From Leptolyngbyaceae cyanobacterium JSC-12 (GTDB taxonomy: Bacteria > Cyanobacteriota > Cyanobacteriia > Leptolyngbyales > Leptolyngbyaceae): a stretch of DNA of 64,000 bases. The position numbers and the translations under genes were made by a program. The notes under the pieces are model-generated. The model was not told where the DNA came from, did no database searches, and saw only the letters and a list, made by a program, of their open reading frames with translations. The DNA lies in NCBI GenBank assembly GCA_000309945.1, contig CM001633.1, positions 4,753,793 to 4,817,792 on the forward strand. Reading direction: 5' to 3'. Shown here one piece after another: positions 1-64,000 of this stretch. The stretch's first letter is position 1; each line of letters starts with the position of its first letter.

Positions 1-124
1 TGATTTGCTGCAATTCATTGTGACGCGATGTTCTCACGGACATACAAATGAACAGATTTTACAAGCTCTCCTCCCCAGTTGATTGGCGATCGTTTTTTCT
101 ACTTCGGTAACTTGCCAAGTTGTG
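1..124 (+). mobile_element. right end of a third IS copy (IS4/IS701-like), cut by the window edge
   Basis: These bases match the right end of the complete IS at 14138-15593, including the transposase stop and the terminal repeat that reads CACAACTTGGCAAGTTACC on the minus strand. The element ends at 124. The next six bases, TGCGAT, should be one half of a 6-bp target duplication whose partner lies outside the window. Orientation is the same as the copy at 14138. Confidence 0.9.
2..82 (+). CDS. transposase, C-terminal fragment (truncated by window edge)
   Basis: This is the last 26 codons plus the stop of the DDE transposase seen in full at 14211-15551. The translated residues (DLLQFIVTRCSHGHTNEQ, then the LLPS terminus) are identical to the full-length copy. 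Whether this copy is intact upstream cannot be seen. Confidence 0.85.
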   Translation, partial: DLLQFIVTRCSHGHTNEQILQALLPS

Positions 125-142
125 TGCGATCACTTCTGTTCA

Positions 143-205
143 AGACCTCTAACTACTTGAGCGAGTTTGGTGCGAGTTTGAAGCGAATGCAAGAGTTAGA
201 GGTCT
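143..205. other. inverted repeat / hairpin downstream of the secreted-protein gene
   Basis: A perfect 12-bp inverted repeat, AGACCTCTAACT (143-154) and AGTTAGAGGTCT (194-205), is separated by a 39-nt loop. It lies between the IS end and the stop codon of the minus-strand gene at 240, so it could be that gene's 3' hairpin. There is no T tract on either strand, so it is not a standard intrinsic terminator. Confidence 0.45.
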
Positions 206-239
206 ATTAATGATGCTTGTGCAACCTGGAGATGTGAAA

Positions 240-872
240 TCAGCGGAAGAGGCAGGTCGTTCCACTCCATAAATTAGTGACGCGATCGCTGCGTTTAGTC
301 CCACTCAACAACCCTCCAAAACCATTATTGGAAAATTCAGTTCCGAGAGACGTTTGGTTGATTTTTACAACATAAACCTTCTCAAGTTGAATTCGAGTAG
401 AACCTGTGCCAATCCCAGAAATCATCGTGAGCTTATTAGCACCTTTACTGCGACCATCAACACTCCATCCAACAAACCGACCTTGATTGAATCGAACAGT
501 TAACCCATCGCTCCAGGTTGCATAGCCAAGAGGTCCCGCTCCACATTCCTGATTCACTCCGCGATCACGTGGTTTTCCTCGTAAGTTTGTGAGAAATGAC
601 ATCACCTCGGCTTCTTTCATCCCAAAGGATAGTGTTCGGGTTGACCCGGTAGAAGCATTCACTAACTGTAATCCTTTGGGATCGAGCGCGAGTACTGTAG
701 ACCCTGGCTTTACCTGAGCCACTTGTTGCAGCGTGTTCATCGCGTCAGGCGCGGGTGCTTTAAAGTTTCCCCCAGTCAGGGATTGAGCACCTTTAGCAAA
801 AGCAATGCCAGGATGCAGTAAGAAGGCTTCCGAAACGAACAGTGAAATCAAGAGGGCATTGATTAACTTCAT
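240..872 (-). CDS. exported hypothetical protein
   Basis: This encodes a 210-residue protein if the ATG at 872 is used. That start is preferred over the in-frame ATG at 923 because it opens directly into a signal peptide (MKLINALLISLFVSEAFLL, then a likely cleavage after GIAFA), with a weak GGA upstream. The mature part has a region with two Cys and a 'GAGPLGYATWSDGLTVRF' to 'FVGWSVDG' stretch, a pattern I know from uncharacterised exported proteins; a last Cys is near the C-terminus. No catalytic motif is visible. It is divergent from carB with about 280 bp between them. Function unknown; periplasmic or secreted location is inferred from the signal peptide. Confidence 0.7.
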   Translation of the reverse strand: MKLINALLISLFVSEAFLLHPGIAFAKGAQSLTGGNFKAPAPDAMNTLQQVAQVKPGSTVLALDPKGLQLVNASTGSTRTLSFGMKEAEVMSFLTNLRGKPRDRGVNQECGAGPLGYATWSDGLTVRFNQGRFVGWSVDGRSKGANKLTMISGIGTGSTRIQLEKVYVVKINQTSLGTEFSNNGFGGLLSGTKRSDRVTNLWSGTTCLFR

Positions 873-1155
873 GCTAGTTTTCCAGGTTGAATTTACAAAA
901 AAGGCTTGAGCGCTCGATTCCATTCGAGCCCATTTCCTTATGATCAGTAGTTACACTGATTCCTCCCGGTTTTTCTGAAAATACCTGGGCTAATTAATTG
1001 CGATCGCGCTTTGATCCAGCGATCCACCCCCACGCCCCTATCCCCCATGCTTCATTCCCAAAAAATAGAGATTAAGTTAAATGATTACCAATCTGGCATG
1101 AGCTTTCCTCTACAATATTTGGGATTTTTCAAGCGCTCGACTGGACGTTTACACC

Positions 1156-4100
1156 ATGCCTCGTCGTAACGATCTCCAAAAAATTCTGCTGATTGGTTCC
1201 GGTCCGATTGTCATCGGGCAAGCCTGCGAGTTTGACTATTCTGGAACTCAGGCATGCAAAGCCCTTAGAGACGAAGGATATGAGGTCATTCTGGTGAACT
1301 CCAATCCAGCAACCATCATGACCGACCCCGAAACCGCTGATCGCACTTATGTTGAACCACTCACGCCGGAAGTCGTAGCAAAGATTATTGAAAAAGAACG
1401 CCCTGATGCACTGCTCCCCACGATGGGTGGACAGACTGCGTTGAACTTGGCGGTAGCACTGGCGAAAGACGGCACGTTGGAAAAGTACGGTGTGGAATTG
1501 ATTGGGGCAAAGCTGCCTGCGATCGAAATGGCAGAAGACCGCAAGCTATTTAAGGAAGCGATGGAGCGGATTGGGGTGGGTGTATGCCCTTCTGGCTTGG
1601 CAACCACGCTGGAAGAAGCCCGCGAAATTGGGCACCAGATTGGCTCTTATCCGCTAATTATTCGCCCGGCCTTTACTCTCGGTGGAACAGGTGGCGGGAT
1701 TGCCTACAACCAGGAAGAGTTTGAGGAAATTGCCCAATCTGGTTTGGATGCTAGCCCGGTATCGCAGATTTTGATTGAGAAATCCTTGTTGGGGTGGAAA
1801 GAATATGAGCTAGAAGTGATGCGCGATCTAGCAGACAACGTTGTGATTATCTGCTCTATCGAAAACCTTGATCCAATGGGTGTGCACACGGGTGATTCGA
1901 TTACTGTTGCACCTGCTCAAACTTTGACGGATAAGGAATATCAACGGCTGCGGGATGCCTCAATTAAAATCATTCGTGAGATTGGCGTGGAAACGGGTGG
2001 TTCCAACATTCAGTTTTCGGTGAATCCTGACACGGGCGAAGTTATTGTGATTGAGATGAACCCGCGGGTGTCTCGCAGTTCGGCTCTGGCATCGAAAGCA
2101 ACCGGATTTCCCATTGCTAAGATGGCAGCAAAACTGGCAGTTGGCTATACCCTGGATGAAATTCCTAATGACATTACAAAGAAAACGCCTGCCAGTTTTG
2201 AACCCACGATCGATTATGTGGTCACGAAAATTCCCCGTTTTGCGTTTGAAAAATTCCCCGATGCCCAGCCTGTGTTGACGACACAGATGAAGTCGGTGGG
2301 AGAAGCGATGGCAATTGGTCGCACATTCCAGGAGTCGTTTCAAAAAGCGTTGCGATCGCTGGAAACGGGTCGTGCTGGATGGGGATGCGATAAACAAGAA
2401 AAGATTCCCAGCCTGGAACATATCCGGGCAAACTTGAGAACCCCCAACCCAGAACGGATTTTCACAATTCGCCACGCCTTTCTCATGGGCATGGGCGTTG
2501 AAGAAATTTACGAACTCACAGCGATTGATCCCTGGTTTTTAGATAAGTTGCAAGAGCTACTAGAAACTGAGAAGTTCCTCAAACGCTCCTCACTCAAGGG
2601 ACTCACAAAAGAACAAATGCTAGATATTAAGCGGCAGGGTTTTAGCGATCGCCAGATTGCCTTTGCCACCAAAACCACTGAAGATGAAGTGCGTGCTCAC
2701 CGCAAGAGCCTGGGTGTGATCCCAGTCTATAAAACTGTGGATACCTGTGCTGCCGAATTTGAAGCGCTTACTCCCTACTACTACTCCACCTACGAAACAG
2801 AAACTGAGGTTCTGCCTTCTGATAAGCGAAAAGTCATGATTCTAGGTGGCGGACCCAACCGGATTGGGCAGGGGATCGAGTTCGACTATTGCTGCTGTCA
2901 CGCCTCCTTTGCCTTGCGGGCAGACGGGTTTGAAACCATCATGGTTAACTCCAACCCAGAAACGGTTTCTACTGATTACGACACCAGCGATCGCCTCTAT
3001 TTTGAGCCACTTACGAAAGAAGATGTGCTCAACATCATCGAAGCAGAGCAACCCGAAGGCATCATTATCCAATTTGGTGGACAAACGCCGCTAAAATTGG
3101 CATTGCCCTTGCAAAAATACCTGGAAGCCAACGCTGATACCATTTCCACCCAAATTTGGGGCACCTCCCCCGATTCGATCGATACGGCCGAAGACCGGGA
3201 ACGGTTTGAAAAAATTCTCCGTGCTCTCAACATCCGCCAACCCTCTAATGGCATCGCTCGCAGCACAAGAGAAGCATTGGAAATTGCACGGCGCATTGGC
3301 TACCCTGTGGTGGTGCGTCCCAGTTACGTGTTGGGTGGGCGGGCAATGGAGATCGTTTATAACGATACTGAACTGGAACATTACATGACTTATGCCGTGC
3401 AGGTAGAACCAGATCACCCAATTCTAGTGGATCAATACCTGGAAAACGCTGTAGAGATTGACGTAGACGCGATCGCTGATGCAACTGGTCATGTGGTAAT
3501 TGGTGGCATCATGGAGCACATTGAGCAAGCTGGAATTCACTCTGGCGACTCTGCCTGCTCTCTGCCCTCAGTCTCTCTTAGCCCCACTGTGTTAGAGCAG
3601 ATCCGCACCTGGACGATTGAACTGGCAAAAGCATTGAAAGTTGTTGGCTTAATGAATATCCAGTTCGCAGCCCAGGGTGAACAAGTTTACATTCTAGAAG
3701 CCAATCCTCGTGCATCACGTACTGTGCCGTTTGTGTCGAAGGCGATCGGTGTGCCGCTGGCGAAAAACGCTGCTCGCATTATGTCCGGTAAAACCCTGAC
3801 TGAACTCAACTATATCCAGGAAGTGCTCCCTGCCCACATTGCCGTGAAAGAAGCGGTGTTGCCGTTCGAGAAATTCTCTGGCACTGACCCAATTTTAGGA
3901 CCGGAAATGCGCTCCACGGGAGAGGTGATGGGGATTGATGCTAACTTTGGTACAGCCTACGCCAAAGCCGAAATTGCTGCAAATCAACGCCTGCCACTGA
4001 AGGGAACGGTGTTTGTCTCAATGGGCGATCGCGACAAGCCTGCCGTAGTGCCAGTAGTCAAAGACCTGATTGATCTCGGCTTTCATATCGTCGCAACTCA

Positions 4101-4398
4101 AGGAACACGCCGCGTGCTGATGGAACATGGGCTAGAAGTTGAATTGGTGTTTAAGCTGCACGAAGGTCGTCCCCACGTCATCGACTGGATCAAGAACGAG
4201 CAAATTCAGCTCATTATTAACAACCCCACTGGAGAAGAAGCCCGCATGGATGGGCGCACGATCCGTCGAACTGCCTTACTTTACAAGATTCCCATCGTCA
4301 CCACTCTGGCAGGAGCCAAAGCTACTACAGCAGCAATCCGTTCCTTACAGTCTCAAGCCCTGTCCGTGAAGGCACTGCAAGAATACCTTCGACCGTAA
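1156..4398 (+). CDS. carB: carbamoyl-phosphate synthase large subunit
   Basis: This 1080-residue protein has the family's usual length. It makes carbamoyl phosphate from bicarbonate, ammonia (delivered by CarA) and two ATP, feeding pyrimidine and arginine synthesis in the cytoplasm. The N-terminus [19 protein letters not shown] is typical. Two homologous ATP-grasp halves are visible: the first with '[10 protein letters not shown]' and '[15 protein letters not shown]', the second opening with '[18 protein letters not shown]' and carrying '[15 protein letters not shown]'. The last ~140 residues form the MGS-like allosteric domain. carA is not adjacent, which is common in cyanobacteria. pyrF lies 16 kb away and is not in the same operon. 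Confidence 0.97.
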
Positions 4399-4426
4399 GA
4401 AATAAACCTGCTCGCAAAGCTTAAGA

Positions 4427-4461
4427 CTCAGGGTTGAAGACAAACCGTTTTTTGCCCTGAG
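4427..4461 (+). terminator. hairpin after carB
   Basis: CTCAGGG (4427-4433) pairs with CCCTGAG (4455-4461) across a 21-nt loop, about 30 bp after the carB stop. A T run sits in the loop rather than after the stem, so this is a plausible but non-canonical terminator or 3' end structure. Confidence 0.35.
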
Positions 4462-4464
4462 CCT

Positions 4465-4600
4465 TATAATGGAGACCCCAAGAAACGCAATCACTACATG
4501 AGAATGTAATTAAGTGTTTAAAGTCTCCCATCCATCAAAACCGTTTGGTTTTCGCCTAATCCCTGCCGTGGGGATGGTGCTTAATTTGGCTCTGCACTAA
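4465..4600 (+). ncRNA. candidate small RNA: perfect -10 box followed by a nested hairpin
   Basis: The 554 bp between carB and the next small ORF hold no other convincing gene. A perfect TATAAT lies at 4465-4470. Roughly 60 nt further on, a nested hairpin can form: outer CCATCC (4528-4533) with GGATGG (4572-4577), inner AAAACC (4537-4542) with GGTTTT (4547-4552). No clear -35 is seen. I do not recognise a known RNA family. The extent is a guess; the hairpin itself is seen directly. Confidence 0.25.
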
Positions 4601-4952
4601 GATTGTCTTCTGCAAAACTAGTCCAGATTCAGCTCAATCATTAGACTTAATCACTAGCAAGATTAGAAAAACGTGAATGTTTCCTTAGAGAAGCTTAACT
4701 TTAGTTAAGCATATGCTTTCAAACCCAGGAAAATCTGGCGATCGCCACAATTATTAATTTTGCTGCGTTTTGTTTCCCAGGATGCATTTGAAAAAAGGGA
4801 TTCCGGGTACTCTCTATGTATCTTATCCAGCTTGAAGGTCGGTTGATTTGGACTAAAACTGACTTGAACCTAAAAAGATCCTTCCTTTGAGAGACTTCTC
4901 GACTCAGAAAAGATACAATACTTAATATATTCAAACCAGTAGCGACAGTTTT

Positions 4953-5096
4953 ATGGCAATGCAGCTTAGTTTCTTTCTCAGCCTCTTCTCTAGTATCGGC
5001 GTGATTGCGCTCTGTGTGTGGCTTCTCCGTACACAAGATTTCCAGCCACAGGCTTCTACGGTTGCAATTCCAGTAAAGGTACGCGAGGATTCTTAG
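4953..5096 (+). CDS. 47-residue predicted membrane peptide
   Basis: This small ORF (ATG 4953, TAG 5094-5096) encodes one strongly hydrophobic segment ([20 protein letters not shown], about residues 5-24), followed by a polar tail ending KVREDS. It sits on the same strand 117 bp before the sigma-factor gene, so the two could share a transcript. The layout of a short N-terminus, a single TM helix and a basic/acidic tail is like small photosynthetic-complex subunits, but it matches none that I recognise. No strong ribosome binding site is visible. Confidence 0.4.
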
Positions 5097-5212
5097 CCTA
5101 TTCTGTTGCATCTTATCTTTCTTATTCTGACTCTTCACCTGTTTCGGTTCGTTTATCGGTGGCTTTCCTCCCCGCTATCCGGTTTTACTATCATTACTCC
5201 CTCACGAGCGTT

Positions 5213-6169
5213 ATGAAGACCTCCCAGACTTCATCGGATCTAGTTCGCACCTATCTACGTGAGATTGGGCGTGTTCCCCTGTTAACCCACGAGCAGGAAG
5301 TCGTATTTGGCAAGCAAGTTCAGCGTCTAACCCTTCTCAACGATACAAAAGACGGGCTAGCAAATCGGCTTGGGCGTACTCCCTCTTTTGAGGAATGGGC
5401 ACAGGCAAGTCAGCTTTCTAGCGCAGAGTTGAAGCAAGCAATTGCAGAAGGCGAATATGCCAAGCGCAAAATGGTGGAAGCAAATTTGCGGCTCGTTGTC
5501 TCGGTGGCGAAAAAGTATACCAAGCGCAATGTTGACTTGCTTGACCTGATTCAGGAAGGCACAATTGGCATGCAGCGTGGTGTTGAAAAGTTTGACCCCA
5601 CTAAAGGATATCGCTTCTCAACCTATGCTTACTGGTGGATTCGGCAAGCAATTACCCGTGCGATCGCTGAAAAAGGTCGGACTATTCGGCTACCTATCCA
5701 CATTACTGAAAAGCTAAATAAGATTAAGAAAGCTCAACGTCAACTCTCTCAGCGATTAGGTAGAGCCGCGACCGCCGCCGAACTGGCTCAAGAGTTAGAT
5801 TTGACTCCCAAGCAAGTTCGCGATTATCTGGAGCAAGCTCGTCAACCTTTGTCACTAGATTTACGGGTAGGTGACAATCAGGATACTGAACTGGGCGAAT
5901 TATTAGAAGATACGGGCACGTCTCCTGAAGAGTTCGCACTGCAATCTTCTCTTCGCACAGATCTGGAAAGCTTGATGGCAGACCTCACGCCACAACAGCG
6001 TCAGGTTCTAACCTTGCGGTTTGGGCTAGAGGATGGTCAAGCATTGACCCTGGCAAAAATCGGCGACCAGTTGAATATTAGCCGGGAACGAGTTCGCCAG
6101 ATTGAGCGTGAAGCATTGAGCAAATTGCGGAAACGGAAAGCCTCAATTGGAGAATACATCGCCAGCTAG
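5213..6169 (+). CDS. group 2 RNA polymerase sigma-70 factor
   Basis: This encodes a 318-residue RpoD-family sigma factor. The ATG at 5213 ([19 protein letters not shown]) is chosen because region 1.2 begins there; the in-frame extension to 5018 encodes nothing sigma-like and overlaps the upstream small ORF. Region 1.2 is '[21 protein letters not shown]', cited in pieces. Region 2 includes '[19 protein letters not shown]' and '[13 protein letters not shown]'. Region 4 ends with the helix-turn-helix '[18 protein letters not shown]'. The lack of region 1.1 and the short non-conserved spacer place it in group 2 (SigB/C/D/E type), the stress and light-responsive sigma factors of cyanobacteria. I could not assign the subgroup. 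Confidence 0.93.
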
Positions 6170-6235
6170 CAGAGCAATCTTTAGAACACTTTTACTTATG
6201 CGAACAAGGCAGCAGTTCAGCCGGGTTTAGGAGTC

Positions 6236-8479
6236 TTAAACAACCTGATAGACAAATCGCAGGGTTGCCCAAGCATTCACATCCAGACTATATGTATCGG
6301 GCTGATTTAGCGTAGCCAGTAGGTCAGAGGCTTGATGCAAATCTTGCAGAATGGCTTGCGTGATGTCTAACGGGTTAACGAGGAGCGAACCAGCGATCGC
6401 ACTGCTGCCTGATCGTTGTTGGGTTGCCAGTATCGTTGCGGTTTGACTAAAAGGAGTTCGGCTGAAGATTAAATAGGTTTCTGCAAAGCCAGTTGGTGCT
6501 TGAATTTGCCAATCTGCTCCGGTTACTGCGACTGGAATCGTAGATACTTGTTGAGGCGCGATCACCCAGCCTCGGGGTTCTGTCACAGGTGAAGAAGCCC
6601 CATCGGGTGGAACAGTAGGAACTGCTAGCCAGAGCAAATTGCTGGAACTGTCGAGTGAGATTGCTAGCGGGTAGACTGGCTGGGAACCATTGTTTTCCAC
6701 CCGATAGCGAATCCGGCTACCAACGGGAATTTGCAACAGCCCTGAGACAAGACCAGGTAATGGCTTTGTGGCTACAGATGCCACTGAGTCAACCTGTCCA
6801 GTTTCCTGCCAACTAAGAGTTTGGGTTTGGGGTGTTAGTTGTTCCAGGCTGGCGCGAATACGCAACCGTGAGGTTTGCTCATTCACTGTCAAGTTCAGCA
6901 GCTTGGTTGCTAATAATGTTTGCAATTTGGGCACCAGACGACGCACTGCCACTTTAATGGCTTCTCCGCCTTCGCCTGTAGTGTTCAAAATAGCATCATG
7001 TCCTGGCGAAAATAGCCCATAGCTAATTGAAGGTGTTAATCCTTGCGTTGCGGGTAAGGATGCCAGTTGGGTGGGAGGAGATGGCACCTTACTAAACACA
7101 TAGTCCGCAGGCTGTTCTCCCGCGATCGCAGACGAAATACGCGGCACTGCTGTAAACGCACTCACAGCATCTACCCGTTCAATCCGTTCAAGACTGCTAT
7201 CCAGCGCGATCGTTAGCCCGATATTACGCGGTAGCACACGCACCAATTCTTGTAACCACTGTCCCACCTGAACTGGCGGCAGAGTTGCCTCATCCAATCC
7301 TGGTTCACAACACACTTTCGCTTTTGCTGTGAGTCCTTCTCGACTCAAAACCTGTAACTTGGTTGCAACAGTAGATTTGCTGGAATCAGCACTAACAACC
7401 TGTACAAGCGAATTGACCCCGTACTGATCTAGCAGTGTAGCGGGTAATCCTCCCAGCCAGAGTTGTGCCGTTTTACCCGTTTCATCCACTGCGGTAATTG
7501 CACCAATCGTGCCAATCGGCAAATGAGGCAAAAAGTAGGGGGTAAGGTTTGGTTCCTGGCTGCGTTGACCATTAAGTTGGGGCTGTTGTTGGCTGGCAAT
7601 CTGTCCAATCTGCTGTGTCACCCGACCCAAAGTGATTCGTAAGGAGGACGGTGGGGTAGCTTCCCAAAGAGATTGGGTGAGTGCTGCGGTAAACAACCCA
7701 GCCGTAAATCGGCTCCAACGCATTTCTGTAGCGATCTGGTCAGGCATAGCAGCAGTCAGAACCAACCCTGGCAGGTGCCCATTTTTGCGATAAGTTGCTA
7801 GCTTTTCCCAGTCTAATTTTAGTTGAGTCAGCAATGTTTCCTGAAATGCCAGTTCTGCCCCGCTAGGTTGTGCGGTTGAGGGATTGGGGTAAGAGCGTAC
7901 CCGCAGATTCCCTTGCAGCAAATTACCCGGATACAGATAGCTCGTATCGAGGACAGTGGTAACTCGGTCTGTTTTCAGCGATCGCAGCAATAACCACAGC
8001 GTTTCCTGCAACACATCATTCACAATTGGAGTGTCACCTGTGGGAAACGGGTCTGCCGTGACTAGACTGGTTTGGATTGCATCTGGAGTGCGGCCTGCTA
8101 CTATACTGCCAAACCCGCTAAAATGCACTACTACCACATCACCCGATTTAGCTTGTTGAATTAGATGTTCTACAAAGGCGGTTTCGACCGCGTCACGAGT
8201 GGCTTGCCAGTCTGTCAGGGTTACGATATCCGTTGGTTGAAACCCAAATCGATGAATCAGCAATTCCCGCTGCAGTTCCACATCCGTCACACAGCCTTCC
8301 AGTCCAGAACCCAACGGGTATTGATTAATGCCAATTAACAGTGCCAGTTTACGAGCAGTGGATGCTGCTAGAACTTGATGATAGCGATCGCACAGCGTCC
8401 ATAGCCCAACATCACTGGCACCCCACGCCGCCAGCCCTAACCCAAGCTGCTGTAAAAATCTCCGTCGCGTTAACCCCAT
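6236..8479 (-). CDS. Tat-exported caspase-fold protein lacking the catalytic His-Cys pair (pseudo-orthocaspase)
   Basis: This 747-residue protein opens with a twin-arginine signal (MGLTRRRFLQQLGLGLAAW), so it is probably exported folded. Residues ~42-230 match the p20 region of cyanobacterial orthocaspases: 'KLALLIGINQYP', then 'VVVVHFSGFGS', then 'VTTVLDTSYLYPG'. In active members the second motif is SGHG and the third is D-x-C-H-S-G. Here Phe123 replaces the His and Ser180 replaces the Cys, so proteolysis is unlikely. The long C-terminal part (~250-747) has no motif I can name; it may be a beta-rich binding domain. It is convergent with the sigma-factor gene. Confidence 0.85.
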   Translation of the reverse strand: MGLTRRRFLQQLGLGLAAWGASDVGLWTLCDRYHQVLAASTARKLALLIGINQYPLGSGLEGCVTDVELQRELLIHRFGFQPTDIVTLTDWQATRDAVETAFVEHLIQQAKSGDVVVVHFSGFGSIVAGRTPDAIQTSLVTADPFPTGDTPIVNDVLQETLWLLLRSLKTDRVTTVLDTSYLYPGNLLQGNLRVRSYPNPSTAQPSGAELAFQETLLTQLKLDWEKLATYRKNGHLPGLVLTAAMPDQIATEMRWSRFTAGLFTAALTQSLWEATPPSSLRITLGRVTQQIGQIASQQQPQLNGQRSQEPNLTPYFLPHLPIGTIGAITAVDETGKTAQLWLGGLPATLLDQYGVNSLVQVVSADSSKSTVATKLQVLSREGLTAKAKVCCEPGLDEATLPPVQVGQWLQELVRVLPRNIGLTIALDSSLERIERVDAVSAFTAVPRISSAIAGEQPADYVFSKVPSPPTQLASLPATQGLTPSISYGLFSPGHDAILNTTGEGGEAIKVAVRRLVPKLQTLLATKLLNLTVNEQTSRLRIRASLEQLTPQTQTLSWQETGQVDSVASVATKPLPGLVSGLLQIPVGSRIRYRVENNGSQPVYPLAISLDSSSNLLWLAVPTVPPDGASSPVTEPRGWVIAPQQVSTIPVAVTGADWQIQAPTGFAETYLIFSRTPFSQTATILATQQRSGSSAIAGSLLVNPLDITQAILQDLHQASDLLATLNQPDTYSLDVNAWATLRFVYQVV

Positions 8480-8584
8480 ACTTCTATTCCAGCATCAAAC
8501 GGGAAGGGTGGGTAGTGGATAGTAACACAGTGGATAGTGAATAATGAGCACAACTTGCCATTCATTTTTTTCCTCACTGGACTC

Positions 8585-9040
8585 ATGAATTACTGGCTGA
8601 TGAAATCTGAACCTGATGTCTACAGCATTGCGGATTTGCAGCGCGATCGTGAAACGATATGGGATGGTGTGCGCAATTATCAGGCCCGAAATTTCCTCAA
8701 ATCCATGCAGCCAGGTGATCTTGCCTTTTTCTATCACTCCAATACCACTCCACCTGGCATTGCAGGACTTATGAAAGTTACCAAGCCGCAAGTCGTTGAC
8801 CCAACCCAGTTCGACTCCAAAAGCAAGTATTACGACCCTAAATCGACTCAAGCTGCGCCGCGCTGGCATACAGTGATAGTAGAATACGTGGAAATGTTCC
8901 CAGAATTGATTTCTTTAGAGACATTGCGGCAAACCTTCTCGCCAGATGATTTATGGGTGGTGCGGCAAGGCAATCGGCTCTCGGTAATGCCCGTACCGGA
9001 TGCGATCGCCCAGAAAATTCTGGAGATGAAACCAGATTGA
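8585..9040 (+). CDS. EVE domain protein
   Basis: This 151-residue protein is nearly all EVE domain, a PUA-like fold that binds modified bases in RNA or DNA. The start MNYWLMKSEPDVYSIADL is diagnostic, followed by 'WDGVRNYQARNFLKSM' and 'GDLAFFYHSN', as in thymocyte nuclear protein 1 homologues. The ATG at 8585 is preferred to 8537 because the family motif starts at once. The stop overlaps the likely TTG start of the next gene, suggesting translational coupling. The ligand is unknown. Confidence 0.9.
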   Translation: MNYWLMKSEPDVYSIADLQRDRETIWDGVRNYQARNFLKSMQPGDLAFFYHSNTTPPGIAGLMKVTKPQVVDPTQFDSKSKYYDPKSTQAAPRWHTVIVEYVEMFPELISLETLRQTFSPDDLWVVRQGNRLSVMPVPDAIAQKILEMKPD

Positions 9041-10605
9041 GTAAGTTAGGATTTGCTACTTTCGTATTGCTTTGTTTTTTGGGATTGAGTCTGGTTGGCG
9101 TGCTCCAGCACGAACTGTGGCGCGACGAAATGCAGGGCTGGCTGATTGCACGAGATAGTCACTCAATCACCGAATTGTTGCAAAATCAGCGCTATGAGAG
9201 TGGGCGATCGTTCTTCTCATTCTTGGGCTTTTTTATTGTCAGTCGGTTCAGCCGCAATCCTCTGGCAATGCAGTTATTCCACCTGGGAATTGCCGCCACA
9301 ACCGTTTATTTAATTGCTCGCTTTTCTCCCTTCACTCGCTGGCAAAAAATTGCACTGGCATTTGGCTACTACAGCTTTTTTGAGTATTCCTTAATTTGCC
9401 GAGATTATGCCCCAAGTGTGTTGTTAATTATTACTTTTTGCTTGTTATTTCGATTGCGCGATCGCACTCGCATCCCTCTTGCATGTTGTTTATTTTTAGT
9501 TGCGAATACTCATTTTTATGCATGGCTGATTGCAGTTGCACTCGGCTTCCCTCTCTTCCTTCAAGATGCCATCTTTACTCACAGCACAGCCGATTTACAG
9601 AACGCTCCAACAAATAATTACTCCCCACGCTCCATCTCCGATCGCCTTATACAGTGGGACTTTCTCATCAGTTTTAGTGTTTGGCTAGTCGGCATCGTGA
9701 TCGCAATTGGGTTCATGCTTCCTCCGGCCGATGGCACAATTACCCCACAAGCCGTTAAGTCCTTTAGTGTAAATCGTCTGGCTGCGACATTCGCGATCGT
9801 GTGGAAAAGCTATGCACCCATGCCTGGAATCACATTGCATTTTTGGAATACAAACATGCTGGATGATGGTACTGCGGCTATTTTATCTATCGGCTTAGTG
9901 CTGGCTGCGATCGCCTGGTTTATCCGCCAACCCGTTTTACTCATTGCTTATCTGTTTGGCACCTTTAGCATTTTGTACATTACCGGTGCAAAATTTCCTG
10001 GCACTATGCGGCACTGGGGATATTTATTTATCCTGTTCATTGCCTGCTTGTGGTTATCCCCCATGTTGCCAACGCAGTTCAACCAGACAAACGCCAACCC
10101 ACTCTGGCGCTGGAGCAATTGGCTCACCCGTCGCCGCATAACGATATTGAACGGGCTGCTGTTGATTCAACTATTGGCTGGTGGATTTGCCTTCACCTCA
10201 GATTTACAACATCCCTTTTCCCAGGCAAAAGCTGCTGCTCAATTCATCCGAACTCAAGCCTCAAAAGATTGCTTGCTGATTGGCGATCCGGATTGGGCAG
10301 CCCTGCCCATCTCCGGTTATCTGGATCAGCCCATCTACTACCCTGCTAGTAATGGGTTTGACACTTTTATCCAATTCAATACCCAACGGCGCGATCGCAG
10401 CCCTGCGGAAGTCGTTGACCAAATTAACGCAATTGCTACTACCCAATCTCCCACTACCCGATCTAAAGACATTTTGCTGATTCGCAACCAGCCCCTAGAT
10501 ACCGCTATAGCCAGAACTTTAAGTTCTTCTCCTGTGGAAATTGCTCGCTTTACAGGAGCGATCGTCCAAGATGAAAATTACTATTTATACCGATTGCAGC
10601 ACTAA
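9037..10605 (+). CDS. multi-spanning membrane protein, probable GT-C glycosyltransferase
   Basis: The frame is open from 8953. A TTG at 9037, inside the TTGA overlap with the EVE stop and preceded by GGAG, is the likeliest start, giving 522 residues. The N-terminus is hydrophobic, then comes 'LQHELWRDEMQGW', the acidic loop after TM1 typical of GT-C enzymes (ArnT/PMT type) that use lipid-linked sugars. Around ten further hydrophobic segments follow, then a ~150-residue soluble C-terminal domain. The donor and acceptor cannot be told. The start codon choice is uncertain. It is convergent with ridA across a strong hairpin. Confidence 0.75.
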   Translation: MSKLGFATFVLLCFLGLSLVGVLQHELWRDEMQGWLIARDSHSITELLQNQRYESGRSFFSFLGFFIVSRFSRNPLAMQLFHLGIAATTVYLIARFSPFTRWQKIALAFGYYSFFEYSLICRDYAPSVLLIITFCLLFRLRDRTRIPLACCLFLVANTHFYAWLIAVALGFPLFLQDAIFTHSTADLQNAPTNNYSPRSISDRLIQWDFLISFSVWLVGIVIAIGFMLPPADGTITPQAVKSFSVNRLAATFAIVWKSYAPMPGITLHFWNTNMLDDGTAAILSIGLVLAAIAWFIRQPVLLIAYLFGTFSILYITGAKFPGTMRHWGYLFILFIACLWLSPMLPTQFNQTNANPLWRWSNWLTRRRITILNGLLLIQLLAGGFAFTSDLQHPFSQAKAAAQFIRTQASKDCLLIGDPDWAALPISGYLDQPIYYPASNGFDTFIQFNTQRRDRSPAEVVDQINAIATTQSPTTRSKDILLIRNQPLDTAIARTLSSSPVEIARFTGAIVQDENYYLYRLQH

Positions 10606-10715
10606 AACTTTGACGGTTGCAATTAACTGAAACACAACAACTCCAGACCACCAAGAGGCCTAAGCCGTTTGCTTGGAACTTACTGAACCGAACTTACTGA
10701 AACAAGGGGGACTTT

Positions 10716-10770
10716 ACACTCAATTTGGAGACTGGCAGTTGCTCTCAGGCAAACCTCCAAATTGAGGTGT
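10716..10770. terminator. long inverted repeat between convergent genes
   Basis: CTCAATTTGGAG (10719-10730) is the exact reverse complement of CTCCAAATTGAG (10755-10766). Flanking ACAC and GTGT extend the stem with one bulge; the loop is 24 nt. It lies between the 3' ends of the GT-C gene and ridA, as expected for a bidirectional terminator, but there is no T run on either side. Confidence 0.5.
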
Positions 10771-10781
10771 GAAAAGGTTGA

Positions 10782-11177
10782 TTACGAATTCCCGATCACC
10801 GCAATACATTCAATTTCTACCAATACATCTTTTGGCAATCGTGCGACTTCTACAGCAGCACGAGCTGGAGCTTGAACCTCATCAAAATATTGAGCATAGA
10901 CTGTATTCATTGCGGCAAAATCATTCATGTTCTTGAGGAAAACAGTGGTCTTTACCACATCACCTAAGGTTGCACCTGCGGCTTCCAGGATCGCTTTGAG
11001 ATTTTTCAGCGATCGCTCCGTTTGGACAGCCACATCACCTTCTCCCACGATCGCGCCCGTTTCTGGATCAAGGGAAATTTGCCCTGCGACAAACACCATT
11101 TTTCCAGTTGCCGCGATTGCCTGATTGTAAGGACCTACAGGAGCCGGAGCTTGATTAGTACAAATCACTTCACGCAT
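10782..11177 (-). CDS. ridA: RidA family reactive enamine/imine deaminase
   Basis: This 131-residue protein has the usual length of the RidA/YjgF/UK114 trimer. It hydrolyses reactive 2-aminoacrylate-type enamines released by PLP enzymes. Visible family marks are '[12 protein letters not shown]' and '[14 protein letters not shown]' near the N-terminus, '[18 protein letters not shown]' in the middle, and '[20 protein letters not shown]' at the end, which carries the conserved substrate-binding Arg. The start MREVICTNQ is typical. Confidence 0.96.
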
Positions 11178-11261
11178 AGGGAATCGGGAATAGAGAATAG
11201 GGAATAGGTTACAGGAAAAAGGGAACTGCAGGGAGATGAGGAAGGGAGGGAGATGAGGAAG
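11178..11261. repeat. purine-rich low-complexity repeats between ridA and the Nudix gene
   Basis: GGGAATAG-like units run near 11180-11210. A 14-bp direct repeat, GGGAGATGAGGAAG, occurs at 11231-11244 and 11248-11261, a 17-bp period. The pyrimidine-rich stretch just beyond (from ~11262) is roughly complementary to the GGGAATAGG units, so a hairpin is possible, and this run continues into the last codons of the Nudix gene (VEKGEWNRG). Confidence 0.6.
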
Positions 11262-11265
11262 CCCC

Positions 11266-11718
11266 CTATCCCCTATTCCATTCTCCCTTCTCCACTCTTG
11301 GTCTTAGACCATAATGCCGATAGTTGAAATAATCGCGCAGGATGCGATCATGGTCGAAACACAGGTTAGAGGGAATACGCCAGGGTTCAAAGGCTTCCAA
11401 GTGTTTCGCATCGTCTCCGGGGTTAGGGGTTCCAATGGCACTTGCAATAAAGACAATGCTGATTGTGTGTTTCCGCGAGTCACGATTGGGGTCAGAATAC
11501 ACATAAAATTGCTCGATTAGCTCAACTTGTAATCCAGTTTCTTCGGCGGCTTCTCGTTGAGCAGCGGTTTCTATAGCTTCACCATAATCGACAAATCCAC
11601 CAGGAATTGCCCATCCATAAGGCGGATTCAGGCGTTCGATCAACACAATAGGGCGATGGGGGCGATCGCGCAATTCAATGATGATATCAACGGTGGGGGC
11701 GGGGTTGCGGTAAGTCAT
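11266..11718 (-). CDS. Nudix hydrolase
   Basis: This 150-residue protein has a perfect Nudix box, G-x5-E-x7-REUxEExGU, seen as '[18 protein letters not shown]' preceded by '[11 protein letters not shown]'. Such enzymes hydrolyse nucleoside diphosphates linked to another group. The upstream '[18 protein letters not shown]' and the later '[12 protein letters not shown]' resemble ADP-ribose pyrophosphatase/NadM-like Nudix proteins, but substrate cannot be assigned. The last ~10 residues are encoded by low-complexity DNA and may be a recent extension. Confidence 0.9.
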
Positions 11719-11863
11719 GGTAGAGTCGAGGCTATTAAAGAATCTTGATAAACTCCATCCTGAGGATGCTTTCCACTTGAGGAGTGTTCAGTCAGGATAA
11801 ACGGAGACTTTAACTTTTGGATAGTTATCCATACTTTTTGCTGTCTATTTCTCAAGGTCAATC

Positions 11864-13402
11864 ATGCCGTCAACCAGAGCCAGTGGCATTCTGCTGCATC
11901 CTACATCGTTACCAGGTCGATTTGGAATTGGAGATTTGGGGCTAGAAGCCTACCGATTTATTGATTTTTTAGTAAGTAGCGGACAGCAATACTGGCAGGT
12001 GTTACCGTTAGGCCCCACGGGTTATGGCAACTCTCCCTATATGTGCTATTCCGCTGTGGCAGGTAACCCGTTGTTAATTAGCCTGGAGCTATTGCGGGAT
12101 GAAGGCTTTTTAGCGAATGAGGATCTGTGGCACGTCCCTGATTTTCCCAGCGATCGCGTGGATTATGACGCTGTAATTGCATACAAACTACCCCTACTGC
12201 AAAAAGCCTGTGAAAACTTCAAATCTCGAGCCTCTGATATTCAAAAAACCCGATTTGCTGGATTTTGTGAAAGCAAAGCCTACTGGCTCGATGATTACGC
12301 CATGTTCATGGCATTGAAAGAGGCGAACGAGTATAAAAGCTGGTACGAGTGGGAACCAGAATTGGTAACGCGATCGCCATCTGCTCTCAATCAGTGGGGA
12401 CGACGACTTAATACCGAAATCGTGTTTCACAAGTTCTTGCAGTTTGCTTTCTTCTCCCAATGGTCAAAACTCAAGCAATATGCCAATGAACGTGGCATTG
12501 AAATCATTGGTGACATTCCTATCTATGTGGCTCACGACAGTGCTGACGTGTGGGCAAACCCCGAGAATTTCTGTTTAGATGAGGAAACCCATTTACCTGC
12601 GCTTATGGCAGGGGTTCCACCAGACTACTTCAGCGCCACCGGACAACTCTGGGGTAACCCAGTCTACAACTGGGAGCATTTACAAAAAACTGACTTCAAA
12701 TGGTGGATTCAACGTTTTGAGGCGATGCTGGATTACGTCGATATCATTCGCATCGACCACTTTCGCGGGTTTGAATCTTTCTGGGCAGTAGAGCTTGATT
12801 TAGAGATTGAGCCAGAAAACCGCACAGCAGAGAAAGGCGAGTGGATTGCAGCACCCGGTAAAGAGTTTTTTGAGCGACTACGAGAGCAACTCGGCAAGTT
12901 GCCAATTTTGGCAGAAGACCTGGGTGTAATTACCCCAGAAGTGGAAGAATTGCGCGACTATTTCGAGTTCCCTGGCATGAAGATTTTGCAATTTGCTTTT
13001 GGTTCCGATCCTGCAAATCCCTTCCTGCCATTTAATTTTCCCCGCAATTGTGTCGTCTACACAGGCACCCATGATAATGACACAACCGTAGGTTGGTTCA
13101 ATAATCGTCCTGATTGGGAACGAGATGCAATTTTGCGATATTTGGGACATCTCAGCCCGGATGGAATTCATTGGGATCTGATTCGGTTGGCGTACAGTTC
13201 GGTTGCGAACCTGGCGATTCTTCCCGTGCAAGATTTGCTGGGATTGGGTGAAGAATCACGGATGAATTTTCCAGGTACGGCAGAGGGTAACTGGGAATGG
13301 CGCTATTGGAGTGGGGCGTTGAGCGATGAACTCAGCGATCGCCTCAAAACAATGGTTCATACCTATGGTCGTGCACCTCAACCAAAGGAAATGCACAATT
13401 AG
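11864..13402 (+). CDS. malQ: 4-alpha-glucanotransferase (amylomaltase/disproportionating enzyme)
   Basis: This 512-residue GH77 enzyme moves alpha-1,4-glucan segments between chains in glycogen and maltodextrin metabolism. The N-terminus 'RASGILLHPTSLPGRFGIGDLG' (split here) is characteristic. Catalytic motifs are visible: the nucleophile in 'IRIDHFRGFESFWAV', the acid/base in 'LPILAEDLGVITPEVEELR' and the third acidic residue in 'YTGTHDNDTT'. It is cytoplasmic, single-copy here, with no linked glycogen genes. Confidence 0.96.
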   Translation: MPSTRASGILLHPTSLPGRFGIGDLGLEAYRFIDFLVSSGQQYWQVLPLGPTGYGNSPYMCYSAVAGNPLLISLELLRDEGFLANEDLWHVPDFPSDRVDYDAVIAYKLPLLQKACENFKSRASDIQKTRFAGFCESKAYWLDDYAMFMALKEANEYKSWYEWEPELVTRSPSALNQWGRRLNTEIVFHKFLQFAFFSQWSKLKQYANERGIEIIGDIPIYVAHDSADVWANPENFCLDEETHLPALMAGVPPDYFSATGQLWGNPVYNWEHLQKTDFKWWIQRFEAMLDYVDIIRIDHFRGFESFWAVELDLEIEPENRTAEKGEWIAAPGKEFFERLREQLGKLPILAEDLGVITPEVEELRDYFEFPGMKILQFAFGSDPANPFLPFNFPRNCVVYTGTHDNDTTVGWFNNRPDWERDAILRYLGHLSPDGIHWDLIRLAYSSVANLAILPVQDLLGLGEESRMNFPGTAEGNWEWRYWSGALSDELSDRLKTMVHTYGRAPQPKEMHN

Positions 13403-13533
13403 CTCAAATTAGCCTAGTCAATGATGGAGATCACACCCAAAAGTGACGGATTTCCTTACCAAGGCGCTGACGAAACGCGATCGCTGCTTCCTGAAGTCAT
13501 CCCATGTCCACTCTCCTCTCATGGGGTGAAGTA

Positions 13534-14004
13534 ATGAATAGCAAAGGAACGTCCTACCTGCTCTGGCTCTCAATTCTGCTGGGGATCGGTGGACTGCATC
13601 GGTTTTACAACGGCAAAATGGTCTCCGGCTGCATCTGGCTATTGACTGGCGGTTTGTTTGGCATTGGTCAACTGGTTGACCTGTTCCTCATTCCCGACAT
13701 GGTTGATTCCCACAATCTCAAGCAGGTATCTCGCCTGGGCGGTTCTCCCTATGCTCCAGCACAACCTGCCATTTCTCGATTGATAGACTCACCAAAACAA
13801 CGGGAAGAAAAACTGCGTCGAGATTTGCTGAAAGCGGCTCAAAAACGTGGTGGTAAAATTTCTGTAACCCAAGCTGTTGCCGATACAGGCGCAGACTTTA
13901 CAGAAGTAGAAGTAACGCTGCTAGGCATGGCAAAAAAGGGACATGCCGATATCCAGAATGATCCAAAATCTGGTGCTGTAGTGTACGCTTTCCCTGAACT
14001 GTAA
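13534..14004 (+). CDS. TM2 domain membrane protein with C-terminal winged-helix-like region
   Basis: The ATG at 13534, with GGGGTGAAG just upstream, is favoured over the in-frame ATG at 13504; the product is 156 residues. Residues ~5-55 form a TM2 domain: a TM helix, 'GIGGLHRFYNGKMVSG', a second helix and 'GIGQLVDLFLIPDMV'. After a Pro-rich linker, residues ~85-150 ('LLKAAQKRGGKISVTQAV' to 'VVYAFPEL') look like a small helix-turn-helix domain found with TM2 in cyanobacteria. Function unknown. The IS inserted 133 bp downstream of its stop. Confidence 0.85.
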   Translation: MNSKGTSYLLWLSILLGIGGLHRFYNGKMVSGCIWLLTGGLFGIGQLVDLFLIPDMVDSHNLKQVSRLGGSPYAPAQPAISRLIDSPKQREEKLRRDLLKAAQKRGGKISVTQAVADTGADFTEVEVTLLGMAKKGHADIQNDPKSGAVVYAFPEL

Positions 14005-14137
14005 TCGCAGAACATTCATAGGTGTCGTTATTGTAGCCATTGCCATCATTGACAGGACAACGGCTGTCAGTCATCTTCTCCAGATAAATGGTCAAGACGG
14101 CAATGGTTACTCTAAGCCAGCCGATCATTGCTCTATA

Positions 14138-15593
14138 CACGACTTGGCAAGTTACCCAGAAAGGAAAAAGATAAGCAGAAAATGTAGGAGACGTTAGCCG
14201 TAGCCGTATCATGCTGCCCTTTGTCGCTGTGCCATCGACGATTGCTCAAGAGTTTGGGAAATATCGAGACCTGTTCTGCCGAGGCGCAGGCTTTGAGCAG
14301 GTGAGTCGCTATGTGACCGGATTGCTGTTGAGTGAGAACAAAACCTTGCAAGGGATTGCCGGACAATGGGTAGCAGGTGGGGAGGTCGGCGGACGAAGAG
14401 CGATGCACGCAGCGGTGTTTGAGGCGGGCTGGAGGAGTTCAGAGTTAATGTCCCATCATCGTGCTGTGATAGCCAAAGAGCATCAGGGGCGAGGGCGAGA
14501 AGTCATCAGTCTGGATTGGACGCTCAGCCATCACGATTGGGGCAAGCAGATCTTTGGGGTGAAGCGATCCTATGATTATGTGGAACATCGGATGAGTTGC
14601 TTTCAAACGGTGGTGACGGCGACGATTGCGAACCGCCACCTAATTGATGGGATTGACGTGGTGGTGCAGTTTCCAGATTTTTCAGTGGCAGAACGGGAGT
14701 ATCTGAAGGTGACGGCAAAATCCCACTATGACGATTTAGACCAAGTGCGAGAACGACTGATTGAGATGTTGCATTATCACAAGAATCGATTGGAGTATCG
14801 CAAACGCACCGAGATTGCCGTCGAGATTGTGCGCCAAGTGGAAGCGGAAGGACAATTTCCCACCGCCGATTATGCGTTTGACAATGGGGTGTTGACTGTT
14901 GAGTTAACCACCATGATTGAGTCCGCAGGAAAACACTGGGTGAGTGAAGTTGAAAGTTCTCGCAACATCTTGTGGAATGACCAATGGCAACGGGTAGATG
15001 CGATTGGTTTAGAACTCAGAATCCATCACCCAGAGAGCTTTCGCCCGATTCAAGTCACTTGCCGCAACGGCGAAACGAAACCGATTTGGGCATTTACCAA
15101 AGTCGTGCGCCTCAAGAAGTTTGGACGCAAGCGATTGGTCATCGTCCACGAGCAAGCAGATTTACAAGACCCACCTCGCTTCCTGCTCACCGATGCGTTG
15201 CATTGGGAAAGTGGGCGAGTCATGCAGACTTGGAGTTATCGATGGTCCTGCGAGGTCTTTCATGAGGTGAGCAAACAGCACACCGGGCTAGAGTCGGCTC
15301 AGGTGCGGAACGAGGAAGCGGTCAACCGTCACTTCCGTCTTAGTTGCGTGGCGCAGTCGATTCTGCAACGGACTGCCTGTTCTGGCGCACAATCTGAACG
15401 ATTTGAGTTTGCTCAAGGCAAGCAAACGGTGGGACAGAAGCTCTATACCCTCACTCGTCAAGCCTTTGATGATTTGCTGCAATTCATTGTGACGCGATGT
15501 TCTCACGGACATACAAATGAACAGATTTTACAAGCTCTCCTCCCCAGTTGATTGGCGATCGTTTTTTCTACTTCGGTAACTTGCCAAGTTGTG
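14138..15593 (+). mobile_element. complete IS element, copy A (IS4/IS701-like), 1456 bp
   Basis: The ends are imperfect 19-bp inverted repeats: CACGACTTGGCAAGTTACC at the left and CACAACTTGGCAAGTTACC (reverse complement) at the right. The flanks carry a 6-bp direct repeat, TCTATA, at 14132-14137 and 15594-15599, so this is an intact simple insertion. One ORF fills the element. A 6-bp duplication differs from the 4 bp I associate with IS701 proper, so the family label is tentative. Confidence 0.95.
14211..15551 (+). CDS. DDE transposase, intact (IS4/IS701-like)
   Basis: This 446-residue transposase is a complete RNase H-fold DDE enzyme. The likely catalytic residues are Asp in 'EVISLDWT' (~102), Asp in 'DYAFDNGVL' (~225) and Glu in 'RWSCEVFHEVSKQHTGLE' (~350). 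The last resembles the third acidic motif of IS701-type enzymes, with the Arg-His before it replaced by other residues. It has a poly-T run of five at 14679-14683; the copy at 21431-22887 has six there and is frameshifted. This is the only copy in the window with an intact frame. Confidence 0.92.
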   Translation: MLPFVAVPSTIAQEFGKYRDLFCRGAGFEQVSRYVTGLLLSENKTLQGIAGQWVAGGEVGGRRAMHAAVFEAGWRSSELMSHHRAVIAKEHQGRGREVISLDWTLSHHDWGKQIFGVKRSYDYVEHRMSCFQTVVTATIANRHLIDGIDVVVQFPDFSVAEREYLKVTAKSHYDDLDQVRERLIEMLHYHKNRLEYRKRTEIAVEIVRQVEAEGQFPTADYAFDNGVLTVELTTMIESAGKHWVSEVESSRNILWNDQWQRVDAIGLELRIHHPESFRPIQVTCRNGETKPIWAFTKVVRLKKFGRKRLVIVHEQADLQDPPRFLLTDALHWESGRVMQTWSYRWSCEVFHEVSKQHTGLESAQVRNEEAVNRHFRLSCVAQSILQRTACSGAQSERFEFAQGKQTVGQKLYTLTRQAFDDLLQFIVTRCSHGHTNEQILQALLPS

Positions 15594-15703
15594 TCTATAC
15601 GTCTTGAGAAGGTAAAAACAATTCCAAAGCCTCCCCTTGGACAAGAAGAGATCAGAAGCAAGAAGAGATCAGAAGAGAGTCTCAAGACAGTAGGGGCTTA
15701 CTT

Positions 15704-17620
15704 TTATGGTTTAGGAAAATCAGATGCAGGACGAAAGTTTTCAACTGGAACGTTTTGCAATGCTCGACTCATGAAATTACGCCAAATCGGAGCAACGTAG
15801 GTTCCTCCTGTTGCACCATAGCCAATAGGGGAGTAATCATCATTTCCTACCCAAATCGCCGTCGATAGCTGAGGCACATATCCCACAAACCAGATGTCCC
15901 GCTCAGATGAGGTCGTGCCAGTTTTACCTGCCGCCGGACGACCAATATTGGCAGCGGTAGCAGTACCCCGCTCAATCACATCCTGGAGTACGCTATTCAG
16001 AGAAGCGGCTGACCAGGGGTCAAGCACCAATTGAGGCTTTGGCGTATTATCTAGCAGCACATTGCCCGCGCTATCTGTTACCTGCACAATAAACGTGGTT
16101 TCTGAATACCAGCCATTGCTAGCAAATGTTGCATAGGCTCCTGCCATTTCCAGAGGAGTTAAGTCAACTGATCCCAACGGCAAGGAAACCACTGGTTCAA
16201 TAGGGCTACGAACTCCAATTGTACGTACCACATCGATCACCTTGTTCAGCCCAATTTCTTGCCCCAACTTTACGGCTGGTACGTTACGAGATACTGCTAG
16301 AGCCTGCCGAATTGAGATCGGTCCAGAGAAAGATCCATCGTAGTTTTGGGGATAGTACATCTCATAGCCATCAGGATAGCCGACTGGGCTATCGTCCACG
16401 ATGGAGTCGGGACCATACTTGCCACTGGCGAAGGCGGCATAGTAAACAAATGGCTTAAATGCAGAACCTGGTTGGCGCAAGGCTTGGATTGCCCGATTAT
16501 ATTGACTCTTGCGGTAATCAACCCCTCCTACCATTGCCTTGACGAAATGGGTGCGTGGATCGACAGCGACCAGCGCCATTTGGTCTGCATATACTCCCTG
16601 ACTTAAAAGGGATTCATGTCCCTGCTTCACAACGTCTTCGGCAATGCGCTGAAGTTGGGTATCCACCGTAGTTTGCACCCGCATTCCACCTTTGAGGACA
16701 GCATCTCGTCCAAAGCGGCGAGTTAGCTCTTGAACGGCAGCTTCTGTGACATATGGAATTTGGCTAGAGCGGAAGGATGTAATTTTGCCAAATTTCAGTG
16801 GTTGTTTGAGAGCATTGGCTTTTTCCTGGGGGGTGATCCAATTCAGCTCTTGCATTCGGTTTAAAACTTCGCTCTGACGTTGCTTTGCCAGCTTCATATT
16901 GACGAAGGGGCTGAGGTTTTCAGGCGCTTGAATCAGCCCAGCCATCATGGCGGCTTCTGCCAGATTCAGATTAGCAGCCGATTTGCCAAAGTAACTTTGG
17001 GCAGCAGTTTCGGCTCCGTAGGTGTTGTGTCCCCAATACACCTGGTTGAGGTACATTTCCAGGATTTGATCTTTTGTAAAGATTTGCTCTACCCGCATGG
17101 AGAGAACGGATTCTGCTAACTTGCGGCTAAATGCTTGCCTGGGATTGAGGAAGAGGTTTTTGACAAGCTGCATGGTGAGAGTAGAACCGCCTTCGACCGT
17201 TCTACCTTCGGCCCAGTTGGCTTTAAGCGCACGCACGATCGCTCCTGGATTTACTCCTCGGTGCTGGTAAAAGTAGCTATCTTCAATGGCTAAAACAGCT
17301 CGCTTTAGGTCAGGAGAGATTCTGTCGAGAGGAATGACTTCTCGATTGGCTTCACCATGCAAGCTTGCTATCAATTTGCCCTTCACATCATAAATGTGGG
17401 TTGTTTCGGTAGGGGCATAGCTGCGCAGCACTCGCACATCAGGCAAGTTACGAAAGCTAATTGCTAAACCCACCAAGCCTCCAGCGATGATGGAACTGGT
17501 GAGCATGGTTGCGCCCAGGACGATACCACCTGTGACCTTGCTAATCGTTCCGACAAAACTCAGAAACGGGTCGGGACCTGGATTGGAGGTTCGTTTTTGG
17601 TGGAGAGTGTTGGATGACAC
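15704..17620 (-). CDS. class A penicillin-binding protein (transglycosylase/transpeptidase)
   Basis: This 638-residue bifunctional peptidoglycan synthase has a short cytoplasmic N-terminus, a TM anchor at ~28-55, and a GT51 domain at ~75-245 with 'AIEDSYFYQHRGVNPGAI' (catalytic Glu) and 'GGSTLTMQLVKNLFL'. The transpeptidase domain (~330-620) has SxxK in 'PGSAFKPF', SxN in 'VSRNVPAVK' and KTG in 'AAGKTGTTSSERDIWFVG'. It acts at the periplasmic face of the plasma membrane. Cyanobacteria carry several class A PBPs and I cannot say which this is. IS copy A ends 110 bp past its stop. Confidence 0.95.
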   Translation of the reverse strand: MSSNTLHQKRTSNPGPDPFLSFVGTISKVTGGIVLGATMLTSSIIAGGLVGLAISFRNLPDVRVLRSYAPTETTHIYDVKGKLIASLHGEANREVIPLDRISPDLKRAVLAIEDSYFYQHRGVNPGAIVRALKANWAEGRTVEGGSTLTMQLVKNLFLNPRQAFSRKLAESVLSMRVEQIFTKDQILEMYLNQVYWGHNTYGAETAAQSYFGKSAANLNLAEAAMMAGLIQAPENLSPFVNMKLAKQRQSEVLNRMQELNWITPQEKANALKQPLKFGKITSFRSSQIPYVTEAAVQELTRRFGRDAVLKGGMRVQTTVDTQLQRIAEDVVKQGHESLLSQGVYADQMALVAVDPRTHFVKAMVGGVDYRKSQYNRAIQALRQPGSAFKPFVYYAAFASGKYGPDSIVDDSPVGYPDGYEMYYPQNYDGSFSGPISIRQALAVSRNVPAVKLGQEIGLNKVIDVVRTIGVRSPIEPVVSLPLGSVDLTPLEMAGAYATFASNGWYSETTFIVQVTDSAGNVLLDNTPKPQLVLDPWSAASLNSVLQDVIERGTATAANIGRPAAGKTGTTSSERDIWFVGYVPQLSTAIWVGNDDYSPIGYGATGGTYVAPIWRNFMSRALQNVPVENFRPASDFPKP

Positions 17621-17858
17621 GTTTGTTTCCTGAAAGTGCGGTGGGGTAGATGATATACGACGGGGGACACTTTGAACCGTTTTTCAAGCGAATTTGCCAG
17701 GTAACCGGAAAGTTCAGTAGGGGAGATATGGAAGGGGCGCATCGCAAAACGGGGTAGAGTAAAGTTGTGGAGTAATGCCGTATGACTCAAGGCTAAATAC
17801 CGCGATCGCTTGCATTATAGTAGATTGTCCATTTGTTAATGAGTATTCTAATTAGCCC

Positions 17859-19130
17859 GTGAGTGTAGCAGACCTAACGACTGATCAGCAAAGTTTAACG
17901 ACAAGTTCATCATTAAGGGTGAATTCAGATTTCGCCTGGTTGATGCGGGGGACGAGTGAGATTTTCCCTGATCAGAAAGAATCTGACAACCCGGATGAAA
18001 GCTTGGTGCAACGCTTACTTAAAAGCGATCGCCCGCTGCGAGTTAAGCTAGGCATTGATCCCACAGGTTCTGATATTCATCTGGGGCACAGTATTCCCGT
18101 GCGTAAACTGCGTGCTTTTCAAGATGCCGGACACACGGCTGTGTTGATTATTGGCGACTTTACCGCCCGGATTGGCGACCCCACGGGCAAATCGGACGTC
18201 CGCCGTCAACTCACAGAAGCAGAGGTTCACGCTCATGCTCAAACTTATCTCGACCAGGTGCGCCCAATTCTAGACTTTGACACACCTGGACGGTTAGAAG
18301 TGCATTACAACTCCGAGTGGCTCTCCAAATTAGACTTATCCAAGATTTTGGAATTGCTGTCTACAATGACAGTGGGGCAGATGCTAGCAAAAGAGGGCTT
18401 TGCTGAGCGTTACGAAAAAGGAAATCCAGTGTATTTGCATGAGTTTCTCTACCCGTTGATGCAGGGGTATGACTCTGTGGCAGTGGCATCGGATGTGGAA
18501 CTGGGCGGTACTGACCAAAAATTTAACATCGCTGTAGGGCGCGATTTACAGCGACACTTTGGGATGCGTCCGCAGTTTGGGCTGTTGCTGCCAATTCTGC
18601 TGGGGACAGATGGAATTCAAAAAATGTCGAAATCGCTAGGGAATTATGTGGCACTGACGGAAGATCCCTTGACGATGTATTCCAAATTGGAGAAAACTCC
18701 GGATCATCTGCTGAAAGATTACTTTGAGCTACTGACTACCTTGCCGCTGGAAAGCTTGCCGGAGAATCCCCGCGATCGCCAAAAGCAACTGGCAATGGAA
18801 GTAGTGAGCCAATACCACGGGGAAACTGCAGCGAAACAGGCACAGGAGGCAGCGATGGCGCTAGTTCGAGGTGCTGGAACCACCCAGGAAGCGGTCGTAC
18901 CCGAATTTTCCCTGGCAAATGTAGAGTTTCCTGCCAAGCTGTTTTTCATCCTGAGTGCCAGCGGGCTGTGTAAGAGCAGTTCCGATGCTCGGCGTCAAAT
19001 TCAGGGTGGAGCTGTTAAATTGGATGGCGAGCGCATTGACCAGGTTGACCTGACCTTTGAGAACGCCGAGGCTTTACACGGACGAACTTTGAGCGTGGGC
19101 ACCAAACGGTTTGTGCGGCTGGTTGGCTGA
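17859..19130 (+). CDS. tyrS: tyrosyl-tRNA synthetase
   Basis: This 423-residue class I aminoacyl-tRNA synthetase charges tRNA-Tyr. The HIGH-type signature is '[13 protein letters not shown]' and the KMSKS motif is '[18 protein letters not shown]'. The C-terminal ~65 residues ('[21 protein letters not shown]') form an S4 RNA-binding domain. A GTG at 17859 is the assigned start; the first ~20 residues are poorly conserved, so a later start is possible. It is divergent from the PBP gene. Confidence 0.96.
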
Positions 19131-19152
19131 TGCGTTGAGTGGATAGATTGAT

Positions 19153-19707
19153 ATGACTGCTGTTTCTCGTCTCGTGATGCGATGGCTGTTCCTGCTGGCG
19201 ATCGCAGGTATAACCGCTGGCTGCGTACCCAGCAAAGCTGCTCAATGCAACAAACTTTTAGAGAAAGTAAACAAAATCCGTCCTGTTGCCGAGCAATTTC
19301 AGCAAGAGGGCAAAAATTTTGAAGCCGCCGCAAAAGCAGCAGGAGCCAAAAACGACTTACAAGGCTTCAAAACCTCGGCTGCCGGTTCTGCTAGGGCTTT
19401 CAACCAATTAGCTGAAAAAATGGATGACATTATCCAGGAGATTCAGGCAGTTGATCTAAAGGATGAAACCCTGGCACAACTGAAAGATCGCTATGTGCAA
19501 AATGCAACAGCCGTGAACGCGCTCTTCAAAGAAACAACCACTGCCTTGACAACAATTAGCCAAATTGAAAATTCCCCTACTGGGCTAAAACAGCTAGATC
19601 AGGCAGGCAGAAGCCTCACTGCAACCGCTGGCAAAATGAACAGTCGAGTTCAAGAAGAAAACCAATTAGTTTCAGATTTCAACAATTACTGTGAAGTGAA
19701 AAAGTAG
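19153..19707 (+). CDS. small lipoprotein, paralogue of the next gene
   Basis: This 184-residue protein has an N-terminal signal ending in a lipobox-like 'GITAGC', so it is probably lipid-anchored. The mature part is helical and rich in A, K, E and Q. It shares with the next gene the pattern 'AQCNKLLEKVNKI', '(V/I)AEQF', 'FEAAAKAAGAKNDL', 'ALTTISQIENSPTGL' and a terminal 'NNYC'. Two conserved Cys, near the start of the mature protein and at the end, could pair. Function unknown. It lies 22 bp after tyrS and 5 bp before its paralogue, so the three may be cotranscribed. Confidence 0.8.
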   Translation: MTAVSRLVMRWLFLLAIAGITAGCVPSKAAQCNKLLEKVNKIRPVAEQFQQEGKNFEAAAKAAGAKNDLQGFKTSAAGSARAFNQLAEKMDDIIQEIQAVDLKDETLAQLKDRYVQNATAVNALFKETTTALTTISQIENSPTGLKQLDQAGRSLTATAGKMNSRVQEENQLVSDFNNYCEVKK

Positions 19708-19712
19708 GAGAG

Positions 19713-20327
19713 ATGATGGTGAGCCAGAGTGTAAACATGTTGAAGAGAACAGGAAACCGGAGGCAAGCTTTAGAAGCCAGAAGAGATTTACTCGTGCTAG
19801 TGTCTGCTGTTTGTTTAGGATTGGTGAATGTTGAAATAGCGATCGCAACTCCCAACAAAACTGCACAATGTGACAGGTTGGTAAACACTGCGAACAAAAT
19901 GGTTCCTATCGCAGAGCAATTTTTGCAGGAAAGTCAGAATTTTGAAAAAGCAGCCAATGCTGCAGGCGAGAAGGGCGATTTATCAGCTTTCCAAAAAGCA
20001 GCAAATAAATCAGCCGGAGTCTTCAACCGATTGGTTACCCAACTAGAGCGCGTCACGAGTGAAATTCAAGGGCTTTCATTGGCAGATAAAACCTTGCTCA
20101 GCTTCAAGAATGAGTACATCAATGTTGCAACTTCAATCAACTCCGCATTTAAAGACACAATTGCAGCACTCACCACTATTAGCAACGCCCAACATTCACC
20201 AGCAGGTTTGGAGGTTATTCAAAAAGCCAGTGAGTCACTAGACCAGGTAGCAAACCGGATGGATAGTGTGGCAAAGTCAGAAGACAAGCTTGTGGATAGT
20301 GTGAACAACTACTGTGGGGCAAAGTGA
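19713..20327 (+). CDS. exported helical protein, tandem paralogue of the previous lipoprotein
   Basis: This 204-residue protein is clearly homologous to its upstream neighbour over the whole mature region ('[13 protein letters not shown]', '[14 protein letters not shown]', '[15 protein letters not shown]', 'VNNYC'), but it has a longer N-terminus with an ordinary hydrophobic signal ('[20 protein letters not shown]') and no lipobox Cys. The ATG at 19713 is only 2 nt from AGGAG; the adjacent ATG at 19716 is better spaced. Its last bases overlap the GTG of pyrF. Function unknown; a gene duplication followed by change of anchoring is inferred. Confidence 0.8.
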
Positions 20328-21052
20328 GCAGAGAAAACAGCGTTCAACACCGTTCTGAGCAGATCATTGTGCCACTGGATGTATCAACCCCAGAAGCGGC
20401 GATCGCGCTTGTGGATCAGCTTCCAGAGGTCACTTTTTGGAAAGTGGGGTTGGAATTGTTTGTGAGTGCCGGTCCCGCCATTCTCTCCGAACTCAAAGCC
20501 CGCCAGAAAAAGATTTTCCTAGATCTCAAGTTTCACGACATCCCGAATACAGTTGCTGGAGCTTGCCGTGCTGCCGCTCGTTACGGAGTAGATTTGGTCA
20601 CAGTTCATGCCACGGCTGGTAAAGAAGCCCTCATGGCTGCGCAGTCTGCCGCTGAAACTGGAGCTGTCGAAGCTGGATACCCTGTTCCGAAATTGCTGGC
20701 AATTACCGTATTGACTAGTTTGAATGCGCGATCGCTGGCGTTTGACCTGAAGATTCCCCTGGAACTGCCAGAATATGCTCTACACATGGCACTTTTGGCA
20801 AAAGAAAGCGGCTTACCCGGTGTAGTCTGCTCTCCACAAGAAGTAGAACAACTGCGTCAAAGTTGTGGCGAAAACTTCCTTCTAGTTTGTCCGGGAGTGC
20901 GTCCTACCTGGGCAGACGCAGGCGATCAGCGTCGCGTTATGACTCCTATCGCTGCCCTCAAAGCTGGAGCTAACTATCTCGTCATCGGTCGCCCCATCAC
21001 CGCTGCCCCCAACCCCGCCGCTGCTTTTGCTCGCATTTGTGAAGAGCTGTAA
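20324..21052 (+). CDS. pyrF: orotidine 5'-phosphate decarboxylase
   Basis: This 242-residue enzyme carries out the last step of UMP synthesis. The catalytic Asp-Lys-Asp array lies in '[16 protein letters not shown]', with further marks '[12 protein letters not shown]', 'LAITVLTS' and the phosphate-binding 'YLVIGRPIT'. The start is GTG, in GTGA overlap with the stop of the upstream exported-protein gene, so it is translationally coupled to a gene of unrelated function. It is convergent with the broken HD gene, with 6 bp between stops. Confidence 0.97.
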
Positions 21053-21058
21053 ATTTTC

Positions 21059-21430
21059 CTATAAGGTGTTTGGAGAGAAAGTTTCGGCGGTGTGCTGGGT
21101 TTCTAGCTCTTGCAGGAAGAAATGGTAGTGATCGCGGATGAAGATGGTTTGCGATCCGCGATCGCCCTGTTCAGCCATGACCTTCAGTTCCCATTCCACC
21201 ACCGACACGTTGCGGTAAAGCTGATTGAGGATCTGTTGCCCTTGTTGAGTCACTTGCAGATAAGCAATCGCAGGCTGAATCAATGGCTGCACCACCGTTT
21301 GAAAGAAGTGCGGATAGCCCATTCGCAAATCTCCTGGATGCTGATATCCCAGAGATTTATTAGTGCCAACTTCCTCAAATTCGTGAAACAGGGCGGGCAA
21401 TTTTTCCAAATAGCGCGAGTCGCCTAACTG
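21059..21430 (-). pseudogene. HD-domain phosphohydrolase, C-terminal part (separated by IS copy B)
   Basis: This is the 3' part of the gene that starts at 23496. It reads QLGDSRYLEKLPALFHEF onward for about 120 codons to a TAG at 21059. The first two codons are the TSD (CAGTTA on the minus strand). Removing the IS and one TSD copy fuses it in frame to the N-terminal part, giving a 324-residue protein. It has no start of its own, although a read-through from the IS end gives an in-frame ATG inside the element. Confidence 0.88.
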
Positions 21431-22887
21431 CACAACTTGGCAAGTTACCGAAGTAGAAAAAACGATCGCCAATCAACTGGGGAGGAGAGCTTGTAAAATC
21501 TGTTCATTTGTATGTCCGTGAGAACATCGCGTCACAATGAATTGCAGCAAATCATCAAAGGCTTGACGAGTGAGGGTATAGAGCTTCTGTCCCACCGTTT
21601 GCTTGCCTTGAGCAAACTCAAATCGTTCAGATTGTGCGCCAGAACAGGCAGTCCGTTGCAGAATCGACTGCGCCACGCAACTAAGACGGAAGTGACGGTT
21701 GACCGCTTCCTCGTTCCGCACCTGAGCCGACTCTAGCCCGGTGTGCTGTTTGCTCACCTCATGAAAGACCTCGCAGGACCATCGATAACTCCAAGTCTGC
21801 ATGACTCGCCCACTTTCCCAATGCAACGCATCGGTGAGCAGGAAGCGAGGTGGGTCTTGTAAATCTGCTTGCTCGTGGACGATGACCAATCGCTTGCGTC
21901 CAAACTTCTTGAGGCGCACGACTTTGGTAAATGCCCAAATCGGTTTCGTTTCGCCGTTGCGGCAAGTGACTTGAATCGGGCGAAAGCTCTCTGGGTGATG
22001 GATTCTGAGTTCTAAACCAATCGCATCTACCCGTTGCCATTGGTCATTCCACAAGATGTTGCGAGAACTTTCAACTTCACTCACCCAGTGTTTTCCTGCG
22101 GACTCAATCATGGTGGTTAACTCAACAGTCAACACCCCATTGTCAAACGCATAATCGGCGGTGGGAAATTGTCCTTCCGCTTCCACTTGGCGCACAATCT
22201 CGACGGCAATCTCGGTGCGTTTGCGATACTCCAATCGATTCTTGTGATAATGCAACATCTCAATCAGTCGTTCTCGCACTTGGTCTAAATCGTCATAGTG
22301 GGATTTTGCCGTCACCTTCAGATACTCCCGTTCTGCCACTGAAAAAATCTGGAAACTGCACCACCACGTCAATCCCATCAATTAGGTGGCGGTTCGCAAT
22401 CGTCGCCGTCACCACCGTTTGAAAGCAACTCATCCGATGTTCCACATAATCATAGGATCGCTTCACCCCAAAGATCTGCTTGCCCCAATCGTGATGGCTG
22501 AGCGTCCAATCCAGACTGATGACTTCTCGCCCTCGCCCCTGATGCTCTTTGGCTATCACAGCACGATGATGGGACATTAACTCTGAACTCCTCCAGCCCG
22601 CCTCAAACACCGCTGCGTGCATCGCTCTTCGTCCGCCGACCTCCCCACCTGCTACCCATTGTCCGGCAATCCCTTGCAAGGTTTTGTTCTCACTCAACAG
22701 CAATCCGGTCACATAGCGACTCACCTGCTCAAAGCCTGCGCCTCGGCAGAACAGGTCTCGATATTTCCCAAACTCTTGAGCAATCGTCGATGGCACAGCG
22801 ACAAAGGGCAGCATGATACGGCTACGGCTAACGTCTCCTACATTTTCTGCTTATCTTTTTCCTTTCTGGGTAACTTGCCAAGTCGTG
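21431..22887 (-). mobile_element. complete IS element, copy B, inserted in an HD-domain gene, 1457 bp
   Basis: This is the same element as 14138-15593 in opposite orientation and one base longer. Its ends read CACAACTTGGCAAGTTACC at 21431 and the complement of CACGACTTGGC at 22887. A 6-bp target duplication, TAACTG, is at 21425-21430 and 22888-22893. The near identity to copy A implies recent transposition. Confidence 0.95.
21473..22814 (-). pseudogene. transposase of copy B, frameshifted
   Basis: The ORF is the same 446-residue transposase, but an extra A on the plus strand (run of six at 22342-22347, against five T in copy A) shifts the frame. The N-terminal frame ends after about 173 residues (stop at 22293). 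The C-terminal frame is open from 22381 to 21473 and is otherwise identical. All three catalytic residues are not on one product unless slippage at the T run restores the frame. Confidence 0.9.
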
Positions 22888-23496
22888 TAACTGCCCGATG
22901 AAATCCGCTGCCCGTGCTAATCCTGGGAAGTTGCTTGTGTCTTGATGGGCTTCGTCATTCGGGATAGGAAAGCGAGTCAGTTCAATCATCTGCTGAATAG
23001 CTACGATATCTAAACTGCGGTAGTATCCCAAGTTCTCGGCAACAAACAGTTTGCCGCGATCAACGTGATACGGGGTGAGGCTGGCATCGGTTTGTCCAGG
23101 CGCGATCGCGATCCTTTCTTGTCCAGTGGTGTAAGTATATTCTTCAACGCAATCTTGGCGGCAGATGCCTTTCAGATAGCCGATATCGTGGCACAACAGA
23201 GCAACGATGAAGTGCAGCCAGTCATCAGGCGACACGGTTGCTTCCAGCAATTGTTTACCGCGCAAAATTTCTTGCCCCACTAGAGTTACCAAAATCGTGT
23301 GCTCAACATCGTGATATAGCGCATCAGTACGGGCGATCGCGTTGAGAGTAGTAGCAGCGATTTGCCCAATCAGCTCGGTGTGGCTAGGGGTGAGGTTGCC
23401 AAACATTTGGCAATAGCTCTGTTGTAAACGAGCGATCGCGTGGTGAATCATCGTGGCTGTGGGGTTAAACATGACAACTTCCTCGAGCATTCTCAT
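22888..23496 (-). pseudogene. HD-domain phosphohydrolase, N-terminal part (broken by IS copy B)
   Basis: This is the first ~203 codons of a metal-dependent phosphohydrolase-like protein. HD-superfamily ligands are visible in 'ALYHDVEHTILVT' and 'LLCHDIGYLKG'. It is open through the IS end to a stop at 22828, which would add ~20 foreign residues. The likely start is ATG 23496, or ATG 23472 (MFNPTATM). Removal of the IS restores ADFIGQLGDSRYLEK in frame. The natural substrate (cyclic nucleotide or other phosphoester) is unknown. The HD ligands are all upstream of the insertion, so the truncated product could retain some fold. Confidence 0.88.
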
Positions 23497-23983
23497 CAGG
23501 TAGACAGTCCAAAAAAATGAAAGAAATCTGTTTCATCCTGTCAATAGTCTGCTAAATATTTTCATCAACTGGGAACCATAAAATCTCAAAAAAATTGTGA
23601 TCTCAATCAACATTGTTCGTGATTCAAAAACATTAGAAAAATTCAGATTTTCTTCCTCTAAAAAACTCATAAAACTCCATAAAAGCTCTCAGGAATTGAA
23701 TTTCAATGAACTGAATGTTACCGTAGTTATATCTCACTCCTTGAGATGTTAGGGTGCGTCCATCAACCGAAATTGACTACGTGAGGGGTTGTTTCAACTC
23801 ACAATCTTTACGCTCTCATATCAATGTTCCGTGTGATCTCGATCAGGCTGTTAAAAATAACACGCACTAAGATCAGGGGTATTGGGATAGAAATCAATCT
23901 TGAAAATGCCAATTTTTAGGTGATGAAATATCCCACATTTATCACTCTTTTTACAAAGCAATCGATGTGGTTGCATTCACAGT
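23497..23983. other. AT-rich intergenic region between divergent genes
   Basis: These 487 bp separate the broken HD gene (minus) from the TIR/AAA gene (plus). The sequence is AT-rich with short A runs and repeated 'CATAAAA' and 'CCATAAAAG' near 23670. It likely holds both promoters. I see no gene, tRNA or clear hairpin in it. Confidence 0.6.
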
Positions 23984-25819
23984 ATGGACGTTCGAGATGC
24001 ACTAAAATTTGTTGAACAATTGGTTTATCACCACACTGGCAAATACCTGAACGATTTGGAACGAGATGTATTTGTTGGTTCCTGGCAAGGGCAAACCTAC
24101 GAAGACATTTATCCAACTAATCCAGAGTATGTCGAGAAATACGTGGGTTATAAACTCTGGCAGAAACTTTCAACCGTTTGCGGTGAAAAAGTCACGAAAA
24201 AACAGGTACGAGGCGCTGTGGAGCGTGCATGGCAACGGCATTCTCATACCAATCCCGTTGCTGCCAGTTCCTCAAGCCAGGTTCAACACGTTTTCATTAG
24301 CTGCCGCTATCAGGAACCTGATGCAAGTCTGGCAAAACAGCTTTGTGAGGCGATCGCAGCTGCCGGGCACCGAGCCTGCATGACTGCCCCCTCTCATGAA
24401 ACTGATTGGCTCCTTCAATTAGAATCTAACCTGCGTCAATGCGATTACTTTCTGGTGTTGTTATCGCCTCAAGCTGCCGTTAGCGAAATGGTGCTTGAGG
24501 AATTGCAACACGCTAAGAAATTGAGTCGCGACCATCGCGATCGCCCCCTCACCATTTTGCCAATCTGGGTCAACTGCCCTCTCAACCTCCGTCTCACCCA
24601 TGATTTGCAAACCTTCCTGCAAGATCTTCCTTGCTACGAATGGCACTCCCCCACCGATACCCCTCCCTTGATTCAAGTTATTCACCACCGCCTCAACGGC
24701 ACCCCCTCTCCTCCTCTCCCTGTCTCCCCCTCTTCCTCCTCTATCCCCTATCTTTTAAACCCTCTTCCCTCCTCCCCTCCCCTCCCCACTCCCACTGCCG
24801 ATCCCGAACTCCCTCAAGGGCAAGTCCGCCTCGACTCTACCTTTTATATTGAACGAGTGCCCTACGAAGCCCAGTGCTACCGAGAGATCTTACAGCCGGG
24901 CACCCTGATCCGCATTAAAGCACCCCGTCAGATGGGCAAAACCTCCCTCATGTCGCGCATCCTGCTACGATCGCGAGAGCAAGGCTATCATACCGTTCCA
25001 CTCAGCTTTCAACAGGCGGACATCGGCATCTTCGCCAGCCTCGATGCTTTATTGCAATGGTTTTGTGGCAAAGTTGCCCGCAAACTGCGCCTCTCCCACC
25101 CCAATCACTACTGGACGGAAACTTACGGCAGCAAAGACAACTGCACCATGTATTTTGAAGATTGCCTGCTCTCCCAAATTGAGAGTCCACTGGTGTTGGG
25201 GCTGGATGAAGTTGATCGCATCTTTCAATATCCCAACATTGCCGATGACTTTTTTGGGCTATTGCGTGCCTGGTACGAGGAAGCTGGATATGGCGGCAGC
25301 GACAGCCAACTGTGGGAAAAGCTGCGCCTAGTTGTAGTGCACTCCACCGAAGTGTATATTCCGCTCGATGTGAATCAATCTCCCTTCAATGTGGGGTTGC
25401 CGATTGAACTGTCAGAATTTAGCCCGCAACAAGTCTTAGATTTGGCAACTCGCCACATGCTGAACTGGGAGATGGTTGAGATTGAGACCCTCATGGCGAT
25501 CGCAGGCGGACACCCCTACCTCATCCGGTTAGCGTTGTATCACCTCGCTCAACAAAACCTCACCCTGCCCGAACTGGTGCGATCAGCTGCCACCGAAGCT
25601 GGAATCTATGGCGATCATCTGCGTCGCCACCTCTGGAATTTGCGTCAGCATCCAGAACTCAAGAGTGCCTTCAGCCGCGTTGTCAATAGCGATGATCCCG
25701 TTGAACTCGAATCTATCCTCGCCTTTAAACTTCATAGCCTCGGACTTGTTCACCTCCAAGGAAACGATGTTACCCCCCGATTCAACCTGTACCGCCAGTA
25801 CTTCAAAGAGAGATTGTGA
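23984..25819 (+). CDS. vMAP-type N-terminal domain + TIR + AAA ATPase signalling protein
   Basis: This 611-residue protein has three parts. Residues ~1-85 match the N-terminal helical (HTH-like) domain of vWA-MoxR-associated proteins: 'GKYLNDLERDVFVGSWQGQT', then 'GYKLWQKLS' and 'GEKVTKKQVRGAVERAW'. Residues ~100-235 look like a TIR domain: 'VFISCRYQEPDASLAKQL', 'CDYFLVLLSPQAAVSEMV', and a Glu in 'LEELQHA' at the place of the NADase glutamate. A Ser/Pro-rich linker (~240-280) precedes an AAA-like NTPase with Walker A '[10 protein letters not shown]' (~312) and Walker B 'LVLGLDEVDRIF'. This layout is typical of predicted cyanobacterial conflict or signalling proteins. It is followed 144 bp later by another AAA-like gene. 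Confidence 0.82.
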   Translation: MDVRDALKFVEQLVYHHTGKYLNDLERDVFVGSWQGQTYEDIYPTNPEYVEKYVGYKLWQKLSTVCGEKVTKKQVRGAVERAWQRHSHTNPVAASSSSQVQHVFISCRYQEPDASLAKQLCEAIAAAGHRACMTAPSHETDWLLQLESNLRQCDYFLVLLSPQAAVSEMVLEELQHAKKLSRDHRDRPLTILPIWVNCPLNLRLTHDLQTFLQDLPCYEWHSPTDTPPLIQVIHHRLNGTPSPPLPVSPSSSSIPYLLNPLPSSPPLPTPTADPELPQGQVRLDSTFYIERVPYEAQCYREILQPGTLIRIKAPRQMGKTSLMSRILLRSREQGYHTVPLSFQQADIGIFASLDALLQWFCGKVARKLRLSHPNHYWTETYGSKDNCTMYFEDCLLSQIESPLVLGLDEVDRIFQYPNIADDFFGLLRAWYEEAGYGGSDSQLWEKLRLVVVHSTEVYIPLDVNQSPFNVGLPIELSEFSPQQVLDLATRHMLNWEMVEIETLMAIAGGHPYLIRLALYHLAQQNLTLPELVRSAATEAGIYGDHLRRHLWNLRQHPELKSAFSRVVNSDDPVELESILAFKLHSLGLVHLQGNDVTPRFNLYRQYFKERL

Positions 25820-25963
25820 AGCAGAGAAGTTAGGAGATGAGAGAGAAATTCAAAATTCTCCAACCTCAATCTCCAACCGTTTAACTAAGGCTCACGAACG
25901 GCTCTAATTCCCAATCTTCCACTCCTTCACCTACCCCCTCATCTAACCCCCCCCTCCATTCCT

Positions 25964-28900
25964 ATGTCTTACCTCACCTCGTCTACCACATTCACCTACA
26001 AAGTTGGCGGTCACCTGCCCCTAGATGCGCCGAGTTACGTGGTTCGCCAAGCTGATCGCGACTTGTATGAAGGCTTGAAGGCGGGCGAATTTTGCTATGT
26101 GTTGAACTCGCGGCAGATGGGAAAGACGAGCTTACGGGTGCGAACCTTGCATCGGTTGCAGGCGGAAGGGATTGTGGGCGCGGCAATTGACCTGAACAAA
26201 ATTGGGAGTCAGGAGATTACGCCGGATCAGTGGTATGCCGGGTTGATGCGTCGCTTAGTGACTAGCTTCAATTTGTCGATTGAGTTACGGAGTTGGTTGC
26301 GCGATCGCGAATACTTGTCACCTCTGCAACGCCTTAGCGAATTCATTGAGCAGGTATTACTGGAAAGTATTCCTGAAAAAATCGTGATTTTTATTGATGA
26401 AATTGATAGTATTCTCAGTTTGGGATTTCAAACAGAGGACTTTTTTGCCTTTATTCGTGCCTGTACCGAATATCAGCGGTTGACTTTTGCCTTACTGGGC
26501 GTAGCATCTCCCTCAGACTTAATCCAAGATAAAAACCGAACTCCCTTTAATATTGGCCGCGCTATTGAATTAGAAGGGTTTAAGCTATCTGAAGCAGAAC
26601 CACTGATAGAAGGGTTAGCTGAAAAGTTTTCCCATCCCTGGAAAATCCTGGAGGCAATTCTGGAGTGGACAGGCGGGCAACCTTTTTTGACTCAAAAAAT
26701 TTGCAAACTGATTCATACCGATGACCAGCCAATGCCACCGATTTCAGAAGCTGAATGGGTTGAGGCACTGGTGCGATCGCGCCTGATCAACAACTGGGAA
26801 TCTACTGATGAACCACCCCACTTAAAAGCGATTCGCGATCGCCTGTTGCGAATTGGACAGCGTAGTCGGGGCGTGCTGGACGTCTATCAACAGGTGCTAA
26901 AAGTGGGTGAAATTGAGGCAGTAGATACGCCAGAACAAATGGAACTGCGGCTCTCTGGGCTGGTGATTAAGCAAGCAGGGAAACTCCGCATCAGCAACCG
27001 TATCTACAGTACGGTCTTTAACCGCCACTGGATTGCCAAAGCCCTGACCGATTTGCAGGCAGATTTTATGCAAATCGTTACCAATCAGGAGCAAAAATTA
27101 CTCTCTATGCTCAGCGTCATGGAAGGTAAAGACTTTTCTGATATTCTGCACGAAATTCTTGGCACGATTACTGTGCGAATGGGGGAACTCCTCAACGCCG
27201 ATCGTACCACCATTGTTTTCATCGATGAAGAGAAGAACGACATCTGGTCTATCATCACCCGGCACGAAGGACCGAACTTGCCAGAAATTCAAATCCTTGC
27301 CAACAAAAGCTCTAGTGGACTGCTGACCCATATTAAAACCATAGCGGGATTGGAAGACCCAGACAAGATTAACGACTACCCCGTCTACAACGATTTGGTG
27401 TTTCCTCTCACCAACGATCAGCACAATGTAGTGGCCGTAGTACATCTGGTCAATAAATTGCGGCGATCGCCCTCCCTCATAGGTTCCCTGGCAGAGCGCG
27501 TCCATCCCAACGGTTTTACCCAATCTGACCAGCGCCAACTAGAGGAATATGCTCCTGCTATTCTCCGCATTCTGGCGCGCTGTCAGGAGTGCTACAAACT
27601 CACCCAGCGGCTGCAAGCGTCCGAAGCTCTAACCGAAGCCACCCGTTTCGTTTCTCAAAGCAGCCTGGATTCGGAGGAAATTATTGGGCGTGTGATGGAA
27701 GCAGCCAAGAAACTGATGAATGCTGATCGCTCCACACTTTGGCTGATTGATACAGCAACGAATCAACTCTGGACAAAAATTCCGTTTCAAGACGGCACTT
27801 TTAAGGAATACCGCATCCAAATTGGCGAGGGGTTTGCTGGCATCGTTGCCAAAACCCGCGAGCCACTGAATCTTGCCTTTGATCTGTATGATCATCCTGA
27901 TTCGGATATGGCAAAGTTAACAGATCAGAAAACTGGATATCGGACCTGTAGCCTTCTCTGCGTGCCCGTTTGGAGTCCTGATGGGGAATTGTTGGGCGTG
28001 ACTCAGTTAGTTAACAAACGCCGTCAGGGTAATTTTGCTGACTACGACCCCAGCCAGTGGCCCCAGGCTCCGGAGTGCTTTCAGGCGAGCTTTGATAGCA
28101 ACAGCGAGAAGTATATGCAAATCTTTAATGCCCAGGTGGGGATTGCGTTGCATAATGCGCGTCAGTTCGCAGCGATGAAGCAACAGGCAGAAAGTCATCC
28201 TCAGAGCGTGGTGTTACAAACGCTGTCGATGCTGAACCAGGTGATGGATAACCAGGGATTTGACGATATTTTGGACACAACTCTGCGATCGATTACTTCC
28301 AAAATTGGCAAATCGCTGTGTGCCGATCGCACTACGATTTTTTTGCTAGATGCGGAACGCAACGAGTTGTGGTCGATTGTGGCAGAGTCCGAAAACAGCG
28401 ATCGCTCTCTGGAAATTCGCGTCCCTGCGGACAAAGGCATTGTGGGAGAAGTTGCCCGCTTCAAGAAATCAATCATCATCCCCTATGATTTCTACAGCGA
28501 CCCCCGCTCTGCCACGGCAAAAGAGCAAGACAAACGCAACCAGTACCGCACCTACACCATGCTGGCAATTCCCATGCTCAACGATCGCGGCGAATTGATT
28601 GCTGTGGTGCAGCTGATTAACAAACTGAAGCGGGTGCATGATGCCAGCTCAGACTTGAGCGATCGCATTGATTTACAGGGATTCACCCAAGCTGATGAAG
28701 CCCAGTTCGCAGCAAAGGCACCCCTGATTCAAATGATTCTGGAAAGCTTTTGTTCTTATCACAAAACGGCACGAGGGCAGCGAGTCGCGGCGGCACTGAT
28801 GGCAGCAACTCGTTCTGTCAGCCAGAGCAGTTTAGACCCAGACGAGATTCTGCTGCGCGTGATGCAAGCAGCTAAAGATCTGATGGATGCCGATCGCAGT

Positions 28901-29380
28901 ACCTTATGGCTATGCGATCGGGTGACTCAGGAGTTATGGACAAAAATTCCGTTTGCAGACGGCTCCAGTCGCGAAATTCGAGTTCGGATCGGGCAGGGTT
29001 ATGCCGGAACCGTTGCCGCAACGGGGCAACCGCTCAATATCCCTTTTGATCTCTACCATCACCCCGATGCCGATACTGCGAAACGCACTGACCAGCAAAC
29101 AGGCTATCGCACCTGTAGCCTGCTTTGTATGCCAGTATTCAGTCCCGATGGAGAACTCATTGGGGTGACGCAACTGGTTAATAAAAAAGTGGGGACTGAA
29201 GAAGTGATTCCAACCGACAAACAGCCTGTTCCAGAAGCATTTCAAACTAGCTTTGATGAAACAGATCAAAAATATATGCAGTTGTTCAACAATCAAGTCG
29301 GTGTGATCTTGCAAAATGCCGAACTATTAGCAGCCGTTCGCCGCCAGGAAGAAGCCCTGCGCGATAATACTCCCAGCTAG
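25964..29380 (+). CDS. AAA-like NTPase fused to four GAF domains
   Basis: This 1138-residue cytoplasmic protein begins with an AAA-like NTPase of the same kind as its neighbour (Walker A '[10 protein letters not shown]' ~47-57; Walker B '[12 protein letters not shown]'). Four GAF domains follow at about 378-555, 557-745, 753-935 and 944-1125. GAF1/GAF3 and GAF2/GAF4 resemble each other more than their neighbours ('DRSTLWL' and '[10 protein letters not shown]' recur in 2 and 4), so a GAF pair was duplicated. GAF3 has a full NKxnFx3DE signature ('NKLKRV' ... 'GFTQADE'), hinting at cyclic-nucleotide binding. There is no kinase, cyclase or HTH output domain, so the NTPase is the presumed effector or scaffold. 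Confidence 0.85.
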
Positions 29381-29485
29381 GAATACTCCCGACTAATTTA
29401 GTTGGAATAGGAATTGGACATTCCCAAGTACTAGACGCAAACACTTCTTAGCTCTAGACGCAGTCCAGCGTTTCGCTACAGCAAC

Positions 29486-29914
29486 CTACTTCTTTTTTAA
29501 CAAGCCTGAAAACGCATTTTGCACCTGCGAGATCACACCCTGCAATAGATTGTCCTTGCCAGATTCCGGACGCACGGCTAATTGAATTGGCTCATCAGAA
29601 AACTCTTTCAAGCGATAGCCATACTCCAGGTTGTTCTGGCTCTTGCGTAACACCGGAAACAAGCGAAATGCGCCTTGCAGCAACTCTGCTTCTTTCTCAA
29701 AAATGGCACGGCTAATCTGGCTACTGCGATTTACTGCCAACGAACCGACTGGAAACCAGTTCTTGTTATCTTTAATACGGATGAAAATATTAAACTCTGG
29801 CAATCCTTCTGATTTCATCTTGTCATACTGCTTAGAAGCAGCTACCCGCTTGTCAGCAGCTTTAGAAGGTTGCTTCGTTTGCTTCGATTTGCCAAATCCA
29901 GTTGAGCCTGTCAT
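29486..29914 (-). CDS. HHL1-like conserved cyanobacterial/plastid-type protein
   Basis: This 142-residue soluble protein begins MTGSTGFGKSKQTKQPSKAA, a basic N-terminus, then has 'GLPEFNIFIRIKDNKNWFPV', 'AIFEKEAELLQGAFRLFP' and 'LEYGYRLKEF'. I recognise the pattern from proteins conserved in cyanobacteria and plastids and annotated as HHL1-like (a photosystem II protection factor in plants under high light). The homology call is from memory, so I hold it loosely. It is convergent with the GAF gene and divergent from psb32. Confidence 0.6.
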   Translation of the reverse strand: MTGSTGFGKSKQTKQPSKAADKRVAASKQYDKMKSEGLPEFNIFIRIKDNKNWFPVGSLAVNRSSQISRAIFEKEAELLQGAFRLFPVLRKSQNNLEYGYRLKEFSDEPIQLAVRPESGKDNLLQGVISQVQNAFSGLLKKK

Positions 29915-30097
29915 AGAGGGATTTGATTACTGATGTGAAAACTTATTAATAAAAGTTTACAGCTTTTTAAGCTCGTTTGCGACCAACCTCCTCACATAGC
30001 TCACACAGCATCGCTCAGCACCTGAAGCTCATTGAATTGCAGAACGCGATTGATAAGCGTAAGATTCATGAAAGATAAGTTGCGAAAAGATACTAGT

Positions 30098-30823
30098 ATG
30101 AGAAGCCTCCTCAACCAATTTCCAAGGCAGGTGCGATCGCTCCATCGATGGCTTCTGCTTGCTGTAATCAGCCTATCGATTGTAACCCAGCTTGCAGTAG
30201 CTTCTGCCAATGCCACCAGCCTGTATGAAATTCCCGCTCTGGAAGAAGATACTTGGGTCGTTGACAAAGCAGAAATTCTCAGCCGCAGCACTGAAGGTAA
30301 ACTCAATTCAACCCTATCAGATCTTGCTAAAGACACTGGCTACGAAGTTCATATTGTTACGATTCATCGGTTGGACTACGACGAGACTGCCCAGAGCTTT
30401 GCCGATAAACTGTTTATGCGCTGGTTCCCAGAGCCAGAAGATCAGGCAAATCAGGTAGTGCTAGTAATTGATAACCTGACCAACAACACCGGAATTCGCA
30501 CAGGCGAGAAGGTGAAATCTGTGATGCCGGATGCGATCGCCACCAGCGTTGCCCAAGAAAGCGTGCTGATTCCATTGAAAGATGGCAACAAATACAATCA
30601 GGCATTGTTGGGTGCAAGCGATCGCATGGTGGCAGTCCTCTCCGGGAAAGAAGACCCCGGACCACCAGAAGTTAAAGATAATGTTATGGTGGAAGGCACC
30701 TTTGCCAGCCGAGAAGACACCCAAAAGAGCAACGCCACAGTTTGGGTCATTGGCTTCCTGGTCGCCGCCACTATCATTCCAATGGCGACTTACTACTTCT
30801 ACCAATACATGGGATCTCGGTAA
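30098..30823 (+). CDS. psb32: TPM domain protein, Psb32-like
   Basis: This 241-residue protein from the ATG at 30098 (MRSLLNQFPRQVRSLHRWL) has a signal peptide ending near 'VASANA'. A TPM domain follows ('DTWVVDKAEILSRSTEGKLN', 'GYEVHIVTIHRLDYDETAQ', 'NQVVLVIDNLTNNTGIRTGE'), and a single TM helix lies near the C-terminus ('WVIGFLVAATIIPMATYYF'). This matches cyanobacterial Psb32, a thylakoid lumen protein that helps photosystem II repair. The frame is open to 30032 with another ATG at 30068; I chose 30098 for the shape of the signal peptide. A strong terminator follows. Confidence 0.85.
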   Translation: MRSLLNQFPRQVRSLHRWLLLAVISLSIVTQLAVASANATSLYEIPALEEDTWVVDKAEILSRSTEGKLNSTLSDLAKDTGYEVHIVTIHRLDYDETAQSFADKLFMRWFPEPEDQANQVVLVIDNLTNNTGIRTGEKVKSVMPDAIATSVAQESVLIPLKDGNKYNQALLGASDRMVAVLSGKEDPGPPEVKDNVMVEGTFASREDTQKSNATVWVIGFLVAATIIPMATYYFYQYMGSR

Positions 30824-30866
30824 CCGCAAGCAAAGCACCGATTCTATCAACTTATTAGTCTTGTTC

Positions 30867-30908
30867 TTAACCCCTATTTCTGAAATAGGGGTTAATTATT
30901 TTGATTTT
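30867..30908 (+). terminator. strong intrinsic terminator after psb32
   Basis: A perfect 14-bp stem, TTAACCCCTATTTC (30867-30880) and GAAATAGGGGTTAA (30882-30895), is followed by a T-rich tail (TTATTTTGATTTTT). It separates psb32 from the Fur-box region that follows. Confidence 0.9.
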
Positions 30909-30937
30909 TGATCCTCAAAAATAATCTCTGATTAACC

Positions 30938-30956
30938 AATAACGATTCTCATTATC
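30938..30956. promoter_or_regulatory. Fur-box-like operator 1
   Basis: AATAACGATTCTCATTATC read on the minus strand matches the classical Fur consensus GATAATGATAATCATTATC at 16 of 19 positions, counted by eye. It lies after the psb32 terminator and about 250 bp before the alkaline phosphatase start. Confidence 0.65.
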
Positions 30957-30972
30957 AGTATGATTTCGGAAT

Positions 30973-30991
30973 GATATTGATTATCATTATG
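30973..30991 (+). promoter_or_regulatory. Fur-box-like operator 2
   Basis: GATATTGATTATCATTATG matches the Fur consensus at 16 of 19 positions (mismatches at 5, 10 and 19). It is 35 bp (start to start) from operator 1, a spacing compatible with cooperative binding of repressor dimers. The only downstream gene before another terminator is the RTX alkaline phosphatase at 31206. Confidence 0.7.
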
Positions 30992-31205
30992 TAATCTCAT
31001 ACTTTTTTGTGATTTGGTGTGTTTTGGATAACTCACCTTAGTAGTGACACAGATGCTATATTGCACAGGGCATTTCGGGGAATGCCTGCTACATCTAACA
31101 GGATGTAAAGGATCTGTAAATTTACGTATATTTTCTGACGCTGTTGTTGCTAAGCAACGATGTCGGAAGAAGGTTTTTTTGTCCAAATTTGGGAGCTAGA
31201 CTGCA

Positions 31206-33611
31206 ATGGCTAAGAACGTCATCATCATGATTGGCGACGGCATGGGCTGGGAAATGGCTCGTGCAGCGGCAATCTATCAACAAATACAGGCAGGTCAAAC
31301 AGGAACATCTCTGACCGATTTCTATACTTCTGGTGTGGGCACTGGACTCAGCTTCCAAAATCTAACTGGCTACACACTGGCTACCACCTATGGCACTACG
31401 ATCGCAGGTTCCAACGGTGTGTTTAACACAAGCAACGTCGCATTGACGGGTTCCGATTCTGTCACTGGTGCTAGTCCAGTCATTCCTGGCTTTCAATTCA
31501 ATCCTGCCTTTAACCCTGGAACAACAGGCAGCGGTGGGGCAACTGTTGCGAGCGGGGCAGTCGGAAATCTGGTGGGCTACGACCCAATTGAAGGCGGGTT
31601 CTTCCCTTGGGATGCTGCTTACTATGGTGGTCCAATTCCGGTTGGCTTTAATAAAGAATACATCAAGTACAGTTATCCCGATTCAGCAAACACGGCAACT
31701 ACGCTGTACACTGGTGTGAAGAGCTACAACAACGCGATCGGGGTCGATATTTTTGAGCAACCCCTGGAAACAATTCTGGCAACAGCAGCCCTAACTGGGC
31801 GTTCAACTGGACTGGTAACATCTGTTCCCATTGACCACGCCACCCCTGGCGCTGCAGCAGCAACGGTCAATCGTCGCGCTAAATATGACACCGAATTTCC
31901 TGGTCTGGATAGCATTCTGCAACAGGAGTTGCGAATTTATCAACCAACAGTATTGCTAGGAGGTGGACATCCCCTATCCAATACGTCCAGTCCCCTTCCC
32001 GAGGGCGTTGAACCTCCCCGTGATTATGGATTTGTCACCAAAGACACGTATGAGTATTTAGTGGCAAATCCCACGAATAATCGCTATGGTTATACCTTCT
32101 TAGAACGGGGTCCCAATGCCACTCAAACGTTGTTTCAAACGGCTGCAACGCTTGATCCTGATAGCGGCGATCGCCTCGTGGGTTTATATGGCGCACGGGG
32201 ACAAAATGGCAACCTGCCTGTCAGTTCTGCCAATGGTGACTACAGCACTACTGGGTTAGACATGTTCAGACTCTTCTCCACGCAGGGACTGAACCCCGAT
32301 ACCCAGCGTCCATTGTTGCCGGGAGAAACTGATGCCTCTTTCATTGCCCGGGAAGTCAATGAAAACCCCACACTGAAAGACTTAACGGAAGCGGCTCTCA
32401 ATATCTTGGGCAAGGATAAGGATGGCTTCTGGCTGATGGTAGAAGGTGGCGATATCGATTGGTCAGCCCACGATAACCACATCGACAACCTAATCGGTAC
32501 GATACTGGACTTTGATAAAGCAGTTGCTTCAACAATTAACTGGATTCAAGCAAATGGTGGTTGGGAAAATAACCTGCTGATTGTCACCGCAGACCATGAC
32601 CATTACTTAACCCTCAACCCGGATTTCCCGCTGTTGCTGCAAACCAGAGGTGCAGAAGCCTTAACCTTTGATCTCAACTCAACAGCCTCCGGACACTTCT
32701 GGGGATCGAATGCTGCTGTTAAGTTTGGTTGGGGGAACCACTCTAATCGTCCTGTCCCTGTTTACTATCAAGGGGCAGGTTCAGAAGTGTTGTCTGGCTT
32801 TGTGGGACAAGGCTTTGAGAGCTATGGTTTCCAAATTCCTGGGTTTGTCAATGGGGTAGATCAAAGCCACATCTATCAAACCATGTTGGGAGCTATCACA
32901 GGTTCAACTGAGAAGCCCAACATTACTGGTCCCCAAGTGGCAAATGCTTATTTCATTGCTGGACCTGGTGAAGATGCGGTTATTTACACAGGCGCGTTCG
33001 ATGACACCATCTACGGCGGAGTTGGGACAAACTACATTTATGCAAACAATGGCAACAATACTGTGTACGCTGAAAATGAAGATGATCTAGTGTACACAGG
33101 TACTGGCAATGACACTATCATCGTGAATGCAGGGAATAATACTGTATTCGCTGGTGCTGGCAATGACTACATCCGCGCTGGGGCAGGCGATGATGTGATT
33201 TATGCAGGTGCTGGTAACGATGACATTGTGGTTGGCGATGGCAATAACTACGTGGATGCTGGTAGTGGTAATGATGTGATCTTCACCGGTGCTGGAAATG
33301 ACACCATTTTGGGCGGTGCCGGAGATGACCTGATCTATGCGGGCACTGGCAATAACTTCATTAATGCTGGAACTGGCAATGACACGGTAGTTGTGATGCC
33401 AGGTGGGATCAATACATTTGTGTTAAGTGCAGGTGCGGGTTCAGTTACTATTTTCAACTTTGGTGCGGGTGATAAGTTCCAGTTAGGTTCTGGTTTAGCA
33501 GTCGCAGATATCACATTAACCCGCAGCGGTAATGATACGTTAGTTAGCAAAGGTGATGATCTACTGGCAACTCTGACTTGGACAACCCTGAATAGCTTAC
33601 CGATCGCCTAA
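31206..33611 (+). CDS. secreted alkaline phosphatase with C-terminal RTX repeats
   Basis: This 801-residue protein would cleave phosphomonoesters outside the cell. The PhoA-type metal sites are all present: Asp in 'IIMIGDGMGWEMA', the Ser/Thr nucleophile motif in 'YPDSANTATTLYTGVKS', Glu/Asp/His in 'MVEGGDIDWSAHDNH', 'VTADHDHY', and a His in 'GNHSNRPVPVY'. From ~585 there are about ten glycine-rich RTX nonapeptides ('GAGNDYI', 'GAGDDVIYAGAGNDDI'), followed by a ~70-residue terminal domain. There is no N-terminal signal peptide, so type I secretion is expected. GGGAG precedes the ATG. Two Fur-box-like sites lie upstream. Confidence 0.9.
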   Translation: MAKNVIIMIGDGMGWEMARAAAIYQQIQAGQTGTSLTDFYTSGVGTGLSFQNLTGYTLATTYGTTIAGSNGVFNTSNVALTGSDSVTGASPVIPGFQFNPAFNPGTTGSGGATVASGAVGNLVGYDPIEGGFFPWDAAYYGGPIPVGFNKEYIKYSYPDSANTATTLYTGVKSYNNAIGVDIFEQPLETILATAALTGRSTGLVTSVPIDHATPGAAAATVNRRAKYDTEFPGLDSILQQELRIYQPTVLLGGGHPLSNTSSPLPEGVEPPRDYGFVTKDTYEYLVANPTNNRYGYTFLERGPNATQTLFQTAATLDPDSGDRLVGLYGARGQNGNLPVSSANGDYSTTGLDMFRLFSTQGLNPDTQRPLLPGETDASFIAREVNENPTLKDLTEAALNILGKDKDGFWLMVEGGDIDWSAHDNHIDNLIGTILDFDKAVASTINWIQANGGWENNLLIVTADHDHYLTLNPDFPLLLQTRGAEALTFDLNSTASGHFWGSNAAVKFGWGNHSNRPVPVYYQGAGSEVLSGFVGQGFESYGFQIPGFVNGVDQSHIYQTMLGAITGSTEKPNITGPQVANAYFIAGPGEDAVIYTGAFDDTIYGGVGTNYIYANNGNNTVYAENEDDLVYTGTGNDTIIVNAGNNTVFAGAGNDYIRAGAGDDVIYAGAGNDDIVVGDGNNYVDAGSGNDVIFTGAGNDTILGGAGDDLIYAGTGNNFINAGTGNDTVVVMPGGINTFVLSAGAGSVTIFNFGAGDKFQLGSGLAVADITLTRSGNDTLVSKGDDLLATLTWTTLNSLPIA

Positions 33612-34634
33612 CTCAGCGTAATAGAGCTTTAGGTTGTTCACAGATTTGGCGATCGCTTGATGCATTCGCAACGCTTGGCATTTGCGCTCCGCGATCGCCT
33701 TTCCTGATCTAACGGGAAACACCTAGCTTACTTGAAGTTGCTGCAAACTGATCGCCTTCTTCAAACGGAGATAGCTTCACAGAATCTTGATGTTTGATGT
33801 GGTGTGAGCAACTTAGTTCTCTGACATGGCAATGATAGGCTGCAATACAAAAGGATAAGAACTAGACAACCAGCACTTTAGCTTTAAATCGCGACCAACT
33901 CGAAAACTGGAGGATTCTCTGAGAAAAACCTACGGGTTTGGACATACGTAAGATTTACATAGAGCATCGATTGTTGACTATCTAGCAATTATCTATAGAA
34001 CGATCACTTGATCAATGATAAAACCGTTTGCCCTGCGATCGCGATTTCTCCCTCATGCGATCGCACTGCCCAATTGAATACTTAAGCTAATGTTTAGTTA
34101 TTCGTTGTAGTTACTCACTCCAGGGACAAACAAGTATTAACTGATGTTAAAATTCACACCTCAAAATTCTTCGCACATCAGAGAGCGGAGTGTTTTCTAA
34201 AAATCAGTACATCCTTAAGAAAGGTCAAATCCAAATTAAGAAATAGGGATTCAATAGAATACTCTTTTTGCTAAGAAGAGATCCTTCTTTCCAATAGCTT
34301 TCTAGTTTTATTGAATAATTATTCAATAAAACTAGAAAGTTTGCAACCCAGCATCAGCAGGCGTTTGAAGCTGAGATTCAATTGTTTTCAGCTCGAAACT
34401 TCATCCAAGTTTTCTGAAGGAAGAGCCTCTTGACAGCCAGCATTATTTTATATTTTGTCCAAGAAAATTAAATTTATTTCCCTTCAACTGCGATTAGTCT
34501 CGCCTTAACGTTGACATGGTTTCCTTAAGTAGAATCTCTCTGCTTAGTTGGAGAAAATTTGAACACGACCAGAGTGTCATACCGACTTAAGCAAACAGTT
34601 TTGAGCATCATTTAGTAAAGTCTTTGGAGCGCAA
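33612..34634. other. 1-kb intergenic region
   Basis: No ORF with coding character fills this gap. It holds several HIP1-like GCGATCGC sites (near 33650, 33700 and 34045), a 42-bp perfect palindrome (34298-34339), and the promoter and GGAG ribosome-binding site of the next gene. 'TTAAC' and 'TTAAA' near 34137-34150 vaguely recall Pho half-sites but are wrongly spaced. Its size is unusual for a cyanobacterial spacer. Confidence 0.6.
34298..34339. repeat. 42-bp perfect, loop-free palindrome
   Basis: The sequence reads identically on both strands from CTTTCTAG at 34298 to CTAGAAAG at 34339, with AATT at the centre. It is AT-rich and far longer than chance would give. It could extrude a cruciform, form a very long RNA hairpin, or be a binding site for a dimeric protein. 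It lies 300 bp before the second phosphatase gene. Confidence 0.9.
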
Positions 34635-37600
34635 ATGCCAAGCAACAACCATGTCATTTTCTTCCATCCAGATGGAACAAGTCCCTCTCACTTTGCGGCT
34701 GCAAGGTTTGTAGAATACGGTCCCGATGGACGGTTAAATTGGGACAAACTTGACCGAGCCGCTGTTTACTTAGGACACATGCAAGACCAGTTGGGTGGTA
34801 CATCCAATGCAGGAGCTGTTAGCCATGCGACTGGTGCAAAGGTCTATGCAGAATCGTTTGGCTTAAATCAAGACAATTCCCCAGTCACCTCTCTGGCTGG
34901 AACAGTTGGCAAGACTATTGTGCAAGAAGCAGTTGAAGCTCGGAAAGTAACTGCTTTAGTGCAATCGGGTGCTATTTTTGAACCGGGAACCGCAGCATTT
35001 GTGGCTCAAGTGCCGGAAATTACTGTGGATGGTCGGCGCATCCCACCCCGCCAACGAACTGCTGAGATTGCAAGGCAAGTTGTCCTGTCTGGTGTTGACT
35101 TTATCCTAGGTGGTGGAGAAGTAACCCTCCTCCCTGTCGGAACAGCAGGTGTTCATGGAACAGCGGCCGAGTACGATGCTATCAGCACTAACCCTCTCTA
35201 GCGTCCTTCCGAGAACTTGATTGATTTGGCAAGGAGTTTGGGCTACACCGTTGTTTACACTGAGCAAGAACTTCGCGATCTCTTAGATCCAGCAAAGTAT
35301 GCTACGCCTCCTACCAAGGTATTTGGGGTGTTTGCTCCCATTCACACTTTCAACGATCGCCCTGAAGAAGTACTGGCAGAACGCAACTTGCCTCTGTATT
35401 TCCAGACAGCTCCTTCCATCGATGTCATGCTACAAGTGACCCAGCAATTGATGGAACGGCACCCTAATTTCATTAATGGTTCTATTGCCATTGTGGAAGA
35501 AGAAGGAACTGATAACTTTGGGAATAATAACAACGCGGCTGGTACGATTGAAGCCATGCGTCGGTCGGATCGGGCAATTGGTGTTGCCTTAGATTTCATC
35601 AACCGCCATCCCAATACGCTGCTGTTGACTGCTGCTGATAGTGATGCGGGTGGCTTGCAAGTCGTTGATCGTAGTAACCCGAACGCTCCTGTAGGCACAA
35701 TCAACAACAACCCCACGACCACTGCTCGCAACGTGCCCATGGATGGGCGAACTGGAGCTAACACTCTGCCCTTCATTGCTCGACCTGATGCCAATGGCGA
35801 TGTGTTCCCCTTTGCTGTGGCATGGGCTGGCACACCAGACTACAGCGGCTCAATTGTGGCAAAGGCGCACGGATTAAATGCTAACAAGCTACCAACCACT
35901 GCCGATAACACGGTGATATACGAGTTGATGTACGAAACCCTGTTTGGTGTGGAACTGCAACCTCGAATTCGAGAGCCGATTGCTCAACCTCCCAGAGCAA
36001 CGAGGGATACCGGGAACGTCATCTTCATTCACCCAGATGGTACCAGCCCTTCTCATTTCATGGCATTGCGGAACATCGACAAAGGACCAGACGGTCGCCT
36101 TAACTGGGACATGATGACCAATGCAGGGGTTTACCTGGGACACATGGAGAACCAGTTGACCGGAACCTCTAATGCAGGTGCAGTCACTCACGCAACCGGG
36201 GTTAAAACCTTTAATGAGTCCTTTGGTTTGGAAGAAACCAATGAACTGATTGTTCCAGCATCGGGACAATTGGGGGCAACGATCCTGGATCAAGCGCTTG
36301 CAGAAGGCAAATTTACCATATTGCTGCAATCCGGGCATCTGGCAGAACCTGGAACCGCCGCCTTTGCAGCAAAAACCAGTAACCGAGTTGGTAACAACAT
36401 CCGTGCTCGTGATAAGTTCGCTGAGATCATCGAACAGGTCATTCGTTCTGGCACTGATGTCATCATGGGTGGTGGCGAATTGTATATGTTACCTGTAGGC
36501 ACCACTGGCTTTCACGTCACTGCTGCGCTGGATGCTTCTGAAACTCGTCCTGAGCGTCGCCCCTCAATTAACCTAATTGAGCTGGCACAGTCTTTGGGGT
36601 ACACCGTGGTGTATACCGAGGAGCAAATGAATGCAGCAGTCAATAGTGCGAACCCTCCTGCCAAATTGCTAGGTGTGTTTGCTGCTATCCACACCTTCGA
36701 TGACAGAACTGAAGAAGCATTGGGTCTAAACACTGCTAATCCCAGAGATTTGTATGTGCCGACGGCTCCTACCATCGCAGAAATGCTAGAAGCGTCGTTG
36801 AAGTTAGCAAACCGCAGCGGCAAAAACTTCTTCGCCGTCGTTGAAGAAGAAGGCACCGATAACTTTGCCAATAACAACAATGCCGTTGGAACAATCGAAG
36901 CCATGCGGCGATCGGATGCAGCGATCGGCATCGCAATGAACTACGTCAATACCGTAGATCCCAACACCCTGGTGATCACTGCAGCAGACAGTGATGCAGG
37001 CGGTTTGCAAGTATTTCAATTCGCACCCTACACACGTCCATCGGGTAACTTTGATGTTAGCAATCCCATCTTGGCAGACAGTCAACCCGAAGTTCCATTC
37101 GTCAACGTCAACCCCACGACAACTGCTAGCACCCGCGCTTTCTTAGATGGTGAAAAAGGCAGTACAGCAACAGAAGGTTTCCCCTGGGTACCATTTGCGT
37201 CTCAAGATAGCATCGATGGTCCGATGGGCAACTTTACGATTAACTGGGTGGGAACTCCTGACTTCCCCGGCAGCATTGTCTCCAAAGCTTACGGGATGAA
37301 TGCTGACTTGTTACCCTCCACCCTGGACAATACCGAGATTTATCGCATCATGTACCGTACCTTGTTTGGACGTGATTCATTGCCCAATTACGCTAGCGGC
37401 GGCCGAGGCAATGACACACTGACAGGTGGCCCTGGAAATGACGTGCTAGTTGGCTTCGCTGGTGACGATTTGCTAGTAGGTTTGGCTGGTAACGATTCCC
37501 TCGTTGGCGGTCTAGGCAACGATACACTGATTGGTGGTCCTGGCTACAATGTGCTCACAGGTGGTGACGGGAATGATCAATTTGTGATTCAACCTGAAAG

Positions 37601-37808
37601 CCGTGATTGGATTGTGGACTTCCGAGTGGGAGAAGACAAAATTAGGCTATCAGGTCTGACCTTTAGTCAAATTCAAATCACAGATGGAACAGGCAACTAT
37701 ATGGGTAATGCTGTAGCAAATCTCGTTGGAGTTCAGGGACAAGATCCATTGATTGTGTTTGCTGGTTTGCAACCGAGCGCAATCAGTAGCAGCGATTTTA
37801 TCGTGTAG
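34635..37808 (+). pseudogene. tandem alkaline-phosphatase-like RTX protein interrupted by an amber codon
   Basis: Start ATG 34635 (GGAG upstream); one frame to 37808 apart from TAG at 35199-35201. The second half continues in the same frame ([14 protein letters not shown]) and aligns with [14 protein letters not shown] in the second domain, so this is one 1057-codon gene with a nonsense mutation, or one that is read through. There are two homologous AP-like domains (~1-455 and ~456-915), then RTX repeats ('[16 protein letters not shown]') and a secretion-type C-terminus. In both domains metal-binding His positions look replaced: 'VEEEGTDNF' followed by NNNN where a His is expected, and 'TAADSDAGG' in place of TADH. 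Activity is therefore uncertain even if the full protein is made. Confidence 0.8.
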
Positions 37809-37865
37809 AAAACTCGCTCCTATTATAGGTAGCGGAGTAGGTCTTGTGCCTATTCCACGTGACTC

Positions 37866-37904
37866 AAGGCTATCACAACTCTGATTGGAGTTTGTGATAG
37901 CCTT
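37866..37904 (+). terminator. intrinsic terminator after the tandem phosphatase gene
   Basis: AAGGCTATCACAACTC (37866-37881) pairs with GAGTTTGTGATAGCCTT (37888-37904) with one bulged base; the loop is 6 nt. It is followed by TCATTT. It sits 57 bp after the stop codon. Confidence 0.8.
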
Positions 37905-37973
37905 TCATTTGAATTAAAGAGCATTGAAATGCTAGTTTTTTAGATACATAGACCAGATGCATAAATTGTTACA

Positions 37974-37992
37974 AACGTTGATAATCATTGTG
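37974..37992 (+). promoter_or_regulatory. weaker Fur-box-like site before the GDPD/phytase gene
   Basis: The core TGATAATCATTGTG (37979-37992) matches 12 of 14 bases of the right part of the Fur consensus, but the left five bases match poorly (about 13 of 19 overall). It is ~315 bp before the start of the next gene. By itself it is weak; it is noted because the first phosphatase gene of the cluster has two strong sites. Confidence 0.35.
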
Positions 37993-38305
37993 GTTTAGAT
38001 AACGCTTGACTGAGTCCAGAAAATGATACTCTATCGATTGCATTTTGAATGCACCAGAATTTTTTCAAGAAGTTCAGGAAAGTCTTTATCTTGATGAAAA
38101 CACTCTAGGTTGAGATTGAATGCCTGATTGCGCATTCAGTTGAATTGGAGTGATGAACTTCTTATAGACATTGCTTCTTGTGCTCAAGGGGTATTTCAAT
38201 GGGCCTCCATTTCAGTATGAAGATTCCATGCCACAGCAATGTCTATTTTGCCTATGAACCATACAACCACTATCTACCGGGTTAGCCCCATCATCACTTA
38301 ATACT

Positions 38306-41300
38306 ATGGCAGATACCGTCATTCTCAAAGGTTTTGCAGTGCTTCCCGCCGACACCTTTGCGGCAGGACCACCATCCGGTAATTTCATCACAGGCAGCAC
38401 TAATGGACGCACGATTCCGTTTTCGAGCCAGCCTGTGCAAGGGTTTAGTGCTGTGCAGTTTGCCGGAAACAACACCTTCTGGTTTATGCCCGACAATGGC
38501 TTTGGCGCTAAGAATAATAGTGCTGATTATCTGTTACGCGTTTATCGTGTTGACCCCAACTTCCGGGGCATCGAAGCGGGCGATGGCAGCGTTAACGTTC
38601 TAAGCTTCATTCAACTGGCTGACCCAGACAAACGGGTGCCGTTCCAAATCATCAATCAAACGACGAGCGATCGCTTACTAACTGGAGGCGACTTTGACCT
38701 AGAATCCTTCGTGATTGCCAAAGATGGCACCCTCTGGTTTGGGGAAGAATTTGGACCCTTCTTGCTTAACACTGATGCTACTGGCAAAGTTCTAAGTGCC
38801 CCAATTGCAACCCCCAACTATTTCAACATTCCCACATTAAACGGGAAGCCACCGCTAGTCATTGGGCACCGGGGAGCCAGTGGCGAACTACCAGAACACA
38901 CAATCGAAGCCTATCGATTGGCGATTCTGCGTGGTGCCGACTTCATTGAACCTGATCTGGTTGCCACTAAAGATGGCGTATTGATTGCTCGCCACGAACC
39001 AACTCTGGGCACAACCACAGATGTTGCTAGCCGACCTGAATTTGCAAACCGTCGTCGTAGCGGGATCATTGATGGGGTACTGTATGAAAACGAATTCTTT
39101 GCATCCGACTTCACCCTGGCAGAAATCAAAACGCTACGTGCAATTATGCCCCAGGGTTATCGTACAAATGCTTTCGATGGTGTGTTCCAGATCCCGACTC
39201 TGGAAGACGTAATCAACTTGGTAAAACAGGTTGAGGCAGATACGGGTAAGAAAATTGGGATCTATCCTGAAACCAAACATCCCACTTACCACGATCAACT
39301 GGGGTTGTCTCTAGAAGAACCCCTGCTAGAAACTCTGGAACGAACTGGATTCACCGATCCAACTCGTGTCTTTATTCAGTCGTTTGAAGTTTCCAACCTG
39401 AAAAAACTCAGCACCAAGACGAATATTCCACTGGTGCAATTGTTAGATGCTTTTGATGTAGATTACAACACGGGTGAGTTGCTGTATCTGGATGTTAATG
39501 CTCGTCCTTACGATTTCACTGTGAATGGTGACACTCGCACCTATGCTGATTTGCAAACACCAGAAGGGTTAGCTGAAATTGCCACTTATGCGGCTGGCAT
39601 TGGACCTTGGAAACGAATGATTGTGTCTGTCCGAAACGTAGACAATAACAATGACGGGCAACCAGATGACTTGAACAATGATGGGGTAATTAATGATGCT
39701 GATCGCGTCACTTTGCCTCCCTCCAGCCTAATTGCCAATGCCCACAAGCAAGGCTTATTTGTCCATGCTTACACCTTCCGCAACGAAGGACGCTTCCTGG
39801 CATCCAACTACAACAACAATCCGGAACTGGAATACCGCCAGTTTATCCAACTTGGAGTAGACGGCTATTTCACTGATTTTCCTGGCACTGGCGATCTGGT
39901 GCGCGATCAGATTACTGGCAGTTTTGTACGATCGCCCCAAGATCCGGGTGTACTCAGCAAGCCCCGATTCAATACTCTCAACGGTCAAACACCGCTCGTA
40001 TTAGGACATCGGGGAGCCAGCGGCGATCGCCCTGAACATACCCTGGCGGCTTACAAGAAAGCAATCGCAGATGGTGCTGACTTCATTGAACCCGATTTAG
40101 TCGTCACCAAAGATGGGGTGTTAATTGCTCGCCACGAACCGATGTTAGGAGTGGTGCAATTAAATGCTGACGGCACAATCCGCCGTGATGCGAATGGTAA
40201 TCCTGTGTTGAATACCACCGACACCAGCACGGATGTATATTTGCGTCCCGAATTTGCTAATCGCCTGACTGTGAAGCGGTTGGATGGCAACCTTGTGGGT
40301 GGCTGGTTTGCGGAAGACTTTACCCTGGCAGAGGTAAAGCAACTGAACGCGATCGAGCGACTACCAGCCCTGCGCAGTACTGCTTTTGACAAAGATGGCT
40401 TGAAAGTGCCAACTCTGGCAGAAGTGATTGCTCTTGTGAAGGAGGTGGAAGCAAGCACCGGACGCAAGATCGGCATCTACCCCGAAACGAAACATCCTAC
40501 CTTCTTCCAGGATCAAGGATATAACACCAGCCAGTTGCTGATCGATACCCTGACTGCCAACAACTTTACTGACCCCAGCCGAATTTTTATCCAGTCATTT
40601 GAAGTCTCCAACCTGAAAGCGTTGAATAATACCATCATGCCTGCAGCAGGTGTGAATATTCCGCTGATTCAGCTGTTTGGCGGTTCTGGCAGACCCTACG
40701 ATTTCGTCGTTAGTGGTGACCCGCGCACCTATACCGATCTCTCCACCCCAGCCGGTTTGGCAGAGATTGCTACCTATGCCGCTGGAATTGGCCCCAACAA
40801 GCAGCGGATCGTGCCTCTGTTTACTGTTGATCGCAACGGAGATGGACAACCGGATGATTTGAATGGGGATGGGGTAATCAGCGATGGCGATCGCGTTACA
40901 GGAACTCCCACTACCCTGGTTCAGGACGCGCATCGAGCAGGTTTGCTGGTACATGTTTATACCTTGCGGAACGAGTCCTTCTTCCTGCCCGCTAGCTACA
41001 ATGGCGATCCAAACGCTGAATATCGACAGTTGATCGATTTGGGTGTGGATGGCTTCTTTACAGATTTCTCTCGCACTGGGCACTCCGTTATTGTGAATGA
41101 TTATCTGGCAGGAACCGGATTTATCGGAGGTGGACAGCAGTACTATGGTGATCTGATTGTTTCTAACCTGGGTGGGTCTAGAGGCTATGAGGGAATGGCA
41201 ATCAATCCTGATAAAAGTCGCATCTACCCTCTGCTGGAAGGAACAGTCATTGGAGACCCGGCAGGTGCCCTGCGAATTTATGAATTTGATCCGGCGAGAG

Positions 41301-42532
41301 GTCAGTTTACTGGGCTGGTAGGCTACTACAAAATGGAAAACCCCAATCACGCGATCGGGGACTTTGCTGTGATCAATGACAATGAGTATCTCGTGATTGA
41401 GCGGGATGGCGGTCAGGCGGCGGCAGCTCAGTTCAAGAAGATTTTCAAAGTGGATCTTTCCAGACGGGATGCCAGTGGCTTTGTGCAAAAGGTAGAAGTT
41501 GCTAACCTGCTGAATATTCAAGATCCAGACGACCTGAATCGGGATGGTAGCACTATCTACCGGATGCCATTTGTCACGATTGAAAATGTGTTGGTGCTAG
41601 ATAACAAAACCATTCTGGTGGCGAATGACAACAACTATCCATTCTCGATTGGGCGTCCTCCTGCGATTGATGACAATGAAATTGTTGTGCTGGAATTGAG
41701 CCAGTCACTGAATCTCGATCCGCGTGGTGGCAACCGCACTTTTCTCATCGATAAAGGGGAACGTGGCGTAGAAATCACCAATTTCCAAACCGTTGGAACG
41801 GGTGTGTTTCCTGGAACAACTGCGATCGCAGAAGCAGATGTCCTTAAATTTCGAGGAGTAGGGCTGACTGCGACCAATCTGTTGCTCACTCAACAGGGGG
41901 CTGATCTGCTCGTCTCATTTGAAGGCGACACCACCACTGTGTTGTTGAAGAATACTCGACTGGAAACAATCGACAATTTGACCCAGGCAACTGGAGCCAG
42001 CACCAATCTGGGCAATATCCTGTTTGATGGCGACACGGTGATTCGGGATAGCTTTGATGTCTTCAATGCTGATTGGAACTTTGGGCAAGTTTTCAACCGC
42101 AACACCACAACTTTCTTAAACGACCTGGATAACGACATTCGTGGATTTGATAATTCCAATGACGTGATCAATGGTCAGGGTGGAAATGACATTCTGCGGG
42201 GTCTGAGTGGTAGCGATACCTTGCGCGGCGGCGCAGGCAACGACACCTTAATTGGTGGTATTGGCAGCGATGTTTTGGTTGGCAACAGTGGCGCAGATGT
42301 TTTCGTGCTGGAAGCAGGCGGTGGTACCGATATCATCCGCGATTTCCGGTTGGCTGAGGGCGATCGCATTGGTCTAAGCGGCTTAACCTTCGGCGCACTC
42401 ACCATTGCTCAGGGTTCTGGCAATAATGCCAGCGATACCCTAATCCGCCTCACAAGTACCAACGAGGTATTGGCAATTGTAGCAGGAGTCCAAGCTAACA
42501 CCCTTACCAGCAGTGCCTTTGTCACTGTGTAA
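38306..42532 (+). CDS. secreted phytase-like esterase split by two GDPD domains, with RTX repeats
   Basis: This 1408-residue protein begins with an esterase-like phytase domain ('FSAVQFAGNNTFWFMPDNGF', 'GEEFGPFLLNTDATGK'). At ~182 it is interrupted by a glycerophosphodiester phosphodiesterase domain ('VIGHRGASGELPEHT', 'DGVLIARHEPTL') and at ~561 by a second ('VLGHRGASGDRPEHT'). The phytase domain resumes at ~951 ('GYEGMAINPDKSRIYPLLEG', 'LRIYEFDP'). Each GDPD carries a DxDxDG calcium loop ('NNNDGQPDDLNNDGV', 'RNGDGQPDDLNGDGV'). The C-terminus has a few RTX repeats and the same 'RLSGLTF/GLSGLTF' terminal domain as the gene before. It likely releases phosphate from organic esters outside the cell. 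Confidence 0.88.
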   Translation: MADTVILKGFAVLPADTFAAGPPSGNFITGSTNGRTIPFSSQPVQGFSAVQFAGNNTFWFMPDNGFGAKNNSADYLLRVYRVDPNFRGIEAGDGSVNVLSFIQLADPDKRVPFQIINQTTSDRLLTGGDFDLESFVIAKDGTLWFGEEFGPFLLNTDATGKVLSAPIATPNYFNIPTLNGKPPLVIGHRGASGELPEHTIEAYRLAILRGADFIEPDLVATKDGVLIARHEPTLGTTTDVASRPEFANRRRSGIIDGVLYENEFFASDFTLAEIKTLRAIMPQGYRTNAFDGVFQIPTLEDVINLVKQVEADTGKKIGIYPETKHPTYHDQLGLSLEEPLLETLERTGFTDPTRVFIQSFEVSNLKKLSTKTNIPLVQLLDAFDVDYNTGELLYLDVNARPYDFTVNGDTRTYADLQTPEGLAEIATYAAGIGPWKRMIVSVRNVDNNNDGQPDDLNNDGVINDADRVTLPPSSLIANAHKQGLFVHAYTFRNEGRFLASNYNNNPELEYRQFIQLGVDGYFTDFPGTGDLVRDQITGSFVRSPQDPGVLSKPRFNTLNGQTPLVLGHRGASGDRPEHTLAAYKKAIADGADFIEPDLVVTKDGVLIARHEPMLGVVQLNADGTIRRDANGNPVLNTTDTSTDVYLRPEFANRLTVKRLDGNLVGGWFAEDFTLAEVKQLNAIERLPALRSTAFDKDGLKVPTLAEVIALVKEVEASTGRKIGIYPETKHPTFFQDQGYNTSQLLIDTLTANNFTDPSRIFIQSFEVSNLKALNNTIMPAAGVNIPLIQLFGGSGRPYDFVVSGDPRTYTDLSTPAGLAEIATYAAGIGPNKQRIVPLFTVDRNGDGQPDDLNGDGVISDGDRVTGTPTTLVQDAHRAGLLVHVYTLRNESFFLPASYNGDPNAEYRQLIDLGVDGFFTDFSRTGHSVIVNDYLAGTGFIGGGQQYYGDLIVSNLGGSRGYEGMAINPDKSRIYPLLEGTVIGDPAGALRIYEFDPARGQFTGLVGYYKMENPNHAIGDFAVINDNEYLVIERDGGQAAAAQFKKIFKVDLSRRDASGFVQKVEVANLLNIQDPDDLNRDGSTIYRMPFVTIENVLVLDNKTILVANDNNYPFSIGRPPAIDDNEIVVLELSQSLNLDPRGGNRTFLIDKGERGVEITNFQTVGTGVFPGTTAIAEADVLKFRGVGLTATNLLLTQQGADLLVSFEGDTTTVLLKNTRLETIDNLTQATGASTNLGNILFDGDTVIRDSFDVFNADWNFGQVFNRNTTTFLNDLDNDIRGFDNSNDVINGQGGNDILRGLSGSDTLRGGAGNDTLIGGIGSDVLVGNSGADVFVLEAGGGTDIIRDFRLAEGDRIGLSGLTFGALTIAQGSGNNASDTLIRLTSTNEVLAIVAGVQANTLTSSAFVTV

Positions 42533-42580
42533 GACATATTTAAGACATATTTATGTGGTTTGTTCCTTCCTAGGACGTTT

Positions 42581-42620
42581 CGCGATCGCTTTTCCCGTAG
42601 AAGCGATCGCGTTTTCTATT
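42581..42620. terminator. bidirectional terminator built from HIP1 octamers
   Basis: CGCGATCGCTT (42581-42591) and AAGCGATCGCG (42601-42611) form an 11-bp stem with a 9-nt loop, followed by TTTTCTATT on the plus strand. Each arm contains a GCGATCGC octamer. It lies between the convergent GDPD and putA genes and overlaps the end of putA. Confidence 0.8.
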
Positions 42621-45600
42621 CTGCTCCTTCAATTGGGGCAAATCCCTGCCGTTGAATGTTTTCAGTGACCACGCGGGGTTCCAGGAATTGCAGCAAGTAA
42701 TCGGGACCGCCAGCCTTCGACCCTACGCCAGAAAGCTTGAAGCCACCAAAGGGTTGCCGCGCCACAATCGCCCCCGTAATGCCGCGATTGATATACAGGT
42801 TGCCCACTTCAAAGTCTTGCTGAGCTTGGTGAATATGAGAAGGTGTGCGAGAGTACAAACCACCTGTCAACGCATAATTCGTACCATTGGCAATTGCCAA
42901 CGCTTCCATAAATGTCTTCGCTCGCATCACCGCTAATACGGGACCAAAAATTTCCTCCTGAGCAATTGTTGCCGTAGGAGCCACATCCCGGAAGATGGTA
43001 GGACCAACGAAGTAGCCACCCTCTGGAGCAGGCAGTTCCAGCGCCAGTTCACACTCCAGCTTGCCTTTCTCGATGTACTCTTTGATCCGAGCTTGCGCAT
43101 TGCCATCAATCACAGGTCCAACTTTCGTACTGGGATGTTCCGCAATACCCAAATTAAGCGATCGCGTCGCTTCCACCAATCGCGCTAGAAATACCTCGTA
43201 AATCGGCTCTAGCACGACTACTCGCGAACAGGCAGAGCATTTTTGCCCACTATAGCCAAAAGCAGACTGCACCACACCTTGAACCGCTTGATCCAGATCC
43301 GCACTCTCATCCACGATAATGGCATTCTTACCGCCCATCTCGGCAATTACCCGCTTCAGATGCTTCTGTCCGGGTTGGAGTTCTGCCGCTTCTCGATAGA
43401 TTCGACAGCCTACCTCTTGCGAGCCAGTGAAGGCGATCATATGCACATCGGGATGCTTGACCATATGCGCCCCCACCGTGGAGCCTTTACCAGGAACAAA
43501 CTGGAACACCCCTTGAGGAATGCCTGCTTCCGCTAAAATTTCTGCAATCTTCGCCCCAATTACCGACGAAACTTCAGCTGGCTTTAACAGAGTGCAATTT
43601 CCGGCAACTAGGGATGCTACCGTCATTCCCACTGGAATCGCCAGGGGGAAATTCCAGGGCGAAATCACTAGCGAGACACCACGGGGTTGGTAATGATAGC
43701 GGTTAGTTTCACCAGGATAGTCATAGGCAACGCCACCATCCAATCGCTCCATTTCACTAGCATAGTAGCGACAAAAGTCGATCGCTTCCGATACTTCCGG
43801 GTCTGCTTCTTTCACCACTTTGCCCGTTTCCAGAACCATCCAGGCAATCAGTTCTTGCCGTCGCCGCTCCATTAGGTCTGCCGCTCGTCGTAAAATATCT
43901 GCCCGTTCCCTTGCGGATGTTCTCTTCCAGGCAGGAAATGCGGCTTTGGCTGCGGCGATCGCTGCCTCCGCCTGTTCTACGCTGATTAGCCCAATTTCCC
44001 CCACGACTTCGGTAAAGTTAGAGGGGTTCAAGGATTTCACCGTGGTTTGCGTGTTGACATATTCACCATTGATCAGCGGCTGATACCGTTTTCCAAGTTG
44101 TTGCCGTACCTGCTGCAATGCCTGCCGCACTTCCTGACGATGGGATGCCATCGCGTAGTCAGTGTCGGGAACGTTGGCGAAGGAGAGAGAAGAGGAACTG
44201 AAGACAGGAGACTGGAGTTTAGACGTTTTCTCTGACTCCTGAGTTCTAACCCCTTCCCGATTCACCGGAACTGCTAACAACTCTTCAATTGGTCGTTCTT
44301 CCAGATTTTGCCGCAAGAAAGAGCTGTTGGCGGTGTTTTCCAGCAGGCGGCGAATCAGGTAAGACATCCCAGGAATCAGTTCACCGTAAGGGCAATACAC
44401 CCGGACGCGGTAGCCTTTATCAGCGATCGCTTTGCCTAACTTATCTGCCATCCCGTACAACACCTGGCATTCAAAGCAACGGCGGGGAATTTGCAGGGTT
44501 TCAGCAATGGCGATCGCGTGTGCTTGAGAACGCACGTTGTGGCTACCAATGGCAGCATAGAGATGCGCATGATTTTCCAGCAGGAGGCGGGTCATTGCCT
44601 CAAAGTTGGCATCAGTGGATTCTTTCTCGTTAAAAACAGGTTGGGGCCAATCTTTTTGTACAGATTTAATCGTTTCCTGATCCCAGTAGGCTCCCTTGAC
44701 CAAGCGCACAGTTACTGGATTACCTCGCTCTTTTGCCCACTCGATCAAATCTTTTAAGTCATGCAAACTATCCCGCAGATATGCTTGCAAAGTCACACCC
44801 AGATCAGTGCGATCGCGAAACTCCTCTTCTAGCAAGAGTTGCTTCAGAATGGCGAGGGTGATGTCCTTATATTGGTACTGCTCCATGTCGAAGTGAACGG
44901 CAGCACCCAGTTCCTTTGCCCGTCGCAGCAAAAGCCGAATGCGATCACTCACCTTTTCCTGGCTGCCTTTCTCATCCAGCGGATCGAATTGGGAGTAAAA
45001 CGCGGTTAGCTTAACCGACACCTGAACACGCGGCAGATCTATCCCATCAGCGCGATCAATTTGTTCAATCATTGACCAGCGCTTTGCTGCATCAGTTAAC
45101 TGCGCCATCAACTCCAGGTAGCGATCAAGGTAAGATTGCGCTTCGGTTTCTGTAATCACCGCTTCACCCAGCAGATCGACTGTAAACGCCATCCGCTCTT
45201 TTCGCAGCCGTTCAATTGTTTTAATTGCCTGCTGAATGGTTTCTCCTGCGATATACTTCTGTGCCAGGGTTTCAACGGCAGTCGAAACGGTGGTAGCGGC
45301 AATCTGCCCTGGCACGGAATCGGGGTTGGCAAAGTTCAGCATTCCCTTCAGCGCCCCTGGCAATTCCACATCTTCCTGCCCCAGATATTCCTGCAAGTGC
45401 CGGGCAATTTCGGGCTTGCTCCGAAGGGCAGGCAGGCAATCGATAAAACGGAACATCTGTACCCGCAAGCCAGGATTCCCCATCGTCCAATTCAGCAATT
45501 TATCATCCCAGCGCATCTGGTCGCGCATTTGGGCAAACAGCGATCGCCCCTCCCGCGTTGCCGAAATCAGTTCACGAGCAATTTCCTGAGTTTTGGGTTC

Positions 45601-45627
45601 GTAGGGACTGATAGCTTGAGTGTTCAC
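42616..45627 (-). CDS. putA: bifunctional proline dehydrogenase / P5C (glutamate semialdehyde) dehydrogenase
   Basis: This encodes ~1003 residues from a GTG at 45627 (MNTQAISPYEPKTQE), chosen for the GGAG 9 nt upstream; the frame is open to an ATG at 45690 without a family-like extension. The protein oxidises proline to glutamate in two steps. The ProDH half (~60-440) has 'VSVKLTAFYSQF', 'VRLVKGAYWDQE' and 'PGMSYLIRRLLENTANSSF'. The aldehyde dehydrogenase half (~500-985) has 'VISPWNFPLAIPVGM', 'AFTGSQEVGCRIY', 'EMGGKNAIIVDES' and the catalytic Cys in 'SGQKCSACSRVVVL'. There is no DNA-binding RHH domain, so it is not a self-repressor. Confidence 0.95.
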   Translation of the reverse strand: MNTQAISPYEPKTQEIARELISATREGRSLFAQMRDQMRWDDKLLNWTMGNPGLRVQMFRFIDCLPALRSKPEIARHLQEYLGQEDVELPGALKGMLNFANPDSVPGQIAATTVSTAVETLAQKYIAGETIQQAIKTIERLRKERMAFTVDLLGEAVITETEAQSYLDRYLELMAQLTDAAKRWSMIEQIDRADGIDLPRVQVSVKLTAFYSQFDPLDEKGSQEKVSDRIRLLLRRAKELGAAVHFDMEQYQYKDITLAILKQLLLEEEFRDRTDLGVTLQAYLRDSLHDLKDLIEWAKERGNPVTVRLVKGAYWDQETIKSVQKDWPQPVFNEKESTDANFEAMTRLLLENHAHLYAAIGSHNVRSQAHAIAIAETLQIPRRCFECQVLYGMADKLGKAIADKGYRVRVYCPYGELIPGMSYLIRRLLENTANSSFLRQNLEERPIEELLAVPVNREGVRTQESEKTSKLQSPVFSSSSLSFANVPDTDYAMASHRQEVRQALQQVRQQLGKRYQPLINGEYVNTQTTVKSLNPSNFTEVVGEIGLISVEQAEAAIAAAKAAFPAWKRTSARERADILRRAADLMERRRQELIAWMVLETGKVVKEADPEVSEAIDFCRYYASEMERLDGGVAYDYPGETNRYHYQPRGVSLVISPWNFPLAIPVGMTVASLVAGNCTLLKPAEVSSVIGAKIAEILAEAGIPQGVFQFVPGKGSTVGAHMVKHPDVHMIAFTGSQEVGCRIYREAAELQPGQKHLKRVIAEMGGKNAIIVDESADLDQAVQGVVQSAFGYSGQKCSACSRVVVLEPIYEVFLARLVEATRSLNLGIAEHPSTKVGPVIDGNAQARIKEYIEKGKLECELALELPAPEGGYFVGPTIFRDVAPTATIAQEEIFGPVLAVMRAKTFMEALAIANGTNYALTGGLYSRTPSHIHQAQQDFEVGNLYINRGITGAIVARQPFGGFKLSGVGSKAGGPDYLLQFLEPRVVTENIQRQGFAPIEGAE

Positions 45628-45781
45628 AGTAATAAAGCTCCAAGAAGCGCGTGCAGCGAAGCGAATCCGAAAAATTGAGTTGTGCCCCAAACTTTGATTT
45701 TAATCAGAGCAGCTTATCAATTGTACTCTGGATGCTTGCTTCACTACTTCGAGGGTGCGTCGCCTTTGTTTCTTCTTGCAG

Positions 45782-47098
45782 CTAAAACCTCACCTGGACA
45801 GTGGCAGAGCGTCCGCCCCGGTCAATGGTGAATGCGGCAGCAGCAGGAGCCTGATTCATAAATAACTGCAAATCATCGAAGCTGCGAAGCTGGTTACCGT
45901 TGACTCCGACTAAGCGATCGCCCACTCGTAACCCACTATTCGCTGCTGCAGACCCCATCTCTACCTGTTGAATCATCATCGTGCGTGTATCCACTACCAC
46001 GCCCAACCGTGCGCCCGATGGCACTGGAGCCTGAGCAATGCCGGGATATGGTTTAGTATTACTACCTCTAAACTGCTCAGGATAGCGAGTTTCAGGAATT
46101 GCCTGATAGTCATAGGGTGAATCGTAACTGGGTACTCTATAACTCGGTGGTTCATAAACCGGAACAGTTTGAGGCGATTGCCAGCGAGACGAAGTATCCG
46201 GCTGAGGAATCACGACAATACCAGAACCTCTGGCAACCCGAGTATCTCCGGGAGGGGTGTAGATGGGTGCCGTTGAACCTGTGCCCCAATTGGAGTTGGG
46301 CGAGGGAACAACGCTCCCTGGCATCTGTGTTCCGTAATTGGGCGATTCATACATGGGCAGTTGCTGACGATTCGCCGCTCGGTTTTGAGGTGCTAATTGC
46401 GAGGGTGCAGAGGCAACTGTACTGCCAGGGCGAATGCGTTCAACAAATTGCTGAGCGATCGCCGCACTGGTAGCGATACTGATGCCCGTGTTCGCACCTC
46501 GTGATGACTCTAAGATCGCCTTATTTACCCCAATCATCTGTCCTTGAGTGTTGAGCAGCGGACCACCAGAGTTTCCTGGACGCAACACCACACTCGCCTG
46601 TAAGTCACCATTGCCTCGAACTGTATTAAATGCACCTACCGTCATGACTCCCGGACGACCATAAGGACTGCCGATCGCGATTACAGTTTGTCCTGGTTGA
46701 ATCCCATTTCCGCTCGCAAACTGAACTGTAGGCAACTGTTCAGATGTATTGAGCTGGATGAGTGCTAGGTCATTGCGGCTATCCGTACCAATCACCTGTC
46801 CTGGAATTCGCCGACCATCTGCGGTTCTCACAAACACCTGCGATGAACCCCGCACAACATGGTTATTGGTAATGACCAGGTTATCCCGACCATTGGAGCT
46901 AACAATACTACCAGAACCAATTTCTCGACCAGCAAAGACCGTCACAACCGCTGGGTTAACCTGCTGATAAACTTGATTGGCAATACTTGTTTGCGATCGC
47001 GACTCGTATGCAATTTTTATAGGAGCACTGCTCACCGTTTGAATCGGATTGATCAACAGTGCTGAGGCGGCGAACAGAAGAAAATACTGTAGTTTCAT
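45782..47098 (-). CDS. HtrA-like trypsin-fold serine protease with C-terminal PDZ domain
   Basis: This 438-residue exported protease has a signal peptide at 1-25 ('MKLQYFLLFAASALLINP'). The catalytic triad is visible: His in 'LVITNNHVVRG', Asp in 'DSRNDLALIQL' and Ser in 'LRPGNSGGPLLN'. A Pro/Ser/Tyr-rich linker of ~130 residues separates the protease from a PDZ domain (~345-435: 'LGVVVDTRTMMIQQVEMGSA', 'LRVGDRLVGVNGNQL'). The linker is longer than in HhoA/HhoB/HtrA of model cyanobacteria, so this is a related but distinct protein. It acts in the periplasm or lumen. Confidence 0.88.
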   Translation of the reverse strand: MKLQYFLLFAASALLINPIQTVSSAPIKIAYESRSQTSIANQVYQQVNPAVVTVFAGREIGSGSIVSSNGRDNLVITNNHVVRGSSQVFVRTADGRRIPGQVIGTDSRNDLALIQLNTSEQLPTVQFASGNGIQPGQTVIAIGSPYGRPGVMTVGAFNTVRGNGDLQASVVLRPGNSGGPLLNTQGQMIGVNKAILESSRGANTGISIATSAAIAQQFVERIRPGSTVASAPSQLAPQNRAANRQQLPMYESPNYGTQMPGSVVPSPNSNWGTGSTAPIYTPPGDTRVARGSGIVVIPQPDTSSRWQSPQTVPVYEPPSYRVPSYDSPYDYQAIPETRYPEQFRGSNTKPYPGIAQAPVPSGARLGVVVDTRTMMIQQVEMGSAAANSGLRVGDRLVGVNGNQLRSFDDLQLFMNQAPAAAAFTIDRGGRSATVQVRF

Positions 47099-47647
47099 AG
47101 CGTCTGGAGTCTAGAACATTTGGTAGGAACCAAATTGCTCAAGCGTTCAGACCTATCAAATAGCCACCACTTTGCCTAAGGATTATGGATTCAATCAAGC
47201 AGACAGTTGCCCTGGCCGTTCATAGCAGGCAAGAGCCTATTCCATAGAATTTGCCACTTTAATTGAAGCTGCATTTAATCCCCATTTCTCAATTCCAGTC
47301 GTTACAGCTGTTCGATGAACAGGGTTACAGTCTCCCTCGCTCTCAGCAAATTCTCGGAGCAGTTGAGGAACTGTCACACTGAAACCGGATTTTTACGGAA
47401 TTTTGAAAAGCAAAATGGTATCACAGTAGTAGAGAGTGGTTACTGTTCCGGCGCTCTGGCGAAAGCTAGAGCGCCTTGACTATCGAAAGGTAGAAGCTCG
47501 AATATGGTTAACTCCACTGGTTGACCTAACCCATCAGGATGAAACGTGGGTAAGGAAAAATTCTCCATCTCCAGATCAGTGCTGGTTTTCCTCTGTAAAC
47601 AGTGATCTCTGTCTTCTGCGTATTTTCTTGACCTGTCCTTGCCTTAA
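47099..47647. other. 549-bp intergenic region rich in hairpins
   Basis: No coding frame is convincing here. It lies between the start of the protease gene and the end of cobS. It holds a hairpin CTGTTC-GAT-GAACAG (47308-47322) nested between two GTTACAG copies, and the pair of GAAA-loop stems listed next. ACCCA/TGGGT can pair around 47527-47553. Confidence 0.55.
47450..47493 (+). ncRNA. candidate structured RNA: two successive GAAA-tetraloop hairpins
   Basis: The first stem is GGCGCTCTGGC (47450-47460) with GCTAGAGCGCC (47465-47475): 11 pairs with one G-U, closed by GAAA. The second is CTATC (47480-47484) with GGTAG (47489-47493), also closed by GAAA. They are 4 nt apart. GAAA loops form only on the plus-strand transcript, so a plus-strand RNA is implied. 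There is no T run, so this is not a simple terminator. I do not recognise an Rfam family. Confidence 0.35.
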
Positions 47648-48445
47648 TCAAACTATTGTCAGCAAGCACAGCAGCAACATTTCTGTCCACTCAACCACTG
47701 CACCATAGGTATCGCCTGTATGCCCACCGAGCTTTTGGTTGAGCCAGGCTCCCGTCAATAGAGCGATCGCACTTCCTCCTAAAATCGTGAGCAGGACAGC
47801 GTCTCGATTCTCCCAACTCAGCAACACCGGGAAACAGCTAACTCCAACCATTAAAATTAGCATTGGCAGTGGTTCCCAGCGAGAGCGGATCGCGACTTTA
47901 TGAAAGGCTCCTTTTCCTTGGGATCTTAAGTAAGGGTAGAAAGCGATCGCCACCAGTTGCCCCCATCGCCCCCACCCTGCCGCGACAACCAAGGCCCACC
48001 CGCGATAGGTGGTCAAACTGGCAAGCGCAGTTGTTTTCAGAAGCAAAATGATCACAGCTGCCATGACTCCGAAGGCTCCAGAGCGGCTATCTGCCATCAC
48101 ATCCAGACGGCGTTCAGGCTCCAGCACTGCCAACCCATCAGCTGTATCCATCGCTCCATCTAAATGCAACCCACCAGTAATTGCAACCCAACTGGTAACA
48201 ATCAACGCACTGCGGGGAAAAATTGGCATAGACACTAGAAAGAGCGCAAAATCCAGCAGTCCTAGCAAAATGCCGATAACCCATCCAATAACGGGTGCCC
48301 ACCGGGCAATCCCGGAAAATTCTAGTGAGCCTATGTAAGAAATTGGCAAGCAGGTGTAAAACGCGATCGCGCCCAGAAAAGTTCTCACCTGAGCCATTCC
48401 AAGTGCTATGCCCTGTTGTAACAGAGAGCGAAGTTGAATCATCAA
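47648..48445 (-). CDS. cobS: adenosylcobinamide-GDP ribazoletransferase (cobalamin-5'-phosphate synthase)
   Basis: This 265-residue integral membrane enzyme joins the lower ligand to GDP-cobinamide in the last steps of (pseudo)cobalamin synthesis. Family marks are 'FYTCLPI' near the N-terminus, 'GGLHLDGAMDTADGLAVLEP' (the Asp-rich CDP-alcohol-transferase-like metal site, cited in parts) and 'RSGAFGVMAAVIILLLKT'. The C-terminal 'LGGHTGDTYGAVVEWTEM' is also conserved. No cobalamin riboswitch is evident upstream and no other cob gene is nearby. Confidence 0.95.
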   Translation of the reverse strand: MMIQLRSLLQQGIALGMAQVRTFLGAIAFYTCLPISYIGSLEFSGIARWAPVIGWVIGILLGLLDFALFLVSMPIFPRSALIVTSWVAITGGLHLDGAMDTADGLAVLEPERRLDVMADSRSGAFGVMAAVIILLLKTTALASLTTYRGWALVVAAGWGRWGQLVAIAFYPYLRSQGKGAFHKVAIRSRWEPLPMLILMVGVSCFPVLLSWENRDAVLLTILGGSAIALLTGAWLNQKLGGHTGDTYGAVVEWTEMLLLCLLTIV

Positions 48446-48864
48446 AACTTTAATTTCTCAGAATTCATCCCTGACAAAAACTACATCTAGTAGAGCAAAC
48501 AATTGTTTCTTGTCACATCTAGGGCAAACCCCTCAGTCTACAGGCTACCTGTGCAATTTAAGCAAATTTGTCAGATGTTTAGGAGAAAATCTTCGGATAA
48601 AATTGGTTAAGTGCTACGCATCACCCCTACACTTATTGCCCGATTGGTAACTTAGATTACTCAGAAAGTCAATCTATTAGTTAGGGCTTTCCAGGTTGGT
48701 GAGGTCTTGTCAGCATCTTTGTTCTTAAGTGGTTGGCTTCAGTACTGGCTTGAACGATTAAATTCTGTTGCCTCCTTTAAGATTTCCAGGAGTCAGGGAT
48801 TTACGTCAAAAGCGACTGCCACATCTGACACTCCGGTTCGTTTAAGTTCAGAGGCTTTCTCTCT
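48446..48864. other. 419-bp intergenic region between divergent genes
   Basis: This AT-leaning spacer lies between cobS (minus) and the conserved unknown gene (plus) and must contain both promoters. I looked for a B12-box pattern on the cobS side and did not find one. No hairpin, tRNA or ORF stands out. Confidence 0.55.
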
Positions 48865-49323
48865 ATGAGTCACGACCAAACCCCTAGCAGCGAGCGTCCT
48901 CCCGCCCCCTGCATCGTTGATATTGGTACAGTCGTTAATCGTCATGACATCCAAAGACTGTTGAGCGATTTAGGGCGTGTTCAATATGCTCACTTACATG
49001 ATGGCATCCTGACAAATCAGGGAGAAGGCTATATCTTAGAAGTTTTTAGCGATCCCCATCGAGCAACCATCGTTGCAAATCGTGGACTATATCTCAATGT
49101 CCAAAGTTTTGACTGTTTGGAACTGGGGCAGACGGCGGATGAGCAGCCTTACTTTGATTTAGTTCAAGACACTCGGACTTTACGGTTGATTCCGTTGACA
49201 AATCCGTTAATGGAGCAGCATTCTCACAACCTCAATGCTGCAACGCTTGAAGCAGTCGTTGCAGAAGTATTAGCTGCAGGATGGGATGTGCAGATTGATG
49301 ACGAAGAACCTTTCTCACTGTAA
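48865..49323 (+). CDS. conserved cyanobacterial protein of unknown function
   Basis: This 152-residue soluble acidic protein has no signal peptide or TM helix. The N-terminal ~12 residues are polar. The core runs 'IVDIGTVVNRHDIQRLLSDL', 'ILTNQGEGYILEVFSDPHRA', 'NQ..LYLNVQSFDCLEL' and 'TRTLRLIPLTNPL'. I do not recognise a domain. It precedes tgt and psbK on the same strand with ~90 bp between, so it could be cotranscribed with them. Confidence 0.7.
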   Translation: MSHDQTPSSERPPAPCIVDIGTVVNRHDIQRLLSDLGRVQYAHLHDGILTNQGEGYILEVFSDPHRATIVANRGLYLNVQSFDCLELGQTADEQPYFDLVQDTRTLRLIPLTNPLMEQHSHNLNAATLEAVVAEVLAAGWDVQIDDEEPFSL

Positions 49324-49393
49324 GAGCTTATGGTTGCTTCTAATCGCTCTTAACGTAAGCTCTTGAATCAAGCGTCTGCACAGGGTTTTGTAA

Positions 49394-50545
<1,152 letters not shown>

Positions 50546-50609
50546 CTGGATGAACCGTACCGTGTTACGATAAATGTCAATTCTGAAGTCCGTGCGAGAG
50601 GTTTATTCA

Positions 50610-50747
50610 ATGGAAGCAGCATTGCTTTTAGCAAAACTACCTGAGGCATACTCGATCTTTGATCCTTTAGTAGACGTTCTGCCAATCATTCCAGTTTTCT
50701 TCTTGTTGCTGGCGTTTGTATGGCAGGCGGCTGTTGGTTTTAGATAA
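50610..50747 (+). CDS. psbK: photosystem II reaction centre protein K
   Basis: This 45-residue single-TM subunit of photosystem II reads [17 protein letters not shown] then '[20 protein letters not shown]' and ends WQAAVGFR. The mature form starts at the conserved KLPEAY after processing. GAGAGG precedes the ATG. It lies directly behind tgt and is followed by an intrinsic terminator. Confidence 0.97.
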
Positions 50748-50773
50748 GCAAATGGTTAAAAGAGGTTTCTATG

Positions 50774-50800
50774 AGGGCAGAGTTGTATCTGCCCTTTTTG
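50774..50800 (+). terminator. intrinsic terminator after psbK
   Basis: AGGGCAGA (50774-50781) pairs with TCTGCCCT (50788-50795) around a 6-nt loop and runs into TTTTGTT. It closes the tgt-psbK unit. Confidence 0.88.
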
Positions 50801-51048
50801 TTAGCTTTTTTGCTAAAGCTGCAGGATGCACAGATTGTTGCCAGCTTTAGCGCAAAGATTAATTTCAAGGTCAAAATTAAAGCATAGCGATTCACAACCT
50901 GTGGCTCCAATCCGTGAATTGGAGCTAAGTCCCCAGGAGTCAGTGGAGCCTATGTCTTTTAGGATTGGAATCAATAGGATTGGAATTCATGGGAGGGGTG
51001 AATCTCTGTTGTGGGGTAAATCTGGATATTTAGTTTTTTATAGCCATC

Positions 51049-51645
51049 ATGATAGAAGTCCTGGCGGTATTGTCGGTTTCTGCGGCGGCAGGAATGCGAG
51101 TTGCACTGCCGCTTCTAGTAATTGGATTGCTTTACAGTGATAGCTTATGGTCTCGGGTTCCGATTCTTTCTAGCATCTCTCCTCAAGTGGTGTTAGGAGT
51201 TTTGGTGAGCTGGTCGTTGTTTGAACTTTTTGCTTCTAAAGATCGCTCTGGACAGCGCGTTCTTCAAGCCGTGCAAATTTTCTTCAGCCCAATTGTGGGT
51301 ACCATCATGGGCATGGCGATCGCGAGAGCCACTATTCCCAACGAGTGGATTGTTGGATTGCTGGGGCTTACAGGTGGGTTATTGGCGCTGGTGCTGCAAC
51401 TTGTTCAAACGGGATGGGTTTACCGACTCCAACGCATTCCAATTTGGGTGATTTTTGCTCAGGATCTTCTCTGCATTGCACTAGTATTTTTTGCATTTGA
51501 TGCACCGAGACGGGGAGGATTAATTGCGTTGTTATTGCTCTGGTTGGCGATTCGTAGCTCTAAGGAGTGGCACCGTTGGTATGTTGGGCAAGGAGAACCC
51601 AGCGAGCGCCGTAACCCAAGACGCCATAAACGCGATCCCGATTGA
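51049..51645 (+). CDS. DUF4126 integral membrane protein
   Basis: This 198-residue protein has about five hydrophobic segments. The opening 'MIEVLAVLSVSAAAGMRVAL' followed by 'PLLVIGLL' is typical of DUF4126 proteins, and 'QIFFSPIVGTIMGMAI' fits the second half of the domain. The C-terminus is very basic (RRNPRRHKRDPD) and probably cytoplasmic. Function unknown. It is convergent with hemH, ending 20 bp from its stop. Confidence 0.82.
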   Translation: MIEVLAVLSVSAAAGMRVALPLLVIGLLYSDSLWSRVPILSSISPQVVLGVLVSWSLFELFASKDRSGQRVLQAVQIFFSPIVGTIMGMAIARATIPNEWIVGLLGLTGGLLALVLQLVQTGWVYRLQRIPIWVIFAQDLLCIALVFFAFDAPRRGGLIALLLLWLAIRSSKEWHRWYVGQGEPSERRNPRRHKRDPD

Positions 51646-51665
51646 TCACCTGATCACCCAAAATC

Positions 51666-52826
51666 TCACATTAGCCCGATCGCATGTAGCGGTCCGCGAC
51701 CAATCAGCATTTCTATAATCACAGCCAGAATACCCAGCATTGCCAGGCGACCATTCCAAACTTCAGCGGATGTTGTTAAGCCCCATTCCCAGCGTTCTTG
51801 TGGGTAAAGTTTGACCTTATCAGGCTCAACCACCTCTGCCAGTCTGCGGCTAGGTGCATTCAACGCATCAACCACCAATGCAGATAAATCATGGATAAAC
51901 GTTGGGTGCGTATTGAGCGCAGGAACACGGTGAAAATTTTCAATCCCTGCGGCTTCTGCAAGTTCTCGGTACTCAATATCAATTTCTTCCAAGGTTTCAA
52001 TATGCTCAGAAACAAAACTAATTGGCACAACAACTAAGTCTTTTACACCCTGTTTAGCGAGTTCATGCAAAGCGTCGTCTGTGTAAGGTTTCAACCACTC
52101 CACCGGACCCACCCGGCTCTGATACGCTAGTGTGTAGGCATTAGGTCGATTGAGGGTTTTCATAATCAACTGAGTGCATTCTTCAATTTCACGCTGGTAG
52201 GGGTCACCTGCTTCTTCTACATAGCTAATAGGGACACCATGAGCACTGAAAAAAACGTGAACTTGATCGGGAGTGGGGAAGTGGTCTAACTCTTGGGCTA
52301 TCAATTGCGCCATTGCTTGTAAGTAACCTGGGCGTTTATACCAGGAGGGGATTACTGTATAGTCAATCGCGTCTAGAGAGGCATCCTTCTCCCAAATTTG
52401 TTGCAAGAGGCGGAAACTAGAGCCACTGGTGCTAATGGAGTATTGAGGATAGAGGGGCAAGATCACTAAGCGAGCAATCTGGTCACGTTTAATGCGAGCG
52501 ATCGCTTCTTCTGTAAACGGATGCCAGTAACGCATTCCGATATAAACCTTTGCATCGTATCCTTGCTGGTGCAGCTGAGTTTGAAGTGCCTGAGCTTGCT
52601 CTTCGGTAATGCGGCGCAGCGGCGAACCGCCTCCAATCTTCTTATAGTTCTCCTGAGATTTTCTAGCCCTTGAAGTGGAGATTAACCAGGCAAGAGGCTT
52701 TTGCAGCCACGGAACCGGAAGTCGGATAATTTCTGGGTCAGAAAATAGGTTAAACAGGAACGGACGTACATCGGCTAACTGCTCCGGTCCGCCCAAATTT
52801 AGTAACAGAACCCCAACTCGACCCAT
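51666..52826 (-). CDS. hemH: ferrochelatase with C-terminal chlorophyll-binding helix
   Basis: This 386-residue enzyme inserts Fe2+ into protoporphyrin IX. The ATG at 52826 ([17 protein letters not shown]) is the family start; the upstream open frame to 53045 is not family-like. The catalytic His is in '[20 protein letters not shown]'. As in other oxygenic phototrophs, a linker leads to a C-terminal CAB helix with the chlorophyll motif '[11 protein letters not shown]' followed by a hydrophobic stretch. It is divergent from a methyltransferase gene with ~110 bp between starts. Confidence 0.96.
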
Positions 52827-52940
52827 AGTGAAATTGTTATAGATATTCTCAGCTTTGTAAATTAGTTTAACAGTACTTTTAGATGCAGCGCTTAGACTAG
52901 TGAAGAAATACTCAAAACCATCACTTTCTCCCGCTTGAGC

Positions 52941-53564
52941 ATGGCAACGATTCTTAGAGATCTGAGTTATCGATATCAATGGCTTTACGATAGTGTTTCT
53001 CGCCTTGCTGCATTGAGTGTGGGTGGAGAAAGACGTTTTCGGCAATTAGCGCTGGATGGTTTGACAATTCAACCAGCGATGAAGGTGCTTGATCTATGTT
53101 GTGGCAGTGGACAGACGACTCAGGTTTTAGTTGAGCGATCGCAGCATGTAACTGGGTTAGACGCTTCACCTTTCTCTATTAAACGAGCACAGCATAATGT
53201 TCCCCAAGCAACCTACGTAGAAGCGTTTGCAGAAGCGATGCCGTTTCCAGATCAATCCTTTGACCTCGTGCATACAAGTGTTGCCTTACACGAAATGGAA
53301 TTGCCCCAACTTCAGAAAATTCTTCAAGAAACTTACCGAGTCTTGCGGTCTGGAGGATACTTTACACTGATTGATTTTCACGCACCAACCAATCCGATAG
53401 TCCTCCCTGGCTTTTACCTCTTCCTGGGTTTGTTTGAAACAGAAACAGCCTGGCAGCTTTTGCAAATTAACTTAGCAATAATGTTGCAAGAACTGGGCTT
53501 TGAAGTACTGCGACATACTCTACATGCGGGAGGCAGCTTGCAGGTTATTCAAGCAAAAAAGTGA
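52941..53564 (+). CDS. class I SAM-dependent methyltransferase (UbiE-like)
   Basis: This 207-residue protein starts at ATG 52941 ([17 protein letters not shown]). SAM-binding motif I is '[15 protein letters not shown]'; motif II and III equivalents are '[14 protein letters not shown]' and '[14 protein letters not shown]', then '[17 protein letters not shown]'. The substrate is unknown; the N-terminus resembles UbiE/quinone methyltransferases. It shares a divergent promoter region with hemH and ends 5 bp from the end of the sensor gene. Confidence 0.88.
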
Positions 53565-53569
53565 TTAGG

Positions 53570-56491
53570 CTAGGGAATTAGCTCTTCGAGGTATTTACGA
53601 GCAGTGATGTCCTGAATTTGAGCAATCAGATAAAGTGGCTTTTGCTGGGGATCATGAACTAGCGCCAGACTCAGCAATGCCCAAATAATTTGCCCATCTT
53701 TGCGAATAAAGCGTTTTTCAAAATCGATATGAGAAACTTCGCCAGTAAAGAGCTGGAGATTAATCGCGCGATCAATCTCCAGGTCATCCGGGTGGGTAAT
53801 ATCTTGATACATCATCTGCAAAAGCTCTGCCTCAGAATATCTCAGCATCTGGCAAAAAGCCGGATTCACCTTTAGCAACTGCCCGCTAAGTGAGGCAATA
53901 TTCATCCCAATCGCAGCCGTATCAAAGGCAATTCTAAATCGTTCTTCGCTTAGTCGCAGTGCTGCTTCCGTCTCTTTGCGAGCAGTAATATCAAACTCAA
54001 CAATCGTGATCAGCCAACAATTTCGCCTGCTGTCCCACTGAGAAATCACATCAGCTAAGATCCAGCGCAACCCGCTGTTAGGGTGGTGGTAGCGATACTC
54101 GATGCTGATTGAGCGTTGATCACTAATTTTGGTTAGACAGGGTTCAATCACACTATGCCAATCGTCTTGGTGAACGCGGTTTTGCCAAAGTGAATAATTT
54201 TTTAGCAATACGTCTGGTGGATAGCCAAACACCGTTTCCACCCCTTGAGAGAAATATTTCGGGTGAACATTACCCGCTTGATCTAGATGGAGATAGCAAA
54301 TTGCTGCCGCTGCACTGTTTAAGATGTTACTAAGATTGGTTTCTGATTCTCGTAGAGCGTTTTCCAGTTGTTTGCGATCGCTAATATGAACTGCAACGGA
54401 GGTGACTCGCCAGCGATTTGTTAAACTATCCCAATGAAAAGTCAGAGAATCCGAAATCCAGCGCAGCTTTCCTTGCGTGTGGTAATAGCGATATTCAGTC
54501 TCAAACGTCCCTTCCACGAACTGCTCAGGGAAAATCCCAAACGTCTTATGGCGATCGGCTGGGTAAACACGAGACTGCCATAAGTGTGGATTTGCCAGAA
54601 GTTCTTCAGGCAAAAAGCCAAACAACGTGTAGTGGCTGGGTGACAGATAATCGTATTCGATTCGCCCTTCTAGATCGACCCAAAAACAGCAAACGGAACT
54701 GGTAATACTGTTTAAAACATCTTGCAACTTTACCTTGGATTGTTTTAATGCCTCTTCCAACTGTTTACGCTCAGTAATATCCTTGGCAACAGTAAGTAGA
54801 CATTTTTGTCCTTCTAATTCAATCACTTCGGAGGAAAGTAACACAGTCAGCTTAGTACCATATTGAGTATGGGCACTCACCTCCTGGTTGTATACTCTAC
54901 CCACTTTTTGAACAAGCTGGAGAAATTCTTCGCGTTCGTCTAACCGATCCCACAGTCCTAGCTCGATGGTAGTTCGGTTGATGACTTCCTCCTGTGAATA
55001 GCCTGATAGCCTCAAGAAACTATTATTCACTTCCAAAATCTTTCCATCTGGCAAAGTGGACACGATGATCGGGTCGGGGCTGGTACGAAACACCGTTGTA
55101 TATTTCTCTTTGGATTCTTGCAGTGCTAGTTTGACTTGATCAAAGGACTGCATCAGTTGCTCAGTCATTTCATTAAACGAGTGAGCCATTATTGCTAATT
55201 CTTCGATTCGAGTCGTTTCGTTAATGGGGACATCTAGTTTGCCCAACATTAAATCTCGACTGGCACGGCTTAACCGCAGAATTGGTTTAGCAATTAACTG
55301 GGAAGTGGCAAGTCCAAGAGCGATCGCGGCAAGCATTGCTGCCCCAGACAACAAAATCATCGTGTCATGGTTGCGGTCAATTTGATCTGCAAAATCTGAT
55401 TCAGGAATCACCACCACCACCACCCAGTTCAAATTTTCAGGAATTTTCAATGGGGAAACCTGTAGAAAATAGTGATTACCATTCACATCAAAACTGAAGA
55501 GCTGCTTCTGAGTGATTTGATCAAAACAACCAAAACGGTCTATCAGGAACCGAGCAGCATATTTGGTGGCAGGGTTCACGCTTCGGGTCGCTAACAGCCG
55601 CCCTTGACTGGAATCCATCAGCAAGGAATTGGAGACAGGACTCGCACCTAACTGGTTTTGTTTCTCAAATAGCAGGGTTTCTCCAGTAGATGTAGCAACT
55701 AGGGTTCCATCTTGTTCAACGACGAACGCTATCCCTGTTTGAGAAATCTGCAAGGTCTCCAGGTATCTACCAATCTTAGAAAGATCAACGGCTGTTCCGG
55801 TTACTCCCCGTAGGAGATTAGCAGAGTCATAAACAGGCTTCCAATAGATTGCCACTAAGGATGGAGAATCAGCTTCAATTGCAATAGGTGTGAGTTGCCA
55901 CATCCCATTTTCTGCCTGTCTAGCAAGGTCATACCAGAAATCACTTTCTTCCAAACCATCTTGATAAATTTTCTTAAGAGACTGCCTGAATGGAGATGGT
56001 TCTATGGGCGTAGTTCGCAGAGAAGGATTGACTTGGAGCGTGGCTGTTGCAGTCTGAGATGCAATGAGTTTTTGACTATGACTTAATTTCTCAACTGCTA
56101 AAAGTCTTTTTTGCTCATTAATGAACATGATGGCATTGATCGATGTACGGCTCTCCTCAGCACTGGTAAGTTGATGTGAGAAGTAACGTTGAATCGCTAA
56201 GGGATTGTTTTGATTTAAGAAGCCTAAACGCAGAGCTTCAGCATTATCATTGGTGATCTGAACGAGAGCAGTGAGGTGATTTTCCAATGAAGTCTCAACG
56301 CGATCGCTTATCTCACTTACCAAACGATTTGCCAGATCATTGATTGCCTCTTGTCCACTGCGATAGACAAAATAGGCAGTAACCCCGACGGCTGCCATCA
56401 CTTCCAATACAAAGGGAACAATCAGCACTAAGCGGAGCGGAACCCTTTTAAGGGGAGCCATTCGTTGGAGTTTAAGAACGTATTGAATCAC
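53570..56491 (-). CDS. membrane sensor: Cache, HAMP and four PAS domains, no output domain
   Basis: This 973-residue protein has a TM helix at ~20-45, a large extracellular Cache-type sensor domain (~45-345), a second TM near 370, and a HAMP domain ('IAKPILRLSRASRDLMLGKL'). Four PAS-PAC units then span ~460-968, each ending in a 'DITERKQLEEAL'-like helix. The protein stops at 'ITARKYLEELIP', just where a kinase, GGDEF or other output domain would start, and the next gene is convergent 5 bp away. It starts at GTG 56491 or ATG 56461. It is either truncated or signals through a partner. Confidence 0.85.
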   Translation of the reverse strand: MIQYVLKLQRMAPLKRVPLRLVLIVPFVLEVMAAVGVTAYFVYRSGQEAINDLANRLVSEISDRVETSLENHLTALVQITNDNAEALRLGFLNQNNPLAIQRYFSHQLTSAEESRTSINAIMFINEQKRLLAVEKLSHSQKLIASQTATATLQVNPSLRTTPIEPSPFRQSLKKIYQDGLEESDFWYDLARQAENGMWQLTPIAIEADSPSLVAIYWKPVYDSANLLRGVTGTAVDLSKIGRYLETLQISQTGIAFVVEQDGTLVATSTGETLLFEKQNQLGASPVSNSLLMDSSQGRLLATRSVNPATKYAARFLIDRFGCFDQITQKQLFSFDVNGNHYFLQVSPLKIPENLNWVVVVVIPESDFADQIDRNHDTMILLSGAAMLAAIALGLATSQLIAKPILRLSRASRDLMLGKLDVPINETTRIEELAIMAHSFNEMTEQLMQSFDQVKLALQESKEKYTTVFRTSPDPIIVSTLPDGKILEVNNSFLRLSGYSQEEVINRTTIELGLWDRLDEREEFLQLVQKVGRVYNQEVSAHTQYGTKLTVLLSSEVIELEGQKCLLTVAKDITERKQLEEALKQSKVKLQDVLNSITSSVCCFWVDLEGRIEYDYLSPSHYTLFGFLPEELLANPHLWQSRVYPADRHKTFGIFPEQFVEGTFETEYRYYHTQGKLRWISDSLTFHWDSLTNRWRVTSVAVHISDRKQLENALRESETNLSNILNSAAAAICYLHLDQAGNVHPKYFSQGVETVFGYPPDVLLKNYSLWQNRVHQDDWHSVIEPCLTKISDQRSISIEYRYHHPNSGLRWILADVISQWDSRRNCWLITIVEFDITARKETEAALRLSEERFRIAFDTAAIGMNIASLSGQLLKVNPAFCQMLRYSEAELLQMMYQDITHPDDLEIDRAINLQLFTGEVSHIDFEKRFIRKDGQIIWALLSLALVHDPQQKPLYLIAQIQDITARKYLEELIP

Positions 56492-57249
56492 TGTGGTGAG
56501 CTATTAAAAAGACTTCAGAGTACGACACAAAAATCTCGAACAAACCTTGTCTAAACCAAATCCATAGTTTTTCTTAGAGGAACCTCTAGTTTTCGAGTTG
56601 GATGTGCTTTATACCTTTTGGAAAAAACAGTTGATGTTAGATCGATTCCTTAAACTCTAGCGATCGCGACCCTGCATTGTGGGAGAAATCGCAAAGGTTC
56701 AAGTAACCAACAGCCTCGCGATACTGCCAGGAAGACTTTGGTTTTAATAGAGATCAATCTAATCAAAATAAGGGCTTTCATCATCCTTGCATTTCTACAG
56801 CCAGACAGATTCGTATTCATCAACTATTCAATAAATCAACCAAGTCCGCTGTGATCTTCAACATGGCTAACACGACTCTTACTGAACTGCCCAAAAACGC
56901 AAATGCAAACGAATTGTAAGGTAAGGACCCTAAATAATTATTCAGGTAATTTAACTCTTTAAAGCTTTGATCGATCTCGCTATCCGAAATCGGGCAAAAA
57001 CGCGCCAAAAAACTTAGTTAAAGCCAGCATTTGTACGCTTGACTATAAATCTTCTCTATGAAGCTTTTCATCAAAAAGCCCCATCTCTCACAGTGGATGA
57101 AGACGGGGCGGACCTAGCCTGCATTATCTATCAGAATTTCAAGAAAACCCAAAAATCCTTAGAGAAAGGATATCAAACAGCCATGTGCATTAACTGAGAG
57201 GACCGAACTTTCCCTCCCAGAAAGAGAGCATCCATCCCCGATGCCGAAC
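56492..57249. other. 758-bp intergenic region
   Basis: This lies between the promoter side of the sensor gene and the 3' end of hemL. No gene is convincing; a 62-codon minus-strand frame at 56820-57008 lacks coding character. It contains the probable hemL terminator at 57074-57109. Confidence 0.5.
57074..57109 (-). terminator. intrinsic terminator, probably for hemL
   Basis: On the minus strand GCCCC with a following TCT pairs with AGA and GGGGC, and the stem runs straight into TTTTTGATG. It lies ~140 bp past the hemL stop, so a long 3' untranslated region is implied. Confidence 0.65.
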
Positions 57250-58554
57250 TTAGCTGTCCAGGTTTGCCATGACTAACCGAGCCGCTTCCAGAGTTTGGTC
57301 GATGTCGGCGTCTGTGTGAGCAAGCGAGGTAAATCCAGCCTCAAACTGGGATGGAGCCAGATAAATACCCTGCTCTAACATGCCTCGGTGAAAACGGCTG
57401 AACTTAGAAAGGTCAGATTTCTTGGCGTCTTCGTAGTTATGCACTGGACCTTCGGTAAAGAAAAAGCCAAACATGCCGCTAATTTGCCCACCACAGGCTG
57501 CATGTCCAGTTTCTTTAGCAACTTGCAACATCCCGTCTGTGAGGCGTTTAGTTATACGATCGAGATAGTCGTAAGTGCCTGGTTGACGTAGCAGTTCTAG
57601 CGTTTTGATGCCCGCCGTCATTGCTAGAGGGTTTCCTGAGAGGGTGCCTGCCTGATACATTGGGCCAGAGGGCGCTACCATTTCCATGATGTCTCGCCGT
57701 CCTCCGTAAGCACCAACAGGCAACCCACCACCAATGATTTTACCGAGGGTTGTGAGATCCGGGGTGATGCCAAACTTTTCCTGGGCACCTCCGTAGGCAA
57801 TGCGAAATCCAGTCATGACCTCATCGAATACGAGCAGAGCGCCGTTTTCACGAGTGAGTTCGCGTAATCCTGCAAGAAAACCTCCATCAGGAGGAATAAA
57901 GCCTGCGTTGCCCACAACAGGTTCTAAAATTACACCTGCTATTTCACCAGGATTTTCGTCGAACAAGGCTTTTACGGCTTCTAAATTATTGAAAGGGGCA
58001 GTCAGGGTGTTGCTGGTGGTAGTTTTGGGCACGCCAGGTGAGTCGGGTAAGCCAAGGGTTGCTACTCCAGAGCCAGCTTTTACCAGGAACATATCGGCAT
58101 GACCATGGTAACAACCTTCAAATTTGATAATTTTGTCGCGTCCGGTGAAGGCTCGCATCAAGCGCAGAACAGACATGCAGGCTTCAGTCCCAGAGTTGAC
58201 AAAGCGCACCATTTCGATGCTAGGAACAGCATCAATGACCATTTGAGCCAGGATGTTTTCTAAATAACAGGGTGCGCCAAAACTTGTACCTTTTTGGGCA
58301 GCTTCGCAAATGGCTTTAATGACTTCAGGATGGGTATGTCCGCAAATGGCAGGTCCCCAGGTGCCCACGTAGTCAATATATTGATTGCCGTCAACATCCC
58401 AGGCGTAGGCTCCTTGAACTCGATCGAACACGATGGGTTGCCCACCAACAGACTTAAAAGCTCGGACTGGAGAACTGACACCTCCTGGCATTAACTTCTG
58501 GGCAGCCGAAAAAATTTCTTCTGACTTAGTTGTCTTAAATGTGCTCGTAATCAA
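57250..58554 (-). CDS. hemL: glutamate-1-semialdehyde 2,1-aminomutase
   Basis: This 434-residue PLP enzyme makes 5-aminolevulinate, the first committed precursor of chlorophyll, haem, bilins and cobalamin. Family marks are '[20 protein letters not shown]', '[20 protein letters not shown]', '[16 protein letters not shown]' and the PLP-binding Lys in '[18 protein letters not shown]'. '[13 protein letters not shown]' carries the gating-loop region. The start [19 protein letters not shown] has the usual length. Confidence 0.97.
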
Positions 58555-58742
58555 TTGAGACTCCTTCAGGCGTTTATATATCGTCCCTCAATGCATTGTG
58601 TAACGAGAATTGGCTGATTGAAGCGGTTTCCCTATCTAAAGATTTGCAAACATGGCAGGTTTCTTAATCTAGAGATATGGTTCAACTCTTTGAGATGCCG
58701 TTTACTATCTGATTATCGTACTAACCCTGGGAGGGAACAACG

Positions 58743-58934
58743 ATGCCATATAAAACGAGTCAGGAGTTACCGGAGAGCGTGCGCGATCGCCTGACAGAGC
58801 CGGCCCAACTGCTTTATCTGACAGCTTTTAATTCGGCGCTCCAGTGGTATGGGGAAGAAGAAAAAGCACACCAAGCTGCCTGGCGTGCGATTAAAAGTCA
58901 AGCAGCTAACTTAAACAATGCTTTGAATGAGTAA
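58743..58934 (+). CDS. ChaB-like small protein
   Basis: This 63-residue protein, with GGGAGGG just before its ATG, matches the ChaB family: 'MPYKTSQELPESVRDRLTEP' and 'FNSALQWYGEEEKAHQAAW'. The family is named for a putative regulator of a cation antiporter in E. coli; the real role is unclear. It lies in the gap between hemL and the methylase gene. Confidence 0.85.
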   Translation: MPYKTSQELPESVRDRLTEPAQLLYLTAFNSALQWYGEEEKAHQAAWRAIKSQAANLNNALNE

Positions 58935-58958
58935 GGGGGGCTGCGTGTGATATCTGCT

Positions 58959-59891
58959 TCAGCACCTCATCTCCCTTACCTTCCCCATTTCTCTTACTAT
59001 TTTCTCGCTCACGTTTTCTTCTGCTTCATAGCCAGGCTTAATTAGAAGTGCTTCATAAACCGCCCCTCGCCAAGTCTCTTGAGAACCAACATGGTAGAAG
59101 TGTTGGCAAACTCGCAGCCTGGTTTGACTCCAACATTGCTGAATGTGAGGGTTTTTGCGATGTTGATTTTCTAGCCACATGGAGAGGGCAAAACCACCAG
59201 GTAGTTGATGCGCGATCGCAGCCAGTTCTTCAGCATCGGCTTGATTCCAGGCATTGAAGTAATCGGTATGACGACCGATATAAGGTGGGTCAAGATAGAC
59301 AAAATCTTCCGATTGAGTATTTTGCAAACTTTCTCGCCAATCTGCCACCCGAAATTCCCAGTCTTTTCCATGCATTTGCTGGGCAACCCAGCCTACTTGA
59401 TTGACGATTTTGGTGATGTAGCTAGATGAAAAGCGGTTGGGCTTGTGGCAAAACGGTACATTAAAATGACCGCGGCTGTTGAACCGCATTAATCCGTTGA
59501 AACAGGCTCGATTCAGGAATAAAAAGTCTAAAGGATGATGGTCTTGATTGAAGCGATCGCGCACTGTGTAGTAAAACTCTGCACCCAGTTGATGCAGTTT
59601 TGCACCTTCGTGCGTCAGAAAATCGCGGACACTTGCTTGGGTAATTATCTGCTGCTGAATAGCTTGATAAAACCGGATGAGGTGCTGATTGCTGTCAGTC
59701 AGCAGAGCGCGATCGGGCGCTAGATTGAACACGACTGCACCAGATCCCAAAAATGGCTCAATCCAGCGAGCAGTAGTGCTTGCCTGCCAATGAATCTGGC
59801 TCAGAATAAACGGCACCAGTTTAGTTTTGATGCCCTGGCATTTAAGCGGTGGGATGCCAATTCGATGTCGTGTAGTGGGAAGAAAGGGCAT
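58959..59891 (-). CDS. solitary D12-class N6-adenine DNA methyltransferase
   Basis: This 310-residue protein has the SAM-binding motif 'WIEPFLGSGAVVFNL', the catalytic motif IV 'FVYLDPPYIGR', and an N-terminal 'GIPPLKCQGIKTKLVPFI', as in Dam-type alpha-group methylases. No restriction endonuclease lies nearby, so it is an orphan. By family resemblance it may methylate GATC, which is the core of HIP1, but specificity cannot be read from sequence alone. The last ~20 residues are charged and repetitive (KIVREMGKVREMRC). Confidence 0.88.
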   Translation of the reverse strand: MPFLPTTRHRIGIPPLKCQGIKTKLVPFILSQIHWQASTTARWIEPFLGSGAVVFNLAPDRALLTDSNQHLIRFYQAIQQQIITQASVRDFLTHEGAKLHQLGAEFYYTVRDRFNQDHHPLDFLFLNRACFNGLMRFNSRGHFNVPFCHKPNRFSSSYITKIVNQVGWVAQQMHGKDWEFRVADWRESLQNTQSEDFVYLDPPYIGRHTDYFNAWNQADAEELAAIAHQLPGGFALSMWLENQHRKNPHIQQCWSQTRLRVCQHFYHVGSQETWRGAVYEALLIKPGYEAEENVSEKIVREMGKVREMRC

Positions 59892-59903
59892 AAGGGGTGG
59901 GGT

Positions 59904-59931
59904 TAGGGTGTAGGGTGTAGGGTGTAGGGTT
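59904..59931. repeat. heptanucleotide tandem repeat (TAGGGTG)
   Basis: TAGGGTG occurs three times in tandem at 59904-59924, with a fourth TAGGGTT at 59925-59931. It is just upstream of hisIE and before the methylase start, in the class of 7-bp tandem repeats known from cyanobacteria. Copy number is likely to vary between strains. Confidence 0.85.
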
Positions 59932-59954
59932 ACTTGAAGTCTGAGGGTTGGGGA

Positions 59955-60587
59955 ATGGAGCTACACCAATCTATCCCAGTAGAGGCAATTTGCTACGACG
60001 ATCGCGGTTTGGTTCCGGCGATCGTGCAAGATTATTTGGATGGCACGGTGTTAATGATGGCGTGGATGAACCAGGAGTCGTTACAAAAGACGCTGGAAAC
60101 AGGTGAAACCTGGTTCTGGAGCCGATCGCGTCACGAGCTTTGGCACAAGGGCGCAACATCGGGGCATTTACAATTCGTCAAAACCTTACGCTATGACTGC
60201 GACAGCGATTGTTTGCTAATCACAGTAGAGCAACAGGGGGATATTGCATGTCATACCGGTGAGCGCAGTTGCTTTCACAAGGTCAATAGCCATGTTGAAG
60301 CGCCCCCTGCGGATACGCTATCTCAGGTGTATGCGGTGATTTGTGATCGCCGGGATCATCCCAACGAATCGTCTTACACCTGTAAGTTGCTAGCAGGCGG
60401 TGATAACAAGATTCTCAAAAAAATTGGTGAAGAGGCAGCAGAAGTAGTGATGGCATGCAAAGATAATGAGCCAGATGCGATCGCTGGAGAAGTCGCCGAT
60501 TTATTTTATCACACTCTGGTTGCGATCGCGCACCACAATGTTGATCTCAAAGCAGTTTATCGCAAGCTCCAAGAACGCCGCCGATAA
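59955..60587 (+). CDS. hisIE: bifunctional phosphoribosyl-AMP cyclohydrolase / phosphoribosyl-ATP pyrophosphatase
   Basis: This encodes 210 residues from ATG 59955 (GGGGA upstream). It catalyses steps 2 and 3 of histidine synthesis. HisI half: '[20 protein letters not shown]', '[19 protein letters not shown]', and the zinc Cys residues in 'YDCDSDCLL' and '[10 protein letters not shown]'. HisE half: '[20 protein letters not shown]' followed by '[10 protein letters not shown]' and '[13 protein letters not shown]'. A TTG at 59934 in frame is an unlikely start. Confidence 0.96.
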
Positions 60588-60597
60588 TGCCGTTTCC

Positions 60598-61056
60598 CTA
60601 CCTAACTGCACGCACTCCTCCATTGCTAATAAAGTCAATACTAATGGGAGCCACATAGCGATTGTTTGCCCGCACAAAGCAAACTGTTTGGTTCTTTAGA
60701 CCGCCAAGTGGCTCTTGCGGAATCACTCGCAGCCAGGGGCTACCCTGCTGCATCACAACAGCATCAGCATCTTTCCCCGGAAACGATGCCGTGACAACCC
60801 ATCCGGTACCAAGCTTTGTTTTAACAGTGCCATTGGGAGTTGCCCGACAGTTAAGTGAACCACTTGGATCTACGACGAGCCAGTGAGTATTGCGATAATA
60901 ACCACGATTACCAAGTAGTCTCGCAGTGGTGTAATCACCTTTCGCATTCACTGCAGGCACATCGGCAACTTGAGCATGAACAGAAATAGAAGAAGATACA
61001 GACATCGCAAAGGCGATCAGGGCAAGTCTAGAAGTCAGTGCAAAGATTCGGTTCAT
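60598..61056 (-). CDS. exported SH3-like small protein
   Basis: This 152-residue protein has a signal peptide (MNRIFALTSRLALIAFAMSV ... SVHA). The mature part contains 'SGSLNCRATPNGTVKTKLG' and 'SPWLRVIP', a bacterial SH3-like pattern, plus two Cys that could pair. It overlaps the stop of the MFS gene by 4 bp (ATGA), so the two are translationally coupled. Possible roles include wall or surface binding; none is proven. Confidence 0.8.
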   Translation of the reverse strand: MNRIFALTSRLALIAFAMSVSSSISVHAQVADVPAVNAKGDYTTARLLGNRGYYRNTHWLVVDPSGSLNCRATPNGTVKTKLGTGWVVTASFPGKDADAVVMQQGSPWLRVIPQEPLGGLKNQTVCFVRANNRYVAPISIDFISNGGVRAVR

Positions 61057-62306
61057 GGTGACTGGTTTTTAACTGATTTCAACATTCGCTCAAGCAGTTG
61101 CAAGATCAGGAGAGCAATCCCAATACTCGCTGCCAATCCTAACCAGAAGTTGTAAGCAACCAACGTGGATTGATCCAGTGCCCACCCTCCCAACGGTGGT
61201 CCGATAAAGTACCCAACTGCCCAACATTGAGAATTTACAGCCAGATATACTCCGCGCAAAGAACTCGGAGCCATTTCTACTACAATCGAGGAGGCAGATG
61301 GCATGTACGTCACTGTTGCCAACGCCAGAATGCTCATTGCTAACACTGCCCAAATGATGTGAAATGTCGATGCAATTCCCGTAATCCACACTGCAACAAA
61401 ACCAGCCCCCCATAATATGGCAGACAGCATCAACGCACGTGGTTGGCTAATGCGGTTAAGGGCGCGGGCGATTGGCAGTTGGCAAAAAACTGAAGCAACC
61501 AGATGCCAGGTAAACAATGCACTAATCGTGAGGGAATCAAATCCTTTTCCATTTAACTGGGCTGGTACAAAATTGGAGAAGTAAAGCGGCAGGCTACTGC
61601 TGACCTGAACAATATAGGTCGTAAACAAAATATTGACCAAACAATAGGTGAGCAGATGGCGATCGCGCAGTGCCTTTCCCCACCCCTGCAAACCTTTGTC
61701 AGCGCCTTTAGTCCGATAAACTTCCGTAACAGCCCAGCCGACCACTGCGAACAGCACCAAAAATGAAATGCCATCAATGACAAACAGCGATCGGTAAGCA
61801 CCCGTTGTACTAATCAGCAACCCACCCAACACCATACCCAAGCCTAAACCCAGACTGTCACAGAGCCGATTTAAAGCAAAGGCCTCATTGCGTTGAGATG
61901 GGGTAGACAAATCGGCAACAAGTGCTTCAGCCGAGGGCCAGTACAATCCCATGCCCAACCCCATCAATAAATTTCCCACCACAAATACAGGAAAATCTTG
62001 GGTGGCTGCCAGGGTAAAGGAGGCTGTGGATGAGATGATCGCCGCCATAAGCAACGTGCGTTTGCGCCCAAATTTACCGTCTGATAAAGAACCGCCCAAC
62101 AGCCGCCCGATGACTCCGGAGATTGATTGGCTCCCCAAGCCCAGCCCCACTGCTGTAGCCGATAGCCCCACCTGATTTACAAAGAAGATGGGCGCGTAAA
62201 ACAGTGTGAATCCAGAACCCATCTGGGATAATAGCCGCCCGATCGCTAAAATCCAGATTTGATAGTTCAACTGCGGAACCCAGGCAGCTAACAGTATTCG
62301 CTTCAA
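61053..62306 (-). CDS. MFS transporter
   Basis: This 417-residue permease of the major facilitator superfamily has about 12 hydrophobic segments. The loop 2-3 signature is 'GRLLGGSLSDGKFGRKRTLL', followed by 'GLGMGLYWPSAEALVADLS' in TM5. The substrate is unknown; the overall pattern is that of drug/sugar exporters. It is the first gene of a two-gene unit with the SH3-like protein. Confidence 0.9.
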   Translation of the reverse strand: MKRILLAAWVPQLNYQIWILAIGRLLSQMGSGFTLFYAPIFFVNQVGLSATAVGLGLGSQSISGVIGRLLGGSLSDGKFGRKRTLLMAAIISSTASFTLAATQDFPVFVVGNLLMGLGMGLYWPSAEALVADLSTPSQRNEAFALNRLCDSLGLGLGMVLGGLLISTTGAYRSLFVIDGISFLVLFAVVGWAVTEVYRTKGADKGLQGWGKALRDRHLLTYCLVNILFTTYIVQVSSSLPLYFSNFVPAQLNGKGFDSLTISALFTWHLVASVFCQLPIARALNRISQPRALMLSAILWGAGFVAVWITGIASTFHIIWAVLAMSILALATVTYMPSASSIVVEMAPSSLRGVYLAVNSQCWAVGYFIGPPLGGWALDQSTLVAYNFWLGLAASIGIALLILQLLERMLKSVKNQSP

Positions 62307-62497
62307 AGTTTGTTATGACTCCCAAAATCACACAGCAAGTCTGACCTAACGAATGCTTTTCGCAATTCTATCAACCCCGTTTTCATTCTCAGAATCTATC
62401 AAAAGACGTTATTCGTGCTCACGTATCCAACAGAACGAGCAGATTTCAAAGAGGTTCAGTACACTCAAACAGGTATCCAGTTTGTTGAGGATGGATT

Positions 62498-63244
62498 GTG
62501 ACTGCATTTCTGCTCGTAACCGATCTCGATAACACCCTGGTTGGTGATGATGAGGCACTGGCTGAACTGAACGAGTATTTGAGCCATCATCGGCAGCAAT
62601 TTGGCACCAAGATTGTGTATTCAACGGGGCGATCGCGATCGCTATATTACCAACTCACCACTGAAAAACCCTTATTAGAGCCTGACTACCTCATCCTTTC
62701 AGTGGGAACTGAAATTTATCTAAGTGATAGCGATACTCCCGATCCCAGTTGGGCGAACGCTCTAGCTTGTAATTGGGATCGGGAACTTGTAGTCGCAACG
62801 GCTGCCCACTTTGCCGATCTCACTCCCCAGCCTGACACTGAACAACGCCCCTTCAAAGTTAGCTACTTCTTGACAGCAGAAGCCGCCATTGAAGTCATCC
62901 CCCAACTGGAGGCATTACTAAAAGAACGTGGACTGGACATACAACTGATTTACAGCGGCAGCCTGGACTTAGACATCCTGCCCCGCCAAGCAAACAAAGG
63001 CATGGCAATGAGCTTTTTACGAAATTATCTGGGCATCACACCGGATAGCACCGTTGCCTGCGGCGACTCTGGCAATGATCTGTCGATGTTTGCTGACCGG
63101 GATGAACGCGGTATCATTGTGGGCAATGCAATGCCAGAACTGCTTACCTGGCATCATGCTAATCCCAGTCCCCATCGTTATCTGGCAAAAGCTCACTGTG
63201 CAGCAGGCATCATGGAAGGGCTGAAACATTTTGGTTTTTTATAG
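62498..63244 (+). CDS. sucrose-6-phosphate phosphatase (HAD superfamily)
   Basis: This 248-residue HAD enzyme starts at GTG 62498 (GAGGATG upstream). The catalytic motif is 'LVTDLDNTLVGDD', motif II 'VYSTGRSRSLYY', and the Mg-binding motif 'ACGDSGNDLSMF'. The cap with 'LQ.IYSGSLDLDILPRQANKG' fits sucrose-phosphate phosphatases, which finish sucrose synthesis in cyanobacteria. The sucrose-phosphate synthase gene is not in the window. Confidence 0.9.
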   Translation: MTAFLLVTDLDNTLVGDDEALAELNEYLSHHRQQFGTKIVYSTGRSRSLYYQLTTEKPLLEPDYLILSVGTEIYLSDSDTPDPSWANALACNWDRELVVATAAHFADLTPQPDTEQRPFKVSYFLTAEAAIEVIPQLEALLKERGLDIQLIYSGSLDLDILPRQANKGMAMSFLRNYLGITPDSTVACGDSGNDLSMFADRDERGIIVGNAMPELLTWHHANPSPHRYLAKAHCAAGIMEGLKHFGFL

Positions 63245-63249
63245 GAAGA

Positions 63250-64000
63250 TTACTCAATTGCTTGTTGATAAAATCTTCTCATCTCAGTGAACCATTGCTG
63301 ACGTGAGGTTTCCCAAGTGTAGAACATGTGCCCACCCTGAAAGTGTTTGAGGGTCAGGTTAGGGCGAATTTCGGGGTTGAGCTTCATCAAGTCTGCCAGG
63401 TGATTGGAAGCAAAGTAGGGTGTTACCAGGTCAAACACACCGTGGGTGATGTAAACCTGCATGTAAGGATTCAGTGTCATCCCTACGCGCAGATCATCAA
63501 CTGCTCCGATGAAGCCCTGTTTCAGTTCCCCTTTGGGATCAAACTTCCAGGCTTTAAAGGTTTCCATATTCAGCAGATGATACGTGAGGTCAGTTTCAAC
63601 ACCTAACGTATCTCGCAGATGGCTGTTGATGGCTCCAGTAAATAAGCGATCCAGTCCATCCAGGGTAGGGTCGCTGCCCTGATAGGTGGGGCGATCAGGA
63701 AAGGGATCAATCGCAGTGATAGACGCATCATACAATCCCACAATTTTTTGTTGGTCTCGCAGTAACTCTCTGGCAAACAACTCAATATCAATTCGTCCGG
63801 CTTGCCGCTCAATCAGGGATATTGGTAAGCCAAGTAAGTCTGCCATTTGCTGATAAGCAGCACGGCGTTCATTTTCAGTCAGGGTGTCTCCCATTGCCAG
63901 TAGGGGAATCAGTGTTTTACGAGCAAATTGTTCCGCTACCGCTAAATGGGCATCAACGTCACCAGGTTCTCCAGCCCAGGTTACCCGCCCATGATGGGCG
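63250..64000 (-). CDS. serine carboxypeptidase-like (S10) protein, 5' end outside window
   Basis: The frame is open from the right edge (GRVTWAGEPGDVDAHL) through an internal ATG at 63894 to a stop at 63250, so only the C-terminal ~250 residues are seen. The S10 family Asp and His are in 'VYITHGVFDLVTPYFASNHL' and 'LKHFQGGHMFYTWETSRQQW'. The nucleophile Ser would lie outside the window. The region 'TLNPYMQVY' and 'KAWKFDPKGELKQGF' also fits. Function as a peptidase or acyltransferase cannot be decided. Confidence 0.85.
   Translation of the reverse strand, partial: AHHGRVTWAGEPGDVDAHLAVAEQFARKTLIPLLAMGDTLTENERRAAYQQMADLLGLPISLIERQAGRIDIELFARELLRDQQKIVGLYDASITAIDPFPDRPTYQGSDPTLDGLDRLFTGAINSHLRDTLGVETDLTYHLLNMETFKAWKFDPKGELKQGFIGAVDDLRVGMTLNPYMQVYITHGVFDLVTPYFASNHLADLMKLNPEIRPNLTLKHFQGGHMFYTWETSRQQWFTEMRRFYQQAIE

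What the first reader, a model, noticed from the sequence alone, without database searches (positions are those of the whole stretch)
6236..8479. Tat-exported pseudo-orthocaspase with Phe-Ser in place of His-Cys
The caspase-fold motifs are well preserved, but the catalytic His is Phe123 and the Cys is Ser180. Pseudo-orthocaspases with other substitutions are known from cyanobacteria; retention of a long conserved protein with a Tat signal suggests a non-proteolytic role outside the cytoplasm.
Basis: partly seen in the sequence, partly recalled or inferred. Interest (0 to 1): 0.5.

Follow-up and report, generated by a model that had tools for sequence, protein, structure and literature searches.

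The report
Exported dead caspase-like protein of cyanobacteria
This is a cyanobacterial protein built like a caspase protease but missing its cutting residues; it belongs to an already described, widespread group of such dead enzymes, and comparing its relatives shows a frequent gene neighbour (ATP sulfurylase) and a conserved patch outside the old active site that could guide tests of what it does.

Summary
In detail: window 6236-8479 (-) is an intact 747-aa gene with a Peptidase_C14 domain (E 4e-16), a TRRRFL Tat-type N-terminus, Phe123 at the catalytic His and Ser180 at the catalytic Cys. It falls in the known cyanobacterial pseudo-orthocaspases, whose Tat-like N-termini, conserved pocket Asp residues and rare FS variants are in print. 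The Phe-Ser pair itself is not conserved: among 112 rows without the full dyad, 70 are YS, 17 YG, 7 FS, 6 FG, 12 other. With the dyad columns left out these rows still split from 34 His-Cys rows of the same build (110 against 34). Two additions: an RIERVD-type motif in the C-terminal half, in 100 of 112 pseudo rows and 0 of 34 His-Cys rows; and ATP sulfurylase (sat) upstream on the same strand in 58 of 89 genomes, a link printed earlier for one Nodularia genome and absent in this one. In 6 of 10 genomes picked for few candidates it is the only C14 match, so it need not regulate an active caspase. Best reading: an exported, non-cleaving binding protein; function unproven.

The parts
6236..8479 (-). 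whole gene, Tat-type pseudo-orthocaspase, 747 aa (P0001)
   Evidence: orthologues
8366..8479 (-). Tat-type N-terminus, residues 1-38 (TRRRFL; V36-L37-A38 where most relatives have A-L-A)
   Evidence: cleavage site inferred
7568..8353 (-). Peptidase_C14 (caspase) domain, residues 43-304
8111..8113 (-). F123 codon at the place of the catalytic His
7940..7942 (-). S180 codon at the place of the catalytic Cys
8282..8284 (-). D66, putative S1-pocket Asp (TbMCA2 Asp95 by motif), 109 of 109 rows
7946..7948 (-). D178, putative S1-pocket Asp (TbMCA2 Asp211 by alignment end point), 109 of 109 rows
7154..7192 (-). LERIERVDAVSAF, residues 430-442, conserved in the pseudo clade only
6452..6724 (-). DUF4384-like region, residues 586-676 (below cut-off here, E 0.071; matched at E<=0.1 in 19 of 23 pseudo members)

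Best explanation
A catalytically dead caspase-fold protein, exported folded by the Tat route to the periplasm or thylakoid lumen, that works by binding and not by cutting. The p20 domain keeps the acidic pocket (D66, S121, D178) that in active relatives is thought to hold a basic P1 residue, so it probably still captures Arg/Lys-bearing peptides or protein tails without cleaving them. The C-terminal half (RIERVD-type motif, Y487, K526, W737, DUF4384-like region) carries a pseudo-specific conserved surface that probably binds a partner or dimerises. Shown by sequence: gene, homology, loss of the dyad, conservation pattern, RR motif, existence in genomes with no other C14 match. Inferred: export, inactivity, peptide capture, partner binding.
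For: Rows lacking the full dyad form one side of a full-length tree against 34 His-Cys rows, SH-aLRT 100, dyad columns left out (110 of 112 rows used). D66, S121, D178, R195 are 109 of 109 in pseudo rows, while the commonest residue at 182, 183, 184 and 189, 94-100% in His-Cys rows, is at 18-49% in pseudo rows. E434, D437 and Y487 are 99%, K526 98%, W737 96% in pseudo rows; the commonest residue there in His-Cys rows is at 32-59%. The pattern R[IV]E[RK][VI]D is in 100 of 112 pseudo rows, 0 of 34 His-Cys rows and 0 of 20 further paralogue loci. RR in 111 of 112. Sole C14 match in 6 of 10 genomes. Low dN/dS.
Against: No activity, localisation or binding data for this protein. Pocket residues may persist for fold reasons, since they are also fixed in the His-Cys rows. 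The Tat HMM for the window protein is below its cut-off. Ser180 could in principle act, though it varies with Gly and Cys. 12 of 112 rows lack the exact motif pattern, one of them a fragment. The p20-only tree with three distant outgroups did not give either group as one side of a branch (2 changes each). Structure models are too poor to place pocket or motif.
Confidence: 0.5

Rival explanations
1. It works together with ATP sulfurylase in sulfate activation or sulfur-linked oxidative-stress signalling; the gene pair is a functional unit.
For: sat lies upstream on the same strand in 58 of 89 genomes with a match, 56 of them within 428 bp of the end of the sat domain hit, in 16 of 26 family codes; 0 of the 15 His-Cys paralogues tested (of 34) lie near sat, one of the 15 having no sat hit. 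A sulfur link was proposed for Nodularia from such a locus (PMC4933709; passages).
Against: ATP sulfurylase is a cytosolic enzyme (general knowledge) and this protein is apparently exported. The link is absent in 31 of 89 genomes, this one included (3.2 Mb apart on the contig), where the gene persists; the trait needs 20 changes on the tree. Shared expression or ancestral order would explain it.
Confidence: 0.15
2. It is a decoy or dimerisation partner of an active orthocaspase (cFLIP-like); the own genome has a full-length His-Cys Tat-type paralogue (744-aa frame, L001).
For: Full-length homology between the two groups, E 2e-130; both carry RR and C14; DUF4384 in 7 of 7 His-Cys rows scanned.
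Against: In 6 of 10 genomes, chosen because few candidates had been seen, the pseudo-enzyme is the only C14 match, so the role cannot always need an active partner; PMC6426788 argues the same.
Confidence: 0.1
3. A thylakoid/photosynthesis or pro-death stress factor, as proposed for YS pseudo-orthocaspases and for SyOC of Synechocystis.
For: PMC6426788 (sections read) argues from distribution and light regulation. PMC7889975 (abstract): deletion of SyOC gives higher tolerance to oxidative stress. Compatible with the best explanation as its physiological outcome.
Against: Correlative; families f18 and f19 show no match, though taken as photosynthetic from their place in the class (inference); six of 42 order-level genomes have no match at all.
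Confidence: 0.2
4. A hidden active protease that uses C63 and H119 or S180.
For: C63 and H119 are conserved; changing the AtMC9 Cys29 / TbMCA2 Cys92 position lowers activity in metacaspases (PMC5756287 passage).
Against: Both are as conserved in rows with a normal dyad; C63 is Ala/Ser in 9 of 109 and H119 is replaced in 5 of 109; the loop after position 180 is relaxed.
Confidence: 0.05

Closest known systems
Cyanobacterial YS pseudo-orthocaspases (Klemencic et al. 2019, PMC6426788)
   Same: C14 domain, lost His-Cys dyad, Tat-like N-terminus, two conserved pocket Asp, wide distribution in cyanobacteria
   Different: Phe-Ser and not Tyr-Ser; that paper reports no other domain in the commonest YS proteins, whereas a DUF4384-like region is matched here in 19 of 23 members at E<=0.1. 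DUF4384 in four pseudo-orthocaspases is already tabulated in PMC8283722
SyOC, sll0148 of Synechocystis PCC 6803 (PMC7889975)
   Same: cyanobacterial pseudo-orthocaspase; Tyr-Gly, a pair also common here (17 of 112)
   Different: not compared by sequence, as no named record was at hand; shared clade is inferred
M32 (NSP_23610) of Nodularia spumigena (PMC4933709)
   Same: caspase homologue beside sulfate adenylyltransferase and methylthioadenosine phosphorylase (passages)
   Different: its sequence and dyad were not seen here; the window's genome lacks the sat link
Tat-type His-Cys orthocaspase paralogue, L001 in the same genome
   Same: RR N-terminus, C14, DUF4384, group aligns full length
   Different: intact His-Cys dyad and following loop, no RIERVD-type motif, not near sat

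Membership tests
Cyanobacterial (YS-type) pseudo-orthocaspase | Peptidase_C14 / p20 domain | tested here: met
   E 4.1e-16; metacaspase structures matched by sequence
Cyanobacterial (YS-type) pseudo-orthocaspase | no His-Cys dyad | tested here: met
   F123, S180
Cyanobacterial (YS-type) pseudo-orthocaspase | Tyr-Ser in place of His-Cys (commonest, not obligatory for pseudo-orthocaspases in the source paper) | tested here: not met
   Phe-Ser; but nested among rows of which 70 of 112 are YS
Cyanobacterial (YS-type) pseudo-orthocaspase | Tat-like N-terminal extension with RR and A-x-A | tested here: met
   RR met (TRRRFL); A-x-A only approximately (V-L-A); HMM below cut-off
Cyanobacterial (YS-type) pseudo-orthocaspase | two conserved pocket Asp | tested here: met
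   D66 and D178, 109 of 109
Cyanobacterial (YS-type) pseudo-orthocaspase | no p10 domain | tested here: inconclusive
   the Pfam match reaches 225 of 233 profile positions and the clade profile aligns to 7qp0 over chain 89-378 of 392, so a p10-like part is not excluded
Active orthocaspase or metacaspase | His-Cys dyad | tested here: not met
Active orthocaspase or metacaspase | cleavage after Arg/Lys | not testable with these tools
   needs a protease assay
Tat substrate | Tat-dependent export | not testable with these tools
   motif only

The most novel reading that the evidence does not exclude
The clade is a phylum-wide family of exported receptors in which a caspase fold was converted from cutting to reading basic peptides, with a new C-terminal signalling surface, often encoded with ATP sulfurylase and so tied to sulfur or redox state.
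Probability: 0.15. Interest if true: 0.6.

Novelty: new member of a known kind. Interest (0 to 1): 0.32.

Why it matters
Pseudo-orthocaspases are widespread in cyanobacteria, yet their role is unknown. The Phe-Ser pair itself is minor drift inside a known clade. What is useful is the pattern around it: pocket kept, loop after the lost Cys relaxed, a pseudo-specific C-terminal motif, and a sat neighbour in many families. These give specific residues and a candidate pathway to test in a laboratory strain.

Tried and rejected
Pseudogene or chance ORF: rejected by full-length open orthologues and low dN/dS, with the caveat that dS is saturated. FS as a conserved functional pair: rejected; 11 changes at position 123 and 14 at position 180 on the tree. 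Alternative C63/H119 pair: disfavoured. cFLIP-like partner role as the general role: disfavoured. Other neighbours: the next most frequent families reach 4 of 21 neighbourhoods, the window's included, against 9 of 21 for sat, so were not pursued. The p20 tree rooted on three other C14 proteins of the own genome: outgroups on very long branches, and neither outgroup, pseudo nor His-Cys rows came out as one side (2 changes each), so no root is claimed. Structure: both models too weak for residues; the full-length one was not searched. The viral scan gave one distant His-Cys caspase-like protein. 'None keeps both His and Cys' is no finding, since the 112 rows were defined that way; the tree is the test.

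Full report
Observation. The ORF at 6236-8479 (-) is real and exact: 747 aa, HFSG-F123-G and LDT-S180-Y, with TRRRFL at the N-terminus. Pfam Peptidase_C14 matches residues 43-304 at E 4.1e-16; DUF4384 is a sub-threshold match at 586-676, E 0.071 (one search gives the same scores one residue lower because its query lacked the first codon). The Tat HMM is sub-threshold (E 0.097). By sequence the nearest solved structures are metacaspases (with a profile of 23 relatives the best is AtMC9, E 1e-20).

Genome and relatives. The window lies in a single-contig 5.5-Mb genome with five C14 matches. The one named close record is a Leptolyngbyaceae metagenome genome, 72% identical. A match at E <= 0.001 exists in 36 of 42 order-level genomes, at least three of these (G030, G036, G038) being only weak partial matches, and at E <= 1e-20 in 89 of 244 genomes sampled from the phylum. 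The listed genomes without a match are of families f18 and f19; 135 more were not listed.

Two sister groups. I aligned 146 rows. Thirty-four have His-Cys; the other 112 are, by that definition, pseudo rows: YS 70, YG 17, FS 7, FG 6, CS 4, LS 3, YC 2, HG 2, LG 1. With the two dyad columns left out, a full-length tree separates 110 pseudo rows from 34 His-Cys rows with SH-aLRT 100 (quick method, no outside root, several long branches). The p20-only tree with three distant C14 proteins did not give either group as one side (2 changes each). Twenty further loci fetched later read His-Cys, except L183, which reads His-Pro. Profiles of 23 pseudo and 7 His-Cys proteins align end to end at E 2e-130, and the own genome carries one of each (L001). 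In the window's closest relatives the pair is FS (L006, L009, L010) or LS (L011); position 123 needs 11 and position 180 needs 14 changes on the tree. So Phe-Ser is drift within a clade that has given up the dyad, not a new pair.

Where the constraint lies. In pseudo rows D66, S121, D178 and R195 are 109 of 109, as they are in the 34 His-Cys rows. C63, D66, S121 and D178 correspond, by my reading of motif and alignment, to TbMCA2 Cys92, Asp95, Ser156 and Asp211, described as substrate-binding or activity residues (PMC4357240 passage; alignments). That the two Asp stay in pseudo-orthocaspases is already in print (PMC6426788 section 17). The commonest residues at 182-184 and 189, 94-100% in His-Cys rows, are at 18-49% in pseudo rows. 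In the C-terminal half the pseudo rows share an L-x-R-I-E-R-V-D-A-x-S-A-F stretch (430-442; E434 and D437 99%), D459 96%, Y487 99%, K526 98% and W737 96%, which are not conserved in His-Cys rows. The pattern R[IV]E[RK][VI]D is in 100 of 112 pseudo rows (one of the 12 misses is the fragment L056), 0 of 34 His-Cys rows and none of the 20 further loci; L184 has a look-alike LERIDRV, and 7 of the 20 loci do not align as far as the motif. DUF4384 is matched at E <= 0.1 in 19 of 23 pseudo and 7 of 7 His-Cys members scanned. A text search for the motif letters found no orthocaspase paper holding them among the 10 of 21 listed; figures and supplements were not seen.

Gene neighbourhood. In 9 of 21 neighbourhoods (20 chosen plus the window) the gene upstream on the same strand is ATP sulfurylase; the next families reach 4 of 21 (named from PF01747 hits). 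Over the phylum sample, 58 of 89 genomes have sat upstream on the same strand, 56 within 428 bp of the domain hit and two at 2.1 and 2.4 kb, in 16 of 26 family codes; 31 do not, this genome among them. In the order sample G024, G026, G027, G028, G035 and G039 of 42 also show it (read by eye). Of 15 His-Cys paralogues tested (of 34), 0 are near sat, one genome having no sat hit. On the tree the trait needs 20 changes over 106 rows, 62 of them linked, so it was lost, or gained, many times. For Nodularia spumigena this neighbourhood and a sulfur connection were published in 2016 (PMC4933709; passages read). The listing (20 of 28 papers shown) held no title on a phylum-wide link; that is a limited search of open papers.

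Function. In 6 of 10 genomes, picked because earlier searches showed few candidates, the pseudo-enzyme is the only C14 match at E <= 0.001, so it does not always serve an active orthocaspase. The best reading is an exported non-cleaving binding protein; peptide capture and partner binding are inferences. SyOC deletion in Synechocystis raises tolerance to oxidative stress (PMC7889975, abstract), which may or may not apply here.

Verdict. Correct observation; a member of a known kind; Phe-Ser of low importance by itself; the C-terminal motif and the wider sat link are the useful additions.

Noticed in passing
L183 (G131:C3:2675300-2677000): A C14 paralogue in a 413-aa frame with His kept and Pro at the Cys position (DTPYSGG), about 3 kb from a full-length His-Cys paralogue (L122): apparently an independent dead copy.
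   Followed up: no
L175:857-1813: A contig of the viral collection encodes a 318-aa caspase-like protein with an intact His-Cys dyad and a hydrophobic N-terminal stretch; the neighbouring ORF looks HNH-like (recalled motif, not searched).
   Followed up: partly
window 31206-42532: Run of large proteins with RTX calcium-binding repeats: two alkaline-phosphatase-like proteins and a GDPD plus phytase-like protein.
   Followed up: no
window 5018-6169 and 8537-10605: Flanking genes are a sigma-70 factor, an EVE-domain protein and a 550-aa frame with no Pfam match at E<=1e-5; parts of this order recur in the nearest relatives L155-L158.
   Followed up: partly
L155-L158 (G012, G013, G011, G015): None of these neighbourhoods of the window protein's four nearest relatives has sat beside the pseudo gene; G013 and G011 show no sat hit at all.
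   Followed up: partly
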